Shown here in pieces: positions 1 through 38,664 of a stretch of DNA of 38,664 nt. The notes beneath the pieces were generated by a model. That model was not told where the DNA came from. It did not search any database and saw only the letters and a list, made by a program, of their open reading frames with translations. This stretch comes from a virus, in IMG/VR virus record IMGVR_UViG_3300038701_002453, positions 1-38,664 of that record, one strand, 5' to 3'. Position 1 is the stretch's first letter, and each line of letters begins with the position of its first letter. The translations under genes and the position numbers were made by a program.

Positions 1-67
1 GAACTGTACGTCTGACGATTACAACAGGGATTTTCAGAACCATGAATACTCTAAAGGGGTGGCGTAA
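1..67 (+). CDS. 3' end of zinc-motif early protein (second copy of gene at 38316)
   Basis: This is the tail of the gene whose complete copy lies at 38316-38603. From base 3 to the TAA at 65-67 it is identical to that copy. Bases 1-2 differ from the equivalent bases 38537-38538, which is most simply a contig-end artefact. On the circular molecule there is only one such gene. The stop codon overlaps the ATG of the next gene at 67. Confidence 0.85.
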   Translation, partial: NCTSDDYNRDFQNHEYSKGVA

Positions 68-128
68 TGAACCTCGAAAAACAACTAGATGCCCAGCTTG
101 AGTCAGAAATTGAAGAAGCGTGGCAAGA
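3..128 (+). repeat. Terminal direct repeat, left copy (126 bp)
   Basis: Bases 3-128 are identical to 38539-38664. The repeat starts inside one coding gene and ends inside the next, so it looks like an assembly overlap of a circular or circularly permuted molecule rather than a functional terminal repeat. Confidence 0.95.
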
Positions 129-270
129 GCATTTACTTGAAAACGATTGGGGTAGTGGAAAAGATCGAATCAAGATCACTGACGAAATGTACAACGAGTT
201 CAAAGATAACTACCTCGAAAACCAATACCAAAGCCACGTGGAATCTTTAGTGGAAGGGAGAAGACTGTAA
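67..270 (+). CDS. Hypothetical acidic early protein, 67 aa
   Basis: A small acidic protein of unknown function, rich in Glu, Asp and Asn with no membrane segment. It is coupled on both sides: its ATG overlaps the stop of the zinc-motif gene, and its own stop overlaps the start of the ERF gene at 270. A purine-rich AAAGGGG ribosome-binding site lies at about 53-59. Its place directly before the single-strand annealing protein suggests an accessory role in phage recombination or replication, but nothing in the sequence shows a specific activity. Confidence 0.8.
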   Translation: MNLEKQLDAQLESEIEEAWQEHLLENDWGSGKDRIKITDEMYNEFKDNYLENQYQSHVESLVEGRRL

Positions 271-1004
271 TGACAAAGAAAAAAGAAGTAATAATACAAG
301 ACAATAAGTCAGCCGTGCAATCAAACTCTGACAAAGTATTAGACGGTCTAATCAATGCAATGGCTAGTGGAAATCTATCTCCAGATGCCTTGGAAAAAAT
401 GCTTGATATGCAAGAGAGGATTTTGGATAGACAAGCGAAGGTTGACTTTAACGAGGCTTTCACAAAGCTAAAGAGTGAGCTTTCACCTATCGTGAATAAT
501 GCGAAATCTCATACAAACAGATATTCAACGATTGATCATATTCAGAAAACAATCTCTGCACCTTTAAGCAAAAATGGCTTCACTATTAGATGGGATGCAA
601 CCAAAACTGCTGAATCAATCGAGGCTGAGTGTTTCATATCACACGTTAGCGGTCACGAAAAAAGCGCTAAGGCTTTCGCTGTAATCGAATCAACAAGCAA
701 GGCTACAAATGCATCACAGGCCGTCGCAATGGCAACAAGTTACGCCAAAAGATACTCACTCTTAAACGCTCTCGGGCTCACGACAACCAACGAAGACAAT
801 GACGCTAACTATCCTCAAGAAACTATCGACGAGGAAAAGCAAAAAGTCATCCAAGCCATGCTCGTAGACTCTGACTCTAATGAGGTTAAATTTTTCGCTT
901 ATCTCGGAGTTGGCTCAATTAGTGAGATTCCGGTTAGCAAATACCAACAAGCGATTAACGCGCTTTCTGCAAAAATCAACAAGCAAAATGACGAGGTAGC
1001 ATAA
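270..1004 (+). CDS. erf: ERF-family single-strand annealing protein
   Basis: The 244-aa product matches the ERF family of phage recombinases, ring-forming proteins that anneal complementary single strands during recombination and genome circularisation. The family core is visible: YSTIDHIQKTISAPLSKNGF at about residues 85-104, then the AMATSYAKRYSLLNALGL block at about 150-168, which carries the conserved ATSYAKRYS motif. The N-terminal ~60 residues are a polar lead-in and the last ~60 are probably a flexible tail. It starts at ATG 270 after a GGAAGGGAG site and its stop overlaps the exonuclease start at 1004. Pairing an annealing protein with a YqaJ exonuclease is the standard phage two-component recombination system, as in lambda Bet and Exo. 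I am confident of the family; the P22 name is used by analogy. Confidence 0.88.
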   Translation: MTKKKEVIIQDNKSAVQSNSDKVLDGLINAMASGNLSPDALEKMLDMQERILDRQAKVDFNEAFTKLKSELSPIVNNAKSHTNRYSTIDHIQKTISAPLSKNGFTIRWDATKTAESIEAECFISHVSGHEKSAKAFAVIESTSKATNASQAVAMATSYAKRYSLLNALGLTTTNEDNDANYPQETIDEEKQKVIQAMLVDSDSNEVKFFAYLGVGSISEIPVSKYQQAINALSAKINKQNDEVA

Positions 1005-1630
1005 TGAGACTAATTAACTGCGAGCAAAATTCACAAGAATGGCTAGACGCAAAGCTTGGGGTATTAAGTGCCTCGAACTTTGGAAAGCTTTTGACTGCTA
1101 AAGGTGCAATTTCAAAAGGGGCAACGCCTGAAACTTTAATCCACCAACTAGCAGCGGAGAGAATCACTGGTGAGAGCGAAGACACTTTCACGGGAAGTTA
1201 TTGGACTGAAAGAGGGCATGAACTAGAGCCAAAAGCAGTGGCTTATTTTGAATTCATCACAGGTAAGTCAATGGAAAAGGCAGGGTTTATCTTGGATAAG
1301 TCAGGTCTTTGTGGTTGCTCTCCTGACAGGTTTAATCCTGAGTCGCTAGAAGGCTTGGAGATTAAGTGCCCTGCGGGGAAAAAACACCTTCAGACCGTTG
1401 AGGCAGGGGTATTGCCGGAAGAACATAAGGCGCAAGTTCAGGGCTGCATGATGGTCACTGGCGCAAAGTCTTGGTGGTTTATGTCTTACCATCCAGCATT
1501 TGAGAAGCAGTTAATTTTGGAAGTCAAAAGAGATCAGGAATATATCGACGTCTTAACAGATGCAATCATGCTTGCGGCTAACAAGATTAAAAAACTCACA
1601 GACAAATATCAGATTAAAAAATCAGCATAA
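1004..1630 (+). CDS. YqaJ/lambda Exo-type 5'-3' exonuclease
   Basis: The 208-aa protein has the layout of the YqaJ viral recombinase family, PD-(D/E)XK exonucleases that resect double-stranded DNA to expose strands for the annealing protein. The N-terminal LGVLSASNFGKLL block is typical. Metal-site candidates follow in order: Glu in ERGHELEPKAV (about residue 73), Asp in CSPDRF (about 107), the E-x-K of LEIKCP (about 118-120), and Gln in HKAQVQG (about 146). The gene overlaps the ERF gene by 1-4 bases (ATGA) and should be translated with it. Length is normal for the family. Confidence 0.88.
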   Translation: MRLINCEQNSQEWLDAKLGVLSASNFGKLLTAKGAISKGATPETLIHQLAAERITGESEDTFTGSYWTERGHELEPKAVAYFEFITGKSMEKAGFILDKSGLCGCSPDRFNPESLEGLEIKCPAGKKHLQTVEAGVLPEEHKAQVQGCMMVTGAKSWWFMSYHPAFEKQLILEVKRDQEYIDVLTDAIMLAANKIKKLTDKYQIKKSA

Positions 1631-1649
1631 CAACCTTGAGGGAGGGGAT

Positions 1650-2087
1650 ATGGAAAGTTTAGTTATTATTTACATGGGTGTATCAAGCCTGAGCATCCTA
1701 ATTAGCGGAATGGCTTTATTAATCGCATTTTCTAACGGGAACAAGCTCAGAGAGTTAACGAAAGAAAAGCCGGAAATTAAAGTGGTTATTCCGAAGGAGA
1801 AGAGGGAGTTAACCGCAAAAAAGAACCGCAAGAAAAGAAGGGCAAAGAAGAAAAACGGCAAGAATTTCAAGGAGTATGTGAGGATTACGCCAGAGATCGC
1901 CAAAACAGTAATCTCTTTAAAAGATGCTGGCGTTTCCAATGGAGAGATATCCAAATCTCAAAATATTTCGAAAGCATCGGTCTATAACATCGTCAGTGGC
2001 AAGCACAGTATCGTGGCGAATAAGCACAAGGCACTTTTTGATCACGTCGACAGAATCAGTGAATCACAAACGAGATTGTTGAACTAA
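1650..2087 (+). CDS. Membrane-anchored HTH protein
   Basis: The start at ATG 1650 is set by a strong GGAGGGG site at 1641-1647; an upstream in-frame extension would run into the exonuclease gene. The 145-aa product opens with one hydrophobic segment (about residues 3-27), then a very basic linker rich in KK and RR (about 50-72), then a helix-turn-helix-like domain. The C-terminal part, ITPEIAKTVISLKDAGVSNGEISK followed by ISKASVYNIVSGKH, resembles resolvase or transposase-type HTHs in which a recognition helix follows SKASVYN. The combination suggests a DNA-binding protein tethered to the inner membrane. Its role is unknown. The last codons overlap the promoter-like element at 2079-2107. Confidence 0.72.
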   Translation: MESLVIIYMGVSSLSILISGMALLIAFSNGNKLRELTKEKPEIKVVIPKEKRELTAKKNRKKRRAKKKNGKNFKEYVRITPEIAKTVISLKDAGVSNGEISKSQNISKASVYNIVSGKHSIVANKHKALFDHVDRISESQTRLLN

Positions 2088-2107
2088 ATAATGAATAAAA
2101 GTATAAT
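2079..2107 (+). promoter_or_regulatory. Sigma70-type promoter for the replication gene
   Basis: TTGAAC at 2079-2084 and a perfect TATAAT at 2102-2107 are separated by exactly 17 bp. The predicted start is near 2114, giving a leader of about 120 nt before the replication initiator. The -35 hexamer is the same TTGAAC seen in the immunity switch at 37754. I see no other promoter of this quality in the early region. Confidence 0.6.
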
Positions 2108-2210
2108 GAATAAGATTCAAATAGTCGGGGGTTCTCCCCTTGACTCCTTGGTGGGTGGCGGTCGTCATATGCGTGTTAGCCGCTGCCCACTTCATACAAT
2201 CTTATTCGTT
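2105..2210 (+). other. Three-stem structured leader (candidate ncRNA or regulatory RNA/DNA element)
   Basis: Three nested or adjacent inverted repeats fit one three-way junction. P1 pairs 2105-2117 with 2198-2210 (13 bp, one G-U; its 10-bp core GAATAAGATT is perfect). P2 pairs 2123-2131 with 2137-2145 (9 bp, two G-U, 5-nt loop). P3 pairs 2151-2161 with 2180-2190 (11 bp, two G-U, 18-nt loop). No long reading frame covers it. The wobble pairs favour an RNA structure. The 5' half of P1 straddles the predicted transcription start, so only four P1 pairs would be in a transcript from the 2079 promoter; the full stem would need readthrough RNA, or P1 may be a DNA operator. Confidence 0.6.
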
Positions 2211-2236
2211 TAACCTCGAAGGACATGAGGCTTGAA

Positions 2237-3103
2237 ATGGCGAAGAGATTTTACGATACAAATATATTCAGCAGCCCATGGTTCAGCGAACTAAGCCCTA
2301 AGATGAAATGCTTATGGTGGTGGATGCTTTGCGAATGTTCACATGCAGGGATTTTAGAAAAACCAAATTTTAGACTTGCATCATTCCAGATCGGAGAGAC
2401 GACAAGCCTCGAAGAATTCAGAAATGTTTTCGAATCTAAAATAGTTGAAGTCAAAAAAGACGTTTTTTTCATACCTAATTTTTTGAAGCGACAGTATCCC
2501 ACAGGATTGAATTCAAAAAAACCAGTTATTGTTTCAGTGTTAAAGGAATTGAAAGCCCATAGGCTGATTTTAACAACAAAACAAATACTTGGAGAAGATT
2601 TTATTAATCATTCAATAATGGGTAGTGAATCATTAGGTAATGATTGCATAATTATTAAGGATAAAGATAAGGATAAGGTTAAGGATAAAGATAAGGATAA
2701 TAATAAAATAGAGAAAAATTCCAAATTCTTTTCTCCTGACGAAATCGTTGATCTTTACAACAAGGTAATTGCCCCCCTAGAGGGAGCTTCTAAGGCTTCG
2801 GCTATGACTGGTCGCTCAAGGAATAAGCTTTTCAAGGGTGATGAAAAAAACAATCCACCGCTAATGAAGCGCTTAAAAGTTCGCGAAGATTGGGTTCAGT
2901 ATTTCAACGCCGTTATCGAGTCCAAACAGCTTCATGGTAATGAAAAAGGTAGGTGGCGCGACTTCTCGCTAAGCCTAACTTTTCTTTGCGATTATGACAC
3001 CTTTTTGCGCGTCTCAGACGGTGAATATAAAATCAAAGAATCAAGCGAACTCAATGAAGATCAAAAAGCTGCACTTGCAAAAAGTGTAGAGGTTGGATTT
3101 TAG
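2237..3103 (+). CDS. Phage replication initiator (winged-helix, DnaD/lambda O-like)
   Basis: The 288-aa product has an N-terminal winged-helix-like domain (FYDTNIFSSPWFSELSPKMK, then a Trp-rich helix) as in phage replisome organisers. A very charged Lys-Asp linker follows (about residues 140-158), then a C-terminal domain with DEIVDLYNKVIAPL, REDWVQYFNAVIES and WRDFSLSLTFLCDYDTFLRV, a pattern common at the C-terminus of phage initiator and helicase-loading proteins. ATG 2237 is chosen over ATG 2225 because GAGG at 2227-2230 is correctly spaced for it, while the GAAGGA site almost touches 2225. The repeats coding for the linker are a candidate origin. The next gene probably supplies a loader or partner. 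Confidence 0.75.
   Translation: MAKRFYDTNIFSSPWFSELSPKMKCLWWWMLCECSHAGILEKPNFRLASFQIGETTSLEEFRNVFESKIVEVKKDVFFIPNFLKRQYPTGLNSKKPVIVSVLKELKAHRLILTTKQILGEDFINHSIMGSESLGNDCIIIKDKDKDKVKDKDKDNNKIEKNSKFFSPDEIVDLYNKVIAPLEGASKASAMTGRSRNKLFKGDEKNNPPLMKRLKVREDWVQYFNAVIESKQLHGNEKGRWRDFSLSLTFLCDYDTFLRVSDGEYKIKESSELNEDQKAALAKSVEVGF
2657..2698 (+). repeat. Hexanucleotide repeat in the initiator gene (candidate replication origin)
   Basis: Seven tandem hexamers AAGGAT/AAAGAT/AAGGTT occupy 42 bp. They are arranged symmetrically: the 18-bp trio AAGGAT-AAAGAT-AAGGAT occurs at 2657-2674 and 2681-2698 around one AAGGTT. A run rich in A and T follows (2699-2720). Lambda and other phages place iterons and an AT-rich unwinding region inside the initiator gene in the same way. 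The repeat could also exist only to encode the KDKD linker. Confidence 0.5.
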
Positions 3104-3104
3104 C

Positions 3105-3626
3105 ATGATGAGTACGATCGAGTTCGACAGCGCATTGTTAATTCTCAAACAAAGATTTGGTGAAAATAAATACCCACCAGCTTTGACGGGATTGCTTTAT
3201 GCGAAATTCAAAAACGTAAGCCTTAGAGATTTTCAAAAAGTCTGCAATCTTCTTGCGGCTTCTGAAAAGTTTGCTCCTGTTTACCCTCAAATGAACGTGC
3301 ATCTAGCTGAAAAAATCCGCGAATACCGAGAGGCTAAACGTGAGCAGAAAAAGAAAAGCTCAGGAGTGGTTTGCACTTATTGCAATAACTCGGGAGTAAT
3401 TCATTTTCTCGAAGAGTGGGGAAGTGCTGAAGTCGCTGGAAAGTGCTGGTGCGAGTTCGGTGAAGAAGCCGAAGGTATGCCCTTGATGAATCGTGAGCGA
3501 GCAGTTGAAGGTCTTGCTTTTGATAAGAAGATCAGAGCCGAGAAAGCGAAAGAAGCAGAATTAAATATCAACAAAGAAAAACTAGCGAGAAGGGAATCGC
3601 TTTTAAAGTTAGTGGAGGACAAATGA
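3105..3626 (+). CDS. Replication-associated zinc-motif protein (possible helicase loader/G39P-like)
   Basis: The roughly 173-aa protein has an N-terminal helical region of about 80 residues (FDSALLILKQRFGENKYPPA, then LRDFQKVCNLLAAS) reminiscent of phage helicase-loading or inhibitor proteins of the G39P type. A basic linker (KREQKKKSS) leads to a zinc-ribbon-like motif with VCTYCNNSG and GKCWCEFG (four cysteines), and a charged C-terminal helix ends it. ATG 3105 or 3108 are the likely starts after AGAGG at 3088-3092; a TTG at 3093 is also in frame. The position immediately after the initiator supports a replication role. The loader assignment is an inference from position and weak resemblance. 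Confidence 0.6.
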   Translation: MMSTIEFDSALLILKQRFGENKYPPALTGLLYAKFKNVSLRDFQKVCNLLAASEKFAPVYPQMNVHLAEKIREYREAKREQKKKSSGVVCTYCNNSGVIHFLEEWGSAEVAGKCWCEFGEEAEGMPLMNRERAVEGLAFDKKIRAEKAKEAELNINKEKLARRESLLKLVEDK

Positions 3627-3829
3627 AAAAGATCAATAACCCTCAACAGTACCGAATCTTGTACATAGACCAAGACGGAAATCAGGTCTACATGAGGAAC
3701 TTGCCAAAGAAAAACAAAGAGACTTCTTGCGGAAAGGTTTTAAAGCGCAGGGAGATAGAAAAGAATTATGACTACGTTGGGATAGTTGACTCAAAAGGGG
3801 AGATCATGGGAGCGAGGTGGATTAAATGA
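3623..3829 (+). CDS. Hypothetical protein, 68 aa
   Basis: A small basic protein of unknown function. Its ATG overlaps the previous TGA (ATGA), with GGAGG at 3614-3618 as the ribosome-binding site, and its own end overlaps the next ATG at 3826. The sequence has short beta-like stretches (YRILYIDQDGNQVYMRNLP, then YVGIVDSKGEIMGARWIK), which suggest a compact beta-rich fold. It is the first member of the long small-gene array. Confidence 0.75.
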   Translation: MKKINNPQQYRILYIDQDGNQVYMRNLPKKNKETSCGKVLKRREIEKNYDYVGIVDSKGEIMGARWIK

Positions 3830-4173
3830 GCAATAAAGAAAGAGAAATTCAAGCAATCAAGTCAATGACTGACCTTGACCAGTGGGATAAGAAAAACCTG
3901 ATTAGTAAAATAGTCGAAAGAAAGGATGATGTTTTAAATGTAACCACTTTGGAAGTTGAAAAATACAAAATCGATAAGATGATAGAAGCCGGCTTGATTA
4001 AGCAGCCAACTTTTGACCAGCAAGAAAAGCGCAACCTGCTAAATCGAATTATTGACACGTTTCAAAACTCGAAAGCTAGATACATGTATATCGCAACTCT
4101 CGTCTTCATAGTCACGCTTTTCAATTCAAGCAACTTTTGGAAATACATGATGGAGAAACTAAATGAGCAATAA
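3826..4173 (+). CDS. C-terminally membrane-anchored hypothetical protein, 115 aa
   Basis: The first ~85 residues are charged and probably helical. A single hydrophobic segment, MYIATLVFIVTLF, lies near residues 88-101 and is followed by a short tail, so this looks like a tail-anchored inner-membrane protein. The soluble domain has two similar pieces: TDLDQWDKKNLISKIVERKDD and TFDQQEKRNLLNRIIDTFQNS share a D-x-x-[DE]-K-[KR]-N-L-[IL]-x-[KR]-I pattern, suggesting an internal repeat. Function unknown. It overlaps both neighbours. Confidence 0.72.
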   Translation: MSNKEREIQAIKSMTDLDQWDKKNLISKIVERKDDVLNVTTLEVEKYKIDKMIEAGLIKQPTFDQQEKRNLLNRIIDTFQNSKARYMYIATLVFIVTLFNSSNFWKYMMEKLNEQ

Positions 4174-4624
4174 AAAACCGAAGTTTAAGTTTGGAGATAG
4201 GGTTGAGTACGATGATGTAGAATTTACCATAATTCAACATGACAGCTCAGATAACAGCTATTCACTGAGTAGTGATTTTGACTTTAACTCTAGCGCAGGG
4301 AATTGGGTGGATGAACAAGACCTAACCCTCCTCCCAAAAACCAGAAACGAGATTCTTAAGGATATGATTGACGGTGCTGAATATAAGCATGGCAGTAATT
4401 TTATAAGATTTCAAAATGGAGGCTTTCAGTTCAAAGGCCTTGACACTGATCACTACTGGGAAAAAAGGCAGATTGGCGATATCTGCTGTGAAGAAACATT
4501 CTCGCAATTTAAAAGGATAGAACAACCCGAAACCAAATTGATGACAGAGTGGAACATTTTCAATACCGAAATCACAGAAGAACAAGCCAAGAAGATCAAG
4601 GAAGTTATTGAGGGGGTGGCGTGA
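4163..4624 (+). CDS. Hypothetical protein, 153 aa
   Basis: The product begins with KFKFGDRVEYDDVEFTII, a beta-barrel-like segment typical of small KOW- or SH3-like modules in phage proteins, followed by about 50 residues of mixed strands and a C-terminal EEQAKKIKEVIEG helix. No catalytic motif is evident. It overlaps the previous gene by 11 bases and ends in GTGA, shared with the GTG start at 4621. The GAGGGGG sequence near its 3' end is the binding site for that next gene. Confidence 0.7.
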   Translation: MSNKKPKFKFGDRVEYDDVEFTIIQHDSSDNSYSLSSDFDFNSSAGNWVDEQDLTLLPKTRNEILKDMIDGAEYKHGSNFIRFQNGGFQFKGLDTDHYWEKRQIGDICCEETFSQFKRIEQPETKLMTEWNIFNTEITEEQAKKIKEVIEGVA

Positions 4625-4791
4625 AAGAGAACCGTCATAAAACTTATTTCTCTATCAGTTATTACAAAAAGAAGGTCAAGTTCCTTGAAAAATGTAACCT
4701 GATTTATCAAAGAGAACACGACAGGCTGTTAATGAAAAACAGAGAGTTAAACAGAAAGCTAACCCAACAAAAAACAAAGGAATCAAAATGA
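4621..4791 (+). CDS. Small coiled-coil protein, 56 aa, GTG start
   Basis: GTG 4621 overlaps the preceding TGA, behind a strong GAGGGGG site at 4611-4617. The product is very basic and probably a single helix or coiled coil (YYKKKVKFLEKCNLIYQREH, then LLMKNRELNRKL). Its stop overlaps ATG 4788. Only the coupling, the ribosome-binding site and the uninterrupted frame support it; no family is recognised. Confidence 0.65.
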   Translation: MKENRHKTYFSISYYKKKVKFLEKCNLIYQREHDRLLMKNRELNRKLTQQKTKESK

Positions 4792-5087
4792 GTAAAGAAG
4801 ATAAATTTAAGAACTACAACAACCAAAGGGCGCAATCTCTCGTTTTTGCAGCACTTATAACAATGAGGCGAGCCAGTTTAGGTCTAAGCCAAGATGATGT
4901 AGCCAAAAAATCTGGAATAACGAGAGCGACAATAAACACAGTGGAATCAGGAAAGGGAAATTCTTCTATGCTTACATGTATGAGCATATTGGAAGCGTTG
5001 GATTTAAAGCTTTCGGACTTCGGGGAGCTTTTTCAAATAGCTGGAGACTTTGCAGGGAAAACCAACCCAACCAAGGATGAGAAATGA
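4788..5087 (+). CDS. XRE-family HTH regulator
   Basis: The 99-aa protein carries a standard XRE helix-turn-helix at about residues 22-78: MRRASLGLSQDDVAKKSGIT, RATINTVESGKGN, then the supporting MSILEALDLKLSDF. The turn, S-x-x-D-V-A-x-x-x-G-I-T-x-x-x-I-x-x-x-E, is textbook. AAGGAATC precedes the ATG. Because it sits inside the early array and is not divergent, it is more likely an early-acting regulator or host-directed modulator than the lysogeny repressor, which is at 37447-37743. No peptidase or dimerisation domain is visible. Confidence 0.8.
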   Translation: MSKEDKFKNYNNQRAQSLVFAALITMRRASLGLSQDDVAKKSGITRATINTVESGKGNSSMLTCMSILEALDLKLSDFGELFQIAGDFAGKTNPTKDEK

Positions 5088-5290
5088 AGAACATTTTAAT
5101 TGAAAAAGACACTAAGAAGATGAACGCAACTATGGATGAGCTTGGAATCGCTGGTGTTCCAGTAGATTTGCAGCAAATGATAGACGATGGACTCATAGAA
5201 GTTGTTGGCGTGAAGGGATTTGAACCTGTTTATGGGATAACTGAAAAGGGCAAGCGAGAATATTTTAAGATCAAAAAGGCTAAGAAGTGA
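5084..5290 (+). CDS. Hypothetical protein, 68 aa
   Basis: A small protein of unknown function, overlapping the XRE gene (ATGA) and the next GTG (5287). The C-terminal half, VGVKGFEPVYGITEKGKREYFK, looks like the beta-wing of a winged-helix domain (cf. Y-x-I-T-x-K-G-[KR]-x-Y), so it may be a degenerate DNA-binding module that acts with the XRE protein. That is inference from a short match. Confidence 0.68.
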   Translation: MKNILIEKDTKKMNATMDELGIAGVPVDLQQMIDDGLIEVVGVKGFEPVYGITEKGKREYFKIKKAKK

Positions 5291-5388
5291 GAGAGATATT
5301 GCTAGGGGTGCTGCTCGGGATGTGTGGACTGATAATAGTCGTCTTTGAGCTTGATGACTGGCTCAGAAGAAGGAGAAATAGAAAATGA
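5287..5388 (+). CDS. Membrane micro-protein, 33 aa
   Basis: GTG 5287 overlaps the previous TGA and the frame runs to a TGA overlapping ATG 5385. The peptide is one hydrophobic segment (ILLGVLLGMCGLIIVVF) followed by acidic ELDDW and a basic RRRRNRK tail, giving a single transmembrane span with its basic end inside. It has no independent strong ribosome-binding site, so it probably depends on translational coupling. Confidence 0.55.
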   Translation: MREILLGVLLGMCGLIIVVFELDDWLRRRRNRK

Positions 5389-5834
5389 AAATCGACATAA
5401 ACAAAACCATAGAGCATAACGGGAAAACTTATAAGTGTAGAAGCCGAGAGATGGAACTTCTCTCTATTTACGAGGTCTATTCTGAGAAAATGCCCGACTT
5501 TCCATATTTCGCAGTCTATAGGCAGGCTGATGGAAACATTGCCTCATATTACCTTGAAGAAGACATGAGCGGAAGTGATGGATTTGGCTTAATCGAAGTA
5601 AAATCCCAAAAGCAACAGCTCATTGATTTACTTGAGAGAGGGGAGAGGGTTTTGTGTGACTGTACCGATGGGGGCGACCTATTAAAACAGGTAGATGTTA
5701 TCCGCAAACACGATGCAATGTCAGAGTTCTCATTTACAGGGGACTTTGACTGTTACAGAAACGCAAGACCACTAACCCAATCCGAACTAGACAGCATGAG
5801 TTTTGAAAAACTAATCAACAAGGAGCGTGAGTAG
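5385..5834 (+). CDS. Hypothetical protein, 149 aa
   Basis: A soluble, mildly acidic protein with no recognisable motif. The N-terminus (DINKTIEHNGKTYKCRSREM) looks beta-rich and the C-terminus ends in SFEKLINKERE. AGAAGGAGA lies at 5369-5377, a strong site for its ATG. Its last codons, within GGAGCGTGA, double as the ribosome-binding site for the next gene, a pattern repeated three more times downstream. Confidence 0.72.
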   Translation: MKIDINKTIEHNGKTYKCRSREMELLSIYEVYSEKMPDFPYFAVYRQADGNIASYYLEEDMSGSDGFGLIEVKSQKQQLIDLLERGERVLCDCTDGGDLLKQVDVIRKHDAMSEFSFTGDFDCYRNARPLTQSELDSMSFEKLINKERE

Positions 5835-6112
5835 TGAGTTGCCTTGATTGCGAATACCATAGGTTTGAATCAGATGACTGGACTATGTCCACTTATAGCG
5901 TTTGTGATAATGAAAAAGTAATACACCTTCAAAATCTTAAGACTTTTCCTTTTAAGAATAGGGCTAAGTGCTTTTCATTGAGCTTTGAGGCGAGTGAGTT
6001 TGGTGATGAGTACTATAAGCTTATCCATGAATACAGCGGGGAACCACCGGAGAATCTAGTAAACCCTATATTTAAAAAATACAGAGTTAAACATCAAGGG
6101 GAGCGTGAGTAG
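5834..6112 (+). CDS. Cysteine-rich hypothetical protein, 92 aa
   Basis: GTG 5834 directly follows the previous TAG. The N-terminus carries C-x-x-C (SCLDCEYHRF), then a cysteine in YSVCDN and one in AKCFSL, a spacing that could bind one zinc ion. The rest is unremarkable. It ends in QGERE, encoded by the shared GGAGCGTGAG junction. Function unknown. Confidence 0.68.
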   Translation: MSCLDCEYHRFESDDWTMSTYSVCDNEKVIHLQNLKTFPFKNRAKCFSLSFEASEFGDEYYKLIHEYSGEPPENLVNPIFKKYRVKHQGERE

Positions 6113-6381
6113 TGAGCGAGTTAATTTACGAACACGAATTTATAGCCGTCAATGGTCATATCGTCAGGGTTTCGGAGATCAGGGCTGTAACAGTAAAAAA
6201 AAGAGATGGTTTCAATTATGAGACTTGCAGGGTTGAGTACCTTGACGGAAGGAGCGAGCAGGTTGCTTCCAATAGAGGGAGCTATGTAAATGGTCACAGT
6301 ACGGACGCATTTAAAGCCTATAAGTTAATAATGGAGCAACTTAAATTAGACAGTATTGTTGCCAAGGAGCGTGACGAATGA
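6112..6381 (+). CDS. Hypothetical protein, 89 aa
   Basis: GTG 6112 lies in the second copy of the GGAGCGTGAGTAGTGAG junction. The product is probably beta-rich, starting with a YEHEFIAVNGHIVRVSEIRA segment and YETCRVEYLDGRSEQVAS, which resembles small phage beta-barrel proteins. Function unknown. It ends in KERDE and its stop overlaps ATG 6378. Confidence 0.68.
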   Translation: MSELIYEHEFIAVNGHIVRVSEIRAVTVKKRDGFNYETCRVEYLDGRSEQVASNRGSYVNGHSTDAFKAYKLIMEQLKLDSIVAKERDE

Positions 6382-6584
6382 AAGAGGAATGGGGATATCA
6401 AGCCGAAAACGAGCCTTTAGTTACTTATGTTTGGACAATGAAGAACGGCAAGAAGATCAAATTGCACGACATGACCCGCTCGCACCTGTTGAACGCGTTG
6501 AGGGTTGTAGAAAACGGTAGCAGAAACAAGGACACAGTTTTTGCTATCAAGGAAGAACTGAGAAAAAGGGAGCGTGACGAATGA
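6378..6584 (+). CDS. Hypothetical protein, 68 aa
   Basis: A small protein with a W-x-M-K-N-G-K-K-I-x-L-x-D-M sequence leading to a helix (SHLLNALRVVENG), a layout common in small phage proteins of unknown function. It begins in the third GGAGCGTGA junction and ends in the fourth (KRERDE). Translationally coupled on both sides. Confidence 0.68.
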   Translation: MKEEWGYQAENEPLVTYVWTMKNGKKIKLHDMTRSHLLNALRVVENGSRNKDTVFAIKEELRKRERDE

Positions 6585-6811
6585 ATTTAACAGAGAAGCA
6601 GAAAGCTAGCTTGGCAAAACTCAGGGCACAGCCAATTTACATTGTAGGTGTTTCTCATGATGAGTTTGACAAGCCTTTAATGTTTTTTACGAGCATGGAC
6701 TTAGCTTGGCAATGGGTTAGGCAAAGAATTGAAACTCACGTTTTAAGGAAAGCTGAGTTCACTGCAAGGCTGGAAACAGGTGATATTGATTTTGTGAGGT
6801 GGGTTGTATGA
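6581..6811 (+). CDS. Hypothetical protein, 76 aa
   Basis: A small mixed alpha/beta protein (LRAQPIYIVGVSHDEFDKPL, then SMDLAWQWVRQRIE) with no recognised family. Its first 13 bases (ATGAATTTAACAG) recur exactly at the start of the HNH gene at 6808, so both proteins begin MNLT. The GTGAGGTGGG sequence in its last codons is the ribosome-binding site for that gene. Confidence 0.7.
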   Translation: MNLTEKQKASLAKLRAQPIYIVGVSHDEFDKPLMFFTSMDLAWQWVRQRIETHVLRKAEFTARLETGDIDFVRWVV

Positions 6812-7545
6812 ATTTAACAGATAAGCTTTCCTCTAAAGAGTTGGCGAAAGTAAAAAACAGGATGGAAGTAAGAAGAAAAAACGCAAAGCAGGGTCTTAAG
6901 GTTGGGATGCTGTTTGGAGAGTGGAAAGTTGTAAGCACGGATGTTGATATAAGACTTGTAAGCCTTACTGGAAACAAGGGCAACCCAAAGCTTTCTACCT
7001 TTGTCCTCGTGAATGACTCGAGGGTTGAAAAATGGGTCGAGTATAGTTCACTGAAAAATGGTCGCTCTACAAAGTCCAGATCATCTGACTGGGGTATCAA
7101 AAATGTTAAAGAGTTTAAGACTAGGTGGAGAGCGATTATGGAGAGGTGTTACAATCCCAACTGCAAGGCATACCCATGGTACGGAGCTAAGGGTATTCAG
7201 CTCTCTAGTGAGTTTCAGGACATGTTTAAATTCTGTAAGTACTTATCAACCCTAGGTGGTTTCAAGAAGGGTTTGCACATAGACCGAATAGACGGAAGTA
7301 AAAACTATGAGCGAGGAAATCTGAGATGGGCAACGGCAAGAGAAAACGCACTAAATAAGAAGAATATTTTAAAAGTAAATAGACAAGGCGAAGAATTAAC
7401 CTTCAAGTCTTTTGTGAAGAAATACTGCCGCATAAGCTTATCAAGGGCTAGGGATTTACTAAAAGATGGCTATGAACTAAGTGAAATAGAAAGCTATGTT
7501 GGTAGAAATAATCACCGAACTAAACCTAACCAACAAAACACCTGA
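6808..7545 (+). CDS. HNH endonuclease (homing-type)
   Basis: The 245-aa protein contains the recognisable core of phage HNH enzymes in which KTRWRAIMERCYNPNC (about residues 107-122) and WYGAKGIQLSSEF (about 128-140) precede a catalytic LHIDRIDG (about 161-168), NYERGNLRWATARENALNKK. The conserved His-x-Asp-Arg-Ile-Asp and Asn-x-x-Trp-x-Thr positions are intact. The N-terminal ~100 residues may bind DNA, and the C-terminal part (FVKKYCRISLSRARDLLKDG) looks like a small helix-turn-helix used for target recognition. ATG 6808 overlaps the previous stop. No intron is evident, so this is a free-standing enzyme. Confidence 0.82.
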   Translation: MNLTDKLSSKELAKVKNRMEVRRKNAKQGLKVGMLFGEWKVVSTDVDIRLVSLTGNKGNPKLSTFVLVNDSRVEKWVEYSSLKNGRSTKSRSSDWGIKNVKEFKTRWRAIMERCYNPNCKAYPWYGAKGIQLSSEFQDMFKFCKYLSTLGGFKKGLHIDRIDGSKNYERGNLRWATARENALNKKNILKVNRQGEELTFKSFVKKYCRISLSRARDLLKDGYELSEIESYVGRNNHRTKPNQQNT

Positions 7546-7563
7546 GCAAGGGGGAGAGTTAAG

Positions 7564-7818
7564 ATGAGCAAGGTTCACGATTTAAAAATAGAAAAGAGAT
7601 ATTTGGATTTAATTTTATCAGGAAAGAAAACCTTTGAAATTAGAAAGAATGACCGAGATTTCAAAGAGGGGGACTTTTTAGTTTTGAGGGATATTCATCC
7701 AGCAAGTTTTGAATATATGGGTAGAGCTTTGCTAGTTGAGGTTGTTTATCTCACAGAGTTTGAGCAAAAAGAAGGTTACGTTGTAATGGGTATCAAGGAG
7801 CAAGCCGACCATGAATAA
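7564..7818 (+). CDS. ASCH/DUF3850-type protein
   Basis: The 84-aa product matches small phage DUF3850 proteins of the ASCH (PUA-like) superfamily: VHDLKIEKRYLDLILSGKKT, then FEIRKNDRDFKEGD, LVLRDI and GYVVMGIK. The superfamily is thought to bind RNA or modified nucleosides; here the K-T-F-E-I-R-K-N-D-R-D block is the signature. GGGGGAGAG at 7550-7558 precedes ATG 7564. It overlaps the next small gene by 8 bases. The role in this phage is not established. Confidence 0.82.
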   Translation: MSKVHDLKIEKRYLDLILSGKKTFEIRKNDRDFKEGDFLVLRDIHPASFEYMGRALLVEVVYLTEFEQKEGYVVMGIKEQADHE

Positions 7819-7948
7819 AGAAGAGCTAAAAGAAAAAGAGCCAATTTTCTACACAAGAATAGGCTTTGGAGTTAAGCGAGTATCAAAGTCTTGGATTCGC
7901 AAAAACTGGAAGACATTGAAACAGATAGCTAAACAAGGGAAGAAGTGA
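7811..7948 (+). CDS. Basic micro-protein, 45 aa
   Basis: ATG 7811 follows AAGGAG at 7796-7801 and the frame ends in a TGA overlapping GTG 7945. The peptide is strongly basic, with about fifteen Lys or Arg and two Trp (SWIRKNWKTLK). It may bind nucleic acid or a membrane surface. No family recognised. Confidence 0.6.
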   Translation: MNKEELKEKEPIFYTRIGFGVKRVSKSWIRKNWKTLKQIAKQGKK

Positions 7949-8310
7949 ACGATAAAGAAATCAGAGAATTGAATGAAAGGCTGGCACGTTATGAGTATAC
8001 AGACCACCCCGAAACGATACGTGTTGGCGATGAGTTGGTGATAGCGATTGTGCAAAAGGGCAACAGAGATTACTTTACGGAAAAACCTCTCTACACAAAC
8101 AGCGTTGATTCATGCTTGCCGTTGCTGGAGAAGCTTAAAGTGAATTGTGACTTTTCATTCAGTAATAGCTTTAGTTTTGGGGCTAGGAATTTTAGGATTC
8201 ATAAAGATGGAATGTCTATAAGTGGTGCGTTTGGCGAAACTGTAGCTATGGCAGCAGCACAAGCAATCGACAAAGCAATCAATGAGCTATCAAAAGGTGA
8301 GGGGGAATGA
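7945..8310 (+). CDS. Hypothetical protein, 121 aa
   Basis: GTG 7945 overlaps the previous TGA. The C-terminal two-thirds (ARNFRIHKDGMSISGAFGET, then AMAAAQAIDKAINELS) resembles small phage proteins that end in an Ala-rich helix after a beta-meander. Function unknown. The terminal SKGEGE is encoded by the GGTGAGGGGGA site that serves the next gene. Confidence 0.7.
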   Translation: MNDKEIRELNERLARYEYTDHPETIRVGDELVIAIVQKGNRDYFTEKPLYTNSVDSCLPLLEKLKVNCDFSFSNSFSFGARNFRIHKDGMSISGAFGETVAMAAAQAIDKAINELSKGEGE

Positions 8311-8570
8311 GTAAAAAATCAGACAGGACAAAACCACAATTACTTAAAGATATAGAGGCTGTCGCATCAATGCCAGAGATTAGATATATCAGAGAGGGTG
8401 AGGTTAATAAGATGCTTAAAGAAAAAGACCAAGAAATCCAAAAGCTAAGAGAGGCGTTGATTGAGGCGAGACACGTCACTTCTTTGGTTTTAGAGGATAA
8501 GGCGGGCAAGGCTAGAATGACAGTTTTAAAAGATGAGCTAGACGCAATAATTAATGGAGGTGGGGAGTGA
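8307..8570 (+). CDS. Coiled-coil hypothetical protein, 87 aa
   Basis: The middle is a long charged helix (VNKMLKEKDQEIQKLREALI), a classic short coiled coil, and it probably dimerises. It ends in INGGGE, translated from the GGAGGTGGGGAG sequence that is also the ribosome-binding site for the next start at 8567. Function unknown. Confidence 0.7.
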   Translation: MSKKSDRTKPQLLKDIEAVASMPEIRYIREGEVNKMLKEKDQEIQKLREALIEARHVTSLVLEDKAGKARMTVLKDELDAIINGGGE

Positions 8571-8731
8571 GTCCTTTTAAATGGAAGTTATATTTATTAA
8601 AATTAAGATTTGCCAAAATTAGAATTGGCTGGGTTTTAGGTTCAGGGAAGCTCTCTTTCAAGGGGTGGCAAATTAATTGGCAAATTGGAAGATTGTACTT
8701 AGGTGCAATGGTTAACGGAGGTGGGGAATGA
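8567..8731 (+). CDS. Aromatic-rich micro-protein, 54 aa
   Basis: GTG 8567 overlaps the preceding TGA behind a strong GGAGGTGGGG site. The peptide is rich in Trp, Lys and Leu (WKLYLLKLRFAKIRIGWVLG, then GWQINWQIGRLY), with short amphipathic strands rather than a clear membrane helix. It ends in VNGGGE, almost the same tail as the previous gene, because both stop codons lie in near-identical junction sequences. Confidence 0.55.
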   Translation: MSPFKWKLYLLKLRFAKIRIGWVLGSGKLSFKGWQINWQIGRLYLGAMVNGGGE

Positions 8732-8844
8732 GGTATTTTTATAAATTTATTTGGGAGATATCCGAGCTTTCAGGGATAGGTTTAGGAAGATTCGCCCCCT
8801 ATGTTTTTGGGAAAATGATTGGAGCTAAAGGAGAAAAGCAATGA
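8728..8844 (+). CDS. Micro-protein, 38 aa
   Basis: ATG 8728 overlaps the previous TGA behind GGAGGTGGGG, and the stop overlaps ATG 8841. The peptide (FYKFIWEISELSGIGLGRFA, then YVFGKMIGAKG) is amphipathic and aromatic; it may lie on the membrane. Only its coupling and ribosome-binding site support it as a gene. Confidence 0.55.
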   Translation: MRYFYKFIWEISELSGIGLGRFAPYVFGKMIGAKGEKQ

Positions 8845-9164
8845 GCTTAATATGTTGTGAATGTGAAGATGCCTACGTCAAATATGCAATGTGTGGAAAA
8901 TGCGAGGATTCAGAATTAAGTAAAGCTAGGGAAGAAATCGCCACTCTCAAAAAAGAACTAGAGCTTGCCAATAAAAAGATTGAGTTGCTTGAGAAGTGTC
9001 GGGGGTTTTATGCAGATACTTACCACTGGCATGTAGATGAGTTTAGGCGCTCGCTTTTAGATAGCGATGCCCACGATGACTATACGTTTTCATCTAATCA
9101 CATGCCTATTGGCGGAAAACTAGCAAGAGAGACAGGGCGCTTAATTGAGGAGCTGGAGAAATGA
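8841..9164 (+). CDS. Zinc-motif plus coiled-coil protein, 107 aa (paralogue of 9161 gene)
   Basis: The N-terminus has ICCECEDAY and MCGKCED, two C-x-x-C pairs that could form a small zinc finger. A coiled coil follows (LSKAREEIATLKKELELANK onward), then an F-Y-A-D-T-Y-H-W-H block and a C-terminal GGKLARETGRLIEELEK helix. The next gene has the same order of parts (CEDCGNTMCIC, helix, FYASTDSW, FGGRCARQAEAKVKEVL), so the two are probably tandem paralogues. Function unknown. Confidence 0.75.
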   Translation: MSLICCECEDAYVKYAMCGKCEDSELSKAREEIATLKKELELANKKIELLEKCRGFYADTYHWHVDEFRRSLLDSDAHDDYTFSSNHMPIGGKLARETGRLIEELEK

Positions 9165-9487
9165 GCGGATACTGTGAAGATTGTGGAAACACTATGTGTA
9201 TATGTAGTGAGATGGGCGAAGAAGTAGATTTTTCAAAGTGCATACTGGTTGATAGGGTTAAGTTGAATAAACTCAAAAAAGCAGTTGAGATACTTAGGGC
9301 GAGTAATGCGTTTTATGCAAGCACGGATTCTTGGGAGTCGTCAGGTTGTGGCGAAAGACTTCAGGTAATTAACGATAGCGAGCCAGTAGAATTTAGAGAT
9401 AAAATGTGCACCTCGAAAACCATTTATTTTGGTGGTAGGTGCGCAAGGCAAGCAGAAGCGAAAGTTAAGGAGGTTTTAGGTGAGTAA
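9161..9487 (+). CDS. Zinc-motif protein, 108 aa (paralogue of 8841 gene)
   Basis: Residues 5-15 (CEDCGNTMCIC) hold four cysteines in a compact arrangement. A helical stretch (RVKLNKLKKAVEILRASNAF) comes next, followed by FYASTDSW and a C-terminal GGRCARQAEAKVKEVLGE, matching the upstream paralogue. The last codons form the 9467-9487 repeat that is also the ribosome-binding site for whatever starts at 9480. Confidence 0.75.
   Translation: MSGYCEDCGNTMCICSEMGEEVDFSKCILVDRVKLNKLKKAVEILRASNAFYASTDSWESSGCGERLQVINDSEPVEFRDKMCTSKTIYFGGRCARQAEAKVKEVLGE
9467..9487 (+). repeat. 21-bp direct repeat, copy 1
   Basis: The junction (AAGGAGG, then TTTTAGG, then TGAGTAA) is identical to 9575-9595, 108 bp downstream. 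It contains a strong ribosome-binding site, a GTG start and a TAA in another frame. Confidence 0.9.
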
Positions 9488-9548
9488 AAAAAGCGAAAAA
9501 GCTTTTAAGTTATTGAAATTGTTTAGGTGCATACGGAAATCAGTATAA
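9480..9548 (+). CDS. Possible basic micro-ORF, 22 aa
   Basis: GTG 9480 sits inside the repeated junction, seven bases after AAGGAGG, and reads VSKKSEKAFKLLKLFRCIRK before a TAA at 9546-9548. The peptide is basic and amphipathic. It may be a remnant of a gene lost between the two junction copies; the same junction starts a real gene at 9588. Confidence 0.35.
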   Translation: MSKKSEKAFKLLKLFRCIRKSV

Positions 9549-9565
9549 AACCGTTTTATACGGTT
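9549..9565 (+). other. Short perfect hairpin
   Basis: AACCGT at 9549-9554 pairs with ACGGTT at 9560-9565 around TTTAT. It lies between the two copies of the 21-bp repeat and has no T-tract, so it is unlikely to be a terminator. It may be a protein-binding inverted repeat or a remnant. Confidence 0.4.
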
Positions 9566-9574
9566 ATTAGTATA

Positions 9575-9595
9575 AAGGAGGTTTTAGGTGAGTAA
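9575..9595 (+). repeat. 21-bp direct repeat, copy 2
   Basis: Identical to 9467-9487. It provides the AAGGAGG site and GTG start (9588) of the next gene. Confidence 0.9.
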
Positions 9596-9899
9596 TAATT
9601 TAAGTTTGATCTCAAAGCATGGTTCGAGTCATTATTTTTTTCAAGATGAAAATGGCGACTATTTGGATGGCTCTGAGGTTTTGAGAAAAATCAACCAACT
9701 AGAGAAGCAGCTGGAGTGTGCGGTTAAAGCTCTAAGCGAAAGTTCGTGGAAGGGCGAGTTAGGAGTAAACATTATTATTTCAATGGGGTTCGCTACAAAG
9801 AAAAAGCTAATGGACTCCTATTTAACTGATATTAAAAACAACAGAGAAGCACTTGAGCAAATAGAGAAAATGAGTAGTCTGGAATTTCCGGATAGCTGA
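9588..9899 (+). CDS. Hypothetical protein, 103 aa
   Basis: GTG 9588 follows AAGGAGG in the second copy of the junction repeat. The N-terminus (SLISKHGSSHYFFQDENGDY) is beta-like, then a helical stretch (LRKINQLEKQLECAVKALSE) and a C-terminal helix. No known family. It is the last gene of the first small-gene array; about 90 bp without a convincing gene follow. Confidence 0.7.
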   Translation: MSNNLSLISKHGSSHYFFQDENGDYLDGSEVLRKINQLEKQLECAVKALSESSWKGELGVNIIISMGFATKKKLMDSYLTDIKNNREALEQIEKMSSLEFPDS

Positions 9900-9991
9900 G
9901 GATATAGAAGAAATATAAATAGAAAAGATGAGTGTTTAGGAATTTCCCAATCACTTAAAAGCAGGGTTGGCGCACTCAATAGAGGCGCGAA

Positions 9992-10036
9992 ATGAAGTTA
10001 AACAAAAACACAACAAAACCTAGAGGTGCGGCATGA
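9992..10036 (+). CDS. Possible leader peptide before the integrase, 14 aa
   Basis: ATG 9992 after GAGGCGCG opens a 14-codon frame (MKLNKNTTKPRGAA) whose TGA overlaps the integrase ATG at 10033. It could couple integrase translation to its own. Evidence is limited to position and overlap; the integrase also has its own AGAGGTG at 10021-10027. Confidence 0.3.
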   Translation: MKLNKNTTKPRGAA

Positions 10037-11316
10037 GAGACAATGCTTGCGCTTCTAGTGCTACTTATGAAAAATCTTGGGAGACGAAAGTTAAGCAGGG
10101 TTATTTTATGGGTGGTTCAGTACATTCAGACGAGAAGGTGTGCGCTTGTGGCGGCAAATTCTCGATGCGAGTTGAGCTTGAGGGTTTTAAATATCCTAAG
10201 TGTTCGAGCTGTGGGGAAAGCCCGAAGAAGTTATACGTCAAAAAGTATTTGCCCAAGCCTGATGGCTCGAATGGTTACTGCACGATTAGATATAGCAAAA
10301 CAGGAGCTAGGCTAGAGTCTATTCTTGATGCGATTTTCCTTTTGAAGCAGATCGAATCAGAGCTGCTCAGTGGCGATTTTAAGCCCATTGATTACGCAAC
10401 CAAGCTAGATAGGGATTTCATTTTAATTGAGAGGTATGCTCCTTACTATCTCGCTGAATACGAAAAAGTGATGGAGTCTGGGAAGATCTCACCGAGTACG
10501 CTTCATAACAAGAAAAGCATTTTTAGAAACCACTTGATTCCGGCATTTAAAGGGAAAAACCTAGGGGAGATTACGCTCCAAGATATGAACCAATTTATCC
10601 TGGACAGGTCGCATATAGACCGCACTGCACAGTATTCAATTCAAGAGTTAAAGGTTTGCATGAACTTTGCCCTTGAGCGTGGACACATAGCAAGAAAGCC
10701 CAAGTTTCCACCTATCAGGAAATCTAAGAAAGCAAGCTCGGAAGAAATCATCAGCATGGACCAGCAGTTAAGAATAATAGAACTTCTCCCAGCTGGTCCA
10801 GTCAAGGATTGCATTAAGGTCCAAGCATTGTTTGCGCTAAGGACCGGCGAAGCTAGGGCATTGAAGGTCCAAGACTTTGATTTTAAAAAGATGGAGCTAA
10901 ATATAAACAGGCACTTTTCAAGAGGCGTTCTCTTAACCGGAAGGAAGTCGAACAAGGATGGTCATAAAATACCACTGGTCCAAAGCGATCTTGATATCGT
11001 GGGTCCAATGATCACAGGACTTGGACCTAGTGAGTTTATATTTAAAGGAAGGTCCACTGACTGCATAAGCGCAGATATACTTACTAAAAATTGGCGCAAG
11101 GCCAGTAAGGAATTGGGGATAAATAGCTCGCTTTATATGGGAACTAAGCACGCAACACTTTCAGACCTTAAAAGAAAAGGAATGAGCGAAGCAATGCTTT
11201 TAAAGTTCTCAGGTATCTCTAACCCAGAGATATTAAATCGATACTCTCAAATCAATCATGACGATTTAAGGGAAGCACGAATGCGGAATAAAAGCGGAAC
11301 ATTGAAAATCGTCTAA
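10033..11316 (+). CDS. int: Tyrosine-family integrase with N-terminal zinc ribbon
   Basis: The 427-aa protein is a phage tyrosine recombinase. It begins with a zinc-ribbon-like C-A-C (residues 37-39) and C-S-S-C (57-60). A SAM-like core-binding domain follows (about 130-230; LHNKKSIFRNHLIPAFKGKN). The catalytic domain has box I LFALRTGEARAL with Arg270, and the nucleophile Tyr404 in ILNRYSQI. The box II region reads YMGTKHATLSDL, so the usual Arg of the R-H motif is Lys372 beside His373, and the later G-H motif reads FSGIS. The active site is therefore unusual. The adjacent tRNA-derived attP supports an integration role. Confidence 0.88.
   Translation: MRDNACASSATYEKSWETKVKQGYFMGGSVHSDEKVCACGGKFSMRVELEGFKYPKCSSCGESPKKLYVKKYLPKPDGSNGYCTIRYSKTGARLESILDAIFLLKQIESELLSGDFKPIDYATKLDRDFILIERYAPYYLAEYEKVMESGKISPSTLHNKKSIFRNHLIPAFKGKNLGEITLQDMNQFILDRSHIDRTAQYSIQELKVCMNFALERGHIARKPKFPPIRKSKKASSEEIISMDQQLRIIELLPAGPVKDCIKVQALFALRTGEARALKVQDFDFKKMELNINRHFSRGVLLTGRKSNKDGHKIPLVQSDLDIVGPMITGLGPSEFIFKGRSTDCISADILTKNWRKASKELGINSSLYMGTKHATLSDLKRKGMSEAMLLKFSGISNPEILNRYSQINHDDLREARMRNKSGTLKIV
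11283..11300 (+). repeat. Arm-type repeat candidate, left
   Basis: Two GCGGAA motifs 11 bp apart (11283 and 11294) lie in the last codons of the integrase. The 18-bp block matches 11424-11441 at 15 of 18 positions, in the same orientation on the other side of the attP core. Confidence 0.45.
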
Positions 11317-11351
11317 GTGCTTAGAATTAAAGGGTTTTGCATGGCGTATTT

Positions 11352-11379
11352 GCTAGTTCAAATCCGGCCGTCTCCTCCA
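11352..11379 (+). other. attP: attP core: 3' end of a tRNA gene
   Basis: The sequence reads as a tRNA T-arm and acceptor 3' strand. A T-stem (11352-11356 with 11064-type partner 11364-11368, one A-C mismatch), the TTCAAAT loop at 11357-11363, CGTCTCC (11369-11375), a T discriminator and CCA (11377-11379) follow in order. There is no D-arm, anticodon arm or 5' acceptor strand, so it is not a tRNA gene. A tRNA 3' end directly downstream of int is the classic attP arrangement. The implied host acceptor 5' strand is GGAGACG, common in tRNA-Ser, but the isotype is uncertain. Confidence 0.8.
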
Positions 11380-11423
11380 TAAAGCCCTTCTGATAAGGCG
11401 TTTCAAGCCTCGGAAAATCAAAA

Positions 11424-11441
11424 GCGGAATATAAACGGAAT
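11424..11441 (+). repeat. Arm-type repeat candidate, right
   Basis: CGGAAT motifs at 11425 and 11436 are again 11 bp apart, matching the left pair (11283-11300) at 15 of 18 positions. A further CGGAA is at 11411. The placement on both sides of the core suits integrase arm sites. Confidence 0.45.
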
Positions 11442-11455
11442 TATCAAGGAATATC

Positions 11456-11695
11456 ATGAGTTTTGACGAGTTATTTGAACAGAAAGAAATACTAGGCTCA
11501 CCAGAGAGTAAGGCTAGAATAGAGATAGAAACAGGGCTAGAGTCCGGCTTGTACGTTTCAAGAATTACAATTCACACGATATCCAATAACGGCAAGCACA
11601 AAGAAAAAATGACGAGAAGCTTCAACACCTCAAGAGAACTTGATGACCATGTTAAGTCAGTCGTTCTCGACTTTCACGAAAAGCATGGCAAATAA
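11456..11695 (+). CDS. Hypothetical protein, 79 aa
   Basis: ATG 11456 follows CAAGGAA at 11445-11451. The product is charged (IEIETGLESGLYVSRITIHT, then FNTSRELDDHVKSVVLDFHE) and probably a two-layer alpha/beta fold. Position next to int and attP is typical for an excisionase or attachment-site protein, but no winged-helix or MerR-like motif is visible, so I do not name it. A terminator follows at 11707. Confidence 0.7.
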   Translation: MSFDELFEQKEILGSPESKARIEIETGLESGLYVSRITIHTISNNGKHKEKMTRSFNTSRELDDHVKSVVLDFHEKHGK

Positions 11696-11706
11696 TACCA
11701 GTCGCA

Positions 11707-11738
11707 CCTAAAGGGCTTTACTTTTCCCTTTGGTTTTT
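11707..11738 (+). terminator. Intrinsic terminator after the attP-side gene
   Basis: CC(T)AAAGGG at 11707-11715 pairs with CCCTTTGG at 11726-11733 with one bulged T, followed by TTTTT at 11734-11738. It would end the integrase operon. Confidence 0.65.
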
Positions 11739-11782
11739 GATAATAATATTTTTCATTCTCCTTTCCGGAGTTTGTTTGTTTG

Positions 11783-11863
11783 AGAGGTCACGTGATCTTT
11801 GCTGGGTGGGAACTTTATTAATTTAATGTGCCAGCAAGATCGTTAGCGTGACCTCTTTTTTTT
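11783..11863 (+). terminator. Long interrupted hairpin with T-tract
   Basis: AGAGGTCACG at 11783-11792 pairs perfectly with CGTGACCTCT at 11847-11856. Inside, 11794-11805 pairs with 11831-11841 (11 bp, one bulged T). Seven T follow at 11857-11863. The outer and inner stems are separated by a small asymmetric internal loop. It is much longer than a normal terminator, so it may be the 3' end of a small RNA as well as a stop signal. The 263 bp from 11696 to 11958 hold no convincing gene. Confidence 0.65.
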
Positions 11864-11929
11864 ATACAAAGCTTAAAAACCTGTCTCATTAACTCAGCGA
11901 ACAAGTAAGACAAAATTATAGACCGGGCC

Positions 11930-11959
11930 TTTACAACGTCCGTAATAATTGCGTATCAT
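11930..11959 (+). promoter_or_regulatory. Possible promoter for the RusA operon
   Basis: TTTACA at 11930-11935 and TATCAT at 11954-11959 are 18 bp apart. This lies just after two terminators and 42 bp before the RusA start, where a new promoter is needed. Confidence 0.4.
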
Positions 11960-12000
11960 TGTCTAGGGTTAGGCGTTTTTCTTTTTCCAACAGGAAAGAG

Positions 12001-12405
12001 ATGAAGCTTATTTATTCAGCAAATTTACCAGTAAGACCGCAGTCAAAGCAGTCTACTCGTTTTTTCAACGACAAAAATAACGGAAAATTAAGGTCATGCA
12101 CTGACCCCAAAAAAGCCAACTATGTCAGGACTCTTTCTAATCTCGCAAGGGTTCACAAGAAAAACGCTAAGAGCGAAAAACCTCTGGCGTTAACCGTCAC
12201 TTTTAAATTCAAGCATTCAAAGAAAAGAGGCTACAGAGCAGCGGGTGCTGATCTTGATAATTTATTAAAGCCTCTCAAAGATTCCATGAACAAAATTATC
12301 TATAAAGACGACAAGCAGATCGTCAGCGTCATGGCGTCCAAGTTTTATTCAGAAGAAGATTCAATAGAAGTTTTAATTCACGAGTTGCCGAGGGAGGGTA
12401 AATGA
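12001..12405 (+). CDS. rusA: RusA-type Holliday junction resolvase
   Basis: The 134-aa protein matches the RusA family, dimeric nucleases that cut four-way DNA junctions during phage recombination. The catalytic block is clear: GADLDNLLKPLKDSMN gives Asp84, Asp86 and Lys90, and IIYKDDKQIVS gives Asp103/Asp104, with spacings close to E. coli RusA (D70, D72, K76, D91). The N-terminal LIYSANLPVRPQSKQSTR and C-terminal EDSIEVLI also fit. ATG 12001 is chosen because CAGGAAAGAG precedes it; an upstream TTG at 11959 overlaps the promoter. It overlaps the lipoprotein gene (ATGA). Confidence 0.88.
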   Translation: MKLIYSANLPVRPQSKQSTRFFNDKNNGKLRSCTDPKKANYVRTLSNLARVHKKNAKSEKPLALTVTFKFKHSKKRGYRAAGADLDNLLKPLKDSMNKIIYKDDKQIVSVMASKFYSEEDSIEVLIHELPREGK

Positions 12406-12629
12406 AATACTTGCTTTTAGTTTTATTTTTAGTTTCATGTTCGGGTTCAAATGAGCATGGGGAATGTGTTGGGTTTAGTGATGGAGACAGGGATCCAAGG
12501 CTGGAATACGAGGTCAGTACACGGAACGCAATTTGGTCGTTCATTGGGGTAGAGACAATCATCGCTCCGGTTTTATGGGCTACGGACTACGCTTATTGCC
12601 CTGTTGGTTTAAAGGATGTTCATGAATAG
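12402..12629 (+). CDS. Small lipoprotein, 75 aa
   Basis: The N-terminus MKYLLLVLFLVSCSGSN is a lipoprotein signal peptide with an LVSC lipobox, so the mature protein would begin at Cys13 and be about 63 aa. Ser at +2 suggests outer-membrane sorting. The mature part has a hydrophobic stretch (AIWSFIGVETIIAPVLWATD) similar in style to small YceK/YidQ-like lipoproteins. Expressed with early or middle genes, it could block superinfection or act in lysis; neither is shown. GAGGGAGG precedes its ATG. Confidence 0.72.
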   Translation: MKYLLLVLFLVSCSGSNEHGECVGFSDGDRDPRLEYEVSTRNAIWSFIGVETIIAPVLWATDYAYCPVGLKDVHE

Positions 12630-12948
12630 CGCCTTTGATGTTTACAAGGTTGAAGACTGTGAATATGACGGCGTTTTAAAAGACCACGTGGTTAAAAAGC
12701 TATCCCTTGTTGATCAAATAGAGCCCAAGTCCAAACATGGAAAGTCGATCATGAAGTGCATGAGAGAAGGCTTGTTTTGCATCCCTGAGTACAAGTTTGT
12801 TAAGTCTGGGAAAAACAAGGGAAAAAATAAGGGCTGCGGTTGGAAGATTTGCAGAGAGATGGAAGACCTTGGCGAGTTGAGGATAGTAACAGAGAGGACA
12901 AGAGTTCCTAAGTATATTTTGAGAGAGGTTTGCGTTGACCAAGATTAA
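12622..12948 (+). CDS. Hypothetical protein, 108 aa
   Basis: ATG 12622 is preferred over an upstream in-frame codon because AAAGGA at 12611-12616 is correctly spaced. The protein has several cysteines and a Lys-Gly-rich loop (KSGKNKGKNKGCGWK) followed by a helical LGELRIVTERTRVPKYILRE. The C-terminal half could be a small winged-helix-like domain. Function unknown; its place between RusA and the zinc and HNH genes resembles the nin region of lambdoid phages. Confidence 0.68.
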   Translation: MNSAFDVYKVEDCEYDGVLKDHVVKKLSLVDQIEPKSKHGKSIMKCMREGLFCIPEYKFVKSGKNKGKNKGCGWKICREMEDLGELRIVTERTRVPKYILREVCVDQD

Positions 12949-13144
12949 GCTTTGCAAAACGTGCAGAAAACTAAAATCATTTGCAGGCTTCTCGGAGTGT
13001 GAAGATTGCCGCATTTTCGCTGAGATGACTGACGTTCTTGTGAAGGAAATGAAGCAGGAAAACGAGATGCTTGCAGATTTACCAGAGAAGAAAGGGAATC
13101 TTTCAAAGTATGAGAAGGTGTTTTTTAGAGTGAGGGTTAAATGA
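12935..13144 (+). CDS. Small zinc-motif protein, 69 aa, TTG start
   Basis: The frame opens at TTG 12935 after GAGAGG. C-K-T-C (residues 7-10) and C-E-D-C (22-25) form a four-cysteine zinc knuckle with KLKSFAGFSE between them; a charged helix follows. It may bind nucleic acid. It overlaps both neighbours. Confidence 0.65.
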   Translation: MTKIKLCKTCRKLKSFAGFSECEDCRIFAEMTDVLVKEMKQENEMLADLPEKKGNLSKYEKVFFRVRVK

Positions 13145-13494
13145 GCCACTGTTTTATCCACTACTGTAAAGGCTCAATGATCGACCGCTGCCATATTATC
13201 TCAAGAGGCGCAGGTGGCAGTGACGAGGATTGGAACATTTTAAAAATGTGTAGGCAGCATCACCGATTGCAACATGATATGGGCTGGCGGCGATTCTCGA
13301 TCAAGTTTCCCGAGATCTCAAGAGAGTTAAAGCACAGGCGTTTTGAAATCTGCCCTATTCGCAACAAATGGATCATGCCCAGAAAAGAGATAGAGAAAAA
13401 AGTCGAGGAACGCAAGGACGCAGAGATTGTTGAGTTTGTTCCCGAGGAGATAATATTACTCGAAGAATGGGAGGAAAGACTTGATAGGAGTTAG
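13141..13494 (+). CDS. HNH-family nuclease (NinG-region type)
   Basis: The 117-aa protein has an HNH motif: CHIISRGAGGSDEDWNIL holds His18 and Asn32, and CRQHHRLQH holds Cys37, His40, His41 and His45. The DRCHIISRGAGGSD block is typical of small phage HNH proteins in recombination gene clusters near RusA. The C-terminal 50 residues are charged and probably helical. It is more likely a junction- or end-processing nuclease than a homing enzyme, from its context. Confidence 0.75.
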   Translation: MSHCFIHYCKGSMIDRCHIISRGAGGSDEDWNILKMCRQHHRLQHDMGWRRFSIKFPEISRELKHRRFEICPIRNKWIMPRKEIEKKVEERKDAEIVEFVPEEIILLEEWEERLDRS

Positions 13495-13735
13495 GGATTT
13501 AGTCGAAGCCAAGGAATACAGGGAAGTGATAATCAACGAATACACGTTTAGAAACGTGCTTAACTTTGAAGACTTCGACGGGAGAAAGGTTGTCGCAACC
13601 ACTCACGAAGAGTCTGATTTCAGAGCGTTTGCATATTATCCCAATCTTGGCGAGAGAAAGGACGCTGTAACGAGAGTAATTTTAGAATATATCGAATGGA
13701 AAAGGGGAGAAGATGGAGAGGAAGAAGTCGCATGA
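13481..13735 (+). CDS. Hypothetical protein, 84 aa, TTG start
   Basis: TTG 13481 follows GGGAGGAAAG at 13470-13479, which is strong enough to accept the weak codon. The product is acidic (VIINEYTFRNVLNFEDFDGR, then ATTHEESDFRAF) with no known motif. It overlaps the HNH gene by 14 bases and the next gene by 23. Confidence 0.62.
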   Translation: MIGVRDLVEAKEYREVIINEYTFRNVLNFEDFDGRKVVATTHEESDFRAFAYYPNLGERKDAVTRVILEYIEWKRGEDGEEEVA

Positions 13736-14084
13736 TAGTAAGTCATTAAAAGAAAAGCTTGCTAACGCTCATTTAGTAATTGGCGAGCTGGAAAAAAGAA
13801 ACGAGGAACTTGAAGCTCAGATAGAAGATAAAAAGCACGACGTGGAACTTGAAAAGATCAAGGCACGGTTAGCGGAAGTTTTTGAATCGGAAGATCAAGC
13901 CGAGGTCATGGCGAATTTTCTCATTCACAGAAACAACTTGCTAGACAACTTTAGGCTCGCATATATGGCTGAAATGGAGCTTTTGCCTAGTCAGGTTAAA
14001 TTGGTGCAACGAGAAAACGAACACGGTGAAATAGAGCTGTTTTTTGATAAGAATAGCAAAATTATAACTGAGATAAGGGGGTAG
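13713..14084 (+). CDS. Coiled-coil hypothetical protein, 123 aa
   Basis: Residues about 5-55 are a long charged coiled coil (LKEKLANAHLVIGELEKRNE onward), followed by a helical, more globular part (FESEDQAEVMANFLIHRNNL) and a beta-like tail. Function unknown. ATG 13713 follows GGGGAGA. Confidence 0.7.
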   Translation: MERKKSHDSKSLKEKLANAHLVIGELEKRNEELEAQIEDKKHDVELEKIKARLAEVFESEDQAEVMANFLIHRNNLLDNFRLAYMAEMELLPSQVKLVQRENEHGEIELFFDKNSKIITEIRG

Positions 14085-14086
14085 TC

Positions 14087-14317
14087 GTGGAGAAGGAAAG
14101 CAAGAGATTACTGACCCAAACCCTTGAGTATGTGGACGGTGCGGGAGACATATCCCTTGATATTTTGAATGGATATATAAACGAAAACTTAAACAACTTT
14201 GACGTTTCCGAATTGGTTAAACTCAACGCTTATATCACCGCTATTTCACAGGTTATGAAAGGTGTGATTGATAGAGAGTCAGTGGCTGAGGGTAAAAGAA
14301 TTAAGGAGGCAAGATGA
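14087..14317 (+). CDS. Hypothetical helical protein, 76 aa, GTG start
   Basis: GTG 14087 follows AAGGGGG at 14077-14083. The product is predicted to be all-helical (SLDILNGYINENLNNFDVSE, then LVKLNAYITAISQVMKGVID). No family recognised. Its stop overlaps ATG 14314. Confidence 0.66.
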   Translation: MEKESKRLLTQTLEYVDGAGDISLDILNGYINENLNNFDVSELVKLNAYITAISQVMKGVIDRESVAEGKRIKEAR

Positions 14318-14583
14318 GCAACCACCAAGAAGCCCTAGAAAAGCAAAACAAGTATCTACTTGCCGAAAACACTAAACTCCACGCTGAGGTTAATCACTGG
14401 AAGAACTACGCTGTGGAGTTTGAAAAGAAGGCTCTGGTTAAGCTGCAAAAGCTTACAGAGGGCGCGAATAAGCATCAAAAAAAGCTTGCTAAGGAAATGG
14501 TTGAACAGAAATTAATAGGGAAGAAAAGCCCTGTGTATAAAGTATTGGTGGAGAAGCTGCCGTTTAAGATAAAAATAGGTTAA
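14314..14583 (+). CDS. Coiled-coil hypothetical protein, 89 aa
   Basis: A basic protein with an N-terminal coiled coil (NKYLLAENTKLHAEVNHWKN) and a Lys-rich C-terminal half. AAGGAGG at 14304-14310 is a strong ribosome-binding site. Function unknown. Confidence 0.68.
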   Translation: MSNHQEALEKQNKYLLAENTKLHAEVNHWKNYAVEFEKKALVKLQKLTEGANKHQKKLAKEMVEQKLIGKKSPVYKVLVEKLPFKIKIG

Positions 14584-14598
14584 GCAAAGGGAGTAAGC

Positions 14599-14835
14599 AT
14601 GGAGATAGAACAGTTAAAACTAATAGTAGAACTACTAAAAGGAGTAACCAACGGAGCGCTGGCAGGGGCAATCCTATACCTAGTCCTTCCGGTAATTCAA
14701 GCAGTAATTAAATGGGGGTTAATGACTTTTGTAATTCTAAAAATCGGTAAACTTATTAGTGATTTTCAGACCAAGAAAATTGAGAAGATAAACAAATTAG
14801 CAGATGAGGTGATCATTGTTGCGAACGAAAAATAG
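14599..14835 (+). CDS. Small membrane protein, 78 aa
   Basis: One long or two closely spaced hydrophobic segments (GALAGAILYLVLPVIQAVIK, then GLMTFVILKIGKLI) precede a charged C-terminal helix. It resembles small phage membrane proteins of unknown role and could be a second holin-like protein, though it lies far from the lysis genes. AAAGGGAG at 14586-14593 is the ribosome-binding site. Confidence 0.65.
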   Translation: MEIEQLKLIVELLKGVTNGALAGAILYLVLPVIQAVIKWGLMTFVILKIGKLISDFQTKKIEKINKLADEVIIVANEK

Positions 14836-15031
14836 ATACAAGATCAAATTGCTTAAAAGCGGAGAATACACAGCTAGGCTTAAATGGACATTTTTATACT
14901 TAAATAGGGATGGAAACCTTGGGCTTCCTGCTTATGGGCAAGAGATGGAGTTGAGAAGGATTTTAAGTTTTTTTGATAAAAGAGTTTCAGTGTACGGTTA
15001 TAACAAATCAATCAAAAGAGTAAAGCTTTAA
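14816..15031 (+). CDS. Basic hypothetical protein, 71 aa, TTG start
   Basis: TTG 14816 lies within the previous gene (20-base overlap) after GATGAGGTG. The protein is very basic (RTKNRYKIKLLKSGEYTARL) with a short aromatic segment. No family recognised. The start is the weakest part of the call. Confidence 0.58.
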   Translation: MLRTKNRYKIKLLKSGEYTARLKWTFLYLNRDGNLGLPAYGQEMELRRILSFFDKRVSVYGYNKSIKRVKL

Positions 15032-15042
15032 AAGGAGTAAGT

Positions 15043-15363
15043 ATGAATATTGAATTCAAGAGTGCCAGAGAAGAGATTGAGAGAAGTGTTAAGGCAGCTG
15101 CTATTGCAGTTGTTTGTGAGATGGATTTTAAAGAGCTGATCAACAAAGAGATTGAGGAAATGAAAAAAGACTACAGAGGTGATAACTTGGGATGGATTAT
15201 TAGAGATGAAACAAAAAAGGCAGTCAGGGAGTCAGTGAGAGGTGAAGTTCTAAAGATCGTAAAAGATAAAAAGAGAATTGCCGATGTGTCGCAGTCTGTA
15301 GAGGACGCATTTCAGGACGCAGTAGATATAACAGTTGGAAGATTATCAAGGAGTGGAAAATGA
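15043..15363 (+). CDS. Hypothetical helical protein, 106 aa
   Basis: A charged helical protein (EFKSAREEIERSVKAAAIAV, then DRTKKAV-like and LKIVKDKKRIADVSQSVEDA) with no catalytic motif. AAAGGAG at 15031-15037 precedes the ATG. It could be a small scaffold or adaptor; nothing identifies a partner. Confidence 0.68.
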   Translation: MNIEFKSAREEIERSVKAAAIAVVCEMDFKELINKEIEEMKKDYRGDNLGWIIRDETKKAVRESVRGEVLKIVKDKKRIADVSQSVEDAFQDAVDITVGRLSRSGK

Positions 15364-15536
15364 ATATTTGTTTTGTGATTTTATTAGCAATGGAGGTTCT
15401 AGGACTTGGAATAGTTTTAGCCAGACATGGACAACGCAGAGAAAACTATAGCTTTTGGGTTACTTTCACATCGTCCGCGTTAATATGGGCTTTGTATTGG
15501 GGAGCTGGGTTCTTTGACTTGCTTATTGTAAATTAA
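15360..15536 (+). CDS. Two-span membrane protein, 58 aa
   Basis: ATG 15360 overlaps the previous TGA. The protein has two hydrophobic segments (about residues 3-21 and 33-57) around a short polar loop containing ARHGQRRENYSFW. The pattern LGxGIxLAxHGxxRExYxFW followed by an aromatic second span recurs in small phage membrane proteins of unknown function. Both ends are probably outside the cytoplasm or both inside. Confidence 0.7.
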   Translation: MNICFVILLAMEVLGLGIVLARHGQRRENYSFWVTFTSSALIWALYWGAGFFDLLIVN

Positions 15537-15549
15537 GAGAGGTTTAATA

Positions 15550-15864
15550 ATGAAAATATCGGAAGCATTTAAGGTTATTGAAGACGGGGGAAAGATTGAG
15601 GTTATCAGGTGGGACATAAGAGTGCTTTTAGTTGTCGCCACAACAGAAGAATGTCTAATGAAGGCTATTCTTAAATACAGAGATGAGGGGGTAGGAGTGA
15701 TATTAATGAAGCCCGTTGAGAGGAAAAAATTCTCCTTTTTTGAGATACAAAAAGCACTTCTAAAGTCTCTTCCTCAATGGACTTACTATGAAAAGAACTT
15801 CCCGCCTGTGAATACAGGGCTAGACATGGAAGGTTTTAAAAAAGAACTCGGGTTCAAGGAGTAG
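15550..15864 (+). CDS. Hypothetical protein, 104 aa
   Basis: The N-terminus, KISEAFKVIEDGGKIEVIRWD, resembles the start of small phage DUF2829-like proteins (K-I-S-E-A-L-x-x-x-x-x-G-K-x-I-x-R-x-x-W), but the rest is not a clear match. The C-terminal part (FSFFEIQKALLKSLPQWTYY) is helical. AGAGAGGT precedes the ATG. Function unknown. Confidence 0.65.
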   Translation: MKISEAFKVIEDGGKIEVIRWDIRVLLVVATTEECLMKAILKYRDEGVGVILMKPVERKKFSFFEIQKALLKSLPQWTYYEKNFPPVNTGLDMEGFKKELGFKE

Positions 15865-15866
15865 GG

Positions 15867-16181
15867 GTGATTAATATTTCAAAAGGTGATGTTTTTACAG
15901 TGTCTAAAGGTATTTATTCAGCATTCAGAGTGGTTGGAATCTACATTGCGCTAAAAGACTTTGACTTGGCGTTTACGCAAAGAGAGTTCGAGGCGTGCGC
16001 TTCACCCCGTCGCCGCACGAGCAGGGGTAGCTTCTTGAATTACTTGATAAACCACAACTTTGTAAACCTAATCTCAGGAGGCGATTTATATCTTGGAGAG
16101 CGTTCCTTGGAGGCAGTTTACTTGAAAGATGCGTGGCATGGCTTTGATGATAATTTTGCACCTAAAGAGACGGAGAAATGA
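15867..16181 (+). CDS. Hypothetical protein, 104 aa, GTG start
   Basis: GTG 15867 follows AAGGAG at 15856-15861 two bases after the previous stop. The sequence has a basic loop (CASPRRRTSRGSF) and a beta-like N-terminus. No family recognised. Its stop overlaps ATG 16178. Confidence 0.65.
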   Translation: MINISKGDVFTVSKGIYSAFRVVGIYIALKDFDLAFTQREFEACASPRRRTSRGSFLNYLINHNFVNLISGGDLYLGERSLEAVYLKDAWHGFDDNFAPKETEK

Positions 16182-16414
16182 GCGATTTAAAAGGTCTTTC
16201 AGTGGATGCGGTGGTTTATGATGAATATACGGATGAGTCGATAACCTTTGAGCCTATGTGGAACTTGCGTTTTTCAGAAGTGACAAACCAAGGCTTCGAA
16301 TGTGACGAACTTTATATTCCACCAAGCGCGAGGAAAAAGCTTTCGGCTCAACTGGGGTTTAAGAGAAAAGATAGCTTGAGCTTGAAGTCGTTTTTAAAGA
16401 GGGTTAAGAAATGA
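16178..16414 (+). CDS. Hypothetical protein, 78 aa, ending in LxLKxFxKR motif
   Basis: A small acidic protein with a basic tail, LSLKSFLKRVKK. The same short motif ends the next gene (LTLKQFVKRLRK) and begins the third (LNLKQFFKRYVK), so these three genes share a movable piece of sequence at their junctions. Function unknown. Confidence 0.68.
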   Translation: MSDLKGLSVDAVVYDEYTDESITFEPMWNLRFSEVTNQGFECDELYIPPSARKKLSAQLGFKRKDSLSLKSFLKRVKK

Positions 16415-16629
16415 GCAACGATTTAATAAGGTACGGATTTCACGACCTTCCAAAAAGTAAAAATGGAGTAAAAGCAGCTGCTGACCTTGCCCTCACAGTG
16501 GAATGCGAGTTGATTGTTTTTTCTCCCAAGGTTAGCCGGGTAATAGACCATTTATTCTCGGGAAAGCCTTTTCCTGTTTATAGAAACACCCTTACCTTGA
16601 AGCAGTTTGTTAAAAGGTTAAGAAAATGA
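16411..16629 (+). CDS. Hypothetical protein, 72 aa, ending in LxLKxFxKR motif
   Basis: A small protein (GVKAAADLALTVECELIVFS) with tail LTLKQFVKRLRK. The 16381-16419 and 16596-16634 junctions are close in DNA as well as in protein. The stop overlaps ATG 16626. Confidence 0.68.
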   Translation: MSNDLIRYGFHDLPKSKNGVKAAADLALTVECELIVFSPKVSRVIDHLFSGKPFPVYRNTLTLKQFVKRLRK

Positions 16630-16778
16630 GCAACACTTTAAATCTAAAGCAGTTTTTTAAGCGATACGTTAAGGTAAAGAAGCCTTTACTTAAAACAGAA
16701 GCGACTGCCATTTCTGGTAGAAGATATCTTGACTCTTTAAGGGTCACTTTTAGAGGTAGGGTTATTAGCTTTGACTGA
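16626..16778 (+). CDS. Basic hypothetical protein, 50 aa
   Basis: ATG 16626 overlaps the previous TGA, with AAAAGGTTAAG upstream. The peptide is very basic and begins MSNTLNLKQFFKRYVK, carrying the shared motif at its N-terminus instead of its C-terminus. It may be the truncated last member of the group. It is the last gene before the late promoter. Confidence 0.6.
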   Translation: MSNTLNLKQFFKRYVKVKKPLLKTEATAISGRRYLDSLRVTFRGRVISFD

Positions 16779-16800
16779 TAGCCCAAACGGTGTTTTTTGT

Positions 16801-16829
16801 TTTACCCAGATAAATTAACTTAATATAAT
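16801..16829 (+). promoter_or_regulatory. Probable late promoter (pR'-like)
   Basis: TTTACC at 16801-16806 and a perfect TATAAT at 16824-16829 are 17 bp apart. The predicted start is near 16836. It is the best promoter in front of the head genes, and a strong terminator lies only about 80 nt downstream, as in lambda pR'-tR'. Confidence 0.65.
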
Positions 16830-16835
16830 TAAAAC

Positions 16836-16916
16836 TCGCCTCCTGCGGGTGAACTCCTTTAAGCGTGTTGGTAGCTTACTATTTAAGCCCTCGTATTAAT
16901 TTACGGGGGCTTTTTT
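16836..16916 (+). ncRNA. Predicted ~80-nt terminated leader RNA
   Basis: A transcript from the 16801-16829 promoter would end at the terminator 16886-16916. It contains a small stem near its 5' end (ACTCGC with GCGGGT, about 16834-16850, one wobble) and no reading frame of note. In lambda the equivalent 6S RNA is made until Q permits readthrough into the late genes. The RNA is inferred from its two ends only. Confidence 0.5.
16886..16916 (+). terminator. Strong intrinsic terminator before the late operon
   Basis: AGCCCTCGTA at 16886-16895 pairs with TACGGGGGCT at 16902-16911 (10 bp, one U-G) around TTAATT, followed by a T-run to 16916. Confidence 0.88.
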
Positions 16917-17115
16917 GTTTACGCGGCATAGTTCGACTTGCTAGTATAAGGCAATGCAAATGATCTAAGTCCTGGTTGCGCTTCTTGCAGCCGGGATATT
17001 ATCTCAAAAAATTAATTTGGTTTACGCACGCATCAATCCAACTCAGAATTGAATAAAGAGGAACACGAAGCTCCTCGTAAGGCCTTACATTTTTAGTCAA
17101 ATAACAGGAGTGGTT
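16917..17115 (+). other. Structured late leader without a gene
   Basis: About 200 bp with no convincing reading frame. It holds an 11-bp hairpin (16969-16979 with 16987-16997, three wobbles, 7-nt loop), two mutually exclusive small stems at 17058-17078, and a perfect 12-bp palindrome GTAAGGCCTTAC at 17077-17088 just before the small terminase. A weak second promoter is possible (TTTACG 16918-16923, TAGTAT 16942-16947, 18 bp apart). Terminase recognition sites commonly lie near here, but none can be assigned. Confidence 0.5.
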
Positions 17116-17541
17116 ATGGGCGCAGGCAGACCTACAAAGTACAAGAAAGAGTATTGTGAATTGATTATTGAACACATGGCACAGGGGCTTAGCAAGATGT
17201 CATTTGCGGCTGTTGTTGGTTGTGGAGTTAGAACTATATACGAGTGGGAAGAAGCCCATGAGGAATTTTCGCACGCTATTAAGGAAGGTGAAGCACTTTC
17301 TATGATGCACTTTGAGAAAGTTATTCAGTCGCACAGGCTTGGAACGCCCTTGATAGAAGGGCTTGACCTTGAAAACTCCAAGCCTAGTTGTGCAATATTC
17401 CCGCTCAAGACACGACATCATAAATACTACGGTGATAAGTCCAAGGTTGATTTAAGCAATGAAGACGGCTCTATGAAGCCTGCTCAGGTGACTATAACTA
17501 TTCCTTCTAATGGGAAAGAGGTTAAGGAAGATGAGAACTAG
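17116..17541 (+). CDS. terS: Terminase small subunit
   Basis: The 141-aa protein begins GAGRPTKYKKEYCELIIEHM, the hallmark of many phage small terminases, followed by a helix-turn-helix (GLSKMSFAAVVGCGVRTIYE, then WEEAHEEF). The remainder (AIKEGEALSMMHFEKVIQ) is the usual helical oligomerisation region. It should bind the packaging site and recruit the large subunit. ATG 17116 is used because AGGAG at 17106-17110 is five bases upstream; a GTG at 17110 overlaps that site. Confidence 0.85.
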   Translation: MGAGRPTKYKKEYCELIIEHMAQGLSKMSFAAVVGCGVRTIYEWEEAHEEFSHAIKEGEALSMMHFEKVIQSHRLGTPLIEGLDLENSKPSCAIFPLKTRHHKYYGDKSKVDLSNEDGSMKPAQVTITIPSNGKEVKEDEN

Positions 17542-17749
17542 CAAGATTAAGTATGAAGTAAAGATTTTGCCTAAGGATCACGGCAATCAGTCTATGGATG
17601 ATATTCCTTGGCGAGAGTGTTCCTATTTGCCAGAGATAGAAGATGGTTTTTTGCATATGCCTGTTTACGCAAAAGGGGAGCTTCCCAATATTGTATGTGT
17701 AAACCTAGACGAGATCTCTTGCTATCAGTATAGGGCTGTCTATGAGTAA
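17531..17749 (+). CDS. Hypothetical protein, 72 aa, between terminase genes
   Basis: ATG 17531 after AAGGAAG gives a small beta-rich protein (TSKIKYEVKILPKDHGNQSM, then WRECSYLP). It overlaps the small terminase by 11 bases and the next gene by 8. No family recognised. Small genes between terS and terL are common and mostly of unknown role. Confidence 0.66.
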   Translation: MRTSKIKYEVKILPKDHGNQSMDDIPWRECSYLPEIEDGFLHMPVYAKGELPNIVCVNLDEISCYQYRAVYE

Positions 17750-17930
17750 CTCAGGCACACTAATGACCACAGTCAAAGTCAATAAAGATTGGGTTGTCTA
17801 TGAACTCCCAGATGGTCGAGAGATCAGGGTAATGGTTGTCAGAAGCAATGGAAAGATAAGGCTTAAAAGTGAAGCTCCTAGAGATATTAATATAACCGCT
17901 GAGCTTGATGAGAGTTTTGGCAATAGATAA
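17742..17930 (+). CDS. CsrA/RsmA-like small protein, 62 aa
   Basis: Residues 25-55 (GREIRVMVVRSNGKIRLKSE, then APRDINITAEL) follow the CsrA core pattern G-x-x-I-x-V-x-V ... G-x-[VI]-R-[IL]-x-x-x-A-P-[KR]-[DE]-[VI]-x-[VI]-x-x-E. CsrA dimers bind GGA motifs in mRNA leaders and control translation. The N-terminal L-x-L-[ST]-R-[KR] strand is not recognisable, and the usual RNA-contacting Arg of the HREE motif is Thr-Ala here, so RNA binding may be altered. It overlaps the large terminase start by one base. It could regulate late mRNAs or bind host CsrA targets. Confidence 0.5.
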   Translation: MSNSGTLMTTVKVNKDWVVYELPDGREIRVMVVRSNGKIRLKSEAPRDINITAELDESFGNR

Positions 17931-19372
17931 TGGAAATCAAGCCACAAGAAGGCCCGCAATCTGAGTTCCTAGCATCTAAGGCTGATATTGCGATTTATGG
18001 CGGGAGCGCTGGTGGAGGTAAGACCTTTGGAATGCTCATAGACCCTCTAAGACATATCCAGTCATGCCCTAATGGCGGTGCGGTTTATTTCAGAAGAACA
18101 ACAACTAATATTACAAACGAAGGTGGTCTTTGGGATAACGCTGTAGAGCTGTACTCAAAGGTCGGGGCAAAATCGAGAGAGGGTAATAAGTTAGATATTA
18201 CTTTTCCTCATCCGACCAAACCTAAAGGTAAGGGATTTAAAATAACCTTCGCTCACTTGCAACATGAAAAAGACAAGTTTGGCTATCAAGGTGCGCAGAT
18301 TCCAATATTGTACTTTGACGAGCTTACTCATTTTACACGAACACAGTTTTTCTATCTCCAATCGCGAAATAGATCGGTGTGCGGTATCACTCCATACACC
18401 AGAGCGACATGCAACCCTGAGAAGAATTCTTGGGTAAGAGATTTCATTGATTGGTGGATTGATGAAGATGGGTGGGCAATTCCTGAGCGTTCAGGTGTTC
18501 TTAGATGGTTGATTGTTTATGAGGATAAAGATCATTGGTTTGATACTAGAGAAGAAGCTGTGCAGGCGTTTGCGCATCTTAAAATGCAACCTATCAGCGT
18601 GACGTTTATCCTTTCAAGGCTAAAGGATAATAAAATCCTCAACGAAAAAGACCCAAGTTATAGAGCTAAGTTAATGTCGATGAATAAAGTCGACAGGATG
18701 AAGTTATTAGGCGACGAGGAAAAAGGCGGTAATTGGAATATCGTTCCAAGTGCAGGGATGTATTTTAAAAAGCATTACTTTGAAGAGCTGGACACACTTC
18801 CAGTATTCACAGAAGTAGTTAGGTTCTGGGATAGAGCGGCTACCGAGTGGAAGGAAGGGGATTCAGGGGATCCCGATTATACAGTTGGTTTCAAAATGGG
18901 GAAAACCAGATCAGGTGAGTTTTATATACTTGATATTATTAGAGAAAGATTAAGTGCAGGGAAAGTAGACCAGTTAATCCTCAATACTGCAAAACAAGAC
19001 GGGCAAGGTGTTGTCGTCGGTATCTTTCAAGACCCAGGAGGAGCAGGGAAAAACGAAGCCGAGGCAATGGTTAAAATGCTTGCCGGTTTTCAAGTCTACG
19101 TCGACAAAGTCACTAAAGATAAAATAACTCTCGCTAAAACATTCAGCTCGCAGTCAGAGCATGGAAACGTGAAAATGTACGCTTTCTGTCGCAAGAAAGA
19201 GGACTTCTATGCAGAAGCAGAAAACTTCCCAGACGATAATCACGACGACATTATTGACGGCGGCTCAGGTGCGTTCAACTACCTCAATAGAGACAATATA
19301 GGAGCGTTCACGGCTGACTACATCCAAGAGTCACGTGACGAGTCAGCTCCAAGGTACGCGGATACGTGGTGA
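17930..19372 (+). CDS. terL: Terminase large subunit
   Basis: The 480-aa protein is the packaging motor. The ATPase has Walker A GGSAGGGKT (residues 24-32) and Walker B ILYFDE (Asp130, Glu131). The C-terminal RNase H-like nuclease includes RFWDRAA with Asp301, an aspartate in IFQDPGG (about 365), and NFPDDNHDDIIDGGSGAFNY (about 430-450). Length and domain order are normal. It translocates DNA into the prohead at the portal and cuts concatemers with the small subunit. Confidence 0.95.
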   Translation: MEIKPQEGPQSEFLASKADIAIYGGSAGGGKTFGMLIDPLRHIQSCPNGGAVYFRRTTTNITNEGGLWDNAVELYSKVGAKSREGNKLDITFPHPTKPKGKGFKITFAHLQHEKDKFGYQGAQIPILYFDELTHFTRTQFFYLQSRNRSVCGITPYTRATCNPEKNSWVRDFIDWWIDEDGWAIPERSGVLRWLIVYEDKDHWFDTREEAVQAFAHLKMQPISVTFILSRLKDNKILNEKDPSYRAKLMSMNKVDRMKLLGDEEKGGNWNIVPSAGMYFKKHYFEELDTLPVFTEVVRFWDRAATEWKEGDSGDPDYTVGFKMGKTRSGEFYILDIIRERLSAGKVDQLILNTAKQDGQGVVVGIFQDPGGAGKNEAEAMVKMLAGFQVYVDKVTKDKITLAKTFSSQSEHGNVKMYAFCRKKEDFYAEAENFPDDNHDDIIDGGSGAFNYLNRDNIGAFTADYIQESRDESAPRYADTW

Positions 19373-19430
19373 TTTACACGTGGAAGGAGGCTTCTTAACC
19401 TGTAAAGAGACTCGTACCAAGGAATGCTAG

Positions 19431-20816
19431 ATGGGATTGTTTGATTTCATGCGAAAAGATAAAGAAGAAGATCACAAGACAGCGACTGTTAATACTGTGG
19501 TTATTCAAGAAGAAGCTAGGGGTACTTCGGGAACTGAAATCTATGCAGGTTACTACGACGAGGAATACTTAGACGACTTAAAAGGAACTGAGAGAGCGAA
19601 GGTTTTTGATAAAATGTGGAGATCAGATACTCAGGTTAAAATGCTTGTTAGTGCCGTCACAAATCCTATCTCGTCAGCTCAAACAGAGATCAATGCGGCT
19701 AGCTCGGACGACCCAGAATACGAAAAACATGCAGCTCTGTGCAGAAAAGTTTTCTTTGAAGATTTAAACACGAAACATTTAATTAAAATGGCGTTGCGCT
19801 TTGTGCGTGACGGATATTCCATATTCGAAAAAGTCCATAAAGTGAACATGCAGGGTAAGGTTACCGATGACGACGGTAACGTGTTAATGGATGCCTATAT
19901 AGGACTTGCAAAGCTTGCATGGCGCTCCCCTAAAACCATTGAAACGTGGAACTTCGACACCGAAAAAAACCTTCGCTCAGTCTCTCAGCAAGCCTATGGA
20001 GATATTGAATCTTACGTTGATATACCCGTAGAGCATTTAGTCATTATGACGCTTGATGGAGACGGAGACAACTACGAGGGGGTGTCTATGCTGCGTCCTT
20101 GCTATGGAAACTACTACAGAAAAAATGTTTATCAAAAGTTAAATGCGATAGGGATTGAGAAGTCTATGCCGATTCCTTTAGCAACTGCTCCAACTGGAAG
20201 CGAGGGAAGTTCTGACTTTGGTAACATGAAAACTGTTTTGGAAAAGTTCACCTCTCATCAGGCCAATTATATTATCAAACCTACTGGCTGGGAAGTTGAG
20301 CTATCAGCAGGAACAAACTACGACCCAGAGAAGGTGGAATCTTCAATCGACAACGAAGACAAGCGCATGGCGAAAGCCTTTCTAGCTAACTTTCTAGAGC
20401 TTGGTACAGGTGGAAACGGCGGCGCATATGCGCTCTCTAACGATCTCTCGGACTTCTTTCTAGGTGGTCTTGTTCAAATGTCGGACATTATAAAAGAAGC
20501 GTTTGAAGAGGTTATGAAAGAGCTTGTGATTATTAACTTTGGCGAACAAGAAAAATACCCTACGTTTGAGTTCATTGGAATTCAAGACAAAGCAGGTAAA
20601 GAGTTCGCTGAAATCATCAAGCTGCTAGTTGAGTCTAAAGTTATTATTCCCGATGATGATTTAGAAGACCACTTGAGAAACAGGTTCAGCGTTCCTGAGA
20701 GGTCAGAAGAAGGTCAGCGAGAGTTTAACCAGCCTCAACCTGCTCAGATGAGCGAGGAAAGACAGGTAATGCTCGCGATAGACAAAAGGCGGCAGCAGCT
20801 CAGTGAGGCTTGTTAG
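19431..20816 (+). CDS. Portal protein (DUF935, Mu gp29-like)
   Basis: The 461-aa protein resembles Mu-type portals: an early WRSDTQVKMLVSAVTNPISS segment, a central PVEHLVIMTLDGDGDNYEGV, SMLRPCYGNYYRKNVYQKLN stem-like region, and a long helical C-terminus. It should form the dodecameric DNA entry ring at one capsid vertex. The start follows AAGGAATG. A 58-bp gap separates it from terL. Confidence 0.85.
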   Translation: MGLFDFMRKDKEEDHKTATVNTVVIQEEARGTSGTEIYAGYYDEEYLDDLKGTERAKVFDKMWRSDTQVKMLVSAVTNPISSAQTEINAASSDDPEYEKHAALCRKVFFEDLNTKHLIKMALRFVRDGYSIFEKVHKVNMQGKVTDDDGNVLMDAYIGLAKLAWRSPKTIETWNFDTEKNLRSVSQQAYGDIESYVDIPVEHLVIMTLDGDGDNYEGVSMLRPCYGNYYRKNVYQKLNAIGIEKSMPIPLATAPTGSEGSSDFGNMKTVLEKFTSHQANYIIKPTGWEVELSAGTNYDPEKVESSIDNEDKRMAKAFLANFLELGTGGNGGAYALSNDLSDFFLGGLVQMSDIIKEAFEEVMKELVIINFGEQEKYPTFEFIGIQDKAGKEFAEIIKLLVESKVIIPDDDLEDHLRNRFSVPERSEEGQREFNQPQPAQMSEERQVMLAIDKRRQQLSEAC

Positions 20817-20818
20817 CC

Positions 20819-21658
20819 GTGCGTCCTGATAAGCATATAAAAAAATCAAGAGAGACTATCAAGAAGGTCATGCAGTCCAATCTAAATGAGATCGCAGTTT
20901 CTATGGTCTCTCAGATCATGGGTAAATATAAAAACTTACCAGATTCCGGCAAAGCGAAAGCGATAAAAGATATTAAACCAAAAGGCATTAACGCTTATAA
21001 ATCCGATCTCAAAGCAACTATTTCGGTGATCTCATTCAACGCCTTAGAGCAAGCACGAAAAGAAGTTCCTATGGCTTCAAGTGTGAAATTAATGGAGAGC
21101 GAGGAAAGATTACTGCTTGGTGAATATGAATTATTACCAGCGAGTGCGAGAAAAAGAATCGATTATAGAAACTCTTTAATCGTAAGCACTCAAATAGCTG
21201 ACCTTGAAAAAGCTTTATACTTCACCTTTGGCTCCAAGGTCTTAGAAGACATAACACCAATGGCACTTGAGTTCGCACTCTTAGAATCTGCCACTAAATA
21301 CATCACAGGAAACTCAATCAACGGCGCATCAAGCGTTGCAGCCGCGGCTACGGTCAACGAGTCGAGAGTTCTATTTTTTACAAGCCCAAAGGTTGAGCCG
21401 TACATAAAAGCCTACGAGGTAATGAACGACGAACCTAAAACTCCAATCTGCAAAAGCCTTAAAGGAAAAATCTATCCAACAGGTGATCCCAATAAATTCA
21501 AATACACAGCCCCTTTTCACTTCAACTGTGACACATGGACAAGACCTCTCCTTAGTCTACCAAAAAATGCAAAAGTTGAAGTTTTAAATCCCCCAAAAAC
21601 AGCACAAGAGTCTATTCAGTTTTCAGAGTTATTCACAACGCAAAAATCATGCTGCTAA
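20819..21658 (+). CDS. Mu F-like minor head protein
   Basis: The C-terminal domain carries the family signature: ESRVLFFTSP, then IKAYEVMNDEPKTPICKSLK and a final APFHFNCDTWTRPLL. Such proteins lie inside the capsid and help assembly. GTG 20819 is preferred because GTGAGG at 20803-20808 is well spaced; a TTG at 20810 is only one base from that site and would overlap the portal. The N-terminal region is helical and basic. Confidence 0.8.
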   Translation: MRPDKHIKKSRETIKKVMQSNLNEIAVSMVSQIMGKYKNLPDSGKAKAIKDIKPKGINAYKSDLKATISVISFNALEQARKEVPMASSVKLMESEERLLLGEYELLPASARKRIDYRNSLIVSTQIADLEKALYFTFGSKVLEDITPMALEFALLESATKYITGNSINGASSVAAAATVNESRVLFFTSPKVEPYIKAYEVMNDEPKTPICKSLKGKIYPTGDPNKFKYTAPFHFNCDTWTRPLLSLPKNAKVEVLNPPKTAQESIQFSELFTTQKSCC

Positions 21659-21708
21659 TAATCTAGTTTTGGTTTACCTGCGGAAGCAGTCCTTTGAAAA
21701 TTGTATAG

Positions 21709-22680
21709 ATGAGTAATTTTAGATCAACTCCTATTAAATTTTCAGACGCGCTTCTACCTAAAGGCGAAGAGATCAAAAAAGACATTCAAGTCCTTCGCGT
21801 TGGTGAGTTCACTCACAACGGTCAAAGGTTTTCAATCAAGCAAAAGCACCTCTCAGACATGGTTAACAACTTCCACGAGGGCGTTAGAGGCATTGACTTG
21901 ATGCTTGATTTCTCTCATAAGTCAGAAGGCAAAGCCGCCGCGTGGTTTAAAGATTTATACCTCTCAGAGGACGGAAAAGAGCTATGGGCAAAAGTCGATT
22001 GGACTGACTCAGGCGAGGATTCTGTTCGCAAAAAAGAATTCAAATATATCTCAGCGGATTTCACTTTCAGTCATACAGACAACGAGACCCAGAAAAAAAT
22101 GGGGCCTGTTCTTTACGGCGCCGGTCTGACTAACAGGCCAGTAGTTAAAAATATGCAACCAGTAGTTTTATCAGAACTTAATAACAGTGGAGAAAAAATG
22201 GACGACAAAAAAGAGCTTGAAGAGTTAAAAGCTAAAAACAAAGAGCTTATGGAGCAGATTGCTGCCTTTAAAAAAGGTGACAAGGAAAAAGAGCTTTCAG
22301 AGCGCGAGGCAAAGCTAGCTGAAAAAGAAGAAGCTATCAAGCTTTCAGAAGAAAAAGCGGCAAAAGAGAAAGCGGAAGCTGAAAAGAAGGGAAAATTCGA
22401 CGCTCTTTTATCAGAAGGGAAAGTCGTAGAAGCCCAGCGAGAAGCTTACATGGCCGACGACATGGTCAAGTTTTCTGAAAACGCAGTAGACCCAAAGACC
22501 CTTAACTTTTCTGAAACAGGAACAAGCGGCACAGGTAATTCAAACAAATATGACAAGTCAGAAACTCCGGCTCAAGACGAAGTTTTAGAGCTTGCTGAGA
22601 AACAAGAAAAAGATATTAGCGTGATTTTGAGCGAGAACCCTGCTCTTAACAAGCGCTACCAAGAAGAGATCGGACTTTAA
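21709..22680 (+). CDS. Prohead protease (Mu I-like) with C-terminal scaffold domain
   Basis: The 323-aa protein has an N-terminal protease domain (about residues 1-160): FSDALLPKGEEIKKDIQVLR, a DLMLDFSHKSEGKAAAWFKD block with a probable catalytic His, and KEFKYISADFTFS with a probable catalytic Ser. The C-terminal ~150 residues are a long charged coiled coil, as expected of a scaffold. An internal start at 22198 probably makes the scaffold alone. It would shape the prohead and cleave assembly proteins. Confidence 0.82.
   Translation: MSNFRSTPIKFSDALLPKGEEIKKDIQVLRVGEFTHNGQRFSIKQKHLSDMVNNFHEGVRGIDLMLDFSHKSEGKAAAWFKDLYLSEDGKELWAKVDWTDSGEDSVRKKEFKYISADFTFSHTDNETQKKMGPVLYGAGLTNRPVVKNMQPVVLSELNNSGEKMDDKKELEELKAKNKELMEQIAAFKKGDKEKELSEREAKLAEKEEAIKLSEEKAAKEKAEAEKKGKFDALLSEGKVVEAQREAYMADDMVKFSENAVDPKTLNFSETGTSGTGNSNKYDKSETPAQDEVLELAEKQEKDISVILSENPALNKRYQEEIGL
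22198..22680 (+). CDS. Nested scaffold protein (internal start in the protease gene)
   Basis: ATG 22198 is in frame with the protease gene (Met164) and is preceded by GTGGAG at 22187-22192 with five-base spacing. The 160-aa product is the coiled-coil region alone (KKELEELKAKNKELMEQIAA onward). Mu I/Z and lambda C/Nu3 use the same nested design to make excess scaffold. Confidence 0.65.
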   Translation: MDDKKELEELKAKNKELMEQIAAFKKGDKEKELSEREAKLAEKEEAIKLSEEKAAKEKAEAEKKGKFDALLSEGKVVEAQREAYMADDMVKFSENAVDPKTLNFSETGTSGTGNSNKYDKSETPAQDEVLELAEKQEKDISVILSENPALNKRYQEEIGL

Positions 22681-22703
22681 TCAAGATAACAAGGAAGTAG
22701 AAA

Positions 22704-23084
22704 ATGGCATCATGTTCACCAAAAAGAATTAAGACATACCAAGCCGGTGGAGCAATCAATGCTTACTCAGCGGTAAAGCTTACGAGTAACGGAACTGTAG
22801 AGCAGGCCGGAGCTAACGACAAAGCGATTGGAATTTATCAAGGCGAAAGCGCAGCTGCTAGTGGCGAGTTTATCGAAGTAGCAATCCAAGGCGGTGGAGC
22901 ATTACTAAAAATTAACGAGAACGTAGCAGTTATGAAGCTTTTAACTTCGACTTCTACTGGTCTTGGAGAGGTTGCTGATGCGGCTGACGAGTTTTGTTTC
23001 GCAATGGCAATGGAGTCAGGAGTTCAAAACGACATCATCGGTGTTGAGGTTATCTCTCTTTATGTAAATGCGTCGGACGCTTAA
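22704..23084 (+). CDS. DUF2190-like capsid decoration protein
   Basis: The 126-aa protein fits small beta-rich decoration proteins found between scaffold and capsid genes: AGGAINAYSAVKLTSNGTVE, AIGIYQGESAAASGEFIEVA and a repeated beta pattern. These stabilise the capsid surface. AAGGAAG precedes the ATG. Confidence 0.75.
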   Translation: MASCSPKRIKTYQAGGAINAYSAVKLTSNGTVEQAGANDKAIGIYQGESAAASGEFIEVAIQGGGALLKINENVAVMKLLTSTSTGLGEVADAADEFCFAMAMESGVQNDIIGVEVISLYVNASDA

Positions 23085-23111
23085 TCAATTAATAACTAGA
23101 AGGAATTAGAA

Positions 23112-24047
23112 ATGGCACAACAAAAAGCAATTATTGATAAACTTTTGACGAATGCTTCAAGCATGTATACACCAGAAGGTTCAATCTGTGATCAGATTTT
23201 ACCGGTAGTAAAAAGTGTTCAAAAGACGGGAAAATTAGCTCAGTACGGAACTGACCACCTTAGAATCGAGACTTCGATCATCGGTGGTGAGGGTAAGTAT
23301 CCAAGAGTGAACACTCAAGTCAGAAGCTCTACGAGCTATAGCATTGAAGGACACGGGCTTCAAGGTATCGTGACAGAAGATGACTACAGCAACGTAGAAA
23401 AGCCTTATGATGCGGAAGCTGATGAGACTATCGCTCTATCTTCTAAAATCATGCTTGAGAAGGAAAAGGCTCTTGCAGACGCTCTTGGAAGCACATCAAT
23501 CCTTACTCAGAACACAACTCTTTCAGGGAGCTCTCAGTTTAGTGACCACGGAAGTTCAGACCCAATCGCTAAGTTTTTAACAGCAAGGCAAGCGGTTAAG
23601 GACGGATGCGGTCTTCCTCCAAACGTAGCGATTATGTCTTGGGAAGTTGCCGAGCAGCTTAGGTATCATCCAGCTCTTTTAGACTCTCTAGGGTTTAAAT
23701 ACAACAGACCAAATGGTCTTACTGATCAAGAGCTTGCAAGTGTTCTTAAAGTTAAGCGCGCCTATATCGGTATGGTCTCTTACGAGTCAGCCAACAAAGG
23801 TCAGACAAGTTCACTCTCTCCTGTATGGGGTAAAAACCTTATCTTTGCACACATCCCAGACAAGGCAATGAAGAGACAAGTATCTCTTGGTTACTGCTTC
23901 AAGCTAGCTGGTAGATCGGCAAGAAGGGTTACTAAGTGGAAGATCAACAACCCACCAAACTCAAAAGCAATCTTAGTAGACGATCACTATGATTTCGCTA
24001 TCACGAATGTTGGTGCTGGGTACTTGATTAAAGACGCTGTTGCATAA
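23112..24047 (+). CDS. Major capsid protein
   Basis: The 311-aa protein has the order of an HK97-fold capsid protein: an N-terminal arm, a glycine-rich loop (IIGGEGKYPRVNTQVRSSTS), a spine helix, and a C-terminal domain (WEVAEQLRYHPALLDSLGFK, then VWGKNLIFAHIPD). Position after scaffold and decoration genes and before a terminator supports high expression. AGAAGGAATT precedes the ATG. Confidence 0.88.
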   Translation: MAQQKAIIDKLLTNASSMYTPEGSICDQILPVVKSVQKTGKLAQYGTDHLRIETSIIGGEGKYPRVNTQVRSSTSYSIEGHGLQGIVTEDDYSNVEKPYDAEADETIALSSKIMLEKEKALADALGSTSILTQNTTLSGSSQFSDHGSSDPIAKFLTARQAVKDGCGLPPNVAIMSWEVAEQLRYHPALLDSLGFKYNRPNGLTDQELASVLKVKRAYIGMVSYESANKGQTSSLSPVWGKNLIFAHIPDKAMKRQVSLGYCFKLAGRSARRVTKWKINNPPNSKAILVDDHYDFAITNVGAGYLIKDAVA

Positions 24048-24057
24048 ATGAATTAGA

Positions 24058-24079
24058 GGGGGGAGAAATCCTCCCTTTT
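24058..24079 (+). terminator. Terminator after the capsid gene
   Basis: 24058-24064 pairs with 24069-24075 (7 bp, one G-U) around a GAAA tetraloop, followed by TTTT at 24076-24079. A short T-run suggests partial readthrough into the next genes. Confidence 0.65.
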
Positions 24080-24097
24080 AAGAATAAGGATTTAAAG

Positions 24098-24769
24098 ATG
24101 AAAAAACTTGTATGTTTAATAATTTTGTCCGCTTGCTTTACGGCATCAGCTTTGCCGTATAAGCGCGGATTTAGAGACATGAAACTCCCTACTCAGAAAA
24201 TGATCGAGTATCAAGCGTTTACCGATTTAGCTGCTGCTGCTGCTGATAACGCTCTTGATGGTGTCGATGGGCCAAGCTCTGCGGCTGCGGTTCAAATCAC
24301 TAGCTTTGACGCTCAACCGGATGCACCTAGAAATGTTTATATCACTCCGGGTGGAACAACTGCTCACGTTGCAGCTTGTACGGTCACTGTTACAGGTACA
24401 AATATCAATGACGAGGTAATTACGGAAGATTTAGCTTTTGCTGAAAACGCGTCTACTGCGACAACAGGTAGCAAGGCGTTTAAGTCAATCACATCAGTAG
24501 ACTTTCCAGCAGACTGTGAGGATACGTCTTTCGCGGCTACTTGGGATATGGGCTACGGAGAAAAGATTGGTCTTAAAAGGTGTATGGACCAAGCCGGACA
24601 TTTAGTCTTCACGACTGTAGCAGGTGCTTATGAAGCGACTAGAGCGACAGTGGCGGCAGACGCTTCGAATGTTGAAGGCAACACACTTGATTTTAACGGA
24701 ACAATGAACGGAAGCAACGACTTTGAGGCGTTCTTTATCCAGAACTTTGCTCAGTCTTGCTATCCATAA
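24098..24769 (+). CDS. Secreted-type protein in the head cluster, 223 aa
   Basis: The N-terminus KKLVCLIILSACFTASALPY is a Sec signal peptide with likely cleavage after TASA. The rest resembles a family of beta-rich proteins between capsid and head-tail genes in other phages: SFDAQPDAPRNVYITPGGTT, VTGTNINDEVITEDLAFAEN, and SKAFKSITSVDFP. Relatives I recall lack a signal peptide. The mature protein contains three cysteines or more that could form disulfides. If the signal works, the protein would leave the cytoplasm, which is odd for a virion part. AAGGATTT precedes the ATG. Confidence 0.72.
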   Translation: MKKLVCLIILSACFTASALPYKRGFRDMKLPTQKMIEYQAFTDLAAAAADNALDGVDGPSSAAAVQITSFDAQPDAPRNVYITPGGTTAHVAACTVTVTGTNINDEVITEDLAFAENASTATTGSKAFKSITSVDFPADCEDTSFAATWDMGYGEKIGLKRCMDQAGHLVFTTVAGAYEATRATVAADASNVEGNTLDFNGTMNGSNDFEAFFIQNFAQSCYP

Positions 24770-24778
24770 GGGGGATAA

Positions 24779-24988
24779 ATGATTGCACTTAAAAACTTTA
24801 GCTGTAACGGCGTAGACAAGAAAAAAGATGAAAAGATTTCGGCGGATGAGTTGAAAAAAATTGGCGAGTTCAAAGGATGGCTAGAGCAAAACGACCTAGC
24901 CAGATTTGACGCTCCCAAAAAGGTAGCTCCAAAGAAACCAGAGCCTAAAAAAACAGAAAAGAAGAAAGAAGAGAAGCCTAAAAAGTAA
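24779..24988 (+). CDS. Small Lys/Pro-tailed protein, 69 aa
   Basis: The first 45 residues (MIALKNFSCNGVDKKKDEKI, then SADELKKIGEFKGWLEQN) resemble a small phage head-cluster module in which a short strand pair leads to a GW helix. The last 25 are mostly Lys, Pro and Glu, a disordered tail. AAGGGGG at 24769-24775 overlaps the previous stop. Role in the head-tail joint is possible. Confidence 0.7.
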   Translation: MIALKNFSCNGVDKKKDEKISADELKKIGEFKGWLEQNDLARFDAPKKVAPKKPEPKKTEKKKEEKPKK

Positions 24989-24999
24989 GGGGTTAAGTC

Positions 25000-25434
25000 T
25001 TGGCTTATTGTATAAACACAGACGTACAAAATGAATTCAAATCGCTGCCGGTTGGCGCGACAGGTATTCTTACGACTGACAAAATAGACGGCTTTATAGC
25101 GCAAGCTGACGCGTATATCGACGGCCGTTTATCTACTGTTTATCAAACGCCAATTACTGGCTCGAATTCTCTTTTAATAGTTAAGCAAATATCTATTGAC
25201 CTAGTAGCTCAACGTATCGCTCACATTATGGAAGTTAAAGGAATAACTCCCAAGGGTGATCAGTACATCCCTAAAAATCTAGGGGAGAAAGCAGAAAACA
25301 GACTCGATATGATTGTCGAGAAAAAGATTCTTTTGAGTGACGCAACGGAAGTTAGCACAACAGGCGGGGTTAGCTCTTATACTAGCGAAAACTGCGTCAC
25401 TAGGTCATTCAAACAGGGTGAGGTGCAGTGGTGA
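25000..25434 (+). CDS. Head-tail joining protein (Mu gp36/DUF1320-like), TTG start
   Basis: The 144-aa protein begins AYCINTDVQNEF and contains IDGFIAQADAYIDGRLSTVY and SLLIVKQISIDLVAQRIAHI, typical of the gp36-like family near the head-tail joint. TTG 25000 follows AAGGGG and is the only start compatible with the family N-terminus. Its stop overlaps the next start. Confidence 0.8.
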   Translation: MAYCINTDVQNEFKSLPVGATGILTTDKIDGFIAQADAYIDGRLSTVYQTPITGSNSLLIVKQISIDLVAQRIAHIMEVKGITPKGDQYIPKNLGEKAENRLDMIVEKKILLSDATEVSTTGGVSSYTSENCVTRSFKQGEVQW

Positions 25435-25940
25435 GTATCAAGTTCGATATAGATCCACACAAGCAATTCTTCAAGGCTCTTAAAAAAGCACAACAAGAAG
25501 TCGCTGATCTTACCGAGCCCCTTAAAGAAATCTCAGATTCTTGGTTTAAGAGTAATCAGGCGATTTTCGCATTAAAAGGGCCGGGGAAATATGTTGACCT
25601 TGCTCCAAGTACAAAAAAGCAAAAAGCAAAAACAGGCTCGGTTTATCCAATCCTTGAGAGGTCGGGAAAGCTAAAGCAATCAATAACAAATCCATCAGAC
25701 TCACATGCTGTGAGTGATATTTCAAATAAAAACAGCTTAACAGTGGGAACAAGGGTCACTTCTAAAGGCTCTCCCTACGCAATTTTTATCCATCACGGAA
25801 CCAAGAAAATGCCTGCGCGCCCAGTAGTTCTATTCGGAGCTGAACAAGTCGCACCTACTGTATTAAACAAGCGCGTATCTCTATGGGAGAGGATGCTAAC
25901 TGATTACGTCAAGCAAGTATCAGGAGGGTTTGCCTCGTGA
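25431..25940 (+). CDS. Virion morphogenesis protein (Mu gpG-like)
   Basis: The 169-aa protein matches Mu G-type tail completion proteins: an N-terminal helix, WFKSNQAIFALKGPGKYVDL, PILERSGKLKQSI and the signature YAIFIHHGTKKMPARPVVLF. GTG 25431 is better spaced to GAGGTG (25420-25425) than GTG 25428. It overlaps the next gene (GTGA). Confidence 0.82.
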   Translation: MSIKFDIDPHKQFFKALKKAQQEVADLTEPLKEISDSWFKSNQAIFALKGPGKYVDLAPSTKKQKAKTGSVYPILERSGKLKQSITNPSDSHAVSDISNKNSLTVGTRVTSKGSPYAIFIHHGTKKMPARPVVLFGAEQVAPTVLNKRVSLWERMLTDYVKQVSGGFAS

Positions 25941-26407
25941 AAAACGACATGGAAACAGTGGCTGAACAATTAAAGGCAATTCTGGTTGCGGATTTTAACA
26001 ATAAATTAACAGAAATCAGCACAGAAAAAGGCGACTCAGTAGAGCTTCCTAGCGTTGACGATGAAGCTTACGCATTCCAAACAATGGATAACAAGGTCAT
26101 CAACTATGACCCATTTATCTGCTACGGAGTTGAGGACGTTGAAAATATATCAAACCAGCAAAGCTCAGCCGAGGACGTTACCTATTCAGCGGTGATTGTT
26201 CTAGGAGACAACGGCAGGCAAGACATTAATCGAATTATGCTGCGTTACTCAAGGGCATTGAAAGAGGTCTTTGAAGCCAACTGGCAGAACTACAACACAG
26301 GTACAAATATCGAGGTTAGCCGTTCAACGGTTATCCCTCTTGAAGCATTAGATTCAAGCGCAACCTACAAGGCCGTAGGTGTGCAGTTAAAAGTGGTTTT
26401 ATCTTAA
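25937..26407 (+). CDS. Tail terminator-like protein
   Basis: The 156-aa protein sits where Mu-like and lambda-like phages have a tail terminator that caps the tube. It has SAVIVLGDNGRQDINRIMLR and a long helix (YSRALKEVFEANWQNYNTGT). GTG 25937 overlaps the previous TGA behind AGGAGGG. Named by position and general pattern only. Confidence 0.65.
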   Translation: MKNDMETVAEQLKAILVADFNNKLTEISTEKGDSVELPSVDDEAYAFQTMDNKVINYDPFICYGVEDVENISNQQSSAEDVTYSAVIVLGDNGRQDINRIMLRYSRALKEVFEANWQNYNTGTNIEVSRSTVIPLEALDSSATYKAVGVQLKVVLS

Positions 26408-26421
26408 CAAGGAAGTGAAAT

Positions 26422-27306
26422 ATGGCATTAAGTAACCCAAGATCAATTTTCGGCATCGCTTCGGTGGCGCCGTATAACATTAACTCTAAGGAATTTTACG
26501 GAATGCTTAGAGTTTTAGAAAACTCAAGTCTTGCTGTAACAGGTGAGCAAATCGCATTACAAGGTGGATCCAACCGCTTTGACTGGTCATCTGAAACAGG
26601 TGCTATCACTGCGGAAATGAGCCTAAATTTTTCTGAATATCCAAACTTTGTTTTTGAGTTATTCGCTGGAAATGCGCCAACACTTAACGCTGCGGAAGCA
26701 AGCGGTAGCGTAACGACACCGGTTGCCGGTACAGGTTCACTTATCAATGCCTCAACGGGTGTTGCAAGTGTAACGATTGAATCAGGCGAAGAAGACGAGC
26801 TTAAATTTGGTCACTATGTAATCAAGGCAGCTTCTGCGACAACTGTTGATGTTTATTTTTCTTCTCAAGTTGATATTGGAAGAGGAACGAATGGAGAATT
26901 TCTAAACGACGCTATGAAAGTTGTGTCAACGCTAACTGTAACCGACTCAGGCGGAACTACTTCAATCACTGGATATGGATTAGAAATCACAGGCGGCTCT
27001 GGAACAGTTGCATTGACTTCTGGTGACACGATTTCATTCAGTGTAAGACCGCCTAACAGTGAGTCTACAGACGTTGTTGTGGGTCGCTTAGCTGACCAAA
27101 ACTGGCCAGAATTTGGAGCCATTATCATGGCAGCTCAACAATCAGACGGGCAAATGATCGAGATCGACGCTTACAGGTGTAAAGCAGCCGGTCTTCCAAT
27201 CGGTCTTGCAAGAAACGCATATTCGCCAGCAGAGGTGACGGTAAAGATGCTTTACGATTCAACTCGTGACGGAGTTTATGCACTAAGACACGTTAAACCT
27301 AGCTAG
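26422..27306 (+). CDS. Major tail tube protein
   Basis: The 294-aa protein is in the expected position and has a tail-tube pattern: N-terminal RSIFGIASVAPYNINSKEFY, a central Gly/Thr/Ser-rich insertion (about residues 110-215) that could be an Ig-like domain on the tail surface, and a C-terminal FGAIIMAAQQSDGQMIEIDA, RCKAAGLPIGLARNAYSPAE. A strong terminator follows. Confidence 0.78.
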   Translation: MALSNPRSIFGIASVAPYNINSKEFYGMLRVLENSSLAVTGEQIALQGGSNRFDWSSETGAITAEMSLNFSEYPNFVFELFAGNAPTLNAAEASGSVTTPVAGTGSLINASTGVASVTIESGEEDELKFGHYVIKAASATTVDVYFSSQVDIGRGTNGEFLNDAMKVVSTLTVTDSGGTTSITGYGLEITGGSGTVALTSGDTISFSVRPPNSESTDVVVGRLADQNWPEFGAIIMAAQQSDGQMIEIDAYRCKAAGLPIGLARNAYSPAEVTVKMLYDSTRDGVYALRHVKPS

Positions 27307-27339
27307 AAAGTCCTCCCCTTAGTTCACTTTCTAACTGTT

Positions 27340-27368
27340 GGGGGAGGCTTCGGCTTCCCCCTCTTTTT
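27340..27368 (+). terminator. Strong terminator with UUCG loop after the tail tube gene
   Basis: 27340-27348 pairs with 27353-27361 (9 bp, one G-U) around a TTCG tetraloop, then T-C-TTTTT. The upstream CCTCCCC at 27312-27318 could instead pair with the 5' arm, so an alternative non-terminating fold exists. Confidence 0.85.
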
Positions 27369-27425
27369 GTATACGTGTGGAAGGGAACTAATTAGCCTTT
27401 TATTAATGAATAACAAAGGGGAAAC

Positions 27426-27851
27426 ATGGATTTAAACAGCATAAAACCCAAAGAATCGAATTTCTATTTAAGAATCACAAATAAAACCTACACGATGAGA
27501 CCTATTACAATGGCCGACGAGCAATGGCTTGAGCGCACCTATGGTCAGAAGCAAATGCAAGACATTTTCGAAAAGCTCAACCTTATAGAGATCGCAAGAA
27601 TTGTCTATAGATTGCTCGTTAATGAGGACAAAGAAAGCTTTAAAAAGCAAACGGTTAGATTTGTAAATGAAGATGGAGACGAGGAAACAGAAGAGCTGGG
27701 TGGATACAAGCTTCTTATATCCCTTGTTTCTGGGTGGGAAGAAAAGATAGCACTAACAAATGCGCTACTTGAAAACATGGGCTTTTCAAGACCACTAGAC
27801 CCTAAAGATAAACCAGAGGAAGAGGAAGGCGAAGAAAAAAAAAGCCAATAG
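27426..27851 (+). CDS. Tail assembly chaperone, zero-frame product
   Basis: The 141-aa protein corresponds to lambda gpG-type chaperones. It lies between tail tube and tape measure and ends in an acidic, Lys-rich tail (PEEEEGEEKKSQ). Near its 3' end an A9 run (27835-27843) allows a -1 frameshift that would extend it with the 27842-28126 frame. AAAGGGG precedes the ATG. Confidence 0.82.
   Translation: MDLNSIKPKESNFYLRITNKTYTMRPITMADEQWLERTYGQKQMQDIFEKLNLIEIARIVYRLLVNEDKESFKKQTVRFVNEDGDEETEELGGYKLLISLVSGWEEKIALTNALLENMGFSRPLDPKDKPEEEEGEEKKSQ
27836..27842 (+). promoter_or_regulatory. -1 ribosomal frameshift site (A-AAA-AAA)
   Basis: In the zero frame the codons are GAA-AAA-AAA-AGC. Slipping back one base on A-AAA-AAA lets both tRNA-Lys re-pair and continues with AAG-CCA into the downstream frame, which is open from here to 28126. 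The A9 run also permits other slips. Confidence 0.78.
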
Positions 27852-28126
27852 TTGAACTTGATTGGGCTGAGATATTCGACGCTCTTTCTTATCACTACGG
27901 GTGGACAACAGAATACATATGGTCACGAACAATGAGAGAGATCGATTGGAGAATGAGAGCGATTAACAAGCGATTAGGAAACGAGGTCAAATTTCAGTGG
28001 GCGTTGAGAGGGGTAACGATAGACGAGAAAGGGGTGGCAAAAAAGCCGGTGGTCAATTTAACAGAAGACCAGAAAGCGGCAATGGAAGAGTACATGAAGC
28101 GCAAGGTGGCGCAAGGAAGAGCTTAG
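27842..28126 (+). CDS. Frameshift extension of the tail chaperone (gpGT-like)
   Basis: The -1 frame reads KPIVELDWAEIFDALSYHYG, then WTTEYIWSRTMREIDWRMRA, resembling T-domain extensions with a conserved Y-G-W-T. Fusion after codon 139 would give a 233-aa G-T protein. An ATG at 27932 lies in this frame but has no good ribosome-binding site. The T domain should recruit tail tube protein while the G part binds the tape measure. Confidence 0.78.
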   Translation, partial: KPIVELDWAEIFDALSYHYGWTTEYIWSRTMREIDWRMRAINKRLGNEVKFQWALRGVTIDEKGVAKKPVVNLTEDQKAAMEEYMKRKVAQGRA

Positions 28127-30031
28127 ATGGCAAAGAATGACTTAACTATTAAAATCAACGGAGACGTTAGCGACTATAAAGAGAAAATAGGCACCGTCGA
28201 CAAGATAAGTAAGTCTATGGGGGAGTCATTAAAAGCCGTTGCTCAAGGTGCAGCGATAGCATTTGCCGGACTTACCACCGCCGCTATTTACTCAATAAAC
28301 GAAGCCAAAAAACTAGAGTCTATAACAACCCAGTTTGAAGTATTAACCGGAAGTGCTACAGAAGCCTCTCTGGTGGTTAAAGACTTACAGAAGTTTTCAG
28401 CATCAACACCTTTTCAATTCGAAGGAATAGCTCAAGCAGCTCAACAATTACTGGGATTTCAGTTCGCAGCGGAAGAGTTGCCGAATAAGTTAAGAGAAAT
28501 AGGTGACGTTGCCTCAGCGGTAGGTCAGCCAATTACAGACATAGCCCTGATTTTCGGGCAAGTATCAGCTGCTGGAAAACTAACTGGCGAGCGGCTTTTA
28601 CAGTTTCAAGAAAGGGCAATCCCGATAGGCCCTGCGCTTGCCAAGACAATGGGAGTTGCAGAGGAGTCAATTAAAGACCTTGTAAGTCGCGGAGAGGTTG
28701 ATTTTGCCACATTTGAAAAAGCATTTGCATCTCTATCAAGAGAGGGTGGTTTTGCCTTTGGAGGTATGGCTAAACAGTCAGAAACACTAGAAGGAAGAAT
28801 ATCAACGCTAAAAGATAATATATCCATCTTTGCGGCAAACATGGGGCAGCAAATTGCGCCCGTTATAAAATTGGTAGTCACTCGTTTTACAGAGTTTATT
28901 CAGGAAGTTCAAAAATCAGGGTCAGCACTAGAAGTTTTTAACGCAGCCATATCAGGAACCTTAAAGTTCGCAGCCTACGCAAGACAGGCGTTTATGAACC
29001 TTGGAGGGATAATTGGAACAGTTCTGGCCGGAGCTGTTGAGTCTGCAAGTGCTGCAATGTCTGGAAACTTCTCAATGGCAAAAGACATAATATCAAGCAG
29101 CATGACGGAAATTGGAACAGTCGTTAAGGATAACCATAAGCAGTTAAAGCAAGACTTGGCTGACATAGATGAATCATTCTCTGCTCAAGCACAAGAGAGA
29201 GAAGCTGCAATAAGAGAGCAGCAAATTGCAAACGCAGAGGCTGACAGAGAGAGAAAAAAAGAAGAAAGGCTGCTTGAGCATGAAGAGTTAAGCGAGCAAG
29301 AGGAAGAGCTTAGAGAGAGAGACAAAGAAAACCTCTTAATGTTTGAAGAAGCCAAGCAGAAGATAATTAAAAACTCAATCATGAGCGTTCGAGAAGCCGA
29401 GAGAGCTGTTGCCCTTGAAAGAATGAAGGATGAGACAAAAGAGAGATCTCTTAGGCTTAAAGAAGAAGTAAAGTTTGGCAAAAACCTAGCTAAAGCAAAG
29501 GCGTTTTTCAGATCAGAAGAAGTTGATGGCACTAAGATGATGCTCAACTCTCTCACTACGTTAAGCCAGAGCGGAAACAAAGAACTAGCAGCAATTGGAA
29601 AGGCTGCCGGTGTCGCTAGGGCGATAATGAATACAGCGGAAGGTGTTACCAACGCCCTTGCTACTGTTCCTTACCCATTAAATTTAGCAGCTGCTGCCTC
29701 TGTAGGGGTTGCAGGTGCTGTTCAAATTGCAACTATCAGCAGTACAAAATTCGCAAACGGTGGTGTTTACAAAGGTGGGATACCCGGAGTCGACTCAATC
29801 CCAGCACTCGTAAAACAAAACGAAATTATAGCACCTACTCAAAATTTCGAAGAAGTCATTGGCTCGGTAAGAGCAAAAAGAGAGGCAGAAAACCTTGGAG
29901 GCGGCTCCTTAGGAGCTCCGCAAGTTCAAGTTTTAGTTTCTTACGACTCACCGGAAGCAAGCCAAATTATGACGGTCAAGCAGGTTGAAAATGAACGGCT
30001 TGGAATTTCTCAAACAAGCGAGGCTTCATAA
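28127..30031 (+). CDS. Tape measure protein
   Basis: The 634-aa protein has the tape-measure N-terminal domain (ITTQFEVLTGSATEASLVVK, FSASTPFQFEGIAQAAQQLL, GQVSAAGKLTGERLLQFQER), hydrophobic segments near residues 37-55 and around 290 and 525, and a long charged helix (about 345-435) typical of these proteins. The length suggests a short to medium siphovirus tail of roughly 100 nm by the usual residue-to-length scale. It begins directly after the chaperone frame. Confidence 0.92.
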   Translation: MAKNDLTIKINGDVSDYKEKIGTVDKISKSMGESLKAVAQGAAIAFAGLTTAAIYSINEAKKLESITTQFEVLTGSATEASLVVKDLQKFSASTPFQFEGIAQAAQQLLGFQFAAEELPNKLREIGDVASAVGQPITDIALIFGQVSAAGKLTGERLLQFQERAIPIGPALAKTMGVAEESIKDLVSRGEVDFATFEKAFASLSREGGFAFGGMAKQSETLEGRISTLKDNISIFAANMGQQIAPVIKLVVTRFTEFIQEVQKSGSALEVFNAAISGTLKFAAYARQAFMNLGGIIGTVLAGAVESASAAMSGNFSMAKDIISSSMTEIGTVVKDNHKQLKQDLADIDESFSAQAQEREAAIREQQIANAEADRERKKEERLLEHEELSEQEEELRERDKENLLMFEEAKQKIIKNSIMSVREAERAVALERMKDETKERSLRLKEEVKFGKNLAKAKAFFRSEEVDGTKMMLNSLTTLSQSGNKELAAIGKAAGVARAIMNTAEGVTNALATVPYPLNLAAAASVGVAGAVQIATISSTKFANGGVYKGGIPGVDSIPALVKQNEIIAPTQNFEEVIGSVRAKREAENLGGGSLGAPQVQVLVSYDSPEASQIMTVKQVENERLGISQTSEAS

Positions 30032-30870
30032 TGGCGATAACTGGTGGAATTAAATTCTTTAAGCAATCAAAAAATCTTGACGCTACTGCGGTTAGCTCGG
30101 TATCAGGAAGCGCGACTGTGGACAGGCTGCTGGATTCTCATCGTGAGACTTATTGGAGATCAAGCGGAAGCGACGACACGACTACGGAAGAGATAGAAAT
30201 CACTTTTTCGTCAACGGTGACGATTGATCGATTGTTAATACTTGATTTTAACGGCAAGGGATTCAACGTTATGTACAACGACGGGGGAGTGTATACACAC
30301 TTTGCTAGCGTTACAGACATGGATGGTAGTCAGTCAAATATCACTCGCACAGACTACGCTAAAGACTCTTATTATGCGGAATTCACGCCTGTTTCAACGG
30401 ATAAAATTAGAATTCAAATCACGACGACTCAGACCACTGATGTTGAGAAGTATATTAATCAAGTCATTGCCAGTGAAGAGATAGCGACTCTTGTTGGTTA
30501 TCCTGACGTTAAAAAAATTGAAGTTGATCGAAATAACAGAAGCAAAAAAACGATATCAGGGAAGTATTCTATTCAAAAATCACTAGAGACTTTCTCTGTT
30601 GATCTAAGCTTTAAAAATTACCCTTCTAGTGAGATATATAACGCTGACATCGACGCCATGATGGCCTTACACGACATGGAAAACCCTTTTTTAATATGGG
30701 CTTGTGGTGGGCGTAGTGGATCACCTTATTTTAATTACACGATTAGAGGGTTTAGGTTAAAGGACGTTATTCAAGTCCAAATATCTAAGAAGTACAGCCT
30801 TGCTTACGTGAAGAATATCTACACAAGCTCAATAGACCTCGCCTCAGTGACAATGGAGGAACATATCTAG
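30031..30870 (+). CDS. Tail-tip protein with discoidin-like domain
   Basis: Residues about 20-150 resemble an F5/8 type C (discoidin-like) beta-sandwich: TVDRLLDSHRETYWRSSGSD, TEEIEITFSSTVTIDRLLIL, then DKIRIQITTTQTTD. The C-terminal part (MALHDMENPFLIWACGGRSG) looks like distal-tail proteins of other siphoviruses. It may connect the tube to the fibres and bind carbohydrate. Confidence 0.7.
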   Translation: MAITGGIKFFKQSKNLDATAVSSVSGSATVDRLLDSHRETYWRSSGSDDTTTEEIEITFSSTVTIDRLLILDFNGKGFNVMYNDGGVYTHFASVTDMDGSQSNITRTDYAKDSYYAEFTPVSTDKIRIQITTTQTTDVEKYINQVIASEEIATLVGYPDVKKIEVDRNNRSKKTISGKYSIQKSLETFSVDLSFKNYPSSEIYNADIDAMMALHDMENPFLIWACGGRSGSPYFNYTIRGFRLKDVIQVQISKKYSLAYVKNIYTSSIDLASVTMEEHI

Positions 30871-32114
30871 TGACGACTCAGTATAAGGTTTACATGACTC
30901 CTAGAACTGGCGAAGAAACCTATGGCGACGAGGTTGAAATTTCAGCAGAGATACTAGATAGCGGTCTTAAAAAGATGAAGAAATCAATCGATTCGACTGA
31001 TTTTGAAATCGGTGTTTATACCTATGGCGATGTGTCTTTAAAAGTTATCAATAAGGACGGTTTATATAATCCCCCAACTGATTACAGGTCAATTTTCCCG
31101 TACTCGAGAAACCTCGCAAAAATCCGCATTGCCTACACTGACTCGGATGGTGAATATACAAGATTTAGAGGACTGGTAAACGAGGAAGCGACTAAGCAAG
31201 ACTTCATCAAGGAAGAGGTAGAGTTTAGGGTTTTATCTCTTGACTCGGTTCTAAGAACTACCAAGATTAGCGGTGGATTAATACCTAACGGAACGCTAGC
31301 AAGTGCTGCTATTAAATTAATCCTCAATCAAACGCAAATAACCCGAGTCCTTGACTATGACCCTGTCAATATCAACGTCGATCAGGATTTTATGATAGAT
31401 GACGGCTCATATTTCGATAATAAGGAAGCCAGAAAAGCTCTTAACGAGATACTTTTTATGGCGAATTCTGTGCTTATTCTAAACACAGGCGAGACGGTTT
31501 TCGTAAATTCAAGAAGCGAAGAAGACGGCGATATAGCCAATTTATATGGGCCATTTGATGAAAAGAATCGACAGAATGTTATAGACGTTAAAAACTACAA
31601 CCTAGGACTGCACAGAGCATTTACGAGCGTTAAAATAGGCGACTCTGAGTCAACAGATCAAGCCTACGTTCTTGATTACGGTTATCGACAATTAAGTAAA
31701 TCAGCTTCTTTTATTACAAGTCCAACCACACAACTACAGATTGGAAATAGAATCCTTCAAGAATTTAAAGACCCTCAAATAGAACTAGAGGTCACTGTAC
31801 CTACTTATATAGCCAAGAATTTAGACCTTCTGGATAAAGTATCAATCAACTATCCATTGAGAATTAAAAAAAGTGAAGGGAAATTTCTCCCCGTAGTCGG
31901 TCAAGCAGTGATTGATGATGACATGACACCTCTTCCAGCGACTTATGGTGGTGCTTATATCAAGCCTGAGATGGGTTTTAAGATTATCGAAATCTCAGAA
32001 GACGCGAAAAACTTTGAAACAACTTTAAAACTAAGACAATACGGCTGGCTCACAGACCCAACAAGTTCAATCGTTGGATATGCGGTTGTCGGTGAGTCGC
32101 TAATAGCTTCGTAG
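30870..32114 (+). CDS. Tail-tip/baseplate hub-like protein, 414 aa
   Basis: GTG 30870 overlaps the preceding stop behind GGAGG. The protein has a pattern of tail-hub proteins: beta-rich N-terminus with YGDVSLKVINKDGLYNPPTD, a central domain ending in ARKALNEILFMANSVLILNT, and a C-terminal LDKVSINYPLRIKK. Position between distal-tail-like and fibre genes fits. I cannot name it more closely. Confidence 0.68.
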   Translation: MTTQYKVYMTPRTGEETYGDEVEISAEILDSGLKKMKKSIDSTDFEIGVYTYGDVSLKVINKDGLYNPPTDYRSIFPYSRNLAKIRIAYTDSDGEYTRFRGLVNEEATKQDFIKEEVEFRVLSLDSVLRTTKISGGLIPNGTLASAAIKLILNQTQITRVLDYDPVNINVDQDFMIDDGSYFDNKEARKALNEILFMANSVLILNTGETVFVNSRSEEDGDIANLYGPFDEKNRQNVIDVKNYNLGLHRAFTSVKIGDSESTDQAYVLDYGYRQLSKSASFITSPTTQLQIGNRILQEFKDPQIELEVTVPTYIAKNLDLLDKVSINYPLRIKKSEGKFLPVVGQAVIDDDMTPLPATYGGAYIKPEMGFKIIEISEDAKNFETTLKLRQYGWLTDPTSSIVGYAVVGESLIAS

Positions 32115-32161
32115 ACATGGGGAAGCAGTAAAAATAAAATTTAATATCAGGAGAATGTGAA

Positions 32162-33835
32162 ATGGGAACGGGAACTTTAACTAACAGGTCAAGCGGTCAA
32201 ACGATAACGGCTGATTTCTTTAATGATATACATGGGGCTTTAAACAATGATTTAGTGGGGAGAAATTCATCGGGAATTGCAACGGCTGGACAATCACTTG
32301 GAACTAACGCTATTCCTTGGGGTAACTTATATGCTACGGGGTTAATTCTTGACGGTGATGCGGTTGATGTTTCGCAAATTACAAGCGTGGCAAACAGGGT
32401 TGTGAGTGGGGCAACCAGAACGCTTTCAAGCTATCCTGATTTTTTAAGAGCTGACGGTTCTGCTTTAGAATTTGATGTTCTTGGAGCAACTACTGACTTA
32501 TCTCTTTCGATTAATGGAACAGCGGTAACGGTCAACACTGATATCACTGTCTCAAGCGTTACGGCTGCGCCTAGTTCAAATAATACATGCCTGGTAAATG
32601 ATTTAAACATTGTTAATGGCTATTATTACGGAGAGGATGGCGGGTCTATCACGATAGACAATGTTGGCTCAGAAATATCTTCACGCGTTGGCGAGTTCGC
32701 GGCTTTTGAAAGCACTAACGGAGAGTACCTTTTTGCCTATATAAAAAGCTCAACCGAGCTGACAAACGTCTATAGAGGTTTTTATTTTGATGACAGTGGC
32801 GACCCTGTAGAGAGGGCTGATCTTTCAAACAATGACACGCTTACAATTCTAAGCACTGGGTGGGTTTTTGTTGAAAACAACGGAACCACGGTTGATGTTT
32901 CTTACACGACTCCAGCAATTCAATATTCAGCGCCTAGTTCACCTTCAACTGGTGATTATTGGTTTGATATCCCTAATCAAACTTGGAAAAGATATTCAGG
33001 TTCTGGTTGGGATATTATTAATCGTACCTATATAGGTCAAGTTATTGCCAATACTACTGCGGTAGTTGGAACTCGCTGTCAGGATTTCTCCAAGAACTTC
33101 AAGGGCACAAACAACGTAGAGCTTGAGATTTTCTCTACAGAGATCGTTAGAAGTAAAAACGCATATTCAAGAATAAGTATTTATGGCGCGGATTTAGCTG
33201 TAGATAACACACTTTTAAATTGGAATATCACCACGGATCTTGCGTCAGGTTTAACGGAAGCTTCAAGCACCGTTTACTATTTATATTTAAGTGATGAAGG
33301 GGAGAGGGTGATCGACACTGTTAAACCTCATTATAGATACGATCTTCAAGGGGATTACCATCCTTATGAGTCATGGAGGCTTATAGGGATGGCGTACAAC
33401 GACGGGTCGTCAGACATAACACTTGTCTGGGATGAAAACTCTAAGCTAGACACAGAGTCCGGCGAGTCAGGGGCTTATTCGTCTTCAACTACGTCATATC
33501 AAGCAATTACTAACTTGAGCGTTAGCTTTTTAAGTAGAGGTAAAGGGAAGTTTATCACAGGTGTTCACTCGTCTTCCACCAGTGGAGGCTTTATTGGTGT
33601 TGGGGGCACGGGTTCAAGGGCTGCGTCGGTTAGGTATGTTCATAACTCTAATGTTTATTACGCGACAAGGGTTGTTATAACCGATGGAAGTACGACGTAT
33701 TTCGGGGCAAACGTTCCACCGACTCAAATAGAGTCAAGGCTAGGGCTGAATACCGTAAGGCTTGACCTTCTCGCAGAGTCAGCCGGAACCACTGCTTATG
33801 CTCAATACTTAACACTATACGCAAGGGAGTCTTAA
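32162..33835 (+). CDS. Tail fibre/receptor-binding protein
   Basis: The 557-aa protein begins GTGTLTNRSSGQTITADFFN, an N-terminal attachment pattern common in phage fibres, then DIHGALNNDLVGRNSSGIAT and LGTNAIPWGNLYATGLILDG. The middle includes SAPSSPSTGDYWFDIPNQTW, a repeated fibre motif, and the C-terminus is Ser/Thr/Gly-rich. It probably determines host recognition. CAGGAGAATG precedes the ATG. Confidence 0.82.
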   Translation: MGTGTLTNRSSGQTITADFFNDIHGALNNDLVGRNSSGIATAGQSLGTNAIPWGNLYATGLILDGDAVDVSQITSVANRVVSGATRTLSSYPDFLRADGSALEFDVLGATTDLSLSINGTAVTVNTDITVSSVTAAPSSNNTCLVNDLNIVNGYYYGEDGGSITIDNVGSEISSRVGEFAAFESTNGEYLFAYIKSSTELTNVYRGFYFDDSGDPVERADLSNNDTLTILSTGWVFVENNGTTVDVSYTTPAIQYSAPSSPSTGDYWFDIPNQTWKRYSGSGWDIINRTYIGQVIANTTAVVGTRCQDFSKNFKGTNNVELEIFSTEIVRSKNAYSRISIYGADLAVDNTLLNWNITTDLASGLTEASSTVYYLYLSDEGERVIDTVKPHYRYDLQGDYHPYESWRLIGMAYNDGSSDITLVWDENSKLDTESGESGAYSSSTTSYQAITNLSVSFLSRGKGKFITGVHSSSTSGGFIGVGGTGSRAASVRYVHNSNVYYATRVVITDGSTTYFGANVPPTQIESRLGLNTVRLDLLAESAGTTAYAQYLTLYARES

Positions 33836-34107
33836 TGAGAATGACCAACTCAACCAGAGGACTAATGCACAAAGCAATGGACGGAGTGGTTACCTTAACT
33901 CCAATAATGCACCAGCTTTCAAGATATAAAACATGCGACAATATTCTAAGGTGGTTGATCAGTAACAGGATTACAGGACACAACTTAGCCGACTTTGTGA
34001 AGGTTCAGCACGAGAATTCGATAATGAGCATGGTTAAATTTATCGTCAAGAATCAGACCAAATCCAAGGAAGAAAAAGCGATAGTTTTAGGAAAAGACTG
34101 GGTTTAA
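33835..34107 (+). CDS. Hypothetical protein, 90 aa, after the fibre gene
   Basis: ATG 33835 overlaps the fibre stop behind AAGGGAG. The product is basic, with helices (RGLMHKAMDGVVTLTPIMHQ, then YKTCDNILRWLISNRITGHN). It could be a fibre chaperone or part of the lysis region; nothing decides. Confidence 0.68.
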   Translation: MRMTNSTRGLMHKAMDGVVTLTPIMHQLSRYKTCDNILRWLISNRITGHNLADFVKVQHENSIMSMVKFIVKNQTKSKEEKAIVLGKDWV

Positions 34108-34150
34108 TTTTTTGCATTACGTGCGACTTGTTGCATGAAACCATTTTAAT

Positions 34151-34549
34151 GTGAGAATAATTAGAAAGATTATCATTCATTGTTCAGATAGTGATTACGT
34201 TCATCACGACAATATAGAGACTATCCGACAATGGCATCTCGAAAGAGGTTTTAGCGATATTGGCTATCACTTCATCATCACTAAAGACGGTAAAATTCAC
34301 AAGGGGCGCGACATTAACACGAGGGGAGCGCATACCAAAGGTCATAATAAAGAATCTATAGGGATATGCTTAACAGGCTCTAGAATATTCTCAGATCTTC
34401 AAAGAGAGTCGCTAAAAACCTTGCTGGAAAGTGACTTGCTCCCAGAACATAAACTCGACAAAAGCCATGTTTTTAATCACTCAGATCTAGATAAAAACAA
34501 GAGCTGCCCAAACTTTAACGTGCATCAGGTCTTGATGTGGGAGCGATAA
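34151..34549 (+). CDS. Endolysin: N-acetylmuramoyl-L-alanine amidase (T7 lysozyme-like)
   Basis: The 132-aa protein is a single amidase domain that cleaves the bond between muramic acid and L-Ala. Zinc ligands are His10 (IIIHCSDS), His110 (VFNHSD) and Cys119 (KSCPNF); catalytic residues are Tyr39 (IGYHFI) and Lys117. Order and spacing match T7 lysozyme closely. It has no cell-wall-binding domain or signal peptide, as usual for Gram-negative phages. GTG 34151 is the only possible start because a TGA lies in frame at 34134; it has no clear ribosome-binding site. Confidence 0.9.
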   Translation: MRIIRKIIIHCSDSDYVHHDNIETIRQWHLERGFSDIGYHFIITKDGKIHKGRDINTRGAHTKGHNKESIGICLTGSRIFSDLQRESLKTLLESDLLPEHKLDKSHVFNHSDLDKNKSCPNFNVHQVLMWER

Positions 34550-34550
34550 C

Positions 34551-34922
34551 ATGTGGTTAGTTAATATTTTCAAGTCAATTTTCAGCTCAAGCCCGATCGT
34601 AGACGCAACTCTAAAAGGCGTTGATAAAGCCTTGTTTACAGAGCAAGAGCGAGCAGAGATGCACAGGGATAATCTTAAAAATTACGAGGCTTACAAGATA
34701 GCTCAAAGAGTTTTAGCGTTTGGTTTTACGGGATTATATATGTTCATTTTTTTAGTATATGTAACCCTTTTAATAATGGATTCAGCTCACGCATATCAAA
34801 TACTAGATGCCGTGGATAAGTTCTATCTGAACTATATACAGCTTTCCATAGTGATCTTCTATTTCGGTGGCGGCGCGGCTAATGGGGTTGTTGAAAAAAT
34901 CAAACAAAGGCTGAGTAAGTAA
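34551..34922 (+). CDS. Holin-like membrane protein, 123 aa
   Basis: Directly after the amidase, this protein has two clear hydrophobic segments (about residues 56-77, FGFTGLYMFIFLVYVTLLIM, and about 96-110, LSIVIFYFGGGA) and a weaker N-terminal one. It resembles holins of the three-span type seen in Gram-negative phages. It would let the endolysin reach the wall. Evidence is position plus membrane pattern. Confidence 0.7.
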   Translation: MWLVNIFKSIFSSSPIVDATLKGVDKALFTEQERAEMHRDNLKNYEAYKIAQRVLAFGFTGLYMFIFLVYVTLLIMDSAHAYQILDAVDKFYLNYIQLSIVIFYFGGGAANGVVEKIKQRLSK

Positions 34923-35206
34923 TGGGAAAGTCTATTTTCGAGGAAAACGTAGGGAAAATCTTGGCAACACTACTGGCCGCCTTTATTATCGGAACAGTTA
35001 GCATGATCTATAGCTCAGACAAGAGTAATTCAATACTAGCTCTCAAGATAGAAATTTTAAACGAGTCGGTTTCAGACTTAAAAAGAGACCTAGAGAAAGC
35101 CACAGGGAATCGCTGGACAAGGTTTGATCAAGCGGGATATGCGAGCGTTATACAGGAAAGATTAGAAAGGATTGAAAGCAGAATAGAAAAACTAGAAGAC
35201 CGATAA
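34922..35206 (+). CDS. Spanin-like membrane coiled-coil protein, 94 aa
   Basis: A single N-terminal hydrophobic segment (about residues 12-30, ILATLLAAFIIGTVSMIY) is followed by a periplasmic coiled coil (ILALKIEILNESVSDLKRDL, then RLERIESRIEKLEDR). That is the plan of an inner-membrane spanin. No overlapping outer-membrane lipoprotein partner is visible here. It overlaps the holin-like stop. Confidence 0.58.
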   Translation: MGKSIFEENVGKILATLLAAFIIGTVSMIYSSDKSNSILALKIEILNESVSDLKRDLEKATGNRWTRFDQAGYASVIQERLERIESRIEKLEDR

Positions 35207-35219
35207 CCAAGGAAGGAAT

Positions 35220-36347
35220 ATGGGTAAAAATGTAAGCTACACACCTGAACAAAAACAGGTGTTAATCGACATGCGCCAAGAGGGTTATACCTTTGGCGAA
35301 ATCTCAAAGCACTTTCTAGAAGAGTTCGACGTAGTTAAAAACGCCCAAAATCTTTGCTCAACTTATAAGTATATTACCAAAGAAGCCCCCGATAGAGAGA
35401 CCGCAAAAAGCTTTATAGAGTCAAGGCGAAAGCAAAAACAAAACACAGAGTTAAGGCGCAAGCAGCGCATCTTGATGGATGAGCAGATCATTTATGATGA
35501 TATCCTGAAAGAGATTAAGAAAGGTTTGTCAGCCCTTGAAATTCCACCTATCCCAGTGGAGTTCATGGACACCTTGAAAAGCGAGGTTGAACAAGCAACA
35601 CTTGTTCTTTCTGACTTTCACATAGGCTTGTTTACCAAGATTCACAACTCCAAGAAAGCCGAAAAAAAACTAGCGAAAATTGTTAATCATTTTATCAAGA
35701 AGTGCAAAAGGTTAAGACCTAAGAAGATAGTACTAGCTTGTATTGGTGACTTTATAGAAAATACAGGGATGCACAAAGGGCAAGAGTACAGCACTGACTT
35801 AATGCTTGGAGAGCAGGTTAGTGAGTGTATCAGGTTGCTGGGTCAGTATGTCTATAAGCCATTAATTAAACTGGGAATTCCAACCCTATCTGTAGTGGTA
35901 GCAGGGAACCATGATCGTGCATCCAAAGATAAGCAGTGCAATGATATAGGAAAAGCTTACCTCACAAGACCTATATTTGAATCAATGATTATGCTTTGCG
36001 AGGGATATGATCATATGAAGTTCCATCTTGAAGATGGTGTTTTTTGTGTCGTTGATGGCTGCCTCTATGAGCATGGAGATTTTGCCAAAGGTCTACTGAG
36101 CATCAAAGGAAGCCTTGCCCACATGGCGAGAAGGCAAGGGCAATGCGGAGTCAAAGTTACTCGGTTCATTCATGGGCACCTTCATACTGAGGCTATTTTT
36201 AATAACGGCGACATCATAAGCAATGGAACGCTCGGAGCTGGAAATCCTTTCGGGGAAGCCATTGGCTTTAATACTCAAAGAAGTTCACAGGCGTATAGGT
36301 TTGAATATTCCAATGGACACGTAGAAGCGGGTTTTTTTACAGCATGA
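35220..36347 (+). CDS. HTH plus metallophosphatase protein
   Basis: The first ~60 residues form a helix-turn-helix (YTPEQKQVLIDMRQEGYTFG, EISKHF), and from about residue 130 a calcineurin-like phosphoesterase follows: LSDFHIG (motif I, Asp-x-His), IGDFIEN (Gly-Asp), VAGNHDR (Gly-Asn-His-Asp), and HGHLHTE (Gly-His-x-His). All metal-binding motifs are intact. Phage proteins of this architecture are common but their substrate is unknown. AAGGAAGG precedes the ATG. Confidence 0.82.
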   Translation: MGKNVSYTPEQKQVLIDMRQEGYTFGEISKHFLEEFDVVKNAQNLCSTYKYITKEAPDRETAKSFIESRRKQKQNTELRRKQRILMDEQIIYDDILKEIKKGLSALEIPPIPVEFMDTLKSEVEQATLVLSDFHIGLFTKIHNSKKAEKKLAKIVNHFIKKCKRLRPKKIVLACIGDFIENTGMHKGQEYSTDLMLGEQVSECIRLLGQYVYKPLIKLGIPTLSVVVAGNHDRASKDKQCNDIGKAYLTRPIFESMIMLCEGYDHMKFHLEDGVFCVVDGCLYEHGDFAKGLLSIKGSLAHMARRQGQCGVKVTRFIHGHLHTEAIFNNGDIISNGTLGAGNPFGEAIGFNTQRSSQAYRFEYSNGHVEAGFFTA

Positions 36348-36649
36348 AAAAGAAATATTGGAGAACTTGCGACGTATACGGATGGAAAGTTAAGGTTTAT
36401 TTTGCCAAAGACTTGCTGGAAAAGTGTGGAGACTACGGACAGCACCACTATAAAGAGAGGATAATTCTCATTGACGAGAGTTTAAAGTCTAAAAGTTATG
36501 ACGATGCCAACCTTTCGTCAGTTCTTTACCATGAGCTTGAACACGCAACCAATCACAGGTTAAGAATAAGGTTCAAAGATGAAGACGCAGAAGAAGATCA
36601 CTGCTGCTTTATGGATGAGATAATCTTTAAATACTTTGATCTAAAATAG
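36344..36649 (+). CDS. Putative HExxH metalloprotease, 101 aa
   Basis: The motif H63-E-L-E-H67 in SVLYHELEHATNH, preceded by a strand (RIILIDESL), matches small zinc-dependent peptidase-like phage proteins; an acidic EDAEEDHCC segment may supply the third ligand. It overlaps the phosphatase stop (ATGA), so the two are co-translated. It could process a phage or host protein, possibly in the ImmA-like manner, but it has no partner evidence. Confidence 0.7.
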   Translation: MKKKYWRTCDVYGWKVKVYFAKDLLEKCGDYGQHHYKERIILIDESLKSKSYDDANLSSVLYHELEHATNHRLRIRFKDEDAEEDHCCFMDEIIFKYFDLK

Positions 36650-36820
36650 CAGCCAAGTATTCTTTGCGACATAAAACCTGTATCGCCGTTTAGTAGTAAC
36701 TTTTAACCAATCGCCACCAAAAACCGCTAGCGATTATCGGTTAAATACAAACAAAATTTAGTGATAAATAACTATTCTAAAGTTAATATGTAAAGATTAA
36801 GAGAGACTAGAGGGGGAGTT

Positions 36821-36970
36821 ATGAAGCTATTAGAGATAGTTGTCAGTCACTTTAAGATAGGGCTTCTTTTGGACAAAGCGGAAAAGTTAGAAGAGGAAGA
36901 GAGAGAGGAAATGCTAAAGAGGATATCTGGGGAGATCGAGAGGCTTGAGAGGGTTATAAAAGGGGAATAA
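36821..36970 (+). CDS. Small coiled-coil protein, 49 aa
   Basis: ATG 36821 follows GGGGGAG at 36811-36817. The peptide starts with a weakly hydrophobic helix (LLEIVVSHFKIGLLL) and continues as a very charged coiled coil (EKLEEEEREEMLKRISGEIE). Its stop lies in the bidirectional terminator. The 170 bp before it (36650-36820) show no convincing gene, only AT-rich sequence and a weak AACCG...CGGTT inverted repeat. Confidence 0.62.
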   Translation: MKLLEIVVSHFKIGLLLDKAEKLEEEEREEMLKRISGEIERLERVIKGE

Positions 36971-36979
36971 CCCCCTTTT
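36958..36979. terminator. Bidirectional terminator between late and immunity operons
   Basis: AAAAGGGG at 36958-36965 pairs with CCCCTTTT at 36972-36979. The A/T arms supply T-runs in both directions, suited to the convergent genes on either side. Confidence 0.75.
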
Positions 36980-36988
36980 AATGGTGTG

Positions 36989-37450
36989 TTACCACTTATC
37001 TTCAGTCTTTTTGGCCACCGCTTTTTTAACAAAAGAAACAACGCCTTGGTGACATTTTTTGTATTTTTCAGCATTGGCTTGGTATAAGGGAACGCTGTCG
37101 TTGTTGTTATCCTTGAGGCTGTTTATTGTTGAGGACACACGAGCTTTATTGTCTTTGAAATCAACTTTTATGCTGTACTCGTAATCTATCGAGTAAAGAG
37201 GATTTGTGCTTCCGCATTTGTCGGAGAAGTGAAAAATAACCCTAGGAACAGACGGATCTTTCACCTTAATAGCGTGATTTGAGTCACCGATGTTAACAGC
37301 GATATACGCCACTAGGTTTTTATAAGAATCGTCTTTATTGATGCCTGTTTCTACTATATTCACTTGTGTTCTCTCCTCGTCTGCCAGTGGCGCAAAGCTG
37401 CTACAAGACACCATCAAGGCGCAGACTAAAATTAATTTTAAATTCTTCAT
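36989..37450 (-). CDS. Lysogeny-expressed lipoprotein, 153 aa (DUF4468-like)
   Basis: The N-terminus KNLKLILVCALMVSCSS is a lipoprotein signal with an LMVSC lipobox; Ser at +2 suggests the outer membrane. The mature protein contains a conserved-looking beta/alpha region (VAYIAVNIGDSNHAIKVKDP, then IFHFSDKCGSTNPLYSIDYE) like DUF4468 lipoproteins. The gene start overlaps the repressor stop (ATGA), so the two are one operon and the lipoprotein should be made in lysogens. Such genes often alter the host surface or block related phages. The activity is not shown. Confidence 0.8.
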   Translation of the reverse strand: MKNLKLILVCALMVSCSSFAPLADEERTQVNIVETGINKDDSYKNLVAYIAVNIGDSNHAIKVKDPSVPRVIFHFSDKCGSTNPLYSIDYEYSIKVDFKDNKARVSSTINSLKDNNNDSVPLYQANAEKYKKCHQGVVSFVKKAVAKKTEDKW

Positions 37451-37743
37451 TTTCTCATCTCCTTTAGTTCATTTTCTATATTTTCAAGTTTTCTAAGGTT
37501 CCTCCACATGTCTTTATGTCGAGCAGCCAAGGTTTTAAAGTTCATATTTTCATCAGTCAAGATCAAGTATAGAGGAATTTCCAACCCTGCGGCTATTTTT
37601 TCAAGCACTTCATAGGTTGGGGATGACTGCCCTTTAATAATTCTTCCCATCATTGTATGGCTAATCCCTACTTTTTTACCCAGTCCACTAGGGGTCAAGC
37701 CCTTGAAATTGCAGAGATATTTAATTTTTTCCGCTAAAACCAT
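37447..37743 (-). CDS. Lysogeny repressor (short XRE type)
   Basis: The 98-aa protein has an XRE helix-turn-helix at about residues 5-60 (LAEKIKYLCNFKGLTPSGLG, KKVGISHTMMGRIIKGQSSP) with the supporting LEKIAAGLEIPLYLI, then a charged C-terminal helix (LRKLENIENELKEMRK) that may dimerise. There is no LexA-like peptidase domain or Ser/Lys dyad, so induction by RecA-stimulated self-cleavage is unlikely. It diverges from the Cro-like gene across a 35-bp palindrome and probably represses both promoters. No obvious ribosome-binding site precedes its ATG. Confidence 0.82.
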   Translation of the reverse strand: MVLAEKIKYLCNFKGLTPSGLGKKVGISHTMMGRIIKGQSSPTYEVLEKIAAGLEIPLYLILTDENMNFKTLAARHKDMWRNLRKLENIENELKEMRK

Positions 37744-37754
37744 TAAAAACCCAT

Positions 37755-37789
37755 TGAACTTATATATGCATTATGCAAATATATGTTCA
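37755..37789. promoter_or_regulatory. Immunity operator: 35-bp imperfect palindrome
   Basis: TGAACTTATATATGCA at 37755-37770 and TGCAAATATATGTTCA at 37774-37789 are inverted copies matching at 14 of 16 positions, separated by TTA. The element fills the 39-bp gap between the divergent starts and overlaps a possible rightward -35 (TTGAAC 37754-37759) and -10 (37777-37783). A dimer of repressor or Cro could block both directions from one site. Confidence 0.75.
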
Positions 37790-37992
37790 TGTTAAACACA
37801 CAGCTTATAAAAATTGGATTCATTAAGACCGGCAAGACGCAAATAGGGTTTGCCAGAGAGTTTGGTTACAACCAAAGCACCGTTAATCAGTACATACATA
37901 ACGAGCGCACGGCTAAACCTAAATTCCTTAAAGAATTATCAATCTATATAAGCATCCCAATAGAACAAATGATTCTATTGGACGCTGCATAA
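37789..37992 (+). CDS. Cro-like HTH regulator
   Basis: The 67-aa protein has a helix-turn-helix at about residues 5-60: LIKIGFIKTGKTQIGFAREF, GYNQSTVNQYIHNERTAKPK, with ELSIYISIPIEQM. The short length and divergent position make it the Cro counterpart that starts the lytic programme. An ATG at 37783 is also in frame; 37789 is preferred because a promoter with -10 near 37777-37782 would start the mRNA at this codon, giving a leaderless message. Neither has a ribosome-binding site. Confidence 0.75.
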   Translation: MLNTQLIKIGFIKTGKTQIGFAREFGYNQSTVNQYIHNERTAKPKFLKELSIYISIPIEQMILLDAA

Positions 37993-38106
37993 CAATTACC
38001 ACGAGTTAGCTCTCGTAAAAACTAGGGGTGTTTTATTTACAGACGCATCTAGTCAAATAAGTAACAACAAAGAAAAGTGCCTAACCCTGCTGATCTTTGA
38101 AACTAA

Positions 38107-38130
38107 CGAGGGGGTGTAAAAGCCCCCTCG
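38107..38130 (+). other. Strong hairpin in the early leader
   Basis: CGAGGGGG at 38107-38114 pairs perfectly with CCCCCTCG at 38123-38130 around an 8-nt loop. There is no T-run after it, so it is not a normal terminator. It lies between the Cro-like gene and the first early operon gene, where anti-termination or attenuation sites are found in other phages. The rest of 37993-38175 holds only a small ACGAG/CTCGT stem (38001-38016). Confidence 0.55.
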
Positions 38131-38175
38131 AATAACCGCCTAACACGCAATGACGGGCATGACCAAGGAGTCTTT

Positions 38176-38328
38176 ATGACAGAAGTATTAGGAATTAACT
38201 ACCAAGGAATGACACAGCAAGATTGGGACTGCTTACAGGCGACACTTGCATCAGATTCTTGGTTTTTTGAAGAAGAATTTGACCAAGAGACAACTGAGTT
38301 AATGGAGGTTGAACCATGTTTGCAGTAA
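38176..38328 (+). CDS. Acidic micro-protein, 50 aa
   Basis: ATG 38176 follows AAGGAG at 38165-38170. The peptide is very acidic (LASDSWFFEEEFDQETTELM) with three Trp or Phe clusters and overlaps the next gene by 13 bases. The acidic, small, early-expressed profile is typical of phage proteins that bind host proteins, but no target is evident. Confidence 0.65.
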   Translation: MTEVLGINYQGMTQQDWDCLQATLASDSWFFEEEFDQETTELMEVEPCLQ

Positions 38329-38603
38329 ACAGCTTTGGAAATTTAGCCCTTAAAGAGCTTAACCATCATCCTGACTTTAACCAGTGGTTAGCGATAGACG
38401 GTCGTAGATTTATCGGTCAACTAGAGATGCGCTGTGATGAGTGCAAAAAGCTTAAAGAATCATTTTTCTACGCAAGCGCAACGGTTGAAACTTCAAGGCA
38501 CGAGCCGGATAGAACAGAAATTCATTTCGATTGTCATGACTGTACGTCTGACGATTACAACAGGGATTTTCAGAACCATGAATACTCTAAAGGGGTGGCG
38601 TAA
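38316..38603 (+). CDS. Zinc-motif early protein, 95 aa
   Basis: C-D-E-C (about residues 40-43, RCDECKKLKES) and C-H-D-C (about 73-76, DCHDCTSDD) are placed to bind zinc with a beta-rich linker between. GGAGG at 38304-38308 precedes the ATG. Function unknown. The same gene's 3' end is repeated at window position 1-67 because the molecule is circular. Confidence 0.75.
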   Translation: MFAVNSFGNLALKELNHHPDFNQWLAIDGRRFIGQLEMRCDECKKLKESFFYASATVETSRHEPDRTEIHFDCHDCTSDDYNRDFQNHEYSKGVA

Positions 38604-38664
38604 TGAACCTCGAAAAACAACTAGATGCCCAGCTTGAGTCAGAAATTGAAGAAGCGTGGCAAGA
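38539..38664 (+). repeat. Terminal direct repeat, right copy (126 bp)
   Basis: Identical to 3-128. See the left copy. Confidence 0.95.
38603..38664 (+). CDS. 5' start of the gene at 67 (second copy)
   Basis: These bases are identical to 67-128, the first 20 codons of the acidic early protein. It is cut by the window end and is not a second gene. Confidence 0.9.
   Translation, partial: MNLEKQLDAQLESEIEEAWQ

Follow-up and report, generated by a model that had tools for sequence, protein, structure and literature searches.

To our knowledge, the antiterminators lambda Q, 21 Q, AlpA and GafZ do the same job with no common sequence, so that antiterminators are not findable by homology alone. In the late unit of P22, the phage in which gp23 is the Q protein, the promoter occupies positions 37852-37880, the transcript starts at 37887 and the terminator lies at 37917-37945, that is, from +31. 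The -10-like element of the sigma-dependent pause used by Q sits at the start of the lambda and P22 late leaders (PMC6606751, PMC4604602). In Pseudomonas aeruginosa, the terminator tB begins at +54 from the alpB promoter and is bypassed by AlpA, a protein with no sequence similarity to Q; taking tB away raises expression about 28-fold (PMC7969949). The structural cluster of the Caulobacter GTA likewise needs an antiterminator, GafY/GafZ, to be transcribed past an intra-cluster terminator (PMC11150451). Furthermore, termination at the promoter-proximal terminator of a pR'-tR' unit can yield a functional short RNA, as shown for StxS (PMC7873438).

We analyzed the linear IMG/VR virus record IMGVR_UViG_3300038701_002453 over its full 38,664 nt, hereafter called the window. 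Among its genes are cI-like repressor genes and one resembling an integrase gene, from which we judge the phage to be probably temperate. The top match of its large terminase in phage records has 47% identity, its integrase has a single, weak phage match, and a prophage-based host search with the terminase and capsid as queries against a bacterial genome collection found no relative. The final small early gene stops at 16778 and is followed on the same strand by the genes for the small terminase subunit (terS), large terminase, portal, capsid, tail and amidase. An AGGAG sequence at 17106-17110 makes the ATG at 17116 the best start of terS. The promoter-leader-terminator unit described below thus stands before the head, tail and lysis genes, as the earlier note had claimed, and its features are collected in Table 1 with those of its surroundings.

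Table 1. Features at and around the early/late junction of the window, with the second strong terminator
Feature	Position	Strand	Basis or remark
Small conserved gene	13713..14084	+	Upstream of packaging genes in L008, L010 and L118
Small conserved gene	14314..14583	+	Also in L008, L010 and L118; in L118 it directly precedes the leader
Three last early genes	16178-16414, 16411-16629, 16626-16778	+	Tandem relatives; basic LKxFxKR motif
Sigma70-type late promoter, TTTACC-17-TATAAT	16801..16829	+	10/12 consensus bases
Predicted short leader RNA, about 80-85 nt	16834..16918	+	Inferred from promoter and terminator; fold
5' hairpin, ACTCGC-CTCCT-GCGGGT	16834..16850	+	Fold; no -10-like hexamer
Intrinsic terminator, 11-bp stem (16885-16912) and T-run	16885..16921	+	Hairpin scan, fold
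9-bp inverted repeat CCTGGTTGC/GCAGCCGGG and adjoining TATTAT (16997-17002)	16971..17002	+	Sequence
Small terminase subunit gene (terS), first late gene	17116..17541	+	Start ATG 17116 chosen from AGGAG spacing
Large terminase subunit gene	17930..19372	+	Query used to find relatives
Second strong terminator, flanked by the major tail gene and the tail gene after it	27340..27361	+	Hairpin scan

The promoter proposed in the earlier note is indeed present, with its -35 hexamer at 16801-16806 and its -10 hexamer at 16824-16829, separated by an AT-rich spacer without a clear repeat. Nothing within kilobases of it matches a promoter better, and the whole window has five plus-strand matches of at least 10/12, this one included, with none that reaches 11/12. 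When the 106-nt gap between the stop codon at 16778 and the terminator is shuffled, a 10/12 promoter arises in 1.2% of the shuffles (chance, 0.012). For 9/12 matches the region shows no enrichment (8 seen versus 14 expected), and no plus-strand match of at least 9/12 lies between the 16885 terminator and terS, where the candidates are 8/12 matches at 16918-16947, 16976-17002 and 17021-17049. This junction has two features of a lambda-type Q-dependent late promoter: a sigma70 promoter points from the early/late boundary into the late genes, and an intrinsic terminator lies downstream of it, ahead of the first late gene.

The terminator has 6 G-C pairs in its 11-bp stem and a 6-nt loop, followed by TTTTGTTT. 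With a strong terminator defined by at least 9 pairs, at least 6 of them G-C, and a T-rich tail, the plus strand of the 38,664 bases contains exactly two (16885-16912 and 27340-27361), compared with none in 40 shuffles of the window. A start at 16834-16838, as the promoter predicts, would place the beginning of the stem at about +48 to +52, in keeping with the very strong terminator said to lie some 50 nt past the start, and the predicted RNA agrees in length with the ~80-nt RNA that had been proposed. Folded from the likely start to the T-run, this RNA gives -29 kcal/mol (z = -3.5) and contains one good and one weak hairpin before the terminator. A direct DNA search of 50,697 phage records with the window leader gave short chance matches only, no close TerS relative having this leader was found, and Rfam returned nothing at the gathering score for the window and the leaders of its relatives (best weak match, 18.0 bits versus 49.5 required). 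The one Rfam match obtained was an unrelated int-alpA match in L024. Of note, the terS leader contains an inverted repeat (16971-16995) with a 7-nt loop, which may be an activator site or a structured leader; the TATTAT beside it is part of one of the weak 8/12 promoter candidates.

The second strong terminator lies within the late run. No promoter of at least 8/12 was found around it (27200-27430). A terminator-like hairpin is kept after the major tail gene in at least L004, L006-L010, L015 and L017, and many relatives carry a small minus-strand gene at this hairpin, whereas the window has the terminator alone. The tail and lysis genes beyond it consequently need read-through or an unrecognised promoter. 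As read from the sequence, a terminator inside the late run with no recognisable promoter nearby is what a terminator-resistant polymerase would predict; a terminator that leaks, at the cost of lower expression downstream, would fit equally well.

Based on these results, our favored explanation, to which we give a probability of roughly 0.55, is that the 16801 promoter is a late promoter with a promoter-proximal terminator that would be read through by means of a phage factor acting on RNA polymerase. When a strong promoter runs directly into a strong terminator ahead of the late genes, these genes can be transcribed from it only if the stop is bypassed. From the promoter, leader, terminators, gene order and recurrence of the architecture, all of which can be seen in the DNA, we infer the efficiency of termination, the factor, its loading site and the processivity of the modified polymerase. 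According to this model, polymerase would start at 16834-16838 and, without the phage factor, would stop after about 80 nt in nearly every transcript. A factor produced from the early operon would load onto RNA polymerase at the 16801 promoter or its leader, and the modified polymerase would then pass both the 16885 terminator and that at 27340-27361, allowing transcription of the packaging, head, tail and lysis genes.

Relatives taken from IMG/VR with capsid and terminase profiles bear on this model. The closest one that is readable at the junction, L008 (capsid identity, 74%; terminase identity, 65%), has a TTGACA-18-AATAAT promoter at 2379-2408; no other match in 14.8 kb, both strands included, attains 11/12 (shuffle chance, 0.0024). 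Downstream of this promoter come a 15-bp terminator at 2448-2481 (fold z, -5.5) and terS at 2559. The early module of L008 is unlike that of the window, and its promoter, leader and terminator come in the same order with unrelated sequence; an architecture kept without its sequence is good evidence for function. In L118 (terminase, 65%), a leader likewise separates the last upstream gene from terS, and a strong but imperfect terminator, missed by our perfect-stem scan and caught by the fold-based scan, occupies the same position as in the window; the upstream promoter of L118 is weak (8/12 at best, with a 15-nt spacer). Both L008 (2465-2494) and L118 (1917-1945) also have 9/12 promoters overlapping or just past the terminator. 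The order is reversed in L104, one of the relatives with terminases of about 51-55% identity (L104, L012-L014 and L134), in which the terminator precedes a TTGAGA-18-TAAAAT promoter (10/12) and then terS. L134 has the leader motif described below and no recognisable terminator, and neither L010 (terminase, 62%) nor L120 has a leader before terS. At the sequence level, the promoter-terminator pair is thus recurrent, not universal, and a clear pair is present in only one relative, L008. A word common to the window and L104 at the -10/start region, AAACTCGC, was discarded, since a longest shared word of this kind has a P of 0.35 (position-specific, 0.003 post hoc), as was TTGTCATGACAA, a candidate shared operator that occurs at chance level in the window.

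Other features of the relatives merit mention in their own right. Just before its packaging genes, L012 carries at 1070-4146 a set of genes that, by eye, resemble those of 7-deazaguanine synthesis (queC, queD, queE and folE types), which suggests DNA base modification. Upstream of the tail-assembly gene, L011, L012 and L014 have TATAAT-like sequences; palindromes come after these, TTGTGATCACA being one, and may act as operators for a separate tail promoter. The early and late genes of L013, L014 and L134 are divergent, and the intergenic sequence upstream of the late run contains CAAnAAATTGAGnnnAAATT, a region where AAATT(GAG) repeats recur at a spacing of about 11 bp and which may be a late activator or promoter element.

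The leaders of some relatives also have a block in common. L008 and L118 have in common ATCCAmGGATGG at the transcript start, and the late leader of L134 has GTCCACGGATGGG. When all viral contigs were searched for exact copies of TCCAmGGATGG with flanks, 15 contigs had it. In three (L008, L118 and L134), all of them large-terminase relatives of the window phage, it lies in the late leader; the other 12 are not late leaders and have the motif mostly inside coding frames. In GenBank records, the late leader of lambda (start 44587) begins AACGATGGGTTAA and that of P22 (annotated start 37887) begins AACGATGGATAAA, from which we built the comparison block CAACGATGGRTWA. L008 matches this block at 12/13 positions, a score reached in 0 of 2000 shuffles, and its element lies at +5 as AAGGAT-GGG; L118 and L134 match at 10/13, with P about 0.04 each. 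The match is a strong lead, not proof, because it was compared after the motif had been noticed and because lambda and P22 share the block, for which reason they count as one example. The window has a best match of 8/13 to the same block (shuffle P, 0.65) and no -10-like hexamer (A2, T6) in its first transcribed bases, and its 5' hairpin occupies the position of the GGATGGG pause-like block of the relatives. Taken together, the leader sequences point to Q-type loading in the group, with the window itself without the signature. We also noted that lambda (44519-44534; L210 820-835) has TTGCCACGGATGGCAA between Q and pR', as does P22 (L213) at the same place. The hairpin core of this sequence, CCACGGATGG, is identical to the motif in the L118 and L134 leaders but lies at about -60, not near the start, and the resemblance may be due to chance.

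Could the late genes be expressed without antitermination? The best rival to our model holds that the terminator just ends the early operon and that an activator-dependent promoter farther downstream drives the late genes, for instance one near the 16971-16995 inverted repeat and its adjoining TATTAT (16997-17002), or TTTACG-18-TAGTAT (16918-16947), the 16801 promoter being weak, incidental or otherwise used. The 8/12 candidates past the terminator in the window, the 9/12 promoters at or after it in L008 and L118 and the terminator-promoter-terS order of L104 would all suit this explanation, but 8/12 matches are common by chance, and in both the window and L008 the best promoter lies upstream of the terminator (chances, 0.012 and 0.0024), a location that would be pointless if read-through never happened. 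An activator also leaves the second terminator at 27340 unaccounted for, and we regard this explanation as rather unlikely.

Three further proposals concern the short RNA itself. The RNA of roughly 80 nt could be a gene product in its own right that acts on other mRNAs, as expected of a compact promoter-terminator unit with a stable fold and as known for the similarly made StxS (PMC7873438). Such a role could coexist with antitermination, yet given no Rfam match at the gathering score and a leader sequence that is not conserved in the relatives, we find it improbable. A 5' hairpin right at the start in the folds of the window, L008 and L118 recalls the HK022 put RNA, an element of ~70 nt with two strong stem-loops (PMC9378689), and would in that case make polymerase resistant with no protein involved. 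The window leader has, however, a single good hairpin and a weak one before the terminator, and a put-type element would always be on, which would make the terminator pointless; protein-free resistance is accordingly very improbable here. We give equally little credence to leader-peptide attenuation, whereby a ribosome on a short open reading frame would block the terminator hairpin. Short frames that enter the terminator from the GGATGG or CGGGTG position do exist in the window, L118 and L008, that of the window extending from GTG 16849 to TAA 16897-16899 (16 amino acids) and ending in the terminator loop; nevertheless, they have no ribosome-binding site, their start codon is no more than about 15 nt from the RNA end, and open frames this short are common by chance.

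Antitermination by a phage factor, the explanation that we prefer, implies that such a factor is encoded among the early genes. Q proteins are widely divergent. The Q families PF03589 and PF06530 have no match in the whole window, and no antitermination family of PHROGs or Pfam was detected among the early proteins scanned (20 window proteins from 11959-19372 were covered by the protein scan for Q families); the search with PF06323, which also returned no match, was uninformative, as no control was detected either. In PDB sequence searches, six candidate queries retrieved no antiterminator. That no Q homologue is recognisable had been stated before, and this holds for the window, which may be incomplete. 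Since neither the pause element nor a Q homologue was found when looked for, we do not place the switch of the window in the Q family.

Among the small early genes, the last three stand out by their position: in lambdoid phages, Q is kept where they sit. They have the LKxFxKR motif at their end or start, a 46-nt direct repeat (16381-16426 and 16596-16641) spans their junctions, and no family match was found for any of them. The families of the 13713 and 14314 genes, of coiled-coil type, co-occur upstream of packaging genes despite unrelated early regions. The modeled 13713 product consists of a long coiled coil and a beta hairpin, with no helix-turn-helix (pLDDT 74), and had no match at an E value of 0.001 or less in a fold search. 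In L010, these two genes form one run with terS with no leader, an arrangement that speaks against a role of either as switch factor in that relative. None of the five genes can be called an antiterminator on present evidence. Gene 12616, which by eye resembled a winged helix, was dismissed because its model is too poor (pLDDT 39). Elsewhere in the window, the protein encoded at 1560-2087 has a possible membrane segment and, after it, a helix-turn-helix of the resolvase type, as judged from weak PHROGs matches; such a combination is unusual in an early phage gene.

The earlier suggestion of a Q-type switch thus stands in part. In its favor are the promoter, leader and terminator that recur in L008, the terminator of L118, the second terminator at 27340 with no recognisable promoter near it, and the pause-like block in the leaders of L008, L118 and L134; against it, the window has neither a pause element nor a Q homologue. 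It is possible, and we offer this tentatively as something we doubt more than we believe, that the phage group has a Q-type late switch with an antiterminator of a new family drawn from the small early genes (e.g., 16178-16778 or 13713/14314), and that the lineage of the window dispenses with the pause element kept in L008, L118 and L134.

A promoter and a terminator within about 50 nt of each other before late genes, recurring with different sequence, can serve to locate where antiterminators act. This approach is usable in uncultured phages, yields DNA segments short enough to test and narrows the candidate genes to a short list.

Compared with described systems, the locus resembles lambda and P22 pR'-tR' in that a sigma70 promoter immediately past the final early genes is followed by a short leader, a strong terminator and the late genes, and an (A)ACGATGGG-like block is found at or near the start in its relatives L008, L118 and L134. 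It differs from them by having no Q homologue and no pause element in the window and in that packaging genes, not lysis genes, come first. Likewise, it shares with alpB the geometry of a promoter and a proximal terminator, but the AlpA motif GGGACG-N5-GGTA (PMC7969949) is absent from 16801-16829, the spacer of which is CAGATAAATTAACTTAA, and the six PDB queries turned up no AlpA-like protein. The intra-cluster terminator of the Caulobacter GTA is comparable to that at 27340; a GafZ-type palindrome between -35 and -10 is absent, and the position of the terminator differs. As for StxS-type RNAs, the likeness lies in a short RNA ended at a promoter-proximal terminator, which here is predicted only. 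By analogy with these systems, we propose that the locus probably operates in the manner of lambda pR'-tR' or of AlpA in P. aeruginosa, and it is a further example of an already known kind of switch.
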